Shown piece after piece: positions 1 through 64,000 of a DNA stretch of 64,000 nucleotides. The stretch covers positions 186,001 through 250,000 of the forward strand of contig JANFNE010000002.1 of assembly GCA_024867545.1 (NCBI GenBank), written 5' to 3'. A program made the position numbers and the translations under genes. Every line of letters begins with the position of its first letter. The stretch's first letter is position 1. A model generated the notes under the pieces. That model was not told the origin of the DNA and did not search any database. It was given only the letters and a program-made list of their open reading frames with translations. This DNA is from Phytopythium helicoides (taxonomy: Eukaryota > Oomycota > Peronosporomycetes > Pythiales > Pythiaceae).

Positions 1-1337
1 AACGGGTTGCGGCCGCCGAACCACGACGTCGTCGAGATCACGAGTGACTTCTTGCCGTCGAACGTGTTCACTACGAAGTCTGGAAGATGCAGAGTGCAGG
101 GTTAGCAATCCAAAGGGACAGTTCGATCTACCTACACAGCAAACGTACTGCTCGAGACAAGGAACTGGAGCTTGGTGCCAGCAGGCAGGTCCGTCTCAAT
201 GCGACCGTAGAGCTTGCGGAAACTCGGCAGACCGGCCGTGCGCATCCAAACAATGAAGTGCTCGTCCTGCACGCCGTACGCCGGTGCGTCCGTGGTCCAG
301 GCCGTCACGTTCGCGATCGCAGGCTGACCAGTGTACATGGGGATGACGAAGCGGTACCGCGGGTTCTGCCACATGTACAGGCTCGTGTCGACGAGATCCG
401 CCTCGGGGATGTTCTTGAACTTGGTATCAATGTCCGACTTCCACGCAATGTCCGTCTGGTCCATCAGGTTCACGACCTTGGTGTCTGTGCTGGCGTACGA
501 GTCATCCTGGTAGTATGTCGTGCCGTCGGTCGTGATGCTGTTGATCCAGAAGATGTCTGCATGGGCGAGCATACGCGTAAGAGCCTGCACATGACACCCC
601 AGTCCAAAGCCCACGTACCGTTGAACAGACTGTTGGCAATGAGACCGCACGGATTCAGTGCGTAGGTCACGCTCGTGTCGTCATTGATGGGCTCGTCGGA
701 GGTCGAGTTCCATTTGGTCGTGTTGGTGATGTCGGTGAGCGGCGAGCAGTCGCTGGTACTGGCGGACGCGTCGCCGCGGAGCTGCGCGTCGCTGCGCGAC
801 TGCACGTAGCGGCGGTGGTTCTGGTAAAAGTTGTCGAGCTGGTAGTAGACGTACACGGGTGCAGTCATGTCCTTCTCGATCTCGAACGTGATGAGGCAGC
901 CGTGGGTCGACACGTTGAACTGGTCTCCGTCCACCTCCTCGTCCAGGAAGCAGCCGTTCCCAAGCTGCTCGACGTTCGACGCCGATGTGTTGGTGTTCTG
1001 TCCGTCATACTGCACCGAGTACTCGACCACCTGCTCGCACGGTCCACCGTCAGCGCCGTCCCCCTCCACCACCTCTCGTGCACTTTCCAGCGCTCACTCA
1101 CATCCTGCGACGCCGTGTGCAGTATGATGCCGATGGGGATGAAGATGAGTCCCACGACCGCGAAGGTGCCGATGACCCAGTTGGGCGTCAGGATGGGCTG
1201 CCACGCCTTGAGCTTCTGCTGCTTGAACGGCGTGTCTGCAGTTCCACGCAACTCGCGCTGTTAGTTCGCTCGCTCCTCCGCCTCGTCCACCGCCGCCACC
1301 CCCACGCACCCTCGGGCTTCCTCGACTTCTCCTCCAT
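1..1337 (-). CDS. CDC50/LEM3-family flippase beta subunit (3' end cut by window)
   Basis: Accessory (beta) subunit of P4-ATPase phospholipid flippases, needed for their exit from the ER and activity in Golgi/plasma membrane. Five exons are phase-consistent: 1310-1337, 1102-1235, 619-1030, 149-556 and 1-79 (introns 62-74 bp). The start at 1337 gives an N-terminus [18 protein letters not shown]; the DTPFKQQ..WQP.LTP motif followed by a membrane span (about residues 31-52) is typical of the family. The extracellular part has several cysteines and NxT/NxS sites, and the last exon enters the C-terminal block ([10 protein letters not shown]) that precedes the second membrane span. About 353 residues are visible; the second span and stop lie outside the window. 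The family assignment is firm; the partner ATPase is unknown. Confidence 0.93.
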
Positions 1338-2103
1338 GACGACGAGGCTGCAAATCCTGTAGCAACGCGCGCGCTCGGCGGGGGTTCGCGCTCTGAAGAG
1401 GAACGCAGCGGCACCGTCGGGGGTTTCGGCGCGGTGGAAAGTGGCGGCCCGTTCGCCTGATCGCCAGGCTATTTCGGCGCCGCAATCACCAGGCGCTGGC
1501 TCGCGTGGTGAACGCTTATGGACGCGGATTGGACGAAATGAGAGGCGTGATCGGGTTGTGGAGTGTTTGATTGGACGAAAATAGACGGAGAAATGTGAAC
1601 CCTACCCGCACATGAGGGAGGGAGGCACACTATGTTGGCGGAGTGTATGAGTTTAAGCAGGTGATTTGGATTGTGAAATGGGGAATGGATGAATTATATA
1701 TACATGTGAAATGCGTTGACGAAGGGAATGGATAGATGCGACACCCATGCACTGTATCCCACAAGTCAAGCCATGATTTTTGTCAGCTTGAAAGGCAAGC
1801 GGAGTCAACGATGGACTTGGTGAGGCGACGTGGTCGAGGTGAGATGGGAGCTTTTCAAGAGGTCGACGGGTTTGTAAATGGCTCCAAAGATACATTTTTC
1901 CTTCAAGTGGTGACGTGCCTTGGCACTGGCATCCATGATTCCTAGCGGTGAGTCGAGTATGGATATCAATCCGAACATGATCAAAGCCGACGAGAAAAAG
2001 GGAGCAACGCAATCCAAGGCTGTTGATACGGCTGGATGAGAGTGTTAGATCGACTGCGTCGGAAATCATTTGCGCTTCGTGCTGTGCTCGTGGAGCTATA
2101 CAA
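1338..2103. other. Non-coding interval between CDC50 5' end and kinase 3' end
   Basis: It holds the presumed promoter of the CDC50 gene (near 1338-1500) and the 3' region of the kinase gene. The open frames here show no recognisable protein, and no repeat or RNA gene was seen. Confidence 0.6.
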
Positions 2104-4251
2104 TTACGAACTGATGTCTGCCGAGGGTAATTCGGGCTTGGCCTCTTCAACGGCAAGTTCTCCCTTTACCTCTTCGTTTGGCAGGCCGGAACGCTCCAGT
2201 AGTTTCCTGCATGCGGGCATCCACTGGTGCACTTCCTCTTCAAAACCCCAAAAGTTTGCCTCCATCAATTTGTCGAGAGCGCGGTGCAGCGCATACCCAC
2301 GCAGGGCAGTCTCCGAATACTGCGTAAAGTTGTCTTCGTAGTTCTCCAAATCACGTGTGTGGCTTTTCGCTTGATTAACGAATCGAGTTAGCTTGGCACC
2401 GACTCGTGGCGATAGAAGCCAAATACGGTCCCACAGCAAATCAAACACTTTTGACAGCACTGCCGTGCTGTCGGAGCGAAATCGTTGGTGCATTCGAGTG
2501 CAGCAGTCTTTCATCGCTTCAACAATCGGCTCGACTGACTGCAGCTCGGAATCAGACTCTCGCGCTTTCTTGCTTGCAGAGTTGTCATGACCTTGAGCTG
2601 CAAGATTTGCAAGTTCGTCCACGACCGTGCTGATCTTGATCCTTTCGTCTGGATTGTAGGCACTCATTCGACAAACGAGATCCCATAGACTATCAGTGCA
2701 CAGCTCAGGGCGCGGCGGTAGTTTTCTTTGCTTGTGTACATAATGCTTTACAATCGACGGCATCAGTCCGTTCCACGGATATGGCGGATGTTTGTTCGCA
2801 TCCAATTTGTTGATGTGCACGTGCACGATCCGCAGTGCCTCAACAATACACATACCAAAAGCATACACGTCCGATGCACGCGATAAAGCCGAAGCTCCGT
2901 GCTCAAAGCACTCTGGTGCAAGCCAATGGGCTGCACCCGTCAAAGGATTCTCTCCTGTCAGCGCTGCTTCACAGCTCAGGCCGAAATCGGTCACTTTGGC
3001 TTTCTCGTCACTTCCAATCACGATGTTATTGCACTTCAAGTCTCCATGAATGATTCCTCGCGAGTGCAGATATTGGACACCGAGAGCTGCTTCGTGGAGT
3101 TTCTCCATGAGTTTAGTATGATTTTTTCCCAAGTAGGTGTCCAAGGTTCCGTGGCTGGCGTATTCGCAGGCAAAGAACGGTGTGCCGATATGACAAGCTC
3201 CGAACAGACGCACTACATGAGGATGGCTAAGGTCGAACCATACTCCAAGCTCTCGCTCAAACATGTGCCGAATAAGTTTTCTTGCTTGAAAGTCATCGGC
3301 GGTTGTACATGACTTCGACTGAGTGGAAGCTGTACCGATTGACGACCAGACATCGTCATTGAGCATCTTGACTTTCTTGATCACAACCTCAGACTCGAGC
3401 CATTTCGCGAGATACACATCCCCAAATGAGCCGCTTCCAAGCCACTTGTCAATCACGAGTTCGGTGACCGGAAGAAACCATGGCGGGGTTGTTTCGAGCA
3501 GGTCTGACTTGCTGTCTCGCTCCATATCGTCGTGCACTCTTTGCATCACAGCTAGTTGGTTGCTTGTATACTTGTGTGTGTTGGACTCTAACTCTTCTTT
3601 GAGGAGTGTCATGAAGGCAATGCGATCTTCCTCAGACTTGAGATCGCTCATAATAAGCATCTGCTGCGAGATCTCTGAAACGAAGACCTCAAGCAGATTT
3701 GTGCGCATTTCGTTCCATTGAAGCTCTCTCTCACTTCTTTTCTGTGTGTACGTCGGATCTAGGCGAAACCGCATGCCGTGGATACGACGACAAAACATGT
3801 CTATGCTGAAGCTGGTAATGCGCGTAGATGACAACGCGTGGATACGAGTTTGGGTCGCGCTTGATCGTACCGCTTTTGAAAATTCTTTTACAAGCTTTGA
3901 CGCTTCTTGGAACACTTCGTGAGTATGATACGATCGTCGGAGGAGGTCGTACAAACTCTCCAAATCTTCAAATACATGGTTCTCAAGTTGGTTGTTGGCG
4001 ATGCGAGATTGCTGTACCAAAGACTGGAGGCTGCCCCATTCACGAACGAGCTCTCCGTGCTCATACTCGTCAATTGGTATCTTTATTTGTGATGTGAGCT
4101 CCGGACGTATCTTAGCGGTGTCTGCTTCTGTACTCGACTCAACTAATTCCCCAATGAACTGGACGGCTTCTGATGATGATGATGATAACATCCGGTATAG
4201 GCTTCTGATGCAGTAATGCGTTGATTTGCATTCTGCAGCACATCCGAGCAA
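2104..4251 (-). CDS. TKL-like protein kinase with N-terminal helical domain
   Basis: Predicted active Ser/Thr (tyrosine-kinase-like) kinase of the expanded oomycete TKL group, up to 715 aa. About 260 residues of helical, charged sequence precede the kinase domain. The domain has a glycine loop GSGSFG (near residue 270), a lysine in EVVIKKVK, the catalytic loop HGDLKCNN (near 400), DFGLS (near 424), an APE-like LAPECFE and a C-lobe ending near 550, so the catalytic residues are intact. A helical tail follows. The first ATG (4251) lies inside the coding end of the upstream ankyrin-pseudokinase; the ATG at 4194, at a TCA microsatellite, is an equally plausible start. The two genes could also be one transcript joined by an unseen intron. 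Substrate unknown. Confidence 0.85.
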   Translation of the reverse strand: MLGCAAECKSTHYCIRSLYRMLSSSSSEAVQFIGELVESSTEADTAKIRPELTSQIKIPIDEYEHGELVREWGSLQSLVQQSRIANNQLENHVFEDLESLYDLLRRSYHTHEVFQEASKLVKEFSKAVRSSATQTRIHALSSTRITSFSIDMFCRRIHGMRFRLDPTYTQKRSERELQWNEMRTNLLEVFVSEISQQMLIMSDLKSEEDRIAFMTLLKEELESNTHKYTSNQLAVMQRVHDDMERDSKSDLLETTPPWFLPVTELVIDKWLGSGSFGDVYLAKWLESEVVIKKVKMLNDDVWSSIGTASTQSKSCTTADDFQARKLIRHMFERELGVWFDLSHPHVVRLFGACHIGTPFFACEYASHGTLDTYLGKNHTKLMEKLHEAALGVQYLHSRGIIHGDLKCNNIVIGSDEKAKVTDFGLSCEAALTGENPLTGAAHWLAPECFEHGASALSRASDVYAFGMCIVEALRIVHVHINKLDANKHPPYPWNGLMPSIVKHYVHKQRKLPPRPELCTDSLWDLVCRMSAYNPDERIKISTVVDELANLAAQGHDNSASKKARESDSELQSVEPIVEAMKDCCTRMHQRFRSDSTAVLSKVFDLLWDRIWLLSPRVGAKLTRFVNQAKSHTRDLENYEDNFTQYSETALRGYALHRALDKLMEANFWGFEEEVHQWMPACRKLLERSGLPNEEVKGELAVEEAKPELPSADISS

Positions 4252-6973
4252 CCAATCCCCGAACAGTACTTATGAGCGTCCCAGGAGCACAAGTGTCTGG
4301 ATCTGTCGACGGGTCCCACGTCATTTTTGGTGTTTGGCAATATCGATCTGACATTCCATACCAAGGCACTTCCCCTGTAACCACTTCCACGATACATAAT
4401 CCAAAGGAGTAAATATCCGACTTTAGCGTCCCCTCACCACCATCAAGCACTTCCGGAGACTGCCAACGCAGCGGCCCATAATTTGACGATACTGAACTTG
4501 CCGTTTGGTCTCTCACCGAACCACTCAATCCAAGCTCCGAGATCTTGGCAACCCCATCATCCCCCAGCAAGATGCTGCTACCTCGGAGACTACCGTGGCG
4601 AATACCTCGTTCGTGTAAAAATGCCAGTCCCATCGCAGCATCATGTAAAAGTTTCCAAGCTAAGTGCTGAGTGTTATTATGTGAAAGCGTCGAGAGGTAC
4701 TTGGTAATCGACCCGTTCTTACAGTCCTCGAGCACAAAGAAAGAGTGGCCAAGATCGCATGCACCATACAGCTTGATGATGTTAGGATGCCGCAACTGAT
4801 GCCACATTACGACCTCTTCAAGAAATGTTGAAGGCGAAGCACCGGGAACAAACAACTTCACCACGACATCGGCATCCAGCCACTTGGCGCGATACTCTCC
4901 GCTGCTGCCAGTATTTAGCAACTCAATTTGGAACGGAGAGATGAAGCAACCCTTCAATCCTTGATAGATTAGAGTAATATGTTGCCTATCAGTTCTTTCA
5001 TGCGGAAGCGATATGTATCGCAAAAGTAGATGCTGAATCTCGTTGTGACCACGGGCACCAGCAAGAGAGATCGCTGTTTGGCCGTCCGGTGTCGCCATGG
5101 TGACATCTGCACCGCACTCTACAACAAGAAACGCGACTACACTAGCAGCGCCTGCCATCGAAGCATACATCAACGCAGTAATCCCGTCTTCATCAGCTGC
5201 ATTTACGTTCGATCCAGAATTGGCAACACATCGAACCACTTCGACATCACCACCGAGCGCTGCATAGATTAGCGGTGTTCGTCCCCGCTTGTCGACTGCG
5301 CGAACTTTATCTTTGACTTCGCAAAGATGCCGCACAATACTAAGTTTTCTGCTCTCAGCAGCTTGCATCAGCGAAGTTTTTCCCATCACATGCTTACATT
5401 CCTCGTCAAGCTTGTGTGCAATAATCTTCGTGACATCTTTTGCATCAGACGCAGCAGAGCGAAGCATTAACTCCCAGTAATAGTTTCTATCACGACTTGC
5501 GTCAAATTTTACTCCGATTAGAAGTCGGGCAATGTCCCAATTACCGCCGATTGCTGCAACTTTAACGGCATCTGATCCGTCGGGACTAGTTGCGAGAACA
5601 TCAGCATCGCGAACTAACAGCAAGCTCACAATTTGAGTAGATCCTCTCTCCGCGGAGTGCATCAATGGCGTCCATCCATTAGCGTCAGCACCGTTGATGT
5701 CAGCTTTGCCATTCAGAAGCAACTCGATATCGTCAACAGAGCCGTTTCGAACCGCGAATATCAACGCCGTTTTAGTGACTTGCTTGCTTGTGTTGACCTC
5801 AGCCCCCCGCTCGATGAGGTATCGCACTACATGCCAATGCCCTCTTGCTGCAGAAAACAAAAGAGCTGTCCAACCATTGTTGGCCTCTGAATCAACATGT
5901 GCTCCCGCATCCACGAGAAACTGAACGACTTCAAGCTTTCCCTCCGCGGCAGCAAACATGAGTGGCGTTTTACCTTGATGACTTCGCGAATTGACCTGAA
6001 TGTCCACACCCACGAGATAAGCGACAAGATCCAAGTGTCCTTGGGCCGCTGCATTCATCAATGCTACTTCTCGGTCAGCATTTCCCAAACACCCACTTGA
6101 TATGATGTCCTGAACAATATCAAATTGCCCATCTTTAGCTGCATATTTCAAAAGAGCCGCCAGTCTCGAATTCTTGGAATGTGAATAGCCTGGTTGGCGC
6201 ATAAAGTACCTCACGACTTCCCAGTGATTTGACGACGATGCAAACAATAACGATGACCACTTTCCCCACTCTTTATAATAATCTGCACCTTGACGCACCA
6301 AATATTCGACAGCATCCAAATCCCCAAAGCGGGCGGCATACATCAGTGAAGTTCGCCCTGAATGGCCTCTGGCATCTGGATCTGCTCCGCTTTCCACAAA
6401 GTGTCGGACAATGTCCCATTTTCCACTGAGTGCAGACGCGGTCATCATCTCTTCCCGTCGAGGCGGGTTGTAGTCGAGTTTATTCCTGCTCTCTTTGTCA
6501 CCAAAGTTCACAATGATATACCGAGCAACATCCCACGCGCCGCTCAGCACCGCCGCATACAGAGGCGTCATGTTGTCTTTGCCAGATACGTTAGTGGAGG
6601 CCCCATGGGTCAAGAGAAATTGCACAATTTCCAAATTCCTGAGGCTGCATGCACGGAGCACCGCCGTCGTACCGTTCCACTTCACACAGTCGATCTTGGC
6701 ACCTTGAAGGACAACGGTTTTCACAACTTCCAGGCTCTGACTCTCGATCGCGAACATGAGCACTGCCTTGTCTAAAAAGTCCGCGGCATGTACATCCGCT
6801 CCGCCCTTGAGAAGTAGATTCACGACGTCAAGATGGCCTCCACTGGCTGCAAGCATCAGTGCAGTGTTCTTCCAGTCCTGCTATTCGAAGCTGTCGACCG
6901 GCTCCCCAGCGTCGAGCAGCGCGGCCACCCGCGCCGCATCGCCGTCCCTAGCGGCGTCGTGCAGCGGCGCCAT
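4139..6973 (-). CDS. Ankyrin-repeat pseudokinase, apparently damaged
   Basis: About 640 residues of ankyrin repeats (many GxTPLMxA..G..EVVxxLL units) followed by a kinase-like domain (about residues 650-890 counted from 6856). The ATG at 6973 gives an ankyrin-like N-terminus, but an in-frame TAG at 6881-6883 (codon 31) interrupts it; the open frame resumes and has its next ATG at 6856. The kinase domain looks catalytically dead: the HRD/HGD aspartate is serine (HGSLRGSS) and DFG is ELG, while a VAIK-type lysine (VVVKLF) remains. Near 4250-4260 the expected last kinase subdomain (NANQRITA) continues in another frame, indicating a 1-nt frameshift. It could be a decaying gene, an allele, or an assembly error. 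It sits head-to-tail with the active kinase downstream, and its 5' end faces the PI4-kinase gene. Confidence 0.8.
4165..4200. repeat. TCA/TGA microsatellite at the kinase-kinase junction
   Basis: A short run of TGA triplets (TCA on the coding strand) lies where the pseudokinase frame ends and the downstream kinase frame begins. It encodes a serine, histidine or isoleucine run depending on frame, so slippage here would change how the two frames connect. Confidence 0.7.
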
Positions 6974-7388
6974 GCTCGCTCTCGAGTGTTGAGTGCCTCA
7001 ACCTTGTACTGACTGTAAAGTGTTCTCATGACATCCGTCCAACTCAGGATGGCGGTAATTTATCTTCCCACCAAATAGTTCAAGGTCGGCTGGCCAGTTG
7101 CCGGTGCCGCTGGCGACTTTCCTGCTCCAGACCACGTAGCTCGCCCCTCACGTCGTCTCCACCCCGCCCTCGCACCAGCACACGCAGCTCCCACGAGCTC
7201 GCACGCCGCGCGGCCGCACCTTCTCGGACCTCGAAACCCATCAAGATCGATCCCGCTTTTCTTCGGCTGATTTGCCGTAAACTACCTGAAATTTCCAAAA
7301 GATCAGCCTCCATTCCGCATCAAGAGAAGGAGAAAGGCCGCGCCGCGGGAAGCACGCGACCAGCCCTCGCCGCCTGCCTGGAGCCGCC
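6974..7388. promoter_or_regulatory. Divergent intergenic region: ankyrin-pseudokinase / PI4-kinase
   Basis: This 415-bp gap separates the ATG of the minus-strand ankyrin-kinase (6973) from the plus-strand PI4-kinase (7389), so it must hold both promoters. No specific element could be identified. Confidence 0.5.
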
Positions 7389-10300
7389 ATGGGCGTGTTC
7401 AACGTGGTGGCGCTGGCGGCCGAGGCCTCGGTGCTCGCATGGTACGCGGGCGTGCCGCTGTACTACGGCGAGGCGGCGCTGCTGCGCGACGATGTGCGCG
7501 CGATCGCGCACCCCAAGCAGTCGCTGGCGGCGCTGGCGGCGCTCTCGCTCTTCCGGCTCGCGTGGTTCACGTACATCCGGCAGCGCAACAAGCGCGTGCC
7601 GTCCACGCGCTGCTTCGTCTTTTGCGTGTCGCTGGTCGAGGGCGTCGTCATGGCGCTCGCCTCGCTGCAGCCGCTCGTCTTCTGGCGCAACAAGCGCACC
7701 TTCTCGCGCCTGCGCGCGCAGGTCTGGGGGGCCAGCTTCGTCTACGCGCTATGGGGGCTCGCCATGTTCAGCGCCGTGCTGCAGCTGTGGTACATCCTGC
7801 AGCTCAACAAGAGCCGCGGCAAGCTCGCCGACGACCGGCTTATCAGCGACGTGCTCAGCGAGCAAGACGCCAAGCGCGCTAGGTGGCGCACCAAGTGGGA
7901 CTCGCTCGTCAAGCAGTTCCGCCGCAAGGCCACCGACCCCACCTTCGAGGCCATGGTGCGCCTGTACGCCCACCGCGACAGTAGGTCCTTGCACCCCATT
8001 CGCATTACTGGGAACATGCAACGAGCTAACCGACCAATTGCAGGCGCCATCGACCGACTGACGGTCGCGGCTGAGCGACACCCTGATGAATTCGAGTTTT
8101 ACCAGCCGCAGCTCACGACCTTTTTGCTGCTGGGAGTATTCGTGCAGTCGCCACAGCTCTGCAGGATATTGCTCGAAAAGTGTAGCGCGTAGGGGATGGA
8201 TGACTTGACCTCACTTTGCACTTGGCACTCACTATCTTTCTTGTCATGCTTTGGAATGCCAGGTCACACGTGTTCGCGCACCGAATGCTGTGGTACCTCC
8301 AGTCGTATTGCCTGTGGAACCCGTCGTTCCGCACGGACGAGGCCACGCGCCAGGTGCAGGTGCTGATCGAAGAGGTATGCGAGCGCGGCGCTGAGCCCGC
8401 GCGCGCCATCGAGCGCCCGCCACTATCGCCTAGTGCTAGCGGCACTCACGCCAACGCGGACGAGGAGCACTCGACGCTGCGCCGCGACTGGACTGCGCGG
8501 GTATCTGCCTCCACGACAGCAAATGAAGTTGATTGCCTGTTGCCCCCGGCGGCTAAGGACGATCACTATGCTACTTTTCACAAGCAGGTGGCCGCCATCG
8601 ATTACGCAGAGCGCGGTGTGGCGGCCGACCCGTTCGAGCTGGAGACGGCTTTTCTCGGCGCGCTGGCGAACCTGTCATCAAATCTGCGCTCGGTTGCGAT
8701 GGCCCGCCGCAACGAAATGGTACGGGTTCTCGTGAGCGTATTGAAGGCAGCCAGCACTGACATGCTCACCCATTGTTGCGAATGTGCGTGCGTGCGTACA
8801 GCTGCAAAAGTGGCTCGGCGATCTTGAGCTGCAGTTCTTCCCATCCAACTCGCTATACTTGCCGGTGGGCAACCCATACCACCGCATCAAGCGCCTTCAC
8901 ATCTCTGAAAGTTTTACCTTTTCGACTAGAGTACGTCGTGGGTGCCAGCTCGTTTGTCAATGGTTCAGCGTTCTGACGATATATCGTGTGCACGGCAGGA
9001 GCGAGTGCCATTTTTGTTATGTGTAGAAGTGGTCGACTATCCTCCACCGGATGGAGCGAGGACAGCACACTTAAAGCGCCGCAGCGGTAGCGTCTCGTAT
9101 GCTCGGCGCTTTACGTTGACCATGTTCGACAAACCAACCCTAAGCGAAGCTGGCATCGTGCCGTCTGAACGGACGCCGCTAGTGTCACCTGATGCGGCAG
9201 CGCTCGGATTTTGGAGCGAGTCCAAGCCTCCGAGTAGCCCAACGCGTCTTCGATCTTTCTCGCAGCACATTTCAATGTCACAGCCAGCTGAGATTCTTCA
9301 TGGTATCATCGACACATTGAAGCGCAAGGGTCCTGGCGGTGGCAAGCAGTCGAGCACAGGCAGTACGACGGACGCTACGCACGAGGCTCTCCTTCCAAAT
9401 GGGAACGGCATGAGCGTTGACGACCTTGCGATTCGCTCGTACCATTGGGATGGCGAGCGCAGTCGATCGCAGCCCTTTATGAAGTCACCTGCTCTAACCA
9501 AGAATGCTGTCAGTATCGACTCTGCAGTAGCGCGCCTCAACGCACAGGCTCGTGAGGGAGGTGGAGAGGCAGCTGTTCTTGCTGACGCGGCAGCACGGGC
9601 ATCTCGTAATGCACGTGGAGGTGGTGCCGCCGAGTCCGACGATGGCGGCATATGGTCTCCACGCTCCGATACAATCTTGTCGCCCCAGTCGGTTGGCTCA
9701 GCTTACTCTCCGCCGCCACTCGCCCGGTTTGATAGCACAGATAGATTTCTCCAGGATATGATGGAGCGCGACTCCAAGCTTGACGACGACGACGACACAA
9801 ACGGCAACAGCCAGGCACTCTTGGCGCCCGAGAGCCAACGGCGCCACAGCGATCTACCGTGTGTCATTTTCAAGGAGCGCTGGGCTGAGAAGGAGCGCCG
9901 CGTGCAGCAAACATCACCCTATGGTTATCTCAATGGGTGGCGTTTGCTTCCTGTGATCGTGAAGAGTGATGATGATCTGCGGCAGGAGCAGCTTGCCTCG
10001 CAGCTGATCAAACAATTCTCCAAGGTGTTTGAAGAGTTCCAGGTCCCCGTGTTTTTGCGTCCTTACGACGTCGTGGCGATCACATCGACCTCGGGACTGG
10101 TGGAAGCGATCCCCGACACCATTTCGATCGATTCTCTGAAGCGCAACGACCGTGAATTCACGACACTACTGGATTTTTTCACCCGCCACTTTGGCGACCC
10201 GTCGTCATCCGCTTTCAAGGAAGCCCGTGCCAATTTCGTGCGATCGATGGCTGCGTACTCGATTGTTTGCTACCTGTTGCAAGTCAAGGATCGCCACAAT

Positions 10301-10738
10301 GGCAACATTTTGCTAGATGCCGAGGGCCACATTATCCATATTGATTTTGGATTTTTCCTTTCCAACAACCCGGGCAACATGGCGTTTGAGCAGGCGCCAT
10401 TCAAGCTGACGCAAGAGTTTGTGGAGCTCATGGGTGGCCCCCGCTCAGCTGCATTCCGCCGGTTCCGCTCGTTGTGCGTCCGGTCATTCCTTGTGGCGCG
10501 CAAGTATCGCCACCGTTTTATCCTGTTGGTCGAGATGATGCTGCACGGCAATGAGCACTTACCGTGTTTTGGTGGAGACCCGAAGGGTGCGGTCAAGAAG
10601 CTGGCGGCGCGGTTCCAGCCAGACCTGGACATCAATTCGTGCGAGGATTTTGTGCATTCGCTGATTGACGCGTCGCTCGACAACTGGCGCACGAACTGGT
10701 ACGACCGGTACCAGCGGTGGATCGTGGGCGTGTTCTAG
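7389..10738 (+). CDS. Phosphatidylinositol 4-kinase (type III beta-like) with N-terminal membrane spans
   Basis: Phosphorylates phosphatidylinositol to PI4P, a Golgi/plasma-membrane identity lipid. Five exons are phase-consistent: 7389-7980, 8044-8179, 8263-8719, 8802-8930 and 8999-10738, giving 1,017 aa. The C-terminal lipid-kinase domain (about residues 755-1017) has LPVIVKSDDDLRQEQLA, the catalytic loop VKDRHNGNILL and activation motif HIDFGFFLSNNPGN. A PIK helical domain is visible around residues 200-275 (AHRMLWYLQSYCLW), and SLYLPVGNP..RI precedes the catalytic half. A long low-complexity stretch rich in S, A, R and D lies between. Unusually, the first 150 residues contain about four hydrophobic segments, suggesting stable membrane insertion, unlike the soluble animal and yeast enzymes. 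Confidence 0.93.
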
Positions 10739-11567
10739 AAACCACATTCTAGGGGTAGTCGGTTTTGATGCATGTTGATGAGGCTGCGGCTATCGGCAGG
10801 GCTGCAAGGTTATAAATGCACGGCGGTCGCCACCCTTCCGAGCAATCAAGTGAGTGTGAGCAGAGAGGGCGCTGGCACTTCACAGTTGCAGGTGCTACAG
10901 TACTATAAGAGATCACGACACTAATGGGAAATCGTGATGTGTGGATCCGTTGGTTCAGTCAGATCATGCCAACGTGGCGGTGGTGTTGACAAAACAAGAC
11001 TAACCGTTTATCTCCCTACGCGGTGCTCGTACTAGCTCGCTAGGAAATTGGCTGTTTGCGTGCACAACAAGACTAAAGCGTCCTTTTTCTAGTTGAGCAG
11101 ATCGTGCGAGAACCACGATGACGACAAACTGAACCAATCGATGGCCGAGAAGTTAGCGAGTCAAGAGATCATGAAGCGCCGTGGCGGGGCTGCGGATCGC
11201 AATTGGGAGAGACCATCGATGCGGACCTCACTCGTCACGATCACTTCGGCTTGACGCTGGCTCATCACTGCCATAGTAGGAAGTGTCCGTCGTGCGAAAG
11301 AAAGGGGTCCGCAAATTAACAGTTCCCGCAAGTTTGAAGCGCAGGTGCCGATTAACGCAGCGGAGAAAGCACTGCTGACTGCACTCTACCCAGCGCTTCA
11401 CCGATCTTGATGTCAAAGCAGTGGCAGTAACTCCATCGCCCCCTCCTCCTTCTCGACGCGACAAAGTCTGATGGCGTGAGATCCTGAGCTAAGAGCTCCT
11501 GCTCATCGGTGCCGTGCCATGCAAACATGCGAGTCCTTTTCCACTCGAGCCAAAGCAGCAACTGAAA
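10739..11567. other. Non-coding interval upstream of the BT1 transporter
   Basis: It contains the 3' region of the PI4-kinase gene and the upstream region of the BT1 gene. Short open frames show no family resemblance, and no repeat or RNA gene was recognised. Confidence 0.6.
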
Positions 11568-11583
11568 GCTCATTCCAACTTTT
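11568..11583 (+). promoter_or_regulatory. Oomycete-type initiator (Inr) with flanking T-run
   Basis: The 16 bases GCTCATTCCAACTTTT closely match the known oomycete core promoter (GCTCATTYYNCAWTTT) and lie 60 nt before the ATG at 11643. If transcription starts here, the upstream in-frame ATG at 11514 is outside the mRNA, which favours the 11643 start. Confidence 0.55.
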
Positions 11584-11642
11584 GCTTCGACGAGCGCACC
11601 ACTCCGCTCCTCACCACACCGGTCAAGAACGCAAACTTGAGA

Positions 11643-13373
11643 ATGGCAGCCGTCAGCGGCAGACAAGGAGGTCTCAAGACACCGCTCGAAGGCGAGGAGG
11701 CGGCACGCCTCTCATACGTCAGTGGAGCTTCCCATGCCAAGGACGCTGAGGGTGGCTACGCTGGTGTGAAAACACCGGATGATCGTGATGCGGCTTATGG
11801 CGAGTTTGAGGGTGGTGCTTTGCGTGATGGTGGCGCTCCGAACCTGTTTGGACGCGAAGGTCTTGGTCTTTTGTTCCAGTACGCGGCAGTCGGAGTTACA
11901 TACGGCATGCTTCCTTCACTTGTGTATCCGTTCCTGCAGCAGTATTTGAACGCAAGTGGTCAGCAAACGACGACTGCGAGCACGCTGGTGGTGCTTCCGT
12001 GGTCTTTCAAGGCCTTCTACGGCATTCTGTCGGATTGTTTCCCGATCTTTGGGATGCGTCGGAAGCCCTACATTCTCATCGGCTGGGTGGCGTGTCTAGT
12101 CATGCTTATTATCATGGCGTGCATGCCGCAAGGAGAACCGTACTACACCGTCAGCTCCGACCGTGATATCTCACCGGAAGACTACACTCCCGAGATCGAG
12201 GCGCGCATCAACTACGACGCGCCTTCGCAGGCCGGCAAGTACGTCATCCTCATGTTCTTTGCTGCCGTCGGCTACGTGCTGTCGGATGTGTGCGCCGACA
12301 GCATCGTGGTCGAGTTTGCTCAGCGTGAGCCTGTTGCTATCCGTGGCCGCACCCAGTCGTCCATTTACGCTGTGCGCACCGTTGTCACGATCTTTGGCAA
12401 GCTGCTTGTAGGATTTTGCTTCAACGGCAAGGAGTACGGTGGTGAATTCAGCTGGTCGCTGACGTTCTCGCAGATTATGATCATCATGGCGGTGCTCACT
12501 GCACCGATCATCCCGATCTCGTGGTTCCTCATCAACGAAACACCGCAGCCCCGCGTTGAGTTCAAGAAGTACATGAAGGACTTGTGGGAATTCTTCCAGC
12601 AGCGAGCCGTGTACCAGATCATCTTCTACAACTTCTTCAGTGGAGTCATCAGCAGCATCTCCTACACGGCGAGCTCTCCGATCCAGTCGTATTTGGCTGG
12701 CGTGACACCGATCAATGACACCATCAGCGACGCGCTTACTCGCATCATTTTCTTGTCGGGTCTTGTGATCACTGCCAAGTGGGGTCTCCAATGGGACTGG
12801 CGTCTCATGACGCTGTACACTGGCATCTTCACGATCATCGTCGACTCCATCTGCACGCTCTTCACGATTTGGGACGTGTACCGCAGCCAGTGGTTCTGGC
12901 TTGGCTTGCCGCTTGCTGTCGAGCTTCCGTATTCTGTCGCGTGGATCATCGGCAACTACGTGACGGTGGAGCTGGCCAACATCGGCAATGAAGGCTTCGT
13001 GTACGGTGTGATGACGACGGTCGGCAACGTGGCGGGTCCGTTCTCAACCTCGCTCACGCTCGTGATCGACGCGCCGCTCAACCTGACGTCGAAGCGTATC
13101 CAGATCGACGACAACGACATCCGCTGGGATCTCACGTACGCGGTGCTGATCATGTATGGCGCTACGGTGGTGTCATGGATCTTCCTGCCTCTGCTCCCCA
13201 AGCAAAAGGCTCAGACGCAGGAGCTTCGCCGCACTGGTGGCACCAGCAAGCTCTTCGGCGGTCTCACGATCGCCTACTTGCTCTTCTCGGTCTTCTGGTC
13301 TGTCATGACCAACATCATGGGCATCTTCGAGAGCACCTCGTGCCTCATCATTGCCGGTGGCACTGGCTGCTAA
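11643..13373 (+). CDS. BT1-family folate/biopterin transporter, copy 1
   Basis: Twelve-span major-facilitator-like carrier of the BT1 (folate-biopterin transporter) family, which is strongly expanded in oomycetes. Known members carry folates, pterins or S-adenosylmethionine; the substrate here is unknown. From the ATG at 11643 it is 576 aa; an in-frame ATG at 11514 would add 43 residues but lies upstream of the initiator-like element. The signature region LPWSFKAFYGILSDCFPIFGMRRKPYI, near residue 120, is clear (shortened: LPWSFKAFYGILSDC). An acidic N-terminal tail precedes the first span, and NDT/NLT glycosylation-like sites lie in loops. A close paralog is encoded at 40156-41853 and a broken 5' copy at 16523. 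The homocysteine methyltransferase start follows the stop by about 80-125 bp. Confidence 0.93.
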   Translation: MAAVSGRQGGLKTPLEGEEAARLSYVSGASHAKDAEGGYAGVKTPDDRDAAYGEFEGGALRDGGAPNLFGREGLGLLFQYAAVGVTYGMLPSLVYPFLQQYLNASGQQTTTASTLVVLPWSFKAFYGILSDCFPIFGMRRKPYILIGWVACLVMLIIMACMPQGEPYYTVSSDRDISPEDYTPEIEARINYDAPSQAGKYVILMFFAAVGYVLSDVCADSIVVEFAQREPVAIRGRTQSSIYAVRTVVTIFGKLLVGFCFNGKEYGGEFSWSLTFSQIMIIMAVLTAPIIPISWFLINETPQPRVEFKKYMKDLWEFFQQRAVYQIIFYNFFSGVISSISYTASSPIQSYLAGVTPINDTISDALTRIIFLSGLVITAKWGLQWDWRLMTLYTGIFTIIVDSICTLFTIWDVYRSQWFWLGLPLAVELPYSVAWIIGNYVTVELANIGNEGFVYGVMTTVGNVAGPFSTSLTLVIDAPLNLTSKRIQIDDNDIRWDLTYAVLIMYGATVVSWIFLPLLPKQKAQTQELRRTGGTSKLFGGLTIAYLLFSVFWSVMTNIMGIFESTSCLIIAGGTGC

Positions 13374-13452
13374 GCCCAAACGTGTTGTTGCGTGGCGAGC
13401 GCACTTGAGCTTCAAGTTCATGTCCTTCTCGACTGTTTCACTTGGCTAATGT

Positions 13453-14499
13453 ATGAACGATTTCCCCATTTTCATGCTGCGCGCTCTTGCCGGTCGCTCG
13501 ATGACTAGCCTCTCTTCTCTCTCGTCTCCTCTTCCTTCAGGCCGCAGCCGTGTCGAGCTGCTGGATGGCGGCACTGGCGAGGAGCTGTTTCGACGCGGGA
13601 TGCCTGACGACCGCAAGATCTGGTCGGCCCGAGGGTTGGTGCGGCCCGAGCACCATGAGCTGCTCGCGGACGTGCACGCGTCGTTCCTCCGAGCCGGAGC
13701 GGACTTTGTGACGTGCAACAACTACGGCGTCACGCCTGGCGTGGGCTTCAGCGAGCGCGAGATGGTCCAGTACGCCGACGTAGCTGGTCAATTGGCCAAG
13801 CAAGCGAGGGATCGAGTGGCTACAGAGGCAGGGAATGCGGCGCCTCGACGCATTTGCGGATCGCTGCCACCGCTGCTTGAGAGCTATCGAGCTGACCGCG
13901 TTGTCGAGTTTGATCAAGGCGTGCACCTGTACTCGGTCATTGGCAGCGCGCTCGACGCACACGTGGATGTGTTTCTCGCCGAGACGCTCTCGTCCGTCGC
14001 GGAGGCCAAGATGGCGCTCGTGGGTGTTCAGGACTACGCCAAGCCTGTGATGGTCTCGTTCACACTCAACAGCAGCGGACACATACGCAGCGGAGAGCTC
14101 GTGGACCAAGCCGTCAGCGAGCTGCTGCACTTTCAGAAGTTCCACACACCGACGGTAAAGCTTCACGGGGTTCTGTTCAACTGCTCGCAGCCAGAAGCGA
14201 TCACACTTGCGCTGAGGAAGTTGCGCGCGTCTGACCAGACCGTCAGCAGCTTGGAGCAGCACCGAGTGAAGATCGGAGCGTATCCGAATCGCTTGACTGC
14301 CATTCCCGACGACTGGGCGCTTGCCGAGTCGAGCGAGCCACAATCTATGCGCGCAGACTTGGAGGTCGAGGCATACTGCCGCATAGTGATGCAGTGGGTG
14401 AATGATCTTGGTGTCGAGATCGTTGGTGGTTGCTGCGGTATTGGCCCCGAGTACATCGCTGCCATCCACAAGCGACTCACAGAGCAAGGACGGCGCTGA
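13453..14499 (+). CDS. Homocysteine S-methyltransferase, copy 1
   Basis: Transfers a methyl group (in family members from S-methylmethionine or betaine) to homocysteine, forming methionine through a zinc-activated thiolate. The 348-aa single-exon frame has the N-terminal barrel motif LLDGGTGEEL, YRADRVV in the middle, and the zinc ligands: cysteine in LFNCSQPE and the paired cysteines in GGCCGIGPEY. The first ATG is 13453, but 13501 (MTSLSS) gives a better family-length start; the extra residues could be a weak targeting sequence. It begins very close to the end of the BT1 gene on the same strand, and its 3' end faces the cytochrome-b5-like/ankyrin gene at about 97 bp. A second pair of the same two genes lies at 40-44 kb. 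Methyl donor not predictable. Confidence 0.9.
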   Translation: MNDFPIFMLRALAGRSMTSLSSLSSPLPSGRSRVELLDGGTGEELFRRGMPDDRKIWSARGLVRPEHHELLADVHASFLRAGADFVTCNNYGVTPGVGFSEREMVQYADVAGQLAKQARDRVATEAGNAAPRRICGSLPPLLESYRADRVVEFDQGVHLYSVIGSALDAHVDVFLAETLSSVAEAKMALVGVQDYAKPVMVSFTLNSSGHIRSGELVDQAVSELLHFQKFHTPTVKLHGVLFNCSQPEAITLALRKLRASDQTVSSLEQHRVKIGAYPNRLTAIPDDWALAESSEPQSMRADLEVEAYCRIVMQWVNDLGVEIVGGCCGIGPEYIAAIHKRLTEQGRR

Positions 14500-14596
14500 T
14501 CGTTTGCCACGATGGCTAGTAGTTGGGTTGACCAGGATGTATGGAACGAAAACGTTGGGTCATGACAAAGTTGATTCGATACTGATGCAGACACCG

Positions 14597-15979
14597 CTAC
14601 ATCCTCTCGCTCAAATACGCGACGATCTCGTCAAACTGAAAGCGGCGAGCCATTTCGAGCGGCGTCTCGTTGTCGTACAGCGAAGCCTCGGCACGGATGT
14701 CAGCACCAGCCTCCACCAACACGCGCACGAGAGCGAGGTGGTTCTTCTCAACGGCCTTGTGGAGAGGCGTCATGCTCGTGCGCATGCAAATCGAGTCGAT
14801 GTCTGCGACTTGTTTGTGGGCTATTGCGCTTTGAATCACTTCGAGCGTATCAGCGACCACTTCAGCAGTACTTCCACGATCAACTCGATCGAGAAGCGCA
14901 TGCAGATCCACTGACGCATTGCCTGATGCTGCCGTTTTGTCTTCCACAACAGGAAACTCGCGGTTGAACGTCACACGGTACTGCTCGAGCACAAGCTGCT
15001 GCTCGAACGAAAATCCCTGCGGCGGGGCGCCAACGTCGAGATCATCGACGCTGTTGGACTGACACGCAAGTGCGTACGTCACGTCGTGCCCAACAAAGTG
15101 CGCCAGCGCACCTCCTTCTTGGAATACGGGTGAGTCCGTGACATCGTATGTTGATCCTTGAAAGACGATGGTGCGTCGCGTCGACAGATCCAAGTGGCTC
15201 GAGACAGTCTGGGCAACACTTCGCGAGCCAAACCCAAGCGGACACTTGCCACCTCCTTCACGATTGGCATGTGTCTTGCTACTAGACGCACTGCTGGAGC
15301 TTGATCCGAATCCCAACGGACATTTGCCCGCTCTCGAGTTGTCTCCGTCTGTTGGTGTCAGCTCGTCACGGAGTTCGTCCCAGTGGGTTCCAACAAACAG
15401 GTCGTTGATCTGCGCGACACTAGCATAACGCGTGTGAAAGCGCGCGTACCACTCGACCAGGATGTCATTACGGCGCTGGCGTCTCATTTCCTCCTTCACG
15501 TCTTCATCTTGAAAACGATTCTTCATATCAACCAGATCATAAGGCGAGTCGATGTCCAGCAGCTTCGCCATGGACACTTCGTCGTCCGCGAGCCCCACGT
15601 TAACGCCCATCTCCAGCAGCAAATTGGTCACGTCGTGGTTCGCCCACATGGCGTACACGCCATGAGCTCGCGCATCGAAGAACGGGTCGCTCGTGACGTC
15701 AAACGCCGTCCCCAATATCGCGACCCAGCGTTCCGGGACCTCTAGCTTGTCACCATGAGCCTCTCGCTTCTGCAGCTCCTTCAGCCTCAAGCTCACCACC
15801 GTGCGGCGTCTCCTGTTCCTCCCAGAAGCCGAGAACGCCACCCCGTCGGCCCAGAAGGCGCTGTACAGGTAGCAGCCGCCGGCGAGTCCTGCGCCGACGA
15901 GCAGCGCGAGCGCAAGCTCCCAGCGGTCGATGGCGCTGCCGCTTAGCGCCGTCTCGGAGCCTAAAGCTGCGCTGGGCAT
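14597..15979 (-). CDS. Double cytochrome-b5-like heme/steroid-binding protein with ankyrin C-terminus
   Basis: Single-exon 460-aa protein. A hydrophobic anchor (about residues 21-45, LALALLVGAGLAGG) is followed by an MAPR/cytochrome-b5-like domain (AILGTAFDVTS...HGVYAMWANHDVT, about 85-165), two copies of the short motif GKCPLGFGS (about 220-255) flanking a serine run, a second b5-like domain (VFQGSTYDVTDSP...FVGHDVTYALA, about 270-310) and a C-terminal ankyrin pair (MTPLHKAVEKNHLALVRVLV). MAPR proteins bind heme through tyrosines and sit on ER membranes; the CP dipeptides could be heme-regulatory motifs, which is inference. A degenerate copy of its 3' end, including downstream sequence, lies at 31944-32192. 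The biological role is unknown. Confidence 0.8.
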   Translation of the reverse strand: MPSAALGSETALSGSAIDRWELALALLVGAGLAGGCYLYSAFWADGVAFSASGRNRRRRTVVSLRLKELQKREAHGDKLEVPERWVAILGTAFDVTSDPFFDARAHGVYAMWANHDVTNLLLEMGVNVGLADDEVSMAKLLDIDSPYDLVDMKNRFQDEDVKEEMRRQRRNDILVEWYARFHTRYASVAQINDLFVGTHWDELRDELTPTDGDNSRAGKCPLGFGSSSSSASSSKTHANREGGGKCPLGFGSRSVAQTVSSHLDLSTRRTIVFQGSTYDVTDSPVFQEGGALAHFVGHDVTYALACQSNSVDDLDVGAPPQGFSFEQQLVLEQYRVTFNREFPVVEDKTAASGNASVDLHALLDRVDRGSTAEVVADTLEVIQSAIAHKQVADIDSICMRTSMTPLHKAVEKNHLALVRVLVEAGADIRAEASLYDNETPLEMARRFQFDEIVAYLSERM

Positions 15980-16522
15980 CGCTAAGTCGTCGGAGCAGAA
16001 GCGAAAGCAGCTGGGGGAGCGACTGAAGCCGTGCAGGGCCCGGGAGGAAGCGCGAGTGGCGCCGATGCCGTCAGCATCAAGGCAGCTTCAACGCCCGTGG
16101 TGGGACATGGAGGCGGGAGGGGCGTACCGTGCACGAAGGTGTTATACGGCCGTACGGGGTATAGTGAGCTCAAGTGTTTTTTTTATTGACATTCGAGAAA
16201 GTGCGCGCCAAAATGCGTGGGAAGCGATTTGCGAGCCTGCTCGAGCTGTGGACGCGCTGGAGGGGCTGCTATGGACTGCTCTACGACTGCTCAAGGCTGA
16301 CAGCGCTGGGTTGCGCGTGTTTGTAGCGAGGGATCGTATGAGCTGTCTCTGTTTCTGCTGCTGAAGCCAATCGAGGGGATGGTTGACATCGCCGCGAGCT
16401 GTTTGGATTCGAGCGATGCTTCTTCGATTGAAGCGCGGAGCTCTCCTGCGGATGTCTGGATCGACTGTGAAGCATGACATCTTTCTGCGCTAGGCAACAC
16501 GTGGATACAGTAGGTGATCACT
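15980..16522. other. Non-coding interval upstream of the cytochrome-b5-like gene
   Basis: It carries the promoter side of the minus-strand b5-like gene. No convincing gene was seen; it ends where a broken BT1 copy begins. Confidence 0.55.
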
Positions 16523-16810
16523 GCTCGAAGGAGAGGAGGCGGCACGCCTCTCATACGTCAGTGGAGCTTCCCATGCCAAGGACGCTGAGGGTGGCTACGC
16601 TGGTGTGAAAACACCGGATGATCGTGATGCGGCTTATGGCGAGTTTGAGGGTGGTGCTTTGCGTGATGGTGGCGCTCCGAACCTGTTTGGACGCGAAGGT
16701 CTTGGTCTTTTGCTCCAGTACGTGGCAGTTGGAGTTACATACGGCATGCTTCCTTCTCTTGTGTATCCGTTCCTGCAGCAGTATTTGAACGCGAATGGGT
16801 CAGCAACCAA
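16523..16810 (+). pseudogene. Truncated BT1 transporter fragment
   Basis: Almost identical to 11684-11970 of BT1 copy 1 (only a handful of differences over about 288 bp), covering the N-terminal tail and first membrane span. The match stops abruptly inside the LNAS/N..Q region, and a stop codon follows at about 16815. It has no start region equivalent and no remaining transporter body, so it is a duplication remnant. High identity implies a recent event. Confidence 0.9.
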
Positions 16811-17205
16811 TTGCTGATCCCCGCGCACAGTCACGCTGGTACATCGCGGCTGAGTTCATGAATCATGGCACAAACAGTTCGTGTATGGATCGACGACTGA
16901 CGAGTCCTGGAATGAAGACTCAGTCCACATGGTGTGTCCTATGCTATCAACGATGTGAACGTGACTGGTGTCTTCGTGTGTGCGCTTCGAGCAACCTTTG
17001 ATGCAATCAACCTCGAGCTTTCGAATGGGGCTGTGCTATTCTGCTACTACTTCTACATGGGAGCGCTTGGGGGAGAGGCTCTTCGGTCCATTCAACTTGG
17101 AAATACCTCATGGACAAGGTGTGGACCCCGATTTCGTGCTCAACATGGTCACTTGAGCCAAGTGAGGTGGTGAGTAACTGGTATCCTGCACTGAAGATAC
17201 TTCTT
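16811..17205. other. Non-coding interval between BT1 fragment and giant gene
   Basis: This sequence shows no similarity I can recognise to the BT1 gene or the giant gene. It contains only short frames and the 3' region of the giant gene. Confidence 0.55.
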
Positions 17206-20200
17206 CTAGAATACTGATTCTTCCACTGCACCTGATGAGTCGGAAAGCTGTGCCTCGAGGCGGTCGATTTGCTGTTGCATCTCCTGAAATGCTCGGACGA
17301 GATGCGGCACGAACCCGGCGTAGTCCAGCGACTTCCAGCCGTCAACGTCATGATGCACCAGCTGGGGAAGGACCTTCTCAATGTCGTCCGCAAGGAAGCC
17401 CATAAACTCACCGTTAGGCAAGTGGCGTTCAGGAAATTCGTCGCGACGCCAGCGATACGCGACCTATCATGATTGTTACCAGGGGGACATTCAAGTTAGA
17501 CATCGAATTAGGGCACGAAAAGTGTCAACCACGCACCGGTCGAAGTCCAGCAAGCAGTTCGCGTGCAGACGGAAGGTCGCGGATGTTCTTCTTCAAGCGC
17601 GAGTCGGATGATGTAGTGTGGGCAGCGGCGTACGAAGTGCCGGTGACATATTCATTGCCTCCAACATATAGGTCTTTGGCTACATCCACACCTCCAGAGA
17701 CCACGAGCGCTCCGTCATGGGCTCCTGTCGCGTCAGTTGTTGACGTGATTCTTGTAATACCCCCGATAGCCGTGTCAGAACCGACGTAAAGTTTCTTGGC
17801 GATACCGACGCCGCCGGTTACAACGAGCGCTCCATCAGTCGTGCCGGTGGCATCTGTGGTGACAGTGACTGCTGTGATCCCTCCAACGTAGAGGTTTTCT
17901 ACGATGCCGACGCCACCTGCGACTTTGAGCGCTCCTGTCGTGCTGCTTGTCGATGAGGTGGCGTCGGTTATGCTGGTCGCGCCACTTATGGTGGCAGTTC
18001 CCGTGACCGTGGCCCCACCGGTAATCGCTCCACCGCCGCTAATGGTAGCACCGCCTGTGACGCTGAGGCTTGAGCCAACGAAGAGTTTCTTGGCGATACC
18101 GACGCCGCCAGCGACAACGAGCGCTCCGTCCGTCGTCCCGGTTGCGTCTGTGGTGACGGAGACTGTCGTGACACCTGCTATGTTGGCCGTGGACGACAAT
18201 GTGGCTGCTCCAGTGATGGTAGCCGTGGAGGACATGGTGGTTGCTCCGGTGATGGTAGCCGTGCCGGTGATAGCCGCGTTCCCGGTGACTGCGAGAGCGC
18301 CGCCGACATTGAGGTTCTTGACAATGCCAGCACCACCAGCGACCTTGAGCGCGCCTGTTGTCGTGGTCGTTGATTCCGTGGTGTCGGAGATGGAGGTGAC
18401 GCCTGCTATGGTGGCCGTGGACGACAATGTGGCTGCTCCAGTGATGGTAGCCGTGGAGGACATGGTGGTTGCTCCGGTGATGGTAGCCGTGCCGGTGATG
18501 GCCGCATTCCCGGTGATGGCCGCGTTACCGCCGATTGTCGCTGCGCCAGTGACCCCAAGCGCGGCACCAATGTAGAGGTTTTCTACGATGCCGACGCCAC
18601 CTGCGACTTTGAGCGCTCCTGTCGTGCTGCTTGTCGATGAGGTGGCGTCGGTTATGCTGGTCGCGCCACTTATGGTGGCAGTTCCCGTGACCGTGGCCCC
18701 ACCGGTAATCGCTCCACCGCCGCTAATGGTAGCACCGCCTGTGACGCTGAGGCTTGAGCCAACGAAGAGTTTCTTGGCGATACCGACGCCGCCAGCGACA
18801 ACGAGCGCTCCGTCCGTCGTCCCGGTTGCGTCTGTGGTGACGGAGACTGTCGTGACACCTGCTATGTTGGCCGTGGACGACAATGTGGTTGCTCCGGTGA
18901 TGGTAGCCGTGCCGGTGATAGCCGCGTTCCCGGTGACTGCGAGAGCGCCGCCGACATTGAGGTTCTTGACAATGCCAGCACCACCAGCGACCTTGAGCGC
19001 GCCTGTTGTCGTGGTCGTTGATTCCGTGGTGTCGGAGATGGAGGTGACGCCTGCTATGGTGGCCGTGGACGACAATGTGGCTGCTCCAGTGATGGTAGCC
19101 GTGGAGGACATGGTGGTTGCTCCGGTGATGGTAGCCGTGCCGGTGATGGCCGCATTCCCGGTGATGGCCGCGTTACCGCCGATTGTCGCTGCGCCAGTGA
19201 CCCCAAGCGCGGCACCAATGTAGAGGTTTTCTACGATGCCGACGCCACCTGCGACTTTGAGCGCTCCTGTCGTGCTGCTTGTCGATGAGGTGGCGTCGGT
19301 TATGCTGGTCGCGCCACTTATGGTGGCAGTTCCCGTGACCGTGGCCCCACCGGTAATCGCTCCACCGCCGCTAATGGTAGCACCGCCTGTGACGCTGAGG
19401 CTTGAGCCAACGAAGAGTTTCTTGGCGATACCGACGCCGCCAGCGACAACGAGCGCTCCGTCCGTCGTCCCGGTTGCGTCTGTGGTGACGGAGACTGTCG
19501 TGACACCTGCTATGTTGGCCGTGGACGACAATGTGGCTGCTCCAGTGATGGTAGCCGTGGAGGACATGGTGGTTGCTCCGGTGATGGTAGCCGTGCCGGT
19601 GATAGCCGCGTTCCCGGTGACTGCGAGAGCGCCGCCGACATTGAGGTTCTTGACAATGCCAGCACCACCAGCGACCTTGAGCGCGCCTGTTGTCGTGGTC
19701 GTTGATTCCGTGGTGTCGGAGATGGAGGTGACGCCTGCTATGGTGGCCGTGGACGACAATGTGGCTGCTCCAGTGATGGTAGCCGTGGAGGACATGGTGG
19801 TTGCTCCGGTGATGGTAGCCGTGCCGGTGATGGCCGCATTCCCGGTGATGGCCGCGTTACCGCCGATTGTCGCTGCGCCAGTGACCCCAAGCGCGGCACC
19901 AATGTAGAGGTTTTCTACGATGCCGACGCCACCTGCGACTTTGAGCGCTCCTGTCGTGCTGCTTGTCGATGAGGTGGCGTCGGTTATGCTGGTCGCGCCA
20001 CTTATGGTGGCAGTTCCCGTGACCGTGGCCCCACCGGTAATCGCTCCACCGCCGCTAATGGTAGCACCGCCTGTGACGCTGAGGCTTGAGCCAACGAAGA
20101 GTTTCTTGGCGATACCGACGCCGCCAGCGACAACGAGCGCTCCGTCCGTCGTCCCGGTTGCGTCTGTGGTGACGGAGACTGTCGTGACACCTGCTATGTT

Positions 20201-23200
20201 GGCCGTGGACGACAATGTGGCTGCTCCAGTGATGGTAGCCGTGGAGGACATGGTGGTTGCTCCGGTGATGGTAGCCGTGCCGGTGATAGCCGCGTTCCCG
20301 GTGACTGCGAGAGCGCCGCCGACATTGAGGTTCTTGACAATGCCAGCACCACCAGCGACCTTGAGCGCGCCTGTTGTCGTGGTCGTTGATTCCGTGGTGT
20401 CGGAGATGGAGGTGACGCCTGCTATGGTGGCCGTGGACGACAATGTGGCTGCTCCAGTGATGGTAGCCGTGGAGGACATGGTGGTTGCTCCGGTGATGGT
20501 AGCCGTGCCGGTGATGGCCGCATTCCCGGTGATGGCCGCGTTACCGCCGATTGTCGCTGCGCCAGTGACCCCAAGCGCGGCACCAATGTAGAGGTTTTCT
20601 ACGATGCCGACGCCACCTGCGACTTTGAGCGCTCCTGTCGTGCTGCTTGTCGATGAGGTGGCGTCGGTTATGCTGGTCGCGCCACTTATGGTGGCAGTTC
20701 CCGTGACCGTGGCCCCACCGGTAATCGCTCCACCGCCGCTAATGGTAGCACCGCCTGTGACGCTGAGGCTTGAGCCAACGAAGAGTTTCTTGGCGATACC
20801 GACGCCGCCAGCGACAACGAGCGCTCCGTCCGTCGTCCCGGTTGCGTCTGTGGTGACGGAGACTGTCGTGACACCTGCTATGTTGGCCGTGGACGACAAT
20901 GTGGCTGCTCCAGTGATGGTAGCCGTGGAGGACATGGTGGTTGCTCCGGTGATGGTAGCCGTGCCGGTGATAGCCGCGTTCCCGGTGACTGCGAGAGCGC
21001 CGCCGACATTGAGGTTCTTGACAATGCCAGCACCACCAGCGACCTTGAGCGCGCCTGTTGTCGTGGTCGTTGATTCCGTGGTGTCGGAGATGGAGGTGAC
21101 GCCTGCTATGGTGGCCGTGGACGACAATGTGGCTGCTCCAGTGATGGTAGCCGTGGAGGACATGGTGGTTGCTCCGGTGATGGTAGCCGTGCCGGTGATG
21201 GCCGCATTCCCGGTGATGGCCGCGTTACCGCCGATTGTCGCTGCGCCAGTGACCCCAAGCGCGGCACCAATGTAGAGGTTTTCTACGATGCCGACGCCAC
21301 CTGCGACTTTGAGCGCTCCTGTCGTGCTGCTTGTCGATGAGGTGGCGTCGGTTATGCTGGTCGCGCCACTTATGGTGGCAGTTCCCGTGACCGTGGCCCC
21401 ACCGGTAATCGCTCCACCGCCGCTAATGGTAGCACCGCCTGTGACGCTGAGGCTTGAGCCAACGAAGAGTTTCTTGGCGATACCGACGCCGCCAGCGACA
21501 ACGAGCGCTCCGTCCGTCGTCCCGGTTGCGTCTGTGGTGACGGAGACTGTCGTGACACCTGCTATGTTGGCCGTGGACGACAATGTGGCTGCTCCAGTGA
21601 TGGTAGCCGTGGAGGACATGGTGGTTGCTCCGGTGATGGTAGCCGTGCCGGTGATAGCCGCGTTCCCGGTGACTGCGAGAGCGCCGCCGACATTGAGGTT
21701 CTTGACAATGCCAGCACCACCAGCGACCTTGAGCGCGCCTGTTGTCGTGGTCGTTGATTCCGTGGTGTCGGAGATGGAGGTGACGCCTGCTATGGTGGCC
21801 GTGGACGACAATGTGGCTGCTCCAGTGATGGTAGCCGTGGAGGACATGGTGGTTGCTCCGGTGATGGTAGCCGTGCCGGTGATGGCCGCATTCCCGGTGA
21901 TGGCCGCGTTACCGCCGATTGTCGCTGCGCCAGTGACCCCAAGCGCGGCACCAATGTAGAGGTTTTCTACGATGCCGACGCCACCTGCGACTTTGAGCGC
22001 TCCTGTCGTGCTGCTTGTCGATGAGGTGGCGTCGGTTATGCTGGTCGCGCCACTTATGGTGGCAGTTCCCGTGACCGTGGCCCCACCGGTAATCGCTCCA
22101 CCGCCGCTAATGGTAGCACCGCCTGTGACGCTGAGGCTTGAGCCAACGAAGAGTTTCTTGGCGATACCGACGCCGCCAGCGACAACGAGCGCTCCGTCCG
22201 TCGTCCCGGTTGCGTCTGTGGTGACGGAGACTGTCGTGACACCTGCTATGTTGGCCGTGGACGACAATGTGGCTGCTCCAGTGATGGTAGCCGTGGAGGA
22301 CATGGTGGTTGCTCCGGTGATGGTAGCCGTGCCGGTGATAGCCGCGTTCCCGGTGACTGCGAGAGCGCCGCCGACATTGAGGTTCTTGACAATGCCAGCA
22401 CCACCAGCGACCTTGAGCGCGCCTGTTGTCGTGGTCGTTGATTCCGTGGTGTCGGAGATGGAGGTGACGCCTGCTATGGTGGCCGTGGACGACAATGTGG
22501 CTGCTCCAGTGATGGTAGCCGTGGAGGACATGGTGGTTGCTCCGGTGATGGTAGCCGTGCCGGTGATGGCCGCATTCCCGGTGATGGCCGCGTTACCGCC
22601 GATTGTCGCTGCGCCAGTGACCCCAAGCGCGGCACCAATGTAGAGGTTTTCTACGATGCCGACGCCACCTGCGACTTTGAGCGCTCCTGTCGTGCTGCTT
22701 GTCGATGAGGTGGCGTCGGTTATGCTGGTCGCGCCACTTATGGTGGCAGTTCCCGTGACCGTGGCCCCACCGGTAATCGCTCCACCGCCGCTAATGGTAG
22801 CACCGCCTGTGACGCTGAGGCTTGAGCCAACGAAGAGTTTCTTGGCGATACCGACGCCGCCAGCGACAACGAGCGCTCCGTCCGTCGTCCCGGTTGCGTC
22901 TGTGGTGACGGAGACTGTCGTGACACCTGCTATGTTGGCCGTGGACGACAATGTGGCTGCTCCAGTGATGGTAGCCGTGGAGGACATGGTGGTTGCTCCG
23001 GTGATGGTAGCCGTGCCGGTGATAGCCGCGTTCCCGGTGACTGCGAGAGCGCCGCCGACATTGAGGTTCTTGACAATGCCAGCACCACCAGCGACCTTGA
23101 GCGCGCCTGTTGTCGTGGTCGTTGATTCCGTGGTGTCGGAGATGGAGGTGACGCCTGCTATGGTGGCCGTGGACGACAATGTGGCTGCTCCAGTGATGGT

Positions 23201-26200
23201 AGCCGTGGAGGACATGGTGGTTGCTCCGGTGATGGTAGCCGTGCCGGTGATGGCCGCATTCCCGGTGATGGCCGCGTTACCGCCGATTGTCGCTGCGCCA
23301 GTGACCCCAAGCGCGGCACCAATGTAGAGGTTTTCTACGATGCCGACGCCACCTGCGACTTTGAGCGCTCCTGTCGTGCTGCTTGTCGATGAGGTGGCGT
23401 CGGTTATGCTGGTCGCGCCACTTATGGTGGCAGTTCCCGTGACCGTGGCCCCACCGGTAATCGCTCCACCGCCGCTAATGGTAGCACCGCCTGTGACGCT
23501 GAGGCTTGAGCCAACGAAGAGTTTCTTGGCGATACCGACGCCGCCAGCGACAACGAGCGCTCCGTCCGTCGTCCCGGTTGCGTCTGTGGTGACGGAGACT
23601 GTCGTGACACCTGCTATGTTGGCCGTGGACGACAATGTGGCTGCTCCAGTGATGGTAGCCGTGGAGGACATGGTGGTTGCTCCGGTGATGGTAGCCGTGC
23701 CGGTGATAGCCGCGTTCCCGGTGACTGCGAGAGCGCCGCCGACATTGAGGTTCTTGACAATGCCAGCACCACCAGCGACCTTGAGCGCGCCTGTTGTCGT
23801 GGTCGTTGATTCCGTGGTGTCGGAGATGGAGGTGACGCCTGCTATGGTGGCCGTGGACGACAATGTGGCTGCTCCAGTGATGGTAGCCGTGGAGGACATG
23901 GTGGTTGCTCCGGTGATGGTAGCCGTGCCGGTGATGGCCGCATTCCCGGTGATGGCCGCGTTACCGCCGATTGTCGCTGCGCCAGTGACCCCAAGCGCGG
24001 CACCAATGTAGAGGTTTTCTACGATGCCGACGCCACCTGCGACTTTGAGCGCTCCTGTCGTGCTGCTTGTCGATGAGGTGGCGTCGGTTATGCTGGTCGC
24101 GCCACTTATGGTGGCAGTTCCCGTGACCGTGGCCCCACCGGTAATCGCTCCACCGCCGCTAATGGTAGCACCGCCTGTGACGCTGAGGCTTGAGCCAACG
24201 AAGAGTTTCTTGGCGATACCGACGCCGCCAGCGACAACGAGCGCTCCGTCCGTCGTCCCGGTTGCGTCTGTGGTGACGGAGACTGTCGTGACACCTGCTA
24301 TGTTGGCCGTGGACGACAATGTGGCTGCTCCAGTGATGGTAGCCGTGGAGGACATGGTGGTTGCTCCGGTGATGGTAGCCGTGCCGGTGATAGCCGCGTT
24401 CCCGGTGACTGCGAGAGCGCCGCCGACATTGAGGTTCTTGACAATGCCAGCACCACCAGCGACCTTGAGCGCGCCTGTTGTCGTGGTCGTTGATTCCGTG
24501 GTGTCGGAGATGGAGGTGACGCCTGCTATGGTGGCCGTGGACGACAATGTGGCTGCTCCAGTGATGGTAGCCGTGGAGGACATGGTGGTTGCTCCGGTGA
24601 TGGTAGCCGTGCCGGTGATGGCCGCATTCCCGGTGATGGCCGCGTTACCGCCGATTGTCGCTGCGCCAGTGACCCCAAGCGCGGCACCAATGTAGAGGTT
24701 TTCTACGATGCCGACGCCACCTGCGACTTTGAGCGCTCCTGTCGTGCTGCTTGTCGATGAGGTGGCGTCGGTTATGCTGGTCGCGCCACTTATGGTGGCA
24801 GTTCCCGTGACCGTGGCCCCACCGGTAATCGCTCCACCGCCGCTAATGGTAGCACCGCCTGTGACGCTGAGGCTTGAGCCAACGAAGAGTTTCTTGGCGA
24901 TACCGACGCCGCCAGCGACAACGAGCGCTCCGTCCGTCGTCCCGGTTGCGTCTGTGGTGACGGAGACTGTCGTGACACCTGCTATGTTGGCCGTGGACGA
25001 CAATGTGGCTGCTCCAGTGATGGTAGCCGTGGAGGACATGGTGGTTGCTCCGGTGATGGTAGCCGTGCCGGTGATAGCCGCGTTCCCGGTGACTGCGAGA
25101 GCGCCGCCGACATTGAGGTTCTTGACAATGCCAGCACCACCAGCGACCTTGAGCGCGCCTGTTGTCGTGGTCGTTGATTCCGTGGTGTCGGAGATGGAGG
25201 TGACGCCTGCTATGGTGGCCGTGGACGACAATGTGGCTGCTCCAGTGATGGTAGCCGTGGAGGACATGGTGGTTGCTCCGGTGATGGTAGCCGTGCCGGT
25301 GATGGCCGCATTCCCGGTGATGGCCGCGTTACCGCCGATTGTCGCTGCGCCAGTGACCCCAAGCGCGGCACCAATGTAGAGGTTTTCTACGATGCCGACG
25401 CCACCTGCGACTTTGAGCGCTCCTGTCGTGCTGCTTGTCGATGAGGTGGCGTCGGTTATGCTGGTCGCGCCACTTATGGTGGCAGTTCCCGTGACCGTGG
25501 CCCCACCGGTAATCGCTCCACCGCCGCTAATGGTAGCACCGCCTGTGACGCTGAGGCTTGAGCCAACGAAGAGTTTCTTGGCGATACCGACGCCGCCAGC
25601 GACAACGAGCGCTCCGTCCGTCGTCCCGGTTGCGTCTGTGGTGACGGAGACTGTCGTGACACCTGCTATGTTGGCCGTGGACGACAATGTGGCTGCTCCA
25701 GTGATGGTAGCCGTGGAGGACATGGTGGTTGCTCCGGTGATGGTAGCCGTGCCGGTGATAGCCGCGTTCCCGGTGACTGCGAGAGCGCCGCCGACATTGA
25801 GGTTCTTGACAATGCCAGCACCACCAGCGACCTTGAGCGCGCCTGTTGTCGTGGTCGTTGATTCCGTGGTGTCGGAGATGGAGGTGACGCCTGCTATGGT
25901 GGCCGTGGACGACAATGTGGCTGCTCCAGTGATGGTAGCCGTGGAGGACATGGTGGTTGCTCCGGTGATGGTAGCCGTGCCGGTGATGGCCGCATTCCCG
26001 GTGATGGCCGCGTTACCGCCGATTGTCGCTGCGCCAGTGACCCCAAGCGCGGCACCAATGTAGAGGTTTTCTACGATGCCGACGCCACCTGCGACTTTGA
26101 GCGCTCCTGTCGTGCTGCTTGTCGATGAGGTGGCGTCGGTTATGCTGGTCGCGCCACTTATGGTGGCAGTTCCCGTGACCGTGGCCCCACCGGTAATCGC

Positions 26201-29200
26201 TCCACCGCCGCTAATGGTAGCACCGCCTGTGACGCTGAGGCTTGAGCCAACGAAGAGTTTCTTGGCGATACCGACGCCGCCAGCGACAACGAGCGCTCCG
26301 TCCGTCGTCCCGGTTGCGTCTGTGGTGACGGAGACTGTCGTGACACCTGCTATGTTGGCCGTGGACGACAATGTGGCTGCTCCAGTGATGGTAGCCGTGG
26401 AGGACATGGTGGTTGCTCCGGTGATGGTAGCCGTGCCGGTGATAGCCGCGTTCCCGGTGACTGCGAGAGCGCCGCCGACATTGAGGTTCTTGACAATGCC
26501 AGCACCACCAGCGACCTTGAGCGCGCCTGTTGTCGTGGTCGTTGATTCCGTGGTGTCGGAGATGGAGGTGACGCCTGCTATGGTGGCCGTGGACGACAAT
26601 GTGGCTGCTCCAGTGATGGTAGCCGTGGAGGACATGGTGGTTGCTCCGGTGATGGTAGCCGTGCCGGTGATGGCCGCATTCCCGGTGATGGCCGCGTTAC
26701 CGCCGATTGTCGCTGCGCCAGTGACCCCAAGCGCGGCACCAATGTAGAGGTTTTCTACGATGCCGACGCCACCTGCGACTTTGAGCGCTCCTGTCGTGCT
26801 GCTTGTCGATGAGGTGGCGTCGGTTATGCTGGTCGCGCCACTTATGGTTGCAGTTCCCGTGACCGTGGCCCCACCGGTAATCGCTCCGCCGCCGCTAATG
26901 GCAGCGCCGCCTGTGACGCTGAGACTTGAGCCAACGAAGAGTTTCTTGGCGATGCCGACGCCTCCACTGACGACTAGTGCTCCGTTGGCAGTCCCGGTGG
27001 CATCTGTGGTGTCACTGATTGCTGTGATCCCTCCAACGTTGAGCTTCTTGGCAATGGCAACTCCGCCTGCGACGACGAGTGCTCCCGTCGTCGTTCCTGA
27101 TGCGTCAGTCGTATCAGTGATGGTTGTGACGCCTGCGATGGTAGCCGTGGACGATAATGTGGTTGCTGCTGTTATGCTTGCAGTTCCTCCGACAAATATT
27201 TCCTTGGCGATACCGACGCCTCCACTGACGACTAGAGCTCCGTTGGCAGTCCCGGTGGCATCTGTGGTGTCACTGATTGCTGTGATCCCTCCAACGTTGA
27301 GCTTCTTGGCAATGGCAACTCCGCCTGCGACGACGAGTGCTCCCGTCGTCGTTCCTGATGCGTCAGTCGTATCAGTGATGGTTGTGACGCCTGCGATGGT
27401 AGCCGTGGACGATAATGTGGTTGCTGCTGTTATGCTTGCAGTTCCTCCGACAAATATTTCCTTGGCGATACCGACGCCTCCACTGACGACTAGAGCTCCG
27501 TTGGCAGTCCCGGTGGCATCTGTGGTGTCACTGATTGCTGTGATCCCTCCAACGTTGAGCTTCTTGGCAATGGCAACTCCGCCTGCGACGACGAGTGCTC
27601 CCGTCGTCGTTCCTGATGCGTCAGTCGTATCAGTGATGGTTGTGACGCCTGCGATGGTAGCCGTGGACGATAATGTGGTTGCTGCTGTTATGCTTGCAGT
27701 TCCTCCGACAAATATTTCCTTGGCGATACCGACGCCTCCACTGACGACTAGTGCTCCGTTGGCAGTCCCGGTGGCATCTGTGGTGTCACTGATTGCTGTG
27801 ATCCCTCCAACGTTGAGCTTCTTGGCAATGGCAACTCCGCCTGCGACGACGAGTGCTCCCGTCGTCGTTCCTGATGCGTCAGTCGTATCAGTGATGGTTG
27901 TGACGCCTGCGATGGTAGCCGTGGACGATAATGTGGTTGCTGCTGTTATGCTTGCAGTTCCTCCGACAAATATTTCCTTGGCGATACCGACGCCTCCACT
28001 GACGACTAGAGCTCCGTTGGCAGTCCCGGTGGCATCTGTGGTGTCACTGATTGCTGTGATCCCTCCAACGTTGAGCTTCTTGGCAATGGCAACTCCGCCT
28101 GCGACGACGAGTGCTCCCGTCGTCGTTCCTGATGCGTCAGTCGTATCAGTGATGGTTGTGACGCCTGCGATGGTAGCCGTGGACGATAATGTGGTTGCTG
28201 CTGTTATGCTTGCAGTTCCTCCGACAAATATTTCCTTGGCGATACCGACGCCTCCACTGACGACTAGAGCTCCGTTGGCAGTCCCGGTGGCATCTGTGGT
28301 GTCACTGATTGCTGTGATCCCTCCAACGTTGAGCTTCTTGGCAATGGCAACTCCGCCTGCGACGACGAGTGCTCCCGTCGTCGTTCCTGATGCGTCAGTC
28401 GTATCAGTGATGGTTGTGACGCCTGCGATGGTAGCCGTGGACGATAATGTGGTTGCTGCTGTTATGCTTGCAGTTCCTCCGACAAATATTTCCTTGGCGA
28501 TACCGACGCCTCCACTGACGACTAGAGCTCCGTTGGCAGTCCCGGTGGCATCTGTGGTGTCACTGATTGCTGTGATCCCTCCAACGTTGAGCTTCTTGGC
28601 AATGGCAACTCCGCCTGCGACGACGAGTGCTCCCGTCGTCGTTCCTGATGCGTCAGTCGTATCAGTGATGGTTGTGACGCCTGCGATGGTAGCCGTGGAC
28701 GATAATGTGGTTGCTGCTGTTATGCTTGCAGTTCCTCCGACAAATATTTCCTTGGCGATACCGACGCCTCCACTGACGACTAGAGCTCCGTTGGCAGTCC
28801 CGGTGGCATCTGTGGTGTCACTGATTGCTGTGATCCCTCCAACGTTGAGCTTCTTGGCAATGGCAACTCCGCCTGCGACGACGAGTGCCCCCGTTGTCGT
28901 TGATGCTGACTCTGTTGATGTGTCAATATGGACGTCACCGCTTGATACTGTGACCCCGACGTCGTTGACAGTGAGGCCACCAGAGATTCGTGCTCCATCT
29001 GTACTAATATCAAGCCCACCAGAAGTAATTGTGGCTCCTCCTGCTGATACTAAAAGCCCCCCTTGTGAAATGGTCGTCTTTCCGGTTCCGAGAACAGAGA
29101 ACAAAGCGCCGCTGGTTCCTTCGGCAAAAATTAGATATAGGCTCGTGTCTAACGGTGGAGGAGTAGAAGCACTAATGTGGAGTACTTTCCCGGTGTACGC

Positions 29201-31706
29201 GTTGCTTCCAGCAGATACACTAAGTACATCCTGACTAGCTGATGCAGTGGCAATCGTTGCGCCGCCATCTTGAACATTGAGGCCGCCGGCGTCGATCAAC
29301 TCGCCGCCGTTGATGATGTGCAGACCACCAGCCTCAATTGTTGCTCCAACGGACGTCACGTAAAGGCCACCAGAGTGAATCGTGGCACCACCCGCCATGA
29401 CCTCAAGTCCACCATGATAAATCGTTGTCAAGCCTGATTGTGCAATTGTGAACTGTATCACCCCTCCTGCAATCGCTTTCAACAAATTGTGCGTTTGCGA
29501 TGATGCGGTCTGGATCGATAACGCATCACCTGTAAATGCAGTGGCAGTCGGCTTGACCACAAGAGCTTCAGCTGTAGGATCCAGATTTGTTATCGATGCT
29601 CCACCCGTTCCACCGACAATCAATCCTCCGTTTGAGATTGTCGTCTTTCCTGAGGCTTCCACTGTGAACGCATCAACACCGTTCGCATTCGCATCGATCA
29701 ACAAATAGTCAGCGAGAGGATACTTTGAAGTCGTGGTGGTGTCCAGTTTGAAAAGTGAGCCGGTGAAGGCGCTGTTGGGATCGGTGTTTTTCACCAAGAG
29801 CGAATTCGCAGCGCTTTGAGTATTGGAGATCGTCGCACCCCCGTCTTGGACGAAAAAGCCACCTCGGTAAATCGAAGTTAGCCCGTCGCCTCGAATATCA
29901 ACCATCGGGGTAGTACCAATAGTCTTCGCCTCGAACAGCATGAACTGTGTTGATGGTGCTCTTACAGCTCGTACCCGTAAAGTTGAGCCCGTGAACCAGG
30001 GATCTGTGCTGAGTATATCGACAGTGTTTTCCGTCGTACCAGAGCTCACGATCGTCGCCCCACCGTCCAAAATACTCAACCCAAGTGTCTTGATCGTAGC
30101 CCCAGCATAAACACTCAATGACCCAGTCGATATTTCCATATTACCAGTCAGCAGTTTTGTGTTTCCAAACCCGTCCATGGTCAAGATGGTGGTTGACGCT
30201 GCTTCAAACAACATGAACTTGAAGTCGGATGCAGACCCTTTTGTTGTCATCAAGTGCAACACGTTGCCAGTGTAGTCGGTGTCTTGAGGATTTACCAAAA
30301 ACCCGTCGTTATCACTGATGCTATCTGGAATATTTGATCGCTGGTTGCAGTCTGCACCTTTGAAATCTGCATAGCAAACACATTGTCCAGATGTGAAGTC
30401 GCAAAGTCCTCGATTGGAACAGTACTCGTGCTCTGCGAGGAATCATCATCACCGATCAGCCAGGGCAATGTATATGAACCATACTACTCTTACCAATTAG
30501 ATTTGTTGCAACTGAATCAGTAATGGCACAAGTAGGGCTGTTGCTCGTGACTCCACTGATGTCGCATGTAAAGCTGCTAAGTGGCGGGTTTCCGAAGTGG
30601 AAGAATATGTTGTTCTCTCCATCAACATGAGTCCATTCAGTGAATTGCACTGTGTACACAGCTCCCTGCGTTGTTGGATTGATGCTCGAGATCGTACATG
30701 CTGCTTGGCGGACATTTGCCATCTTTTCGAACGCACTAGCGCAAGATGTGGCATCATTCCCAGCTGCACTCGCGCTCAATGTTGCGATTTCACCGTTGAA
30801 ACGAATTTTGATTGTGCCCACGAGCAAGTTTGATCCGCCGACTGTAATCACAATTGCCCGATACTGCTGCCCTGTTGTGAGTGGGTCGTCGTTCTTGGGG
30901 CACATGTCTAATGGAAAGCACAACAAAGGCCATCAGCAGCAGGCTAGGCACTCACTGACACTCAATACCGAAGTTGCATTGCCCTTACTCAGTGAGCAAT
31001 CCGGTCCAGTGTATCCCGCATCGCAGAAGCACGCAGACATGCTGTCCTTCTCCCAGTTTGAGTACACTGGCCCAACACCATCTCCACCAACACCTGGTAG
31101 TGTATCCGGGCCGTATAAGAGTGCAAGGGATGCCAACGAATAGCATAAGCCATGCCCCGAGCAGTCGGATGGGCATCGAACTGAGGCGTACGGAGTGTCA
31201 GAGAGGAGAGATCAAAGCAATGGTATCCAACAACACTTACGCCGCTGGCAAGCAGCGCCAGTAAATCCTGTAAAGCAGCTACACTCTCCCTGTTGTCACA
31301 AGATATTGACGAGCCGCATGAGCCAGCTCTCAGGCAAGTTTAAAGCACAAGCAACGCATGCACCTTGGAATAGTCACAGACACCTCGGTTCGAGCACTCA
31401 GCAACTGCGTGAGCCACATTCGCAGCGCTCGCCTTATCCGTCCATGCGACGCCTGTCGGACACATACGCATCGAGCAGTCTGGAGCAAGTGCCCATCCTG
31501 ACTCGCATTGACATTTGCTGTGCGAATGGAGTAAATGAGATCGCAATCAACAACATCTCTCAGTCCTCAATTTCTCACTTCGAGGCGCTGCATCGACCGT
31601 GACCCGAGCACGAGTTGGCACAAGCAGCGTCGACCCCAGGGAGCACGACCGCAACTGCTGTCAACAGAAACAGAGCAATTGCTATAGCGGAGGAGCGAGG
31701 CATCAT
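17206..31706 (-). CDS. Giant secreted repeat protein with EGF-like modules and C-terminal S74 chaperone
   Basis: Seven phase-consistent exons (31579-31706, 31364-31517, 31241-31289, 30989-31180, 30494-30907, 17537-30432, 17206-17463) give about 4,696 aa. It starts with a signal peptide (MMPRSSAIAIALFLLTAVAVV, cleaved near VDA; shown here as its first 20: MMPRSSAIAIALFLLTAVAV). Cysteine-rich EGF/tenascin-like modules follow (CSGHGRC, CSCFTGFTGAAC, CFCDAGYTGPDC), then an MCPKNDDPLTTG module and another EGF-like unit. One 12.9-kb exon encodes glycine-rich GATI/GGLxV repeats, seven 86-aa units and about thirteen 228-aa units built on GALVVAGGVGIAKKL.VG. The C-terminus is a Peptidase_S74 intramolecular chaperone (SDSRLKKNI...LRPVAYRW...GFLADDIEKVLPQLV) ending in a coiled coil. 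By analogy with phage tail spikes it probably trimerises and releases its chaperone by self-cleavage. Its role, perhaps a cell-surface or extracellular fibre, is inference. Confidence 0.88.
17880..26952 (-). repeat. Tandem array of about thirteen 684-bp units
   Basis: The same point of the unit recurs at 17904, 18588, 19236, 19920 and then every 684 bp to 26760. Twelve spacings are 684 bp and one (18588-19236) is 648 bp, lacking 36 bp in frame (12 residues). Inner units look identical over long stretches; the unit beginning at 26760 has several substitutions, marking the array edge. Each unit encodes 228 aa with three GALxVAGGxGI modules and runs of six-residue repeats. Confidence 0.97.
26953..28890 (-). 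repeat. Tandem array of seven to eight 258-bp units
   Basis: Anchor positions recur every 258 bp at 27181, 27439, 27697, 27955, 28213, 28471 and 28729, with a partial unit before and a diverged one after. Each encodes 86 aa containing GALVVAGGVAIAKKLNVGG and GALVVSGGVGIAKEIFVGG. It lies in the same exon, directly N-terminal to the 228-aa repeats. Confidence 0.95.
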
Positions 31707-31943
31707 GAGCTCAGGCGACGCTAGACGGAGCTGCGTGGCTGGAGGCTGCTTGGAGTTTGGATCCGACCGTTCAACAACGTCGAGTCCCTCACTCGTGCGA
31801 GTGCCTGAGTGGAAAAAGCGGCAGTCATTCGTAAGTGTCGGGTCAAACTGTGCGTCTAGCAGCAACACACATGACAATCGTCATGGAGGAACATGTGTCT
31901 GCTCGGCTTTGACTCGCGTAGTGTTGCCTAGACGGCCTCGAGA

Positions 31944-32192
31944 CACAAACAGATCGCAGACATCGACTCGATTTGCATGCGCACGAGCATGACGCCTATC
32001 CACGAGGCCGTTAAGAAGAACCACCTCGCTCTCGTGCGCGTGTTGGCGGAGGCCAGTGGTGATATTCGTGCATAGCCTTCGCTGTAAGACAACGAGACGC
32101 CTCTCGAAATGGCTCGCCGCTTTCAGTTTGACAAGATCGTCGCGTATTTGAGCGAGAGGATGTAGCGGTGTCTTCACCAATATCGAATCACC
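31944..32192 (+). pseudogene. Degenerate fragment of the cytochrome-b5/ankyrin gene (3' end)
   Basis: The plus strand matches the minus-strand coding end of the gene at 14597-15979: IDSICMRTSMTP, KKNHLALVRVL and the terminal FQFDKIVAYLSERM with its stop. Two stop codons and substitutions break the ankyrin region. Similarity continues past the stop into the 3' flank (to about 32192), so this is a DNA duplication, not a retro-copy. It lies just 5' of the giant gene. Confidence 0.9.
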
Positions 32193-32531
32193 TTAGCGGT
32201 AACGCGGCCATCTCTAGGACAGCCTCCACCGTACCAACCACCAAGTCCTCAACCTTTACCAATTACCAGAGCAGCCTCCTTGTTGTGCATCGCAGTCGTC
32301 ACCTCCATCCCCGACACTACGGAATCAACGACCATTGTCATTGACGGATCTACCTTAGTCCAGCACCTCATCATCTCGATGTCACCAACACCACTACGTC
32401 CACCACCGCCTTCAACATGCCGCCGTCACCACACGTCGCGACCGCATCCAGGTCCGCCCGACCATCACTCCGCCGCCTTTCTCTCACTTTGACGCCCATA
32501 TCTTTTCTCTTCCCCGGATCGCACGGGCGCC
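32193..32531. other. Upstream region of the Vps39-like gene
   Basis: A CA/CC-rich, pyrimidine-rich interval immediately 5' of the plus-strand gene starting at 32532. It presumably contains the promoter; no specific element was identified. Confidence 0.5.
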
Positions 32532-35500
32532 ATGGGCGAGACGGCGGCGGCGTTCGCTTCGGCGGCCGTGGAGGTCGACCGGCCGCTCAAGAAGCCTGCG
32601 CAACTGGAGCGCGTGCTGAGCAGCTGCTTCGCGTGGGGGGAGCGCGCGCCGCTGGCGTTCCTGGGCACGTCGGACGGCTCGCTGCACTGCTTCGCGCCGG
32701 CCGCGGGCGGAGATGGCGACAAGCCGGCGGCGCTGAGCTTCCACGCGGCGTACAAGAAGATTTTCCACCCCAGCGCGCAGTTCCTGGACGCCTGGGGCGT
32801 CTTCGCGACGCTCGTGGACGCCAAAGTGACGCTCTACGCGCTGCCGCTGCCCTCGAACGCGCAGCTGAGCGGAAAAGGGAGCGCCGAGGAGCGCGCACAG
32901 AGCGTCGTGGCGCTCGAGGACACCAAGGGGGCCGTGATGATGGCCGCGCACGAGCAGGCCAAGGTGCTCTGCTGCCTCACCAAGCAGAACTCGCTCAAGG
33001 TGCTGGACTGGACGGTCAACTCGGTGCTTGAGATGCGCGCGCAGCATGAGCTCTCGACGGTGCTCGCGGCCTCGCCGGAGCTGCTGGCGGCGCTGCCAGT
33101 GCAGAATTTGATCCTCATGGGGGAGAGCCACATGATGGTGCTGCTGCAGAAGAAGGAGTGGTGCGTCGTCAACCTCGACAGCGGGAGGATCGTACAGGTT
33201 CGCGAGCGAGACACAGACAAGGCGAGCGAGCTCGACGTCATTTCTGCTGCCGTTGCGCTGCCGAGCCGACACCCTCGGTTACGAAAACACGCCATCAACG
33301 ATGTGTTTCTGGCTGGAAGACACAATGCAGTGGTGGTGTCGTTGACTGAAGCGGATATGAGTGATGTTGATCCGGCGGTGACTTCGAATGTGGGAGAGGC
33401 GGGGGATCTGGCAGAGCTGGAGGAGTTGACAGCCTTGGCAACCAATAGCAACTACAAGCTGCCCAACTTGGCTGATGACCACGCGCGTGTGCGAGTAGAC
33501 AACGTGATGGAGTATAACATCGCGCCACGCGCGGCATACTACCACCACCCTTTCCTGTTGCTGGATCAAGGCGATCGCGTTGCCGTGCACAATATCGGCT
33601 CGATGCGCGTTATCCAAACGCTCCCAATCAAGTCGCTATATGGCGCTTGCACAGCCGTACCAATCCCATCGCTTCGTCCGAGTGCACAAAATGAGCGAGG
33701 AAGCAGAGGCCTTTACGGTGCACCTGCAGCAGAGCTTCAATGGCTTTCTGGTGATAACTTGGTACCTTGCGTGCTCACGGTTGCGCCGACATTCACGATT
33801 CAGATGCTACAGATGCAACCGATATCGCATCAACTCCAGCGCTCTTTGGCACTGCATCGGCTTGATGACGCTGTTGCTTTCTGCAAACTTTGCAATGAAG
33901 AGTGTTCCATCAGCGACGAAGAAGAGCACAAAATCTACGCGGAGTATGCCTTCGAGCAATTCAAGGCCGGAAACTACGGCAAGGCGATGGCATTCTTCCT
34001 CGAGTCCCAGATTAGCGTCTTGGAGGTTGCAGCACTATTCCCAAAAGATCTGTTGCCACGAAAAATCGTGGCGATAGAAAAGCTATCCGTCGCCAAGACA
34101 CATCATCAGACAACAAAACTGGACAATGTTGCCTTGGAGCGAAGCTTACTTGCGTTGACCGCCTTTCTGCGAACAAAGCGAGAATCCGTGATGGGAAAAA
34201 TAGCGTTACTCCATGGAGGTAACTCACGAAAGATGCATTTGGAAACAGAAGTCAATGATGAAGGCAGTGAGCTGGAACTAATCGACACTCTGTTGGTAAA
34301 ATGCCTTGTGCTCTCAAATGAGAGTAAAGGAACCAAGGCATCACCTGATATCAACCAAGAACTGATGGATTTTGTCAGTGGACCGAATTCGTGCGATGTC
34401 GGAGAAGTCGAGATCTTTTTGCGTGCCCACAAGCAATATGAGCAACTGTTGACGTTTTATTCGACGCGAAAGTTGCATCGCAAAGCACTGGAGCTTCTAG
34501 AAGACCTGGAGAGAAACACCTCAAGTGCGGCTTCACCAACATCTGCATTGGATATAGCGGCTGCGCCGGAAAATGAGCAATCGACTGATTCCACACCCGA
34601 CTTCCTAGAGCTAACGGCAACGTATCTGCGTCGACTGGGAAAGTCAAAGGCAGAACTAGTGTTTGAGTTCTCCCGGCGTGTAATCTACATTCGACCTCAG
34701 CTTGGATTGACGATTTTCACGCAGCGGCGTGTTCCAAACCGGAAAGAAGATATCGACCCTGCAAGTATCTTGCACCACTTGAAGACATGCCAGATCTCGG
34801 TGCCTCCAGCTAGCACAACAAATGCGGACGCGCCGGTAGCTGATGGTGATACCCTTCCACTGACTAATAGTCGATTCTTGGCTATCGAATACCTTACGCA
34901 AACGATCTACCACGGGAAACTCCAGCTGCCGTCTCGCCTGCATGACGAGGCTGCATACTTGCTGCTTGATGCAATAACGTCTGAAACGTCCAATACCTCT
35001 CCGACGAAGGGTGCCGTACGCATTGCAAGTCGCGTGAGATCGCAGAGAGGATTTGTTGGATTGCTGAGGCGGAAGTTGCTTGCGTTTTTAGAGTACCGCA
35101 AATCTGACTATCATCCAGAGCGCATGCTGAGCCGGACTCCTGTCGATATGATTGATGAACGAGCTGCGCTTCTGTCAAAGCTCGGCCGCCATCATGAGGT
35201 ACTGCAGCTCTACGCACTTGAGCTCAAAGACGCGAGCCTCGCTGAAGCTTATTGCAACCAGTGCTATGAAGCGAAGACTGCTGATTCCGCGATTTATACG
35301 ACGTTGCTACGGCTTTACCTTCGTCCACCGCCCCTGACAAGCACCTCTACCTCAGGACTTGCTATACCACCGTCAAGCTCGCCGCCAAAGCTTACTTGGC
35401 AACGCTCAGCATCATCACTTTCAGTCGCATCGTCTAGTGAAGCCGTTGCGGCCGCAGTGAGCATCCTCAACAAGTATGCAGAGCGTATTGATGTGCCAAC

Positions 35501-35792
35501 AGTGCTTGATTTGCTGCCACCTGAGGTACCCGCGGCATCACTCGATATGTTCTTCAGGCGTGTGCTGGAGCGGCAAGTCGAGCGTATGCGCAATGGACAA
35601 GTGAAGAAGCAACTTGCAAAGATCGAGAACTTTCGCGTACGAGAGCTGTTGTCAACGAAGCGCAAGGGCTCTGTGACTGTATGGTCTTCGCACTGTTGTC
35701 AAGCGTGCGGCAACAAACTTGGGGTTGGCACCTTTGTGCGCTTGCCCAACGGTGCATTGCTGCACTACTCGTGTCAGGCATCTCCGCCCTAA
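32532..35792 (+). CDS. Vps39/TGFBRAP1-like HOPS/CORVET tethering subunit
   Basis: Single-exon 1,086-aa protein. The N-terminal 360 residues fit a CNH-type beta-propeller (LGTSDGSLHCF, VLCCLTKQNSLKVL, HPFLLLDQGDRVAVHN). A long alpha-helical clathrin-repeat-like region follows (FEQFKAGNYGKAMAFFLES; LLTFYSTRKLHRKALELL; LLSKLGRHHEVLQLYAL), and the C-terminus has a zinc-ligand motif CCQACGNKL..TFVRLPNGALLHYSC. This order is that of Vps39/Vam6 and TGFBRAP1/Vps3, the Rab-binding subunits of the HOPS and CORVET complexes on late and early endosomes. I cannot decide between the two subfamilies from sequence alone. The start at 32532 sits in a good context (gcgccATGgg). It is divergent from the giant gene. 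Confidence 0.85.
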   Translation: MGETAAAFASAAVEVDRPLKKPAQLERVLSSCFAWGERAPLAFLGTSDGSLHCFAPAAGGDGDKPAALSFHAAYKKIFHPSAQFLDAWGVFATLVDAKVTLYALPLPSNAQLSGKGSAEERAQSVVALEDTKGAVMMAAHEQAKVLCCLTKQNSLKVLDWTVNSVLEMRAQHELSTVLAASPELLAALPVQNLILMGESHMMVLLQKKEWCVVNLDSGRIVQVRERDTDKASELDVISAAVALPSRHPRLRKHAINDVFLAGRHNAVVVSLTEADMSDVDPAVTSNVGEAGDLAELEELTALATNSNYKLPNLADDHARVRVDNVMEYNIAPRAAYYHHPFLLLDQGDRVAVHNIGSMRVIQTLPIKSLYGACTAVPIPSLRPSAQNERGSRGLYGAPAAELQWLSGDNLVPCVLTVAPTFTIQMLQMQPISHQLQRSLALHRLDDAVAFCKLCNEECSISDEEEHKIYAEYAFEQFKAGNYGKAMAFFLESQISVLEVAALFPKDLLPRKIVAIEKLSVAKTHHQTTKLDNVALERSLLALTAFLRTKRESVMGKIALLHGGNSRKMHLETEVNDEGSELELIDTLLVKCLVLSNESKGTKASPDINQELMDFVSGPNSCDVGEVEIFLRAHKQYEQLLTFYSTRKLHRKALELLEDLERNTSSAASPTSALDIAAAPENEQSTDSTPDFLELTATYLRRLGKSKAELVFEFSRRVIYIRPQLGLTIFTQRRVPNRKEDIDPASILHHLKTCQISVPPASTTNADAPVADGDTLPLTNSRFLAIEYLTQTIYHGKLQLPSRLHDEAAYLLLDAITSETSNTSPTKGAVRIASRVRSQRGFVGLLRRKLLAFLEYRKSDYHPERMLSRTPVDMIDERAALLSKLGRHHEVLQLYALELKDASLAEAYCNQCYEAKTADSAIYTTLLRLYLRPPPLTSTSTSGLAIPPSSSPPKLTWQRSASSLSVASSSEAVAAAVSILNKYAERIDVPTVLDLLPPEVPAASLDMFFRRVLERQVERMRNGQVKKQLAKIENFRVRELLSTKRKGSVTVWSSHCCQACGNKLGVGTFVRLPNGALLHYSCQASPP

Positions 35793-35902
35793 CCGATTTT
35801 TAGGGTCATGTGACTGTGGATTCGTAAGTTGTGAATGAAGGGTTTGGCATCGTGGAAGAGGTGTCCAATTCGTGAACATCGCGTATTTGAGCCCAAGTTC
35901 CT

Positions 35903-38900
35903 CTAGGACGGTTGATTTACACATGGTAAATCAAAATCTCCTAGAACAACTGGTTTCTTCCAAGACGACTGCCCTGTGAGCACGTCGAAGTAATAGTAAC
36001 GCTGTGTGCCAGCATCCCACAGCTTCTGGATTCGCGCGTGCAACTGTCTGTGGAGCTGCAGCCGTGCGTGGCTGCAGCGTACGAAGGTACGAACGATTAT
36101 TGCAGCCTCAGTTTGATCTGTGATCGCTGTTGTGCGTTTTCGCTTCCGTCGGTGCCGTTTTCCACCTCCGACGCGTTCTTTGATGTCGTTCTCGCCGTCG
36201 GGGAGCAGTACCATCGGCTTTTCCCACCGCACAACTCCAGTTTTGGTGTTGTAGTAGTAATAGTTCTCAGTTACAGGATCGTAGATCTTCTCGTACGCTT
36301 CAAAGAGTAGCGAGCGCAATTCTCGCCGGGCTCGGTTGGATCGCCACGCTCGCTGCAGTAGACTTGCAGCTTGGTCGGGTGTCATCTGGCGCAGCCGCTG
36401 CAGGCGTCTCTTGTGCCGCTTCTGTCTTGCCCTCTCGCTTACAAAGGATACCGCATTGTAACTCGCCACTGATCGTCTTGCTGGCAATGGGGGTGCTGGT
36501 TTCTTATCTGATGTGTGCGATGTAGGCACGATCGCATTACAATTTGGAGATGAGATAGCAAGGTCCGTGCTACCTAGAATCGCAGGTTTAATCCAGGTTG
36601 AAGCGCCAAGAACGCGATCGTAGTAGTAGTTTTTTCCTGTATCTGGGTCAGTCATTTTACTGTAGCGTCGGTGAGCCTGATCTAAGGCAAGCTTTCGGCT
36701 GGCAAAACGACGATAAAGCGCTTGAATTGTTGTGGCTGCTGATTCTTCATCTGCAAACTTCTCGCGTCGAATGCGCTGCTTCCTCAAAGGAGATCGTAGT
36801 GCTGCCTTGCCTTTGTTAGTTGTGTTGATATTGTTAGATTCCTCTTTTGGCGGCTCTAGAGACTTAAGCACACGTGGTGTTTGCCATGAGGATTCTTTCG
36901 TCACGACGTTGTAGTAGTAAAACTGACCCGAGTTCTCATCGAGAACTTTACGATACCTTGACTGCGCCATTTTCAAAACAAGTTTACGCGCGCGAAAGCG
37001 GCGAAATTGACGCTGTAGCGCTCTAGCTGCATCATCGCAAGACCAGTTGGCCCGCTCTCGGCGTCGAAGAATCTCGACAGGTTCACCAAGAGAATATCGT
37101 CGCCGAAGCAGCGGGGGCGGGATATCCCATCGCCTCGCCGCGATTGGTGCTACGCATAAGCGACCATCTGCTTCATGAGTCTTGATGTAGTACAGTGCTA
37201 CATCGCTGTCACTTTTTGATAGATCAATGTGCTTCTCGTACATGCTTGAGAGTAAACTCTGAACGAACACGCGAGCTTTCCATCCTCTGTAATGTGCTTG
37301 CAGTAGTGTTGCAGCTTCATCTTTCGTCAGCGGCGGCTCAACAATAGGTATCTCGTCGGGATCTCGGACGGGAATGTCGTCTTCATCTGCAATACCATTC
37401 AGTGCGGATGGTCGCTGCCATGAAGTTTCTCTCCTCCACAAGTTGTAGTAAAAGAAATCGTTGTGGCGGATGCTAAACACACGCTGATAGTGTTTTTCTC
37501 TCGCTCGCTGCATGAATTGCCGAGCCTTCCGAGCTCGGTATAACGTCTGGAGCTTTCGAGCCGCTTCAAACTCACCCAAAGGTGCTCCCGGCTTGCGTGT
37601 CCCGTGCAGATTCTTGTCGTGACAGCAGCGCCGGCATGACCACAAGCGCAATGGAGACGGCTGAAACCCGTCACACGCCCAACAGACTCGACACAACGGG
37701 TGAACAATACTCTCAATATCGATAGCCTCAATGCGCTCCAATCTTTCCTGTTCATCTTTCTGACGTTGCAACTGATCTTGCTTTGGCTCGAGGCGACGGA
37801 GGTGAAACACGTCGTCCCCTTGTCGAAATGCTCTTGTAGGAGTTGGAAGTGATGACGTTAGAGATACTGGTGGAATCACTGAAAGATTTAGTCGCGGAAT
37901 CGAGCTAATTGGTATTTTCTTCCTCCGAGGAGCGCCATTGATACGACTTGGGGACGGTGGTGGCTCAAAGCTGTCGCTTGTTCGCCGCTCAGTGTTGAAG
38001 ATCGTAAACGTACGACCACACGCGAGCGAAGATATCTTTCCGAATACTTCATCACTACCATCGTGTCGATTGTTCCCTCGGCCAGCTGCACTCAGGCGTA
38101 TCGCTCGAGGCTTTGGCGCAAATGTTCGATAACTACCCCAAGAAGCCACACGGTTAGAAGTAGTAACGGCAGCAGTATGATAGGCGCCGCACGCAACCAT
38201 TAAGACGAGTTCTCCCTGCTCCTTTTCGTCATAATTGTTGTTTGTGTGAAAGCACTCATCCGCATGTAACAATGGAACCATGCGTGGCTCATTTAAGACC
38301 TTATGCTCTCCAATACCGAGCTAGCATACAACAATGCATGCATGTTAGACTTCTAAGCAACCACCCAGCATCTGTGTCTGAATTACCTGCCCGTAAATAC
38401 CAGTTCCCCATGTGAAAATACGTCCTGCGCCAAAGTATGCAGCATCTTCAGGTGTGGCAGCAATACAGGCGCTGTGCCACGCACCACAAGCAACTGAGAG
38501 CACGGCAAGAGGTTCTAAACATCCACTGATTCTAGTTGGAGTAGCTTGCACTTGCTGAGAGATGCCCCCAGGTTGCTGCTTTCCTCCTTTTGGATGATCA
38601 CTCAAACCTAGTCGACCACCATCTGTGCACCCCCAGGCGTAGATATGACCCTCATCCGTAAGAGCAAGTGAGTGCGACAAGCCGCACGCGACCTGACGAA
38701 CTCGGAGAGACCGCAAAGTGTTCACTTGGTGCAGAACCAGAGGCCTCGGAAATGATGGTGTTATTGTGGTTGCAGAAGGCGCCCCAACTCCAAGTTGCCC
38801 GAATGTGTTACTTCCCCAAGCAAAAACCACACCGTCACATCCCGCAACACGATCACAAATTGCCAAAGTGTGTTGTCCTGAAGCGGAGATTGCAACTGCA

Positions 38901-39976
38901 CGATAGTTTGCGAGCGAAGCCACAACAGTTGCTCGATTTTTTGCAACACTAGCTGCGCTAGTAGCTGCCACTCCCAATTCGCCATGCGCATTATCTCCCC
39001 AAGTGAAGATCTCTCCTGCAGCTGTCAGTGCGACTGCATGTGCCTTAGCAACAGAAGCTGATACAATGTGCTGAGACCGCAATGTGTGCATGAAGACTGG
39101 AGCAGCAAGCCAGCGGCTGCTCGATGGAGGGGCAAAGTCGTCTGGATTCTCTAGTTCGACACTGTTGTTATCACCTCTGTTCCCAATGCTTGGATTTCGA
39201 CAAAGTCCGACTTGGCCACTCATTCCGCCTGTTTTGCACAACCACAGAGTTCCTGCCGCACGATCAACCGCGTAGACAGCGTCGCTGTCATGGCCCTACA
39301 CGAGACTAACAACGATTAGTGCACTTTGTATATACTCCAGCTCTCTCAAAAAGTCAATACGCACAGCAACAACAGCCGAAATGTTCTTGCCTCGCAAAGG
39401 GAGCAGATCAATTGCTAAGGCTCCTTCGCTTGCATTGCACACATACACAGCTCCCTGACCTGGTTACACAACTTCATTAGTGTTTGTGTTTCTTTTGTAT
39501 GGCTGCTATTCAATCCATTTTTTACCTTTGGCATGCAGTTCAACCGCACGTGCTGCTGCATCCGCGGCCAAATCACTTGCCAAGAGCTGTTGGTCGACCC
39601 AGTGTTGGAGGCGGCAGATAAGTAGCACCTTCTTCCCTGTTGACGGCAAGTTAAGAGCTAGTGCTGCTAGCCGCAATTCTTCGCGAGACATGGAGCGCAA
39701 GTCGACTCCACGCCACACTTTTCGGTCTCGTGCTCGATGAAAAGCGCGCAGAGCCATAAATGTCGCTCGCGTGTCGACTCGATTTTCTCGAAAGGCCCGA
39801 CGGAGAAGGTAAGAGCGAAAACATTTCTGGATCATTGTCGCCGCAAGCGCTCGTCGTCGCTTAGACCGCCCAAGCTTCCATCCTGGATTTAGCTTGGCTG
39901 TCGGCTTGGCTTTCTTTCGGACCGGACTAATGCTTCTTTTCACCGGGCGCTCATGTTGAGCAGCTCTGCTCTCCAT
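35903..39976 (-). CDS. IQ-SAP-RCC1-(IQ/WW)n multidomain protein
   Basis: Four phase-consistent exons (39526-39976, 39365-39459, 38387-39295, 35903-38320) give 1,290 aa. Order: an IQ motif (about 46-62), a SAP-like helix pair (about 92-130), RCC1 repeats (about 150-597; e.g. GEIFTWGDNAHGELG, GHIYAWGCTDGGRLG, and the exon join producing GQLGIGEHK), a cysteine-rich patch (CRVCWACDGF..CRRCCHDKNLH), then alternating IQ motifs (LQTLYRARKAR, LLQAHYRGWKAR, TIQALYRRFASRK, LLQRAWRSNRAR) and WW domains (FYYYNVVTKESSWQTP, YYYDRVLGASTWIKP, YYYNTKTGVVRWEKP, YYYFDVLTGQSSWKKP). IQ motifs bind calmodulin or myosin-type light chains, WW domains bind proline-rich peptides, and SAP domains often contact DNA or RNA. 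A calcium-responsive scaffold is likely; the precise role is unknown. Confidence 0.88.
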
Positions 39977-40155
39977 CTCCTTCTTTTTAGCTCACTTGAC
40001 ATATCACGGGGCAACGAAGAGCCCCTTACAAGATTGATTTTAGGTTTCAAACAACAGACGTTTCATTTGTATTTGTATACCGCGCGCTGAAGCCTATCGG
40101 TGGTGGACTCTACAGTCAAGTCGGGTGCCAGCGAATCTTGTAATGCAGAAATTGC

Positions 40156-41853
40156 TTAGCAGCCCTTACCACCAGCAATCATGAGGCACGAGGTGCTGTC
40201 GAACATGGCCATGATGTTGGTCATGACAGACCAGAAGACCGAGAAGAGCAAGTAGAAGATCGTGAAACCGCCGAGGATCTTGCTGGTGCCACCGGTGCGA
40301 CGCAGCTCCTGCGTCTCAGCCTTCTGCTTAGGAAGCAGAGGCAGGAAGACCCACGACAAAGCAGTGGCGCCATACATGATGAGCAGAGCGTACGTCAGGT
40401 CCCATCGGATCGAGTTGTCATCGGTCTGGATGCGCGTCGTCGTGAGGTTGAATGGCCGATCGATCACAAGCGTGAGCGAAGTGGCAAACGGACTCGCGAC
40501 GTTGCCGACCGTCGTCATCACGCCGTACACAAACGCCTCGTTACCGATATCAGCAAGTTCGACCGTGACGTAGTTGCTGATGATCCACGCGACCGTGTAT
40601 GGGAGCTCGACAGCAAGCGGCAGGCCGAGCCAGAACCACTGGCTGCGGTACACATCCCAGACCGTGAAAAGCGCGCAGATCGAGTCGACAACGATGGTGA
40701 AGATACCCGTGAACAGCGTCATGAGACGCCAGTTCCACTGCAGACCCCACTTGGCCGTGGCGTAAAGACCGAAGATGAAGATGATACGCGTAAGTGCGTC
40801 GCTGATCGTGGCGTTGATTGGAGTCACCTTGGCCAAGTACGACTGCACAGGCGAGCTCGCCGTGTACGAGATGTCACTGATGACACCGTGGAAGAAGCTG
40901 TAGGCGATAATCTGGTACACTGCGCGCTGCTGGAAGAAGGCCCAGATTTCACCCATGTACTTCTTGAAGTCGACGCGAGGCTTGGGCGTTTCGTTGATAA
41001 AGAACCACGTGACGGGCAAGACCGGCACAGTGCACACTGCCATGATGATCATCATGTCCGAAAAGCTCAACGACCAGCTGAAGTCGCCCCCGTACTCCTC
41101 ACCATTGAAGCAGAAACCGACAACCAGCTTGATGATGACCACAACGACCGTACGCGCGCCGTAGATGGCTGACTGCGTGCGGCCACGGATCGCGATAGGC
41201 TCACGCTGAGCAAACTCCACGACGATACTGTCGGCGCACACATCCGACAGCACGTAGCCGACGGCGGCGAAGAACATGAGGAGGACGTACTTGCCAGCCT
41301 GAGACGGGGCATCATAGTTGATGCGCGCCTCGATCTCGGGAGTGTAGTCCGCAGGTGAGATGTCGCGGTCCGAACTCACGGTGTAGTACGGCTTGCCCTG
41401 AGGCATGCACGCCATGACGACAAGCATGGCAAGACACACAGTCCAGCCGATGAGAATGTAAGGCTTGCGACGCAGTCCGAAGATCGGGAAACAGTCCGAC
41501 AGAATGCCGTAGAAAGCCTTGAACGACCACGGGAGCGTCACAAGCTGCGCGGCTGTCGTCGTCTGGTTTCCGCTTGCATTCAGGTATTCCTGAAGGTACG
41601 GGTAGATGAGCGCGGGCAGCGCACCATAGGTGATACCGACGGTAGCGTACTGGCAGAGGAGACCTATTGCCTCGCGGCTCAGCAGGTTTGGCGCACCACC
41701 CTCACGAAGAGCACCGCCCTCAATCTCTCCTCCGTCGGGCGTCTTGAGGTTGCCGAAGCCGTCCTCGAGGTCCTTCTGCTGAGAAGCGCCACTCTTGTAC
41801 GAAAGGCGTGCGAGACCATCCGCTTCGAGCGAGATCTTGCCTCCGGTAGCCAT
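40156..41853 (-). CDS. BT1-family folate/biopterin transporter, copy 2
   Basis: Close paralog of the gene at 11643-13373, with the same length, single exon and signature (LPWSFKAFYGILSDCFPIFG, truncated here to LPWSFKAFYGILSDC), and near-identical central membrane segments. I chose the ATG at 41853 (MATGGKISLEADG), 565 aa, over the in-frame ATG at 41949, because it aligns with copy 1 and an initiator-like motif lies between the two ATGs. The N-terminal tail and several loop residues differ from copy 1 (for example FKKYMGEIWAFFQQ versus a KDLWEFFQQ version), so the copies are not recent. A homocysteine methyltransferase paralog lies upstream on the same strand. Substrate unknown. Confidence 0.93.
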   Translation of the reverse strand: MATGGKISLEADGLARLSYKSGASQQKDLEDGFGNLKTPDGGEIEGGALREGGAPNLLSREAIGLLCQYATVGITYGALPALIYPYLQEYLNASGNQTTTAAQLVTLPWSFKAFYGILSDCFPIFGLRRKPYILIGWTVCLAMLVVMACMPQGKPYYTVSSDRDISPADYTPEIEARINYDAPSQAGKYVLLMFFAAVGYVLSDVCADSIVVEFAQREPIAIRGRTQSAIYGARTVVVVIIKLVVGFCFNGEEYGGDFSWSLSFSDMMIIMAVCTVPVLPVTWFFINETPKPRVDFKKYMGEIWAFFQQRAVYQIIAYSFFHGVISDISYTASSPVQSYLAKVTPINATISDALTRIIFIFGLYATAKWGLQWNWRLMTLFTGIFTIVVDSICALFTVWDVYRSQWFWLGLPLAVELPYTVAWIISNYVTVELADIGNEAFVYGVMTTVGNVASPFATSLTLVIDRPFNLTTTRIQTDDNSIRWDLTYALLIMYGATALSWVFLPLLPKQKAETQELRRTGGTSKILGGFTIFYLLFSVFWSVMTNIMAMFDSTSCLMIAGGKGC

Positions 41854-41892
41854 GGTTAGGAAGCTTCTTGGTCGGGACGGTGAGCTTGACTC

Positions 41893-41910
41893 GGCAAATG
41901 CGTGAATGAA
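41893..41910 (-). promoter_or_regulatory. Possible initiator-like motif for BT1 copy 2
   Basis: On the minus strand TTCATTCACGCATTTGCC resembles an imperfect oomycete Inr followed by a flanking CATTT element, about 40 nt before the ATG at 41853. The match is weaker than that of copy 1. Confidence 0.35.
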
Positions 41911-41949
41911 GAGGTGCTTGACTTCGCTGAAAATCGAGCGCCCTTCCAA

Positions 41950-42855
41950 GTCGGCAACTGGATTGATTGAGGGATTGATGGCCAGTGGATGTAAGCCACC
42001 GGCACCGGATGTGCTGCATAGTAATGAGTATCATTTGCCTCCTTCCCAGCGCATGAGCATACATGTACAGCGTGGTTCAACACTCGGTGCGGCCCCAATG
42101 GCGGCTCGCGGAGCTGCCACGGCGCTCACCGCGCCAGTGACTCTTAATCTCCGCGCGAGTTGATTGGGTCCTCGACGACTAAAGTCGGTGCGGTACCGAT
42201 CTGCGCGTCTGGCCATGCAATGTCGAGGTGATCCGGTGGAGACGCCAGGCAGCATTCGAATCGCTCCTGCCACTGCGCCTCACTATGGTGCAGGTCCTCA
42301 TTGCACGCTGTGCAGGTCCTCGTTGCATACAGCTGCTAGAAAACGGACAGCAATAGCAAACGTGATCTTCCGAAGCTTGCGCAACTTGTCGATTTGGCTG
42401 TCGACGAGGATCAAAGCGCACAGAAGTCAAAAGACATCCAGTCTCAGGAGTGGGCCCATGATGCAATACATCAGATTGACGAGCTCCTCACGAGCTGGGA
42501 GCGGAAGCAAAGAGCGAGAGTGCGCAAATCCTGTGTCCTCGCTCATTGAGCCGGTGCCGCCACGTTAGCTCCTCCATGCTTGGAGACGAAAGGATTGAAC
42601 CAAGTCGCCCAGCGAGATGACCCCGTCAAGTCCCGGAAGCTCATTGGGCCCTTGGTGCTGCCAGAGACGCGGCTGGGCCATCACGCCTACACGGTACTGT
42701 ACAATGCGCAGAGATGGAGCATGTGCTCGCGAGACGAATGCCACTTGGTATTTTGGCGAGAATGTCAAAAATGAAATGAGAAATGAGAAAGCGACATTGA
42801 AGGTCACAGCGACCTAATGATCGACTTGAACGCCATCGTCCACACGGCACTCACA
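41950..42855. other. Non-coding interval between BT1 copy 2 and methyltransferase copy 2
   Basis: It contains a duplicated short phrase (gtgcaggtcctc..tgca, near 42290-42325). No protein family or RNA gene was recognised. Unlike the 11-14 kb pair, the two genes here are about 1 kb apart. Confidence 0.55.
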
Positions 42856-43935
42856 TTAGGCTTCAGCGGTCCCGCGGACGCACTCGGCGACCCTCGCGAG
42901 GTACTCGGGCGAGACGCCGCAGCAGCTGCCGACAATCTCCGCGCCTGACTCGACCCAGCGCAGTGCAAAGTTGGCGAACAGCTCCTTGTCCATCACGGGT
43001 CGCAATTCGCCCGACACGAGCTTGCTCTCCATGGCTCCAGCGCGAGAGGTTGGCGAGATGCGGTCACCGAACCCGCCGAGGCGGATGCCGCGCTTGCACA
43101 TCTCGCTCTTGAGCTCGCTTTTGTCCTCGCCGATGCTCTTGAGTGCTTTGGCAATATCTTCTGGCTGCGAGCAGTTGAACAACACGGCGCTCAGTCGGCT
43201 GGTGCTGCTGGCCTCGCTCGCGCGCTCGTCACAGAACTCGATGAGCTTCGTGACCGCGTCGACCACGTCCTCTCCGCTGCGTAGCTGCCCGTCGCGGCTA
43301 AGTGCGAAGGAGATCATGACGGGCTTTTGCAAATGACTAACTGCCTCGTACGCCATTTTGGCCTCTTTGAGCGACGACATGGACGTTGCCAGGAACATGT
43401 CGACGTACTCGTAAAGCCCATCAGCGATCAGCGCGTACATGTCCATACCGTCTTGGCGCGCCATCGTGCGGTCCGAGCGAAAGCTGGGCATGAGGGGAGG
43501 TAGCAGTCCGCATACCTTGACATGCTGTTGGCGGCCGCTGAGGTTGCGCGTCTCGCGCGCCAGCGAGGCTGCCAGCTTGGTGTACTCGCTTATTTCGTCG
43601 GGCGTGAAGCCCAGCCCGGGCACGACGTGCAGGTTGGCAGTCGCGAGCATCGTCGCGCCTGCCCGAAGGTACGCGTCGTAAACGGCCACAACGGACTCGT
43701 GGTAGGCCGTCGAGACCAGCGCTGACGCCGACAGCATGTTGCGATCGTTGGGCACACCGCGCGCGAACAGCTCCTCCGAGATGTCCCCCGCGAGGACCTC
43801 AATCGTCGAAGAAGAAGAAGACGACGACATGCTTGACTTGAGTGTGAGCTCTCCAGGCGAAAAGCACGAATGAGCTGCTGGTAGCGAGGCTGCTGCTGGT
43901 GCTGCTGGAACATGGTCACACGCCAACGGTGGCAT
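42856..43935 (-). CDS. Homocysteine S-methyltransferase, copy 2
   Basis: Single-exon protein of 359 aa from 43935, or 324 aa from the ATG at 43830 (MSSSSSS), which better matches the family start. It keeps the zinc-ligand motifs (LFNCSQPED and SCCGVSPEYLA) and the SFRSDR loop, but the N-terminal strand reads EVLAGDISEEL instead of LLDGGTGEEL as in copy 1, and MLATANLH replaces FVTCNNYG. These changes near the substrate pocket suggest a different methyl donor or acceptor, or reduced activity; this is inference. It lies upstream of BT1 copy 2 on the same strand. Confidence 0.87.
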   Translation of the reverse strand: MPPLACDHVPAAPAAASLPAAHSCFSPGELTLKSSMSSSSSSSTIEVLAGDISEELFARGVPNDRNMLSASALVSTAYHESVVAVYDAYLRAGATMLATANLHVVPGLGFTPDEISEYTKLAASLARETRNLSGRQQHVKVCGLLPPLMPSFRSDRTMARQDGMDMYALIADGLYEYVDMFLATSMSSLKEAKMAYEAVSHLQKPVMISFALSRDGQLRSGEDVVDAVTKLIEFCDERASEASSTSRLSAVLFNCSQPEDIAKALKSIGEDKSELKSEMCKRGIRLGGFGDRISPTSRAGAMESKLVSGELRPVMDKELFANFALRWVESGAEIVGSCCGVSPEYLARVAECVRGTAEA

Positions 43936-45179
43936 CTACTACTGCTCCTTGTCACATTTTCCTTGAAAATATAATATTTGATATTATCAAATGTTTTTGA
44001 ATCAACGCTTGAGTAACAGGATCAAACGTAAAAATCGATAGATAAAGTGCAACATTCATGCAACCCATCAAGTTGAAGTGCTCTCAAGTTGAAGCCTGCG
44101 CGCCCTCCATCATCACACGCAGTTGTTCCTCAGTTGGAAGTTACCACTCTCGACGAGTACTCACGGATCGCAGCATTGGGGCCGCCGTGGACGCAACTCC
44201 CTTGCTCTGAAATAGATCCTGAAGCATACTCTCCCCGCCACCGAGCCGACTACTTTGACTGCATAACTACAATTTTGTCTGCTGTGGACAAGAAATGTCA
44301 TTTGTAGTGGTCACCTTCTGAGCAGCGTTCTTCATTGCTCACTGGCAGTCCCATTTGAGCTCGACGTGATCGCGTGTATCGACGCCATTAGTGACAATCC
44401 AAGGGTGCTGCTTCAGCCGGACCCCAACGATCGATCTGCAGTCTAAAGACCACTGGGCACCGCGAGCAGGCAATAGAACGGTACACCGCTAGCGATGTAA
44501 TCTATAGCAAACGCATGAAGCTTTCGGTGGATACATTTAGTAGAGGGATGTGGCCAAGAAAGCGAAGCAGAAATTCCGCCCAAACGTGCTTGCAGCTATG
44601 CCGTAGAGCCGAATTGAAACTCGACGCCGAGAGTGTAGCAATCTACAGCACTCATAGTATCGTCAAAGCCCTCGCGCTCAGTGCAAATTTGTTGCCAGGC
44701 AAAGGCTAGCTGGTCGCGTTTACTCGACAAAGTCCAGCTTTTGATTGTCGACAATGAAGTCGACGGTCTAGTACCCGGGCCAGTGTGCTGCTGTGCGTAT
44801 GAGCATGTCTTCGTTCGCTCCTACATCCCAAAGTCCTCCGGCACATATGCATCGTGAGACGACGCTACCGTTGCTTCGCACAAGAACCCGAACTTTCTCG
44901 TAGCGATTGTACCCGACGGCCTTCGTCGATTGCAAATCGTTCATGCGCATCTTTCTGCGAGGACGTATTCATTCCCATCGAGGCCGCTGTTGACGCTTGG
45001 CCACAAGTAGCTCGCCTGCCTCCTCCCCAAGCCGACAGCAATCCCCCCAGGACCAGGCGACTTTGCGATCGTCCGAAGCAAGTTGAAGCGATCCCGCACC
45101 CTTCGTGTACCATCCATATGGTACACTCCGGTACACCCGCCCTCCTTCAGCATTCCATTTACCCAAGCAGCGGTCGAGA
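43936..45179. other. Long non-coding interval before the ACBP gene
   Basis: The left end is the promoter side of methyltransferase copy 2 and the right end precedes the ACBP gene. Short frames show no family resemblance. Near 45105-45126 there is a small inverted repeat (gtgtaccat..atggtacac), about 55 bp before the ACBP start. Confidence 0.55.
43976..43992. promoter_or_regulatory. AT-rich 17-bp palindrome upstream of methyltransferase copy 2
   Basis: ATTTGATATTATCAAAT is a perfect inverted repeat with 8-bp arms around one base. It lies 41 bp before the first ATG (43935) in an AT-rich patch that stands out from the surroundings. It could be a protein-binding site or core promoter. Confidence 0.4.
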
Positions 45180-46572
45180 ATGGGCAGCGATGGAGTTCAC
45201 GCCGCTGGCGACGCGCTGGCGCCGCTGCTGGCGCTCGGCGACTTCTCGTGGGCGCGCGTGGGGCTCGCCGCGCTCTGCGCCGTGCTGCTGCCGCTGATTT
45301 TGCACCGCATTTTCTACCACAAGCGCGTGCGCCACGAGAGCTCGCTGGGTTCGGGCTCGCTGGACGACTACATGCTCAAGGTGGGGGGTTTGGAGCGTTG
45401 AGCTGCGGTGGGATTTTGGCGTTGTGGCGCTGAATTGCGTGGGTTTTGGGCGACTGCTAGCATGGGATGAGCGAGCTGGACGCCAAGTTCCAGGTCGCGG
45501 TGGACTTTGTGGCCTCGAGGGGAGGCAACAGGCTCTCGAACGAGCAGGTGCGCCGGAGCTTCTGTGACGCAACTTGGCGAGTGCGAAGCGGTGGTGACGA
45601 CGGTGGATTTGGCGCGAACAGCGGCTCACGCTGTACGCGTTCTACAAGCAAGCGCACTTTGGCAAGTGTGAAATTGAGAAACCGTCAGCCGCAGACTTTG
45701 TCGGCAGCGCGAAATGGTAAGCACAGCCACTTGCAGAGCGACAATTTGGAGCAGATCTCACGCGTACATGCTACAGGGAGAGCTGGCGTGCGCTGGGTGA
45801 CATGGACCAGGAGGTGGCCAAGCAGCAGTATCTGCAGGAGGTGCAGGACCTGTTTGAGGACTTTGACGTGCGGGGGTCCAAGAAAGGCTCCTCTGGACCG
45901 GCCCCACAAGCGTCAAGCGAAGAAATGACCCTCGGCAGCTCCATGGTTGGCGCCGTCAGCATGCCCAAGGTGGACATGTGCGGTGATTGCAGTTTTGGAG
46001 CGTACAATGCGTAAGCAGAGTTCTGACTCGCGGGGCGATTTACAGGACGGCGGAGGAGTGGCAAGTCAAGGAGGACGTGTTCCACTTTGCGAGCACTGGC
46101 GCCGTTGATAAAATTGTTGCCGCCTTGAGCAAGGGAGCGAGCGTTGACTCACAGGTGGCAATTGAGCAAGTTCGTTTGACTCACTATCGACTATTGCTAA
46201 CCTCGGCTTGTTGCCACTGACCCAGGACGATGAGGGACGAACGATGCTTCACTGGGCGGTGGACCGCGAGCAGACAGCCGTTGTCGAGGAGCTGCTGAAG
46301 CGTGATGCCTCGCCCAATATCCAAGACGCTGACGGCATGACTGCGCTGCACTACGCCGCGAGCTGCGACCACGAAGAGATGGCACAGCTTCTGGTGCGAT
46401 TGATGAGCATGATACCGACGACATATATGATTGATGCTAATGCGTGCATTATGCACTCATACAGGTCAATCATGGGGCGCTCACGGATATTGAAGATGGC
46501 GACGGCGACACCCCCGAGAGCGTCGCGTCCTCGGAGCGCATGCAGTCCATCCTGGCGAGCGGCAAGCGGTAG
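45180..46572 (+). CDS. Membrane-anchored acyl-CoA-binding protein with ankyrin repeats (ACBD6/plant ACBP1-2 type)
   Basis: Seven exons (45180-45380, 45461-45547, 45622-45716, 45777-46010, 46046-46154, 46226-46393, 46465-46572) give 333 aa. An N-terminal membrane span (about 25-43, LAALCAVLLPLILHRIFYHK) precedes an acyl-CoA-binding domain (about 70-160: LDAKFQVAVDFV, RLTLYAFYKQAHFG, SWRALGDMDQEVAKQQY) and, after an acidic linker, two ankyrin repeats (GRTMLHWAVDRE; GMTALHYAASCDHEEMAQLL). This layout matches plant ACBP1/2 and, without the anchor, animal ACBD6, which bind long-chain acyl-CoAs at the ER/plasma membrane. All joins keep phase, but the fourth intron (46011-46045) would be only 35 bp, so that junction is the least certain. 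Confidence 0.85.
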
Positions 46573-47175
46573 TCAGAAGGCGCCGGTCTCATGCTAGTGC
46601 TAGATGATGCTCTGAATCAGAAAGAGGCGAGTTCTCGCGTCCTTCCGATCTTCTCTCGACCACGTCACAGCGAAACGCCATTCGCACGCGTGAAGATACC
46701 GAGGCGGGTCGCGAGGAAGAAGGCAGGAAGATCCTGCGGCTGCCTGGTCATCTCAGGATCTCTCTAGGCACCAACTCCCTGGTGATGAAATTTGTCCATG
46801 GGGCTAAATGCATTTGAACATGAATCATGGGGAATGGTTGGTTGACGCTGCTGACACTGCTCAGGTTTGCTCATGATCAGCTTCAAGCCTTGAAGGATGC
46901 GGGGTCCAACTGTGGGGTGCACTGTCCAATGAGCGGTCCAAGTTCACTCACAGCCCATTGCTGACCGACTAGCGTGATCCTTGCGCTGCAGTTGAAGTAC
47001 CTTCATCGGGTAAGCGGAAAGCACCCAGACACTAGGATATGAGTGTCTCCCGTCGTCGGGAGGAGTCGATTGGTGTTCATGGGTATCGACAAGTGCTACA
47101 ACTACTGCTAGTGGCCTCTCCGAGGAGGAGGGTAGCGATGGATCGGTGCCATCGGTCGGCGAGCGGGCCTGGAGT
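46573..47175. other. Non-coding interval between convergent genes
   Basis: It holds the 3' flanks of the ACBP gene (+) and the cold-shock-like gene (-). No gene or repeat was recognised. Confidence 0.6.
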
Positions 47176-48276
47176 CTAAATAAACGGCATCTCGTCGTCC
47201 TCCAGCTGCTCGGCGTACTTGATCAGGTCCACGGGGTGCTTCACTGGCACGTTGCGGGGAGAAATCACCGTCAGTCCCTCCATGGCGCGCGCAAACGACA
47301 CCTGGCGTGCTTGCTTGCAGGAGCGGAGCGCCGTGCGGCTCTTCTCAATCTCCTCGTCTGATGGCACAGGAGTCACATTGAGTGCGCATGCGGCTCGTGC
47401 ATTGCTGCTGAAGGCAAACTCGACCGTCTTGCCGACAGAGATCTCGCGGCGGAACGCCACCTCACTCTCGGGGAGGTCGAACGGGATCACGAGCGGCATC
47501 TTGACCTGGAACGAGCTTGGCTTGGCGCTCTTGCTGCTAATAGCACTGCTCGAAGTGGCAGCCAGAGTCGCCTGCTTGGCACGCACGTTGGTGCTCTCAA
47601 CACGGAGGTTGTGCGGGATGATGAAGCCGTGCGATCCCTGAATGTCGATGACCGTGCCGCAGTGCAGGACGTTGAGCGTGTTGCTAACTTCGCTCGACGC
47701 CGAGCTGTTGCGGCGAGTCTTCTGGACGACTGCAGCGTTCGTGGCGGCCTCAAGCGCTCCAAGGTCGGCCGACTTGCGGCGACCAGTCGACACGTTCGAC
47801 TCGGTCTCAACAGCGGGCGAGACGATCGCCGGGGACGCATCGTTGAGCGGCGCAGCAATGGCCACTGCCTTGGCAGCAGGCGACTTGGGAGCACTACGGG
47901 CCTTGCTCTTGGCGCTGACGGTCTTGACGGACGAGATGTCGGCGACCGTGACGACCTTGGGGCCGCTCTTCTGCATCTCCTTGTCGAGGAAGTCCTGGTA
48001 GGACTCGACGGCCTTGGGGTGCTTGAACTCGTGCACGGCCGTGAGCACGCTGGTGGCGATCATGCCGACGCCCGCGAGCGTCATCCAGAGGCGGAAGCGG
48101 CCGAGCAGCGTGATGCCCACGAGCACGAGCGCACCGGCAAGCAGCACGACGCCGATCGGGCGCAGCACGCGCAGCTGGCGGCACTCGGTGGCCTTGGTGG
48201 CGGCCTTGGTCGTCATGGAGCGGATCGTTTGCACGCCCGAGCGCAGCATCTTTCCGGACGCGCGCGTCTTGCCCAT
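47176..48276 (-). CDS. Membrane protein with cold-shock-like domain
   Basis: Single-exon protein of 366 aa from the ATG at 48276 (MGKTRASGK); the frame is open to an ATG at 48348, but that reading has a 24-residue low-quality extension. Two adjacent membrane spans (about residues 40-62 and 65-85, VVLLAGALVLVGITLLG and LAGVGMIATSVLTAV) are followed by HEFKHPKAVESYQDFLDKEM, a basic/serine-alanine linker, and a region resembling a cold-shock (OB-fold) domain: HCGTVIDIQGSHGFIIPH...VGKTVEFAFSSNARAACALNV. Cold-shock domains bind single-stranded nucleic acid; here the typical aromatic RNP motif is only partly kept. The C-terminus ends in an acidic tail. I do not recognise the full architecture. Confidence 0.75.
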   Translation of the reverse strand: MGKTRASGKMLRSGVQTIRSMTTKAATKATECRQLRVLRPIGVVLLAGALVLVGITLLGRFRLWMTLAGVGMIATSVLTAVHEFKHPKAVESYQDFLDKEMQKSGPKVVTVADISSVKTVSAKSKARSAPKSPAAKAVAIAAPLNDASPAIVSPAVETESNVSTGRRKSADLGALEAATNAAVVQKTRRNSSASSEVSNTLNVLHCGTVIDIQGSHGFIIPHNLRVESTNVRAKQATLAATSSSAISSKSAKPSSFQVKMPLVIPFDLPESEVAFRREISVGKTVEFAFSSNARAACALNVTPVPSDEEIEKSRTALRSCKQARQVSFARAMEGLTVISPRNVPVKHPVDLIKYAEQLEDDEMPFI

Positions 48277-49738
48277 GGCCTTTCTGGTGGGATTTGCTGT
48301 CGTGACTGGTGTCTTGCGAGTGTGTGAGAGGTGCGGATCGGCCTGCAAGTCGGCGGAGAGAGCGCGTTAGACCTCGAGGGCGGGTGTCGTCCTCACGCAA
48401 AAGGCGGCGGCGCACCTCCGGTCTGCTTGCTTGACGCGAGCGGTGAGTGGCGCTCGTCCAGCCCCAACTCGAAAGGGGGGAGAAGTGCACGCCGACCGGA
48501 AATTTCCTTTGTGCATGAAGCAGCCGGGCGGATCCGCCGGCGCAAACGTGTCAGTGAATGTATCGACATACTGGACGCGAGTGTCTCGCTGGAAGGGGTA
48601 CACGGTACCGGAAACAGGTGCAATCACCTACCCCGTCCGTTCAGCACTATACTCAGGAACCTTTGTATTCGCGTACCCCGTAGATCCAACTCCTATTGAA
48701 TTTTAGATCATTATATGAAACAGCTCCTTGGAAACAAATACCCCGCCGCAACCGCTGAACCTGATGGAGCCAGGCAAAGCCTGGTCGACACCAGCTGTTG
48801 CACGCTGCTGGCAGGCGCTAACGCGCTGGCCCGGGTTGAATCAACTCATACTGCGCGCCATACAATTCCTGGCGCCGCGGCAACCGGATTAATCGCCAAT
48901 GTGCGCTGGCTCTCGCCTTCACTCGGCCCCGCTCATGCCGAGGGCATCAACAGTGGCACGCGCGGCGGACCAGCTCCAGGCTCGCCTTCATGGCCACGAG
49001 AGCGCTGGAAGCGCGTGCGTCGGTCGGTCCGGAGCGGCGTCAACTCGAGCGGGAGGCCGGAGCGAGTCACGCAGTGCGACACCGAAGCAGTGTGATCTCA
49101 GGCTCGGCGCTTTGCTGGACGGCGGTGAGCCGAGCCTGAACGGCTACGTGCGACACGCAGGCAGCGCGTAAGCGATCGGATGCGCACGCGTTGAAGCGCA
49201 AAAGCTTGCGAGCCACGTTGAAGTGGTTGCGGCTCGTTACACCACTGCAACTGGCAAGACAGAGCCGATGAGGGATGGAGGATTGTTGTGGGCATCTGAC
49301 GTTGTTGCGAGCTGCTAATGCTGCGGTGAGCAGCACTGCGATCGCGTCGGATCGAGGCATGAGCGGTGACGTCATTTTTTTCTGATGATGGCATGGTGTC
49401 TTTCGCACGACTGCATGTCTACAATCTACAATCAAGCGTGCGCTGCAGAGTTCGCTGCCTGCTTTGCCTCTCCACGTCGCTGGCTGCTGGCCTCGGCGCT
49501 ATCGGCAACAAACGTCGCACAGTATCAAGTCACCGCGCAGTCGCCTCCGACGTCATGATATCAGCACAGACATTTGACATGGCGTCGTTGGATTGGTTGA
49601 AATCAAATCATTTTGCTGTTATCCTCCTTTTCATTGGCTGAAAACCACACATAGCAAGCCCCAGTGAGAGATCCTGCTCGACGGCAACTTCAAAAGAAGA
49701 TCCAGGGGCAAGCGACTCGCGCTGGGTATCGGCGCAGC
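48277..49738. other. Non-coding interval between divergent genes
   Basis: It contains the promoter sides of the cold-shock-like gene (-) and the HAD/Alba gene (+). At 1.46 kb it is the longest gap on the right side. Open frames are short and unlike known proteins; no repeat was seen. Confidence 0.55.
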
Positions 49739-50810
49739 ATGGAGCGCGCCGTGCTCGCCGTGGACGTGGACCACGCGCTGACCAAGCTCCAGGACGCAGT
49801 GGTGGCCTGGCACAACGAGCAGGCGGGCGACAAGGTGGCGCTCCGCTCTGCGTTGCGCTCGCGACGGACGAACGCGCAGCCGACGCTAACGGTCGCGTGT
49901 GCAGCTGCAGGTTGAGGCGCTGACGGCGGACGGCTGGAAGAAGCTGTGGGCCGCGCTGGAAGGCGACAAGCGGCGTGCGTTCTTCTCGTCGACGCAGTTC
50001 CAGGGCGGACTGGCGGCTGTGGAAGGCGCGAAGGACGCGCTGCAACCGCTGCGCTCGCTCTTCTCGCTCGTGGCGGTCGCGGACCGGCCGCGATCGACTG
50101 AGAGAGCGACGCGCGAGTGGCTGGACGCGAACTTTGGCGGCGTTTTCGACAGGCTACTCGTGGTGGATGGGGCCGACGCTGAGGCGGTGGGAGAGAGGAA
50201 GAAGAAACTATTTGGCGACCTGAAGGTTCGCGCAGCCGTTGGCGTGGACGTGTCAACTCTGGCTCCTGTGGCTGCCGGGCTTGAGCGATGCATCCTCGTT
50301 GGATTGCTACCTTGGGCTATGGAGCAAAAGAGCAAGGTGCCAAAGACGACGGAGGTGGCGGATTGGCCCGCAGCGAAGGATGCGCTCGAGCAGCTTGCAG
50401 CGGATCTGGAGCTCAAGCCTGCAGACAAGGTTGCGGCGGGGCCAAAGCTGACGCGCGGCACCGACGATTTGGTCGTGGTGACTTTGCGCAAGCCAGCAGG
50501 TACGGTGGCGAGGCACTGACTACGAGTTGCCGATTGAGGAGCGTTCTAACTCTGCCTTGTGCTTTCAGTCTTCTACGCCAACATGATCAGCGCCAAGATG
50601 ACGCGCCAGAACCAGGAGACAATCCGACTGCAGGCGACCGAAGGTGCCATCACGACGGCCGTGCAGACGGCCGAGATGCTGCGCGCGCAGAGCATCACGA
50701 CGACTGCCAAGATCGCGACGCGGTACGTGGTGAGCCGGTCCAAGGACCAGGACAACTACCGCGTGCCCAAGATCGAGCTGCTGCTGCAGCGCGTTAACCA
50801 GAAGCCGTGA
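49739..50810 (+). CDS. HAD-like domain fused to an Alba domain
   Basis: Three phase-consistent exons (49739-49834, 49905-50499, 50569-50810) give 310 aa. Residues 1-215 resemble a HAD-type phosphatase/5'-nucleotidase family: the nucleophile strand VLAVDVDHAL keeps DxD, LFSLVAVADRP..ATREWLDANFGGVFD matches the usual LVVVTSR..T..WI..HFPG..F block, and GVDVS stands where most members have IDD. The second-motif Ser/Thr is replaced by Ala, so catalysis may be lost. Residues 225-310 form an Alba domain (DLVVVTLRKPAVFYANMI, TTAVQTAEMLRA, PKIELLLQR). Alba proteins bind RNA or DNA. The exon 2-exon 3 junction lies inside the Alba domain, which argues that this is one gene. Its function is unknown. Confidence 0.8.
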
Positions 50811-50938
50811 GTGCGAAGCTATTGAGCTAAGTGCAGTAGGAAGACAGTCCTGCTCGCAAGCTTCCGAGCCATCTGCTGGTGGTGCGAGCAAGTTTATATA
50901 TGATCGCCGACTTTCGACTTGTATTGGCGTGCACGCCT

Positions 50939-51247
50939 CTATTCGCGGCCCGACGTGCCGCGCGCCACCTCCACAGCCTCACGCAGGTACTCCTGGCGCT
51001 CCTCGTCACGCAGCTGCCGTCGCTCGGCCTCGTTCTTGGTCACGATCTCGTCTGCTCACCCCAAAGCGCAATAGTGATGCCTGTCAGCCAGCAGTCCACG
51101 GAAGCAGCGGAAAAATAAAAATGGCAAACGCCACGCACAAAAGCCCGTCTTGACCATGAAGAGCTCCATGGCCGCGCCCGTCACGAAGCACACGGGCACG
51201 AGCTTCTTGAGGATCGGCCCGAGCGCCACGGCCTTCTGCGGCTGCAT
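50939..51247 (-). CDS. UQCC5/SMIM4-like small mitochondrial membrane protein
   Basis: Two exons (51139-51247, 50939-51051) encode 73 aa; the intron is 87 bp and phase-consistent. One membrane span (LVPVCFVTGAAMELFMVK, about 15-32) is followed by GFYEIVTKNEAERR and a charged helix. The pattern P..FV.G..ME..M.K......FY.....A.ERR matches animal SMIM4 (UQCC5), an inner-membrane factor that links mitochondrial translation to complex III assembly. Length agrees (about 70 aa). The assignment rests on a short motif, so it is moderate. The gene is divergent from the SET-domain gene, with 179 bp between the two ATGs. Confidence 0.62.
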
Positions 51248-51426
51248 GGTCGCGATCGCTTTAGTGTTGGGTGGGGAGCAAGCGGGGGGAAGAGTCTTGA
51301 TTCTGCAACTACCTCTCCGACATTTACATACGAGAAGGTGGTAAGGGAGTTGCTCAATGAGAGTACATATGAAGCCGCCCCGAAGCGACACAGCCCATTC
51401 TGCGACTGGCTACGGACGCGAGCGCC
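51248..51426. promoter_or_regulatory. Compact bidirectional promoter interval
   Basis: The start codons of the UQCC5-like gene (-) and the SET gene (+) are 179 bp apart, so both promoters must share this segment. No defined element was recognised. Confidence 0.5.
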
Positions 51427-52301
51427 ATGGCGGCCAGCGTGTGCGCGGGCTTCCGCTGCCTGGACCGGGACGAGTGCTATTCCTATGACCACGAGCTCAA
51501 GCGCGTGGCGTTCGCGCACGACGGCGGCAGCTGCGGCGCCGCGCAGAGCGACGAGCGGCGGCGCTTCCAGTACCGGACACGCGATGGAGAGCTCACGACG
51601 ATCTGGTGCGTCCATGGGTATCACTAGCTGTTTAAGCAGGCGAGGATGCTGACAAGCTGCTGTGATGCAGTGCGGAGAAGGCGCAGGAGCTGATGGGGTG
51701 CGAGTACACGAGCAAGCTGCTGTTCCAACGCACGCACATGCTGCGCAACTACGCGTTCTGGGGCTTCTCCGACTCGGTCGTGGACGGCTTCGAGCAGGCG
51801 GCGCAGGCGGTGAGCGACATGACCATCATCTCGCCCAAGGTGGCGATTGGGCACGTGGATTCGCTCGACCATGTTGAGGAGCAGCCGTTGGGGCTGTTTG
51901 CCACAGACGACCTGGCAAGGCTCGAGTTCCTCGGAGAGTACACTGGCGTGCTCAAGGTGCACGCGGACGGCGTCAACAACTTTGACCCGTACGGCATCTC
52001 GTATCCGTCCGTGTATGAGGCTGGCGACCTGTACGTGAGCGCCTCCGAGTACGGCAACGTCATTCGCTGCATCAACCACAGCTCACGGCCGAACGCGCGC
52101 TTCGTTCCGATGGTGCACGGCGGCATCCTGCGGATCTTCTGCGTGAGTGTCTGTCATTTGGACGCATATCTGAATTTGGCACTGATGGATTGTACGATGA
52201 TACAGTTCACGATCGCGGAGATCAAGGCGGGTGAGCAAATCTTTGTCAACTATGGCAGCGCGTACTGGAAAGCCACTGGCGTCGTGCCGGTCGACTTTTA
52301 G
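51427..52301 (+). CDS. SET-domain protein (putative lysine methyltransferase)
   Basis: Three phase-consistent exons (51427-51605, 51671-52142, 52206-52301) give 248 aa. The C-terminal half is a SET domain: GLFATDDLARLEFLGEYTG (start strand), NVIRCINHSSRPNARF (the NHS motif that contacts S-adenosylmethionine) and AGEQIFVNYGSAYW (the catalytic tyrosine block). The N-terminal about 100 residues (MAASVCAGFRCLDRDECYSYD; first 20: MAASVCAGFRCLDRDECYSY) resemble no domain I know. It lacks the cysteine-rich pre- and post-SET modules, like SET7/SMYD-type or free-standing enzymes. The substrate, histone or otherwise, cannot be told. Confidence 0.85.
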
Positions 52302-52431
52302 ATTTTTGCAGCAGACTCCTCTCTTCATGTACAAGTGGTAAACAACATTGACACACGAGCAAAGGCTCAAGCGAGTGGATGGATACATGCTGCGAACTCT
52401 ACGTTGGCGACACGAGTGGTATCCCACAGGT

Positions 52432-53154
52432 TCATTCCTCGATCTCGACGATGGCCTCGATCTCAACGGGCACGTTGAGCGGCAGCGCATTGGTGCCGAC
52501 GGCCGAGCGCGCGTGCACGCCCTTGTAGCCAAAGACCTTGCCAATCGTGTCCGAGGCGCCGTTGACGACCGCAGGCTGCGCCGTGAAGCCGTCCACGCAG
52601 TTGACAAATCCCACGACCTTGACGACGCGCTTGACCTTGTCCAGGTCTCCCAGCTCGTCTGCAAATCGCACCCAACTCCCATCAGGACGCCAGCATCTCT
52701 CCACCTCCATCATCAGCCCAACTGCGTACGCTTGAGCGTGGCCATGAGGCTGAGCGCGATGTAGTGCGCGGCGTCGTACGCCTCCTCGGTCGTCACGTCC
52801 TTGCCCACCTTGCCCGTGATGAGCTCCCCGCCCGCCGGCTGCGGCAGGTGTCCAGCTGCGCATCCACCAAACCAGTCAGTGCCCTCCGCCGCCCCCAAGC
52901 AGCCCGCCACGCACCAACGCACCCGTGAAGATGTAGTTGCCGCTGCGCACGCACGTGCGGTAGTTGCCCTTGGGCTCCGCGACCGCCGGCAGCACGTATC
53001 CCAGCTGCTCCAACTTGCGCTCAATATGCACGCGGCGAGCGGCGCTGGCGGCGCGTGGCTGGAGCGAGCGGAGCACGGGGGCGAACAGCATCTTGGAGCT
53101 TGGCGGCAAATCTGGATCTGGCCCCATGATGGGCGGTGACGGGTCAAGGTGCAT
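52432..53154 (-). CDS. RidA/YjgF/YER057c-family enamine/imine deaminase
   Basis: Three phase-consistent exons (52923-53154, 52730-52855, 52432-52658). The frame allows starts at 53154 (194 aa) or at 53091 (173 aa, MLFAPVLRSLQPRAASAARR), the latter an amphipathic arginine-rich sequence typical of mitochondrial import. The core shows IFTAGHLPQ, DVTTEEAYDAAHYIALSLMA, and VHARSAVGTNALPLNVPVEI with the arginine that binds the imino-acid carboxylate. Bacterial RidA hydrolyses reactive 2-aminoacrylate and similar enamines formed by PLP enzymes. The GKVG and length features recall the longer RidA-like subgroup, so the exact substrate is uncertain. Its 3' end faces the SET gene (130 bp apart). Confidence 0.88.
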
Positions 53155-53253
53155 CAGGGGGTTGATGCGTCTGGGCCGCTCCAGACTGCGTCAGTGAGTG
53201 ATGCGTCTGGAGCGCGCCAGAGTTCTGACTCACCCACGGGTGCACTATGCACT

Positions 53254-53878
53254 TCAACTTGGGCGGGATGCCAGCAGCACGGCCACCTGCACGTGCTGCA
53301 GACGATTCGCGACGTCGTACGCGCGCTCGTTGCGCTGCATGGAAGGTGGAGATGCGGTGAGTTGAGGATTTAATTGAGGATGGTTGTGGCAGGACGGTAC
53401 CGAGTTGAGGGCACTGCGGTCGGCGCGGCGAGAGAGCAAGAGTCGTACGGCGTCGGCGTGGCCGCCTTGGGCTGCCTTGTGCAGCGGCGTGGAGGCGTCG
53501 GATAGTGCAGTCGCGTTTACATCTGCGCCAGCGTCGAGCAGTAGGATGCATGTGTTGACCTGTCCGAGCAGTGAAGCGTGGTGCAGAGCAGTGTAGCCTG
53601 ACTGTGATTGTTCACAGGAAGCAACGATTGTGAGCTCAACGAGAGCAAAGGCGTCTTCGACGTACTATTCTGACCTGGTCCCGGGCGTTGACGTCGACGA
53701 GTTCGTTTGAAAGCAGCGCGTTGATTTTGGAGTGGTTCCCGTTCAGCACGGCGACGTGCAACGGAGTCGTCGCTGCTCGAGCCGTCGGGTCGCGCTGCCT
53801 GCGGTAAAACTCGAGGAACGCGTCGCTGACTTCCAGCGCAGCAAACGCCCCTGGCGTTGCAGGAGGAAGAGCAGCCAT
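53254..53878 (-). CDS. Small ankyrin-repeat protein
   Basis: Three phase-consistent exons (53675-53878, 53401-53601, 53254-53334) give 161 aa. After MAALPPATPG and a short helical lead come ankyrin repeats ATTPLHVAVLNGNHSKINALL, SGYTALHHASLLGQVNTCILLL and STPLHKAAQGGHADAVRLLL (each shown only in part: TPLHVAVLNGN, GYTALHHASLLGQ, TPLHKAAQGGH), and a final partial repeat AYDVANRLQHVQVAVLL. No catalytic domain is present, so it is probably a binding adaptor. The frame also allows an ATG at 53902. It is on the same strand as the RidA gene, about 100 bp upstream of it. Confidence 0.82.
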
Positions 53879-55230
53879 GCTGATCTCTCTCCAACTCGTC
53901 AAGATGCTGTCGTGGTCCTATAAAAAGCTGGCGTCGAGTGACTGTGGCACAATCAACACGCACGATGGATTTGTTGGCACAATGATGGCGTTGCGCGCCG
54001 AACGTGGCATGCGCTTACAGGCAGGACGGCGAAAATGGAGGGAGGTCAACTGTCTATTTGCTGTGTATTGATAGTCGTCGACTCGAGCCACGCCACGTCA
54101 GAGGTGTTGGCGGGCACGCCGAGCACGAAAAAGTGCGCAGCGCGTCACAACGTCTTGAGTGTTTCACTCGGGCAAGCAATACGAAGCAATCATGAGCAAC
54201 TCGCCTCGCAGTGGGCAAGCTTGCAGCGTGTCTTGGCGCTGCGTGCAACGCACAGTACTCAACTGTCCATCAGCAATCACGACTTCATAGCGCGTTGAGT
54301 GGGCACCAGCCATCGCGGATTCCAGCCAAAGTGCCAGCTCGAGTGGCACCATGCAGTTTCATTACTCTAGATCGGTCGCGAGTGGAGTTCATGACCTCTA
54401 CGGATGCACCTCCAGTGCTCGACCACAGGGTGAGGCTCGCTCGGCACTGCCTGCACAGCGTCAAGCGATCCCGCCCCAGCTCTGCGCGAGCGGTTGATTT
54501 CTACGCGAGGGTGTAACATGATAAGCTTTCCGTAGAGATTTGTACCGTACGTTGCAGCTCCAGCACGACTGTGTTGCAGTGTGCACCTCGTCAGCATGAT
54601 GCAAGCGACTTCAAGCAGAGCCAGCCATCGTCTCAATGGCCCATCGAAGCTGGCGGCTCTGCAGCTGACGTCGACGGACAGGCGTTCGAGGTGCGCGAGG
54701 AGGAGACTCGTGATTGATGCCCGTTCCGTTGGTTGATGTTTTGATGTTTAGTCCGCGAAGCACATCCTCGCTTATCGGTGAGGCAAGTTGTCTACGGCTC
54801 ACCAGGACGCTTTCAGCGAGCTCCATGCGTGGTCTTGAGCTACATGAGGTTGGCTAGCCCAATGGCTGTCACGACCAGCCATTCTGGAAACCGTGTATCC
54901 AGGCGTGTCTCCATGGCACGGGACGCTGATCAGCAGGAAACAAAGAGGTGTCCGCTGCGTTGTGTTGTGTGCGGCGGCATCACGTCGCTTGACAATGTCA
55001 ACCGTGTCCCGGGACTGCATCCCGACGATCGATCCCACTATTTTCGCATTTCTTCCTCTCACGCATCTCCATGTTGCACTGCCTGTACGTTTTTGCCAAG
55101 CATGTGCAATGCAATCCAGCTGCTGTGCTCCAGTGCCTGTGCCCCCGAGGTAGCTAGCCAATTTCGCTTTGCCACTTGCAGATTTGCCACGGACCTCGCA
55201 AGCCCCTCGGTCTCACCTTCACGAGCGACC
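53879..55230. other. Non-coding interval upstream of the GH30 gene
   Basis: It contains the promoter sides of the small ankyrin gene (-) and the GH30 gene (+). The long frame that runs into GH30 from 54778 lacks any family resemblance before the signal peptide, so I treat it as untranslated. Confidence 0.55.
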
Positions 55231-56865
55231 ATGAAGCTTTCGCTGCTGCTCGCGGGCATTGCGCTGTTCGCCGCACAGTACTCGGACGCTGCGATTGACT
55301 GCAACAACTGGTCGACGCGCTACCAGAAGTTCATCGAAGGCGTCTGCATCTGCAACGCCACGGCCACGTGCGACTCGTTCCCGACCAGCTACACCACGCT
55401 AACGTCGAGTCAGGCTGGGCTGTTCCGCACGTCTCGCGATGGCGAGCGGTTCCGCTACGAGCTGCTGACGTTCGCGACTGGATCGGCGAGCGACGCGGAC
55501 CTCACCATGGATGCGTCGACCACGTACCAGACGATTGAGGGCTTTGGCGGCGCCTTCACGGACGCGGCCGCCATCAACCTGTACAAGCTGAGCTCGGCGC
55601 TGCAGACCAAGGCGTTAAATGCGTACTTCTCGACTAGCGGGATTGGATACACGATGGGACGCATCCCGATCGCATCGACTGACTTCTCGACGAGCATCTA
55701 CTCGTACGATGACACGGTGGGAGACCTGAACATGACCAAGTTCTCCATCGCTGTGGACCAGACCTCCACATCAAACAAGCTCAACCTCATCAAGCGCTCG
55801 CTGTCGACCAGTACCGCTGCTGGTCGCGACATTAAGCTGTTCGCGAGCTCGTGGGCACCACCGGCGTGGATGACGAAGGAGAACTCGACGCTCAACTGCC
55901 ACGTGATCGGAGACCCGGGCACTGCCTACTGGGAGGCGCTCGCGCTCTACTACTCCAAGTTCATCACGGCGTACGAGAGCGCGATGGGCAAGTCGTTCTG
56001 GGCTATGACGGTGCAGAACGAGCCCAACGACCCTGGTATTTACCTCAACGCGTGGCAGAGCCTTCGCCTTACGACCGAGCAGGAGCGTGACTTCATCAAG
56101 AAGGACCTCGGCCCGATGCTCAAGAAGAACCACCCGAACCTGAAGCTCATCATCCTCGATGACAACAAGAACCACCTGCTCGACTGGACTGCCGCGCTGG
56201 ATGATGCCGAGTCGGCGCAGTATATTGACGGTGTGGGTATCCACTGGTACAGCAACTACGACTTCCCGCTCGGCATTGGCGGCAACTTTGACACGATGAA
56301 GAGTTTCTACGCGCTGTACCCGAACGTGTTCCTGCTCGGAACGGAGGCGTGCGAGGGCTACTTGCCGGACATCCTGATCACGAGCACGGGCGCTGGCGTC
56401 AAGCTCACCAACTTCAACACGCAGTGGTGGCGCGGCCACAACTACGCCAAGGACATTATCAATGACCTGAACAGCTACGCGTCGGGATGGATGGACTGGA
56501 ACCTGTTCCTGGACACGACTGGCGGTCCCAACTGGGCCAAGAACTTTGTGGACGCCCCCATCCTCGTGGATGAGGCCAACGGCGCCGAGTTCTACAAGCA
56601 GCCCATGTACTACGTCATGGGCCACTTTAGCAAGTTCCTCACGCCTGGCTCGGTGCGCATCGCCATCACGGCCGCGAGCGGTAGCTCGTCCAAGCTCAAG
56701 GACATTGACTACACGGCTTTCGTGACCCCCGAGGGCTACTACGTCGTCATCCTGTTCAACAAGGAGAGCTCCGTGCAGACGCTCAAGATCATGGCCCCCA
56801 ACGGCAAGCTCGTGTCCGTCACCATCAAGGCCACCTCCATCCAGACGCTCGTCTTTAAGAAGTGA
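55231..56865 (+). CDS. Secreted GH30 glucosylceramidase-like glycosidase
   Basis: Single-exon 544-aa protein that hydrolyses beta-linked glucose, in relatives from glucosylceramide, and in microbial enzymes from beta-1,6-glucan or similar. The start at 55231 gives a signal peptide (MKLSLLLAGIALFAAQYSDA). The GH30 barrel is clear: TIEGFGGAFTDAAAINLY near residue 95, FASSWAPPAWMTKE, the acid/base glutamate in MTVQNEPND, VGIHWY, and the nucleophile glutamate in LLGTEACEGYL. The C-terminal beta domain ends in SIQTLVFKK. In oomycetes such enzymes may act on host or own cell-wall glucans; the choice is not settled by sequence. A perfect 32-bp inverted repeat lies 146 bp after the stop. Confidence 0.93.
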   Translation: MKLSLLLAGIALFAAQYSDAAIDCNNWSTRYQKFIEGVCICNATATCDSFPTSYTTLTSSQAGLFRTSRDGERFRYELLTFATGSASDADLTMDASTTYQTIEGFGGAFTDAAAINLYKLSSALQTKALNAYFSTSGIGYTMGRIPIASTDFSTSIYSYDDTVGDLNMTKFSIAVDQTSTSNKLNLIKRSLSTSTAAGRDIKLFASSWAPPAWMTKENSTLNCHVIGDPGTAYWEALALYYSKFITAYESAMGKSFWAMTVQNEPNDPGIYLNAWQSLRLTTEQERDFIKKDLGPMLKKNHPNLKLIILDDNKNHLLDWTAALDDAESAQYIDGVGIHWYSNYDFPLGIGGNFDTMKSFYALYPNVFLLGTEACEGYLPDILITSTGAGVKLTNFNTQWWRGHNYAKDIINDLNSYASGWMDWNLFLDTTGGPNWAKNFVDAPILVDEANGAEFYKQPMYYVMGHFSKFLTPGSVRIAITAASGSSSKLKDIDYTAFVTPEGYYVVILFNKESSVQTLKIMAPNGKLVSVTIKATSIQTLVFKK

Positions 56866-57011
56866 TCATGCTGTAGTGAGTCGATTCCATGCAGTGCTAC
56901 GTATAATCCCATGTCATGCCGTGCGTATCCACATGAACGAGTACTATATCCAATTGAAGGCATCTTTGACTAGTCGACATAGTTGTTCATCACTCCTGCT
57001 CCGAACCGTTT

Positions 57012-57077
57012 CAAAGTCTGCCTGCAGCTCACTGCTCCTGTGGAGCCACAGGAGCAGTGAGCTGCAGGCAGACTTTG
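57012..57077. repeat. Perfect 32-bp inverted repeat with 2-nt spacer
   Basis: Left arm 57012-57043 and right arm 57046-57077 are exact reverse complements, separated by AG. The transcript would form a very stable hairpin. Position in the GH30 3' flank suggests a terminator-like or processing role, a small-RNA precursor, or a fold-back element scar. Confidence 0.95.
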
Positions 57078-57987
57078 ACACTGCGCTGTGACCACTTACG
57101 ATAAGAAAGAGTGAGCTGCAGTTAGTGGTGTGCGTCAGACGTGGTCACGTTGACGACGCTATCAAGGCGCACGATGAGCCGGTGACCACCGAACAAATGA
57201 CACTAATGATGCTCACGGGTCGTCATTGGAATTGCACGGGTTCTCCGACAGAGTGTGCGAGCACGATTGTCTCGAAAATCAGCACACAGGGTGCCGACAG
57301 CAATCCGAAGGGAGTAGCGGATGTTGAACGGCTCGGTAGGCGGGATTTGTTGGAGTGGAATGGTAACAGTGTGTTGACAACTAGCTAACAGCGGCTGCGT
57401 CGACTTGATCATGACGAGCGGTGGCTATGAGATGTCGAGCGTCTCGGAACTGGATCATTGAAGTTGTATCTGGCCAGTAGTACTGTGGTCGTGGCGGGAG
57501 CTCCTCGGGTGGAGCGAACGAGACGATAGCAAGTGGCGCATTGAGCGCGTCACGAGCTACCAGCGCAGGCTCTGGCGCGGTAATGCTGTGAAAAGTATCT
57601 GCATGCAGCGGGTCTTTCCTGTTACGCAGCTCTATCAGTGGTGCCACCTGTTTTCGACAGTCACATCGGACGGATGGATGTAGCTTGACTTACGCAGGTA
57701 GAAATATGTTGATCTCTTGCGGCGAAGCTCTACGAGCACGACGTCGGCGACTAGTTTGATATGAAAGTCGCGTCATGAATCTCGCTCTTGCCAATCACAA
57801 CAGACACGGTGAGCACAAGTACAATCAGTAAAGACCCGCCGGCACTGCTGCAGACGTCTCCAGCCTCTGCTCCAACCTCAAAGTCCGTTATGAAGCTGCT
57901 TCAAGTTGAAGTGGTCATGGTCATTTACGACAAATATTCACCAACTCCCAGTCATTAATGCAAATGCCGCCTCCCCCACTCGACCTG

Positions 57988-57994
57988 TCATTTC
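57988..57994 (+). promoter_or_regulatory. Possible initiator (TCATTTC) before the PPR gene
   Basis: The heptamer matches the oomycete Inr core TCAYTYY and lies 34 nt before the ATG at 58022. So short a motif can occur by chance. Confidence 0.3.
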
Positions 57995-58021
57995 GGAGGT
58001 GCATCCATCACCGAGACGCCC

Positions 58022-61000
58022 ATGCTGCTTCGTCGCCGCGTGCCCAGGCGCTCGCTGGGGCGCGCGCCGCTCCCCACGCGTCGCAGCCCCGTCTCAGCAG
58101 CTCCCCAAGGCGCCCGGTCTTCCTCTGCGCGCTTCTCGGCGCTCCCGAACGCCGCCGCGACGCGCGCGGAGCTGCTGCTGGCGTCGGCGTCGCGCACTTT
58201 CTCGGTTTCGGTCACCAGCAGCCACGCGCAGCCGCAGAAGAACAAGTCGGGGGTGCTCGCGAGCGATTACAAGCAGCTCACGACGTTCCTGGAGGCGCCG
58301 GAGGCCTCGGGCGAGCGCGTCGAGCGCATTCGCGAGGTGGTCGCGGCCGTGCTGCAGCGCGATCTGCACCCGGGCATGCCCGGCCAGGAAGCCACGGTGC
58401 TCGTGATGGTGGCGGACGCGGCGCAGGACCCGCAGTTCGTGGTGCAGGTGTACGAGGCGCTGCGGGACGCGGGCGTCGCGCCGTCCCCGCTCACGCTCGA
58501 GTACGCGGCGGCGGCGTGCGCAGAGCTCGGCAACTGGCAGCTGGCGCTCGAGATCATCGAGTTCATGCACCGCGCGATCGAGTTCATGCACCCGTCCCTG
58601 GATATTTACGAGAACGCCGTACTGGCCTGCCACCGCGACGGCAAGTGGATGCGCGCCAAGCAGCTGCTCGAGGAGATGCGCGTGTACAACCTCGAGGCGT
58701 CGCCGGAGCTGCACGCGGCGTCAATCAAGCTGTGCATCGAGCAGCACGAGCCCACCGCGACTCGTGCGCTTGTGGACAAGTTCCTGCAGCTGTTCTTCTC
58801 TTCGGAAGTCGACGAGGAACCTGAGGATGTGGAAGCCCGGCGGGAAAACGAGCTAGAGTACCTGTCCGAATTTTTTGATGCAGCGATCATGGCCAGGTCG
58901 TTGCCCCAGGCGCGCTACTTCCACGACAAGCTTCAAGAGCGCGGTTTCCATGTTTCCAAGGAATCGTATGCATCGCTTGTCGAATTGAGCGCTCTGAGGC
59001 GGAGATGGCACGACGCGCGAGTGTTTGTCCAGCAGTACGTCGACCGCAATGCGCCTACTCCTGTGGCTGCGCCAAGCTCACAGTATACACGAGATATCAA
59101 AGCTCTGTTGAGTGATATGCGAGCGCACGGGTTTGAGATCACCCTTCCCGTCTTCAACGCGGCGCTCCGTAACTACGGACAACTTGTCAAGTACAACGAG
59201 GCAACCACACTGCTCAAGGAAATGAAGGAGCAAGGAGTGGGCCCTGATGCTACATCGTTCGCTGCAGCTCTGTCTGCATGTGGTTCACGTATCGAAGAGT
59301 CGGAGCGATTGTTCCAACAGTTAGAGACACTCGTGGCCAGCTCCACCACCCTTCAAGTGACTGATGACTTCCACGCAGCACTGACGGATTCCCCGCTAGT
59401 TGATGCATGCCACGCCTATATGCTTGTCGCTAGTCGCGCTCAGGAATATGGGCTCACCCTAGAGCGTTATGAGCGGATGAACACTGAGACATCGAGCCTG
59501 CCGATTCCCAAGGATGCGCTTGCAAATGATGTGCGCATCCAGTCGCTCGTAGCAATTGCACAGGCACGAGTGCGTGAAGATCGAGAAATGCTACGGACGT
59601 TCACGCGCATGAAGGTGCAAGGAATGGAGCCCAATGTACATGTGTACGGAGAGGCTATGCTCGCGTATATTCGCCAGGACCAGTGGCGTCACGCGCTGTT
59701 GCTGTTTGATCATATGCGGCAGCGAAATTTGTTCTCCACAGAAATTCTTGCACAGTGCTCTCTAGTGTGGGATGCTGCTGTTGAGGCTTGTGCGCATGGA
59801 GATGACGAGCAACCGCGAACTTCGGCTTTGTTTGAAGAAATTGTGACGTTGAATGCTCGTATCTCGCGCCACACAGTCGAGTTGCTGGTCGAGATGTTGG
59901 TGGATATCCCCTGCGCGTCCCTCTGGGATGAATTCAAACATATGGAGAATGTTCACAAGGTCCGAAAGCAGCCCGATCGAAGCAATCCACGAGTGATGAA
60001 TGCACACTTGAAACGCGCAGTAGAGGAGCGTGACGTGGCCCAGGCTGAGCGCATTTTGAACGAAGCGATGTACGAGCTCGATGTGGTGCCAAACTCCATG
60101 AGTTACGCACTAATGCTTCGACTGTACGCCACGATTGAAAATCAGGCTGGCTTCCACTCTTGGGTTACTCGCCTGGCTGCCGTATCAGCACCTTCAAACC
60201 ACGGAGAAGGTGTCAAGGTGACAGTTTTTGCACTGCGAAGTGTACTTGAGCACCTTGTGACGTTGGAGCGATCGTGTGAGTCTCCAGCATACCTAGAAGC
60301 AGTGGCTGACCTGCTCCAGGTGTCAAAGGAGGACGATTTGACCGCAGAGCATCTTGCCCAGGTCGCACTTGAACGTGTCGCAGATTCCGGCCACCCAACT
60401 GATACATTATCACTGCAAAACTATCTGCTTGTTTCACAAGACCCAAGACACACAGCTCGAGTGCTTTCTATTATCGAGGAGACGCTCGATCAGGCAGATG
60501 GCGAAAAGAGCCTCACATTGTCATCGCAGTTTCTCCACACGTTGTTTGTGACCACTGGGAGATCCCACCCAACTCGTGCGCGTTCGCTACTTCTGCGAAT
60601 CCACGATGCACTTCCTCGTGGACTCTTGAGTGACGCGTTGGCGGCATATTGCTCATGCAGCAGTCCAACTCAGACGTTGGGTTTATTGCGTGATCTGTTG
60701 ACCTCTGGCAGCTACGAGGTCGACGACGATCATGCACTCCTATTTCTTGCGAGCTGCTACTCAAACTCGGGGAATGCAGATAGCTACAGGAGGTTTCAGA
60801 TGCCGTCGAGAGACGAAGATGATCATGAAGATAGAGATGTTGGGGAGAATGACACGGAAGACGATGTTGTGGAGCGAGATCCAGTTGACAGTGAAGCAGC
60901 CATTGAGATGTGCGCGCTATTGAAATCACAAGATGCTGGCGTTCTCCAGGCGTCGACGGTCGCGTTTCTTGTCCAGCAAGTAGTGTCGTTATCGACCCCG

Positions 61001-61162
61001 CCCCGGTCAACGACGCTATTGACGAGACGTGAGGTTGATGCTCTTCTAGCCTTGCTCTCTCACGCATTCAACAACTTTCCTCCTGAGCAAGTACGTGAGT
61101 TCTTAACCCAAGTTGTCGCCCGTGAGGACATCGAGTTGTTTGCCAGCATCATAGACGCATAA
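58022..61162 (+). CDS. Pentatricopeptide-repeat (PPR) protein, probably mitochondrial
   Basis: Single-exon 1,046-aa helical-repeat protein. PPR-type 35-residue units are visible, for example VVQVYEALRDAGVAPSPLT, AKQLLEEMRVYNLEASPE, ATTLLKEMKEQGVGPDATSF, TFTRMKVQGMEPNVHVYGE and AERILNEAMYELDVVPNS. PPR proteins bind single-stranded organellar RNA and guide its processing or translation. The N-terminus (MLLRRRVPRRSLGRAPLP) is arginine-rich and free of acidic residues, as in mitochondrial presequences. A strongly acidic insert (DEDDHEDRDVGENDTEDD) near residue 935 precedes the final helices. No SMR or endonuclease domain was seen. RNA target unknown. Confidence 0.87.
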   Translation: MLLRRRVPRRSLGRAPLPTRRSPVSAAPQGARSSSARFSALPNAAATRAELLLASASRTFSVSVTSSHAQPQKNKSGVLASDYKQLTTFLEAPEASGERVERIREVVAAVLQRDLHPGMPGQEATVLVMVADAAQDPQFVVQVYEALRDAGVAPSPLTLEYAAAACAELGNWQLALEIIEFMHRAIEFMHPSLDIYENAVLACHRDGKWMRAKQLLEEMRVYNLEASPELHAASIKLCIEQHEPTATRALVDKFLQLFFSSEVDEEPEDVEARRENELEYLSEFFDAAIMARSLPQARYFHDKLQERGFHVSKESYASLVELSALRRRWHDARVFVQQYVDRNAPTPVAAPSSQYTRDIKALLSDMRAHGFEITLPVFNAALRNYGQLVKYNEATTLLKEMKEQGVGPDATSFAAALSACGSRIEESERLFQQLETLVASSTTLQVTDDFHAALTDSPLVDACHAYMLVASRAQEYGLTLERYERMNTETSSLPIPKDALANDVRIQSLVAIAQARVREDREMLRTFTRMKVQGMEPNVHVYGEAMLAYIRQDQWRHALLLFDHMRQRNLFSTEILAQCSLVWDAAVEACAHGDDEQPRTSALFEEIVTLNARISRHTVELLVEMLVDIPCASLWDEFKHMENVHKVRKQPDRSNPRVMNAHLKRAVEERDVAQAERILNEAMYELDVVPNSMSYALMLRLYATIENQAGFHSWVTRLAAVSAPSNHGEGVKVTVFALRSVLEHLVTLERSCESPAYLEAVADLLQVSKEDDLTAEHLAQVALERVADSGHPTDTLSLQNYLLVSQDPRHTARVLSIIEETLDQADGEKSLTLSSQFLHTLFVTTGRSHPTRARSLLLRIHDALPRGLLSDALAAYCSCSSPTQTLGLLRDLLTSGSYEVDDDHALLFLASCYSNSGNADSYRRFQMPSRDEDDHEDRDVGENDTEDDVVERDPVDSEAAIEMCALLKSQDAGVLQASTVAFLVQQVVSLSTPPRSTTLLTRREVDALLALLSHAFNNFPPEQVREFLTQVVAREDIELFASIIDA

Positions 61163-62237
61163 GCTGGTTAACACCACAGTAGCCACACTATACCTAGATA
61201 AATGTAGCTTTCACGGCGAGTGCGGAACACTGCGCCGCGCAGCGAGAGACTAGAGTCTGCTCAACTGCATACGTCTTAATGACGCCCCGCTGTAGTCCGG
61301 GAAGAAGTTGGCTGGCCGCGCATGTCGACCGAAGTTACGAAGACGTGTCCCCTCGACAGCGCTCTCGTGCTGAAGTCGTCAAGCTGATCGTCGCGCGCGT
61401 TGCTTGGTTTTCGCTGGCGCACGACACTCGCCCATCGACGCAGCTCTCGAGCGTGGCCGAGCAGCAGCAGACAGACGCAGCTTGGTTTTCGCAAGCGTCC
61501 GATAGAGCCACTCCTTGAGCCTCCGTGAAGATCTTGAACTTAAACGCGCAGCTGAAGCCGAGGCGAGGTGCTTGGATTTCGCGAACGCCTGGGTCCAGCT
61601 GACGCGTGTCTGCTCTTGATCACGAGAGGTTGTGTCTTCGTCTTGGTTTTCTCGCGCGGTGGATCCTCAAGTGCGTGGCCCTGGGTCGTGGACCGCGGAC
61701 AGCAGTCGCTTGAGCTCCATCTTGAAACTTGCCAACTGAGGAGAAAAGAACTTGGGGTCGAATGGCTCGCCCTCGCAAGTTGAAGTCCTAGCTCTTTCAT
61801 GACCTCCCTCCCTTTTTACATGCAAAGTGTATGTGAAGCAAGATGGACAAGGAGGGATGGCACCCTCTGCTTTCCAACGGTCTGGTGAGCAGCCAGGACT
61901 CGACATTTGTATTGCAAAGAGGAACGGAGCGAGGAGGCAGACTTGCGAACCTGCGCGTTGGCATCCACGATGCAACCAATGAGCTCTCGGCAAGCCTTCA
62001 ACGCAACCGAGGAATTCAGGAGCGTCTTTGAGTCGCCTTGGCTGTCTTCATGACGGTCGATTCCTTGCTGGGTTCCAGGCACTCCATGCTAATGAGAAAC
62101 AAGCGTGTCATGCAGATACTATCGCACGCAGCCCATGCGGATATGTCGTAAGATACGACGGGAACCAAGGGGTTAATGTACAAGCAAATACTTAGATAGA
62201 AAGTGAGGTGGGATAAATATATGTGCTGTCATTCCAT
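61163..62237. other. Non-coding interval between convergent genes
   Basis: It lies between the 3' ends of the PPR gene and the right-edge gene. It contains a loose repeat of CTTGG(T/A)TTTCGC at 61403, 61481, 61571 and 61642 (the last with CT inserted). No gene was recognised. Confidence 0.55.
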
Positions 62238-64000
62238 CTACGCTGTTTTCTTGGCCGAGCTTGCACTTGCAGTTGCCGCTGTTGACGCAGCAACCGATGC
62301 CGGCAGTGCCGCTGCTGAGGACGCGGACGTCTTGACAGCAGCAGTGCTGTCTTTGTCAACAAATATGCCAGCTCGATCGAGTTCTTGCGACAACCGACTG
62401 TAAAGTTCCTCAGCGTTGAACGCCAGTGCTTTTGCTGCCTGCCGCTTTCTATAGGAGATGGTCACACGCAGCATGAAGGCATGCTCTTCATCATATTCGA
62501 GCTTTACAGCACCAACACGGAGTTAGATTGTGGCTTTCGAAACATGGAGCGTCGACAACGGAGAGCTTACCTCGATTGTTGGCACGGTGCCACCCCACTC
62601 CTTTTTATCCTTCTCAGTCCACACAACATGCGCGACTCGCACCCCACCTTCGTAATGATGCGTTTCCTCCTGATCACGCTCGCCATTAGTATCTAATAAA
62701 CGAAACTCGCCATCTTTATTCAACCACGCACCGTGAGCAGTTTGGTTCGTAAGTAGGTGCTCAGTGCCCGGAGCTGGATGCGTGCTCGTTTCTCACTTGA
62801 AATCGTGACCACTCCCTGTGATCGGAACCGAAGCCACAGCATGATGGCAAATGCTACCGCGGCCACAATGACCCACGCAACTAGAGAGAAGAAGAACCAC
62901 AAGCCTGGGTTGGCGTAGATCATCACCTCGGCGAAGTTCTGGAGCCACGTTCGGTCCATCACAGTCCAGTCACCAGTAATACGATCAAGCAGGTCGAATG
63001 CAAGGCAACCTGCAAGCAGTAATTGGATACCTAATAGTGTTCGCACTGCTCGCTCATGGACTTCGTTAGCCTCTATCATAGCTCTCCCATGTCTCTTGAT
63101 AGAATCCCTTTGCTGTGAGTTTCGCTCGTCTTGAGCACCTGCAGCCATATCTTTGAGCACTCCAAGTTCGTGCCGAGCACCACTCATGGTCTTGGTGAGG
63201 TCCTTCACGCGCCGCTTTAGCTGGTTGCTTAATGCTCCAAGCTGAAGTCTCTCAAACAGCGCGCGTCCTGCCTGCTCGGGTGGCTCGAGTGGGATCACTG
63301 CATCATCAAGAGACTCACGCAAATACCCAAGCACCTCTTCCAAAGCAAGTACTTGTCTAGCGAGCAAGGTCAATGTATCACGGATCTGTTGCGGTCGGTT
63401 TGGATCTCGCTCGCTTGTCTCGATGAGCTTTCGAGTCTTCGCAGTGTCATCGACCAGAATGAACAGACGGGAGAAGAAGCTTTGTGTAAATAAGTTCATC
63501 GCTTCAAAGTGGAGGAATGCGCACAGCAGTGGTTCGTGGTGTCGAGAGTTTGGCCCCGCCAAAAGCAATCCCTTAGCACCAATGACCAATGTGTCGTGCT
63601 CACTGACGTCGAATGCAGCTCGAGTATCTCCCAGTACCTGTTTGAGCTCGTTTTCGTACTCGCCCTTGTCCAAATATTCCTCAGCTGTAAGGTGAGGAGT
63701 GATCTCATTGGCAATGATGAGGTTAATCTTGTCGCGTGTTGACGCTTGATCCGAGAATACGAGTGCAAGCAGTGCTCGCTGGTGAGATGAAAGAACACTA
63801 TCGACAATTTGAGATGAATCCGTGTGTACATCTACAAGCAGTCGCGCCAAATGATCGAGCGAGATGTTGTCCTTGATGCGATCCATGACAGCCTCGACTT
63901 GCATACCATAGACACAATTACCAGCGGCAGATAATGCACAACCAAAAGTTTCGACCTGAACAACACCTGGTGCCTCTGGAAAATGAATGTCTGCCTCGAA
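62238..64000 (-). CDS. Unrecognised membrane protein (5' end beyond window)
   Basis: Frame is open from the right edge (64000) through the ATG at 63904, so the true start lies outside. About 330 residues of charged, mostly helical sequence (including a HDTLVIGAKGLLLAGPN stretch) are followed by two membrane spans (LLGIQLLLAGCLAFDLL and WFFFSLVAWVIVAAVAFAIML; second given as FFSLVAWVIVAAVAFAIM) near residues 290-360. The frame then stops at 62720-62722, but clear coding sequence continues in another frame (NKDGEFRLLDTNGERDQEE...VVWTEKDKKEWGG) to a GTAAGC donor at 62570, and after a 69-bp intron a last exon 62501-62238 ends with RQAAKALAFNAEELYSRL and an alanine-rich tail. The switch is either a 35-bp intron (62693-62727) or a frameshift. 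Function unknown. Confidence 0.68.

Follow-up and report, generated by a model that had tools for sequence, protein, structure and literature searches.

A single giant gene on the minus strand of Phytopythium helicoides DNA (31706-17206 of the window, the whole 64,000-nucleotide stretch analysed) joins, from N to C terminus, a leader, an EGF-rich head, a repeat stalk and a C-terminal Peptidase_S74 domain in a predicted protein of 4,696 aa (~438 kDa). On balance we favour a secreted, trimeric, self-processing surface fibre that would use a flagellar-hair-type head as its anchor, likeliest on the zoospore flagellum or its hairs; we infer the trimer, the cleavage, the location and the length. The mastigoneme-type nature of the head, as judged from alignment, is an addition to the preliminary description of this gene. 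The family described here provides a concrete, testable candidate for one component of the stramenopile tripartite flagellar hair, whose part-by-part protein make-up is, to our knowledge, largely undefined. If the proposal is true, it would be a second eukaryotic use, besides MYRF, of the phage self-cleaving fibre chaperone, here in an extracellular fibre; it would also present a natural fibre whose length can change by recombination, and oomycetes may bear phage-style fibres on their own cell surface.

Gene Model and Domain Organization

The gene has seven exons and six GT-AG introns, with the ATG at 31706 and the stop codon ending at 17206 (minus strand). Its parts are as follows.

31579..31706, minus strand: exon 1, start codon, hydrophobic leader (by eye) and first EGF part (gene model)
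31364..31517, minus strand: exon 2, EGF-like head part (gene model, Pfam)
31241..31289, minus strand: exon 3, EGF-like head part (gene model, Pfam)
30989..31180, minus strand: exon 4, EGF-like head part (gene model, Pfam)
30494..30907, minus strand: exon 5, CPKNDDPLTTGQ segment and middle module of the head (gene model, head alignment)
17537..30432, minus strand: exon 6, 12,896 bp, last head EGF, unique stalk, repeat arrays and start of S74 (gene model)
26945..28750, minus strand: 258-bp array, seven units, 0-2 mismatches against the reference unit (repeat comparison)
19236..26759, minus strand: 684-bp array, eleven identical units (repeat comparison)
17353..17608, minus strand: Peptidase_S74, residues 4588-4648, containing the 73-bp intron (Pfam; codon of Ser4588 starts at 17608; Lys4593)
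17464..17536, minus strand: sixth intron, 73 bp, within S74 (gene model)
17206..17463, minus strand: exon 7, remaining S74, C-terminal heptad-like segment and stop (gene model, Pfam)

The five 5′ introns measure 61, 74, 60, 81 and 61 bp, and the joined exons stay in register with proteins of P. rubi, P. fragariae and P. ramorum, which are themselves predictions and not transcripts. Exon 6 carries the repeat stalk without introns, and the ORF scan finds an uninterrupted open frame on the minus strand from 30298 to 17525. In the head, Pfam recognizes EGF_Teneurin (3.9e-19) and EGF_2 (4.5e-17), and at the C terminus Peptidase_S74 (PF13884; 1.7e-12, 47.8 bits against a curated cut-off of 22); the hydrophobic leader was judged by eye. 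Together, these results bear out what the preliminary description had drawn from the DNA: one gene with exactly these limits, five 5′ introns and one at 17464-17536 (all GT-AG, with flanks in register with the Phytophthora predictions), an intronless repeat exon of 12.9 kb, and a secretory EGF front. Its proposed Pfam search matched both EGF and Peptidase_S74.

The stalk is rich in Gly, Thr, Ala and Val and free of Cys (residues 358-4580 contain 0 Cys and 11 Pro), and a 1,433-aa piece scanned from exon 6 gave no Pfam match. A crude letter scan for transmembrane segments found no hydrophobic run of 15 or more in the protein, nor was there a transmembrane Pfam match in the parts scanned. The gene is absent from the seven matches of a whole-genome Pfam search for S74, presumably because the intron splits its domain.

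The Head Resembles a Mastigoneme Protein

A search of a large protein database pairs the 350-aa head with P. infestans PITG_09306 (33% identity, 96% query coverage, E 5.1e-47). The two align from the leader through the last EGF, with identity at 119 of 357 columns, so that the homology to a named mastigoneme protein spans the full head. Over its 325 aa, PITG_09306 presents the same parts in the same order, namely leader, EGF modules, CPxxDDPLTxxQ segment, middle module and last EGF, but stops there, whereas the giant protein adds a stalk of ~4,200 aa and S74. According to the pertinent passages of Judelson et al., 2012 (PMC3471859), PITG_09306 and two other proteins are classed as mastigoneme (flagellar hair) proteins; RNA of all three is very low in nonsporulating hyphae, and that of PITG_09306 is strongly up at the sporangia stage. 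In passages of PMC12223298, three EGF-bearing mastigoneme proteins of Phytophthora are placed in flagellar membranes, and S74 does not appear there.

Such heads are numerous. The database search returned 249 proteins at E ≤ 1e-10; among the 120 of these that were listed, named sources comprise oomycetes, a brown alga, a chrysophyte, a pelagophyte and a raphidophyte, and no row there or in the searches that gave the orthologs and the C9 family, most rows being without a species name, bears the name of the downy mildews Bremia, Peronospora or Hyaloperonospora. In the P. helicoides genome itself, 24 of 29 head matches lie outside the window gene, at 12 loci by our own grouping. A tree of 68 heads, thinned from 127 at 60% identity (P0105 was among those dropped) and built with a quick method, SH-aLRT support only and a midpoint root, splits with SH-aLRT 99 into 28 rows with the giant and 40 rows with PITG_09306. 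In this quick tree with one named row, the giant head thus lies in a clade sister to that of PITG_09306 and not within it. Its own clade includes a shorter EGF+S74 paralog family (the C9 family), P0039, P0041, P0022, P0025 and proteins of Thraustotheca, Ectocarpus and Ochromonadaceae; the PITG_09306 clade holds the remaining five P. helicoides heads that the tree retained. At least three glycine-rich stalk motifs occur in 15 of the 28 rows on the giant's side versus none of the 40 on the mastigoneme side, in a sample drawn mostly from a search limited to about 196-625 aa, in which long stalks are under-seen on both sides. We read the giant's head clade as a putative stramenopile fibre family, sister to the mastigoneme proteins.

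Repeats of the Stalk

The stalk contains 58 GAL[VK]V[AST]GG modules. Its 684-bp array (19236-26759) is a run of eleven successive units without a single difference, and in its 258-bp array (26945-28750) the seven units depart from the reference unit at 0-2 bases; these copy numbers rest on the genome assembly. Because the eleven units are identical, the array appears to have been recently expanded or homogenised, provided the assembly is right; the massive repeat expansion claimed earlier can thus be called recent. Upstream of the gene, at 32197-32334 of the window, part of the repeat recurs in inverted and degenerate form (73% identity across 150 columns).

Against PHROGs, which are families built from phage proteins, the 1,433-aa exon-6 piece matches four families, including phrog_3018 (4.8e-49, 19 stretches) and phrog_697 (2.4e-33), and the C terminus matches 32, with 16 of the kind tail among the 25 listed. 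PHROG matches of P0029 (P. rubi) and P0041 are confined to the S74 end, and a scan of P0022 gave none. Since beyond the S74 end neither the P0029 stalk nor that of P0022 has a PHROG match, the stalk match belongs to the GALVV repeats of the P. helicoides genome and not to the stalks of the whole family. Repeats vary among relatives as well: eight P. fragariae proteins (P0030, P0032-P0038) carry 9 to 14 GGASISD-like modules each and two P. rubi proteins carry 17 and 19, with one GALVV in each of the ten; four of these ten miss a head segment, and part of the length difference reflects annotation. From these sequences, separate lineages have amplified different repeats on one shared scaffold.

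The S74 Domain and Phage Fibres

S74 proteins trimerise, fold the stalk that precedes the domain and cleave themselves. The motif S-D-x-R-x-K is invariant in all eight S74 domains aligned, and the giant keeps it intact, with Ser4588 and Lys4593 at a spacing of 5. The self-cleaving pair of MYRF, S578/K583, has the same spacing in the portion of PMC3742443 that describes it. An S74 profile search of solved structures returned five sequences at E ≤ 0.01, with a phage long tail fibre (6f45) at 2.7e-14 and MYRF (7dc3) at 6.1e-10. MYRF/MrfA likewise has an S74/ICA domain in a eukaryotic gene with an equally spaced Ser/Lys pair, but is a membrane-tethered transcription factor, whereas the giant has the architecture of a secreted fibre; Pfam matched no MYRF-type DNA-binding domain in the parts of the giant scanned.

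The giant C terminus matches 364 phage records, all below 60% identity, and the P. rubi stalk-S74 cassette matches 493 at E ≤ 1e-3. In two marine Kyanoviridae records, AG-345-F15 and AG-345-L05, a GALIV module is followed by S74 in one frame. The distance from the GALxV module to the S74 motif is 26 residues in the Kyanoviridae proteins L219 and L220 (by eye), 29 in P. rubi and 35 in the giant; L219 has T at the R position of SDxRxK. Phage S74 tail fibres and tailspikes, including L219 and L220, thus share with the giant a stalk followed by S74 but differ in that the EGF head, the introns and the host context are the giant's own. The earlier claim of phage-type modules with S74 holds, since the stalk matches PHROGs and two marine phages carry GALxV and then S74; the likeness covers fibre modules and S74 in the giant and, among the orthologs scanned, S74 only.

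Other searches returned less. Among 160 IMG/VR loci fetched, the GALVV-then-S74 cassette occurs in none and the strict module in 22, all within the 80 fetched with a query holding part of the module, so that this count is not a frequency. No relatives were confirmed for the P. rubi cassette in viral_contigs or genome_contigs, or for the viral-type S74 of the P. helicoides contig C80 in viral_contigs. Searching phages by tblastn with the repeat as sole query yielded nothing, which low-complexity filtering may explain. Structure prediction produced only poor models (mean pLDDT 44 and 46), and a fold search had no hit at E ≤ 0.001. In the literature library searched, no published description pairs oomycetes with peptidase S74, consistent with the earlier remark that the product seems undescribed; endosialidase with Phytophthora retrieved only a paper on polinton-like viruses (PMC12220804), and no S74 term appeared in the best few of the many matches of a broader search.

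A Putative Surface Fibre

We propose that the leader would take the protein into the secretory path, where the C-terminal S74, by analogy with phage fibres, would join three chains and nucleate folding of the stalk into a long, beta-structured trimeric fibre. Like its counterparts in phage tailspikes and MYRF, S74 would then cleave the chain at Ser4588, and the mastigoneme-type EGF head at the other end may anchor the fibre to the cell surface, likeliest the zoospore flagellum and its hairs. Fibre length would be set by repeat number. In T4 gp37, about 1,000 residues span 70 nm, a scale on which the stalk would reach roughly 0.25-0.3 µm.

Several results count against this account: on present alignments the head sits in a sister clade and not in that of PITG_09306, the P0029 and P0022 stalks match no phage family, and the structure models were weak and the fold search empty. 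Only the head points to a flagellar hair, and it does not by itself fix the site, because EGF heads form a large family, with the 12 own-genome loci besides the giant. The same trimeric fibre could instead serve as an adhesin or coat fibre of the cyst, germling or hyphal wall, with the EGF head as a general surface anchor. The size of the head family and the giant's place outside the named clade fit such a role, and recent repeat homogenisation and variable length in relatives would suit an adhesin, but among relatives of the head with a named function a mastigoneme protein comes nearest, and we consider a non-flagellar site possible though rather unlikely. Returning to the flagellar fibre, we put forward only tentatively, as an idea we ourselves doubt, that stramenopile flagellar hairs, possibly their fine terminal filaments, might be built partly from a tail fibre of phage type that was domesticated and fused to a mastigoneme protein; self-cleavage of S74 in the secretory path would then be a checkpoint for assembly, and the number of repeats a ruler of fibre length.

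Relatives and Origin

Ten of 13 proteins from one search are orthologs in P. rubi and P. fragariae with head, stalk and S74 joined; a head ortholog in P. ramorum (P0042) shares 73% identity over 93% of the giant head, and close heads occur in P. insidiosum and Lagenidium. The C9 family is common to Phytophthora, Plasmopara, Pythium and Lagenidium. Its members (562-1,396 aa) resemble the giant in having EGF, a glycine-rich stalk and S74 (21 of 28 rows) but differ in that no GALVV module was found and in their separate S74 clade; some C9-type relatives bear the automatic database names EGF-like or Peptidase S74 domain-containing. Proteins from two further sources, P0039 and P0041, also combine EGF, stalk and S74.

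In an S74 tree of 97 rows and 133 columns, thinned from 161 hits at 85% identity, the giant clade (3 rows, 100/98) groups with 14 rows from viruses and 4 viral-type rows of P. helicoides itself (97/93), apart from the C9 clade (18 rows, 100/100); P0023 pairs with P0039 beside neither, and P0041 lies elsewhere on a long branch. This topology suggests separate viral origins of the giant and C9 domains. Holding the two together costs 4.3 log units (p-AU 0.435), and adding P0023, P0039 and P0041 brings the cost to 4.9 (p-AU 0.385). The best identities of the giant domain are about 35-37% to viral rows and 57% to P. rubi. In the phylogeny proposed earlier, then, viral rows do adjoin the giant clade, but as aligned here the tree names no viral donor, nor does it nest the domain cleanly in eukaryotes.

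The surroundings resemble those of host genes. Ten neighbouring ORFs were scanned, and every one has a match in a cellular family (kinases, PI3/4-kinase, BT1, methyltransferase, ankyrin, Vps39, WW/RCC1, PPR). GC3 of the head (0.52), unique stalk (0.49) and two arrays (0.51 and 0.68) falls between the extremes of seven host genes (0.48-0.72); in the same genome (49.06 Mb, 100 contigs), four S74 genes of viral type have 0.24, 0.28, 0.46 and 0.56. Neighbours and composition are thus host-like, and with cellular neighbours, host-like GC3 and introns, no viral genome or element was found around the gene.

These data bear on the capture of a fibre gene from a phage or polinton-like virus, recently fused to a host EGF gene in the P. 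helicoides lineage. The viral rows beside the giant S74 clade, the GALxV-S74 order in two phages and the wide occurrence of S74 fibres in polinton-like viruses, as stated in part of PMC12220804, would agree with it, and make polinton-like viruses and phages possible old sources of S74. EGF+S74 relatives across Phytophthora, Pythium and Lagenidium nevertheless argue that no recent capture made the giant gene; with the Phytophthora orthologs and close heads, the intron within S74, the host-like GC3 and neighbours, a single origin with the C9 paralog that is not rejected, and far closer S74 identity to P. rubi than to viral rows, we regard it as very unlikely. Of the earlier capture claim, the phage likeness therefore stands, through the two Kyanoviridae proteins, and a capture special to the giant gene does not, given the orthologs, close heads and C9 paralog. 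Least likely of all is an artefact, be it two genes, head and stalk, taken for one or a wrongly assembled array: the gene model comes from DNA alone and eleven perfectly identical units are hard to assemble, but the ten proteins of P. rubi and P. fragariae show the three parts joined likewise, and the C9 family has a shorter version of this arrangement.

Five other-type S74 genes (L002-L006; contigs C88, C97, C80, C87 and C40) lie on contigs of 35-88 kb; one adjoins a NUMOD4/HNH endonuclease, and the one on C40 lies 3.2 kb from a type-B polymerase match. These loci are perhaps polinton-like viral elements. Contigs C9 (about 0-42 kb and 74-81 kb) and C49 (62-92 kb) hold giant open frames of 7,496, 5,949, 5,273 and 2,444 aa, among others, that match a GSVxVxSGxS repeat query. 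As an EGF head precedes the same repeat type in P0025 and P0041, these frames may be sister fibre genes. At about 1490-1670 of L007 (C9:36.7 kb), just before a large GSVxVxSGxS frame, an S74 match is apparently split across two frames.
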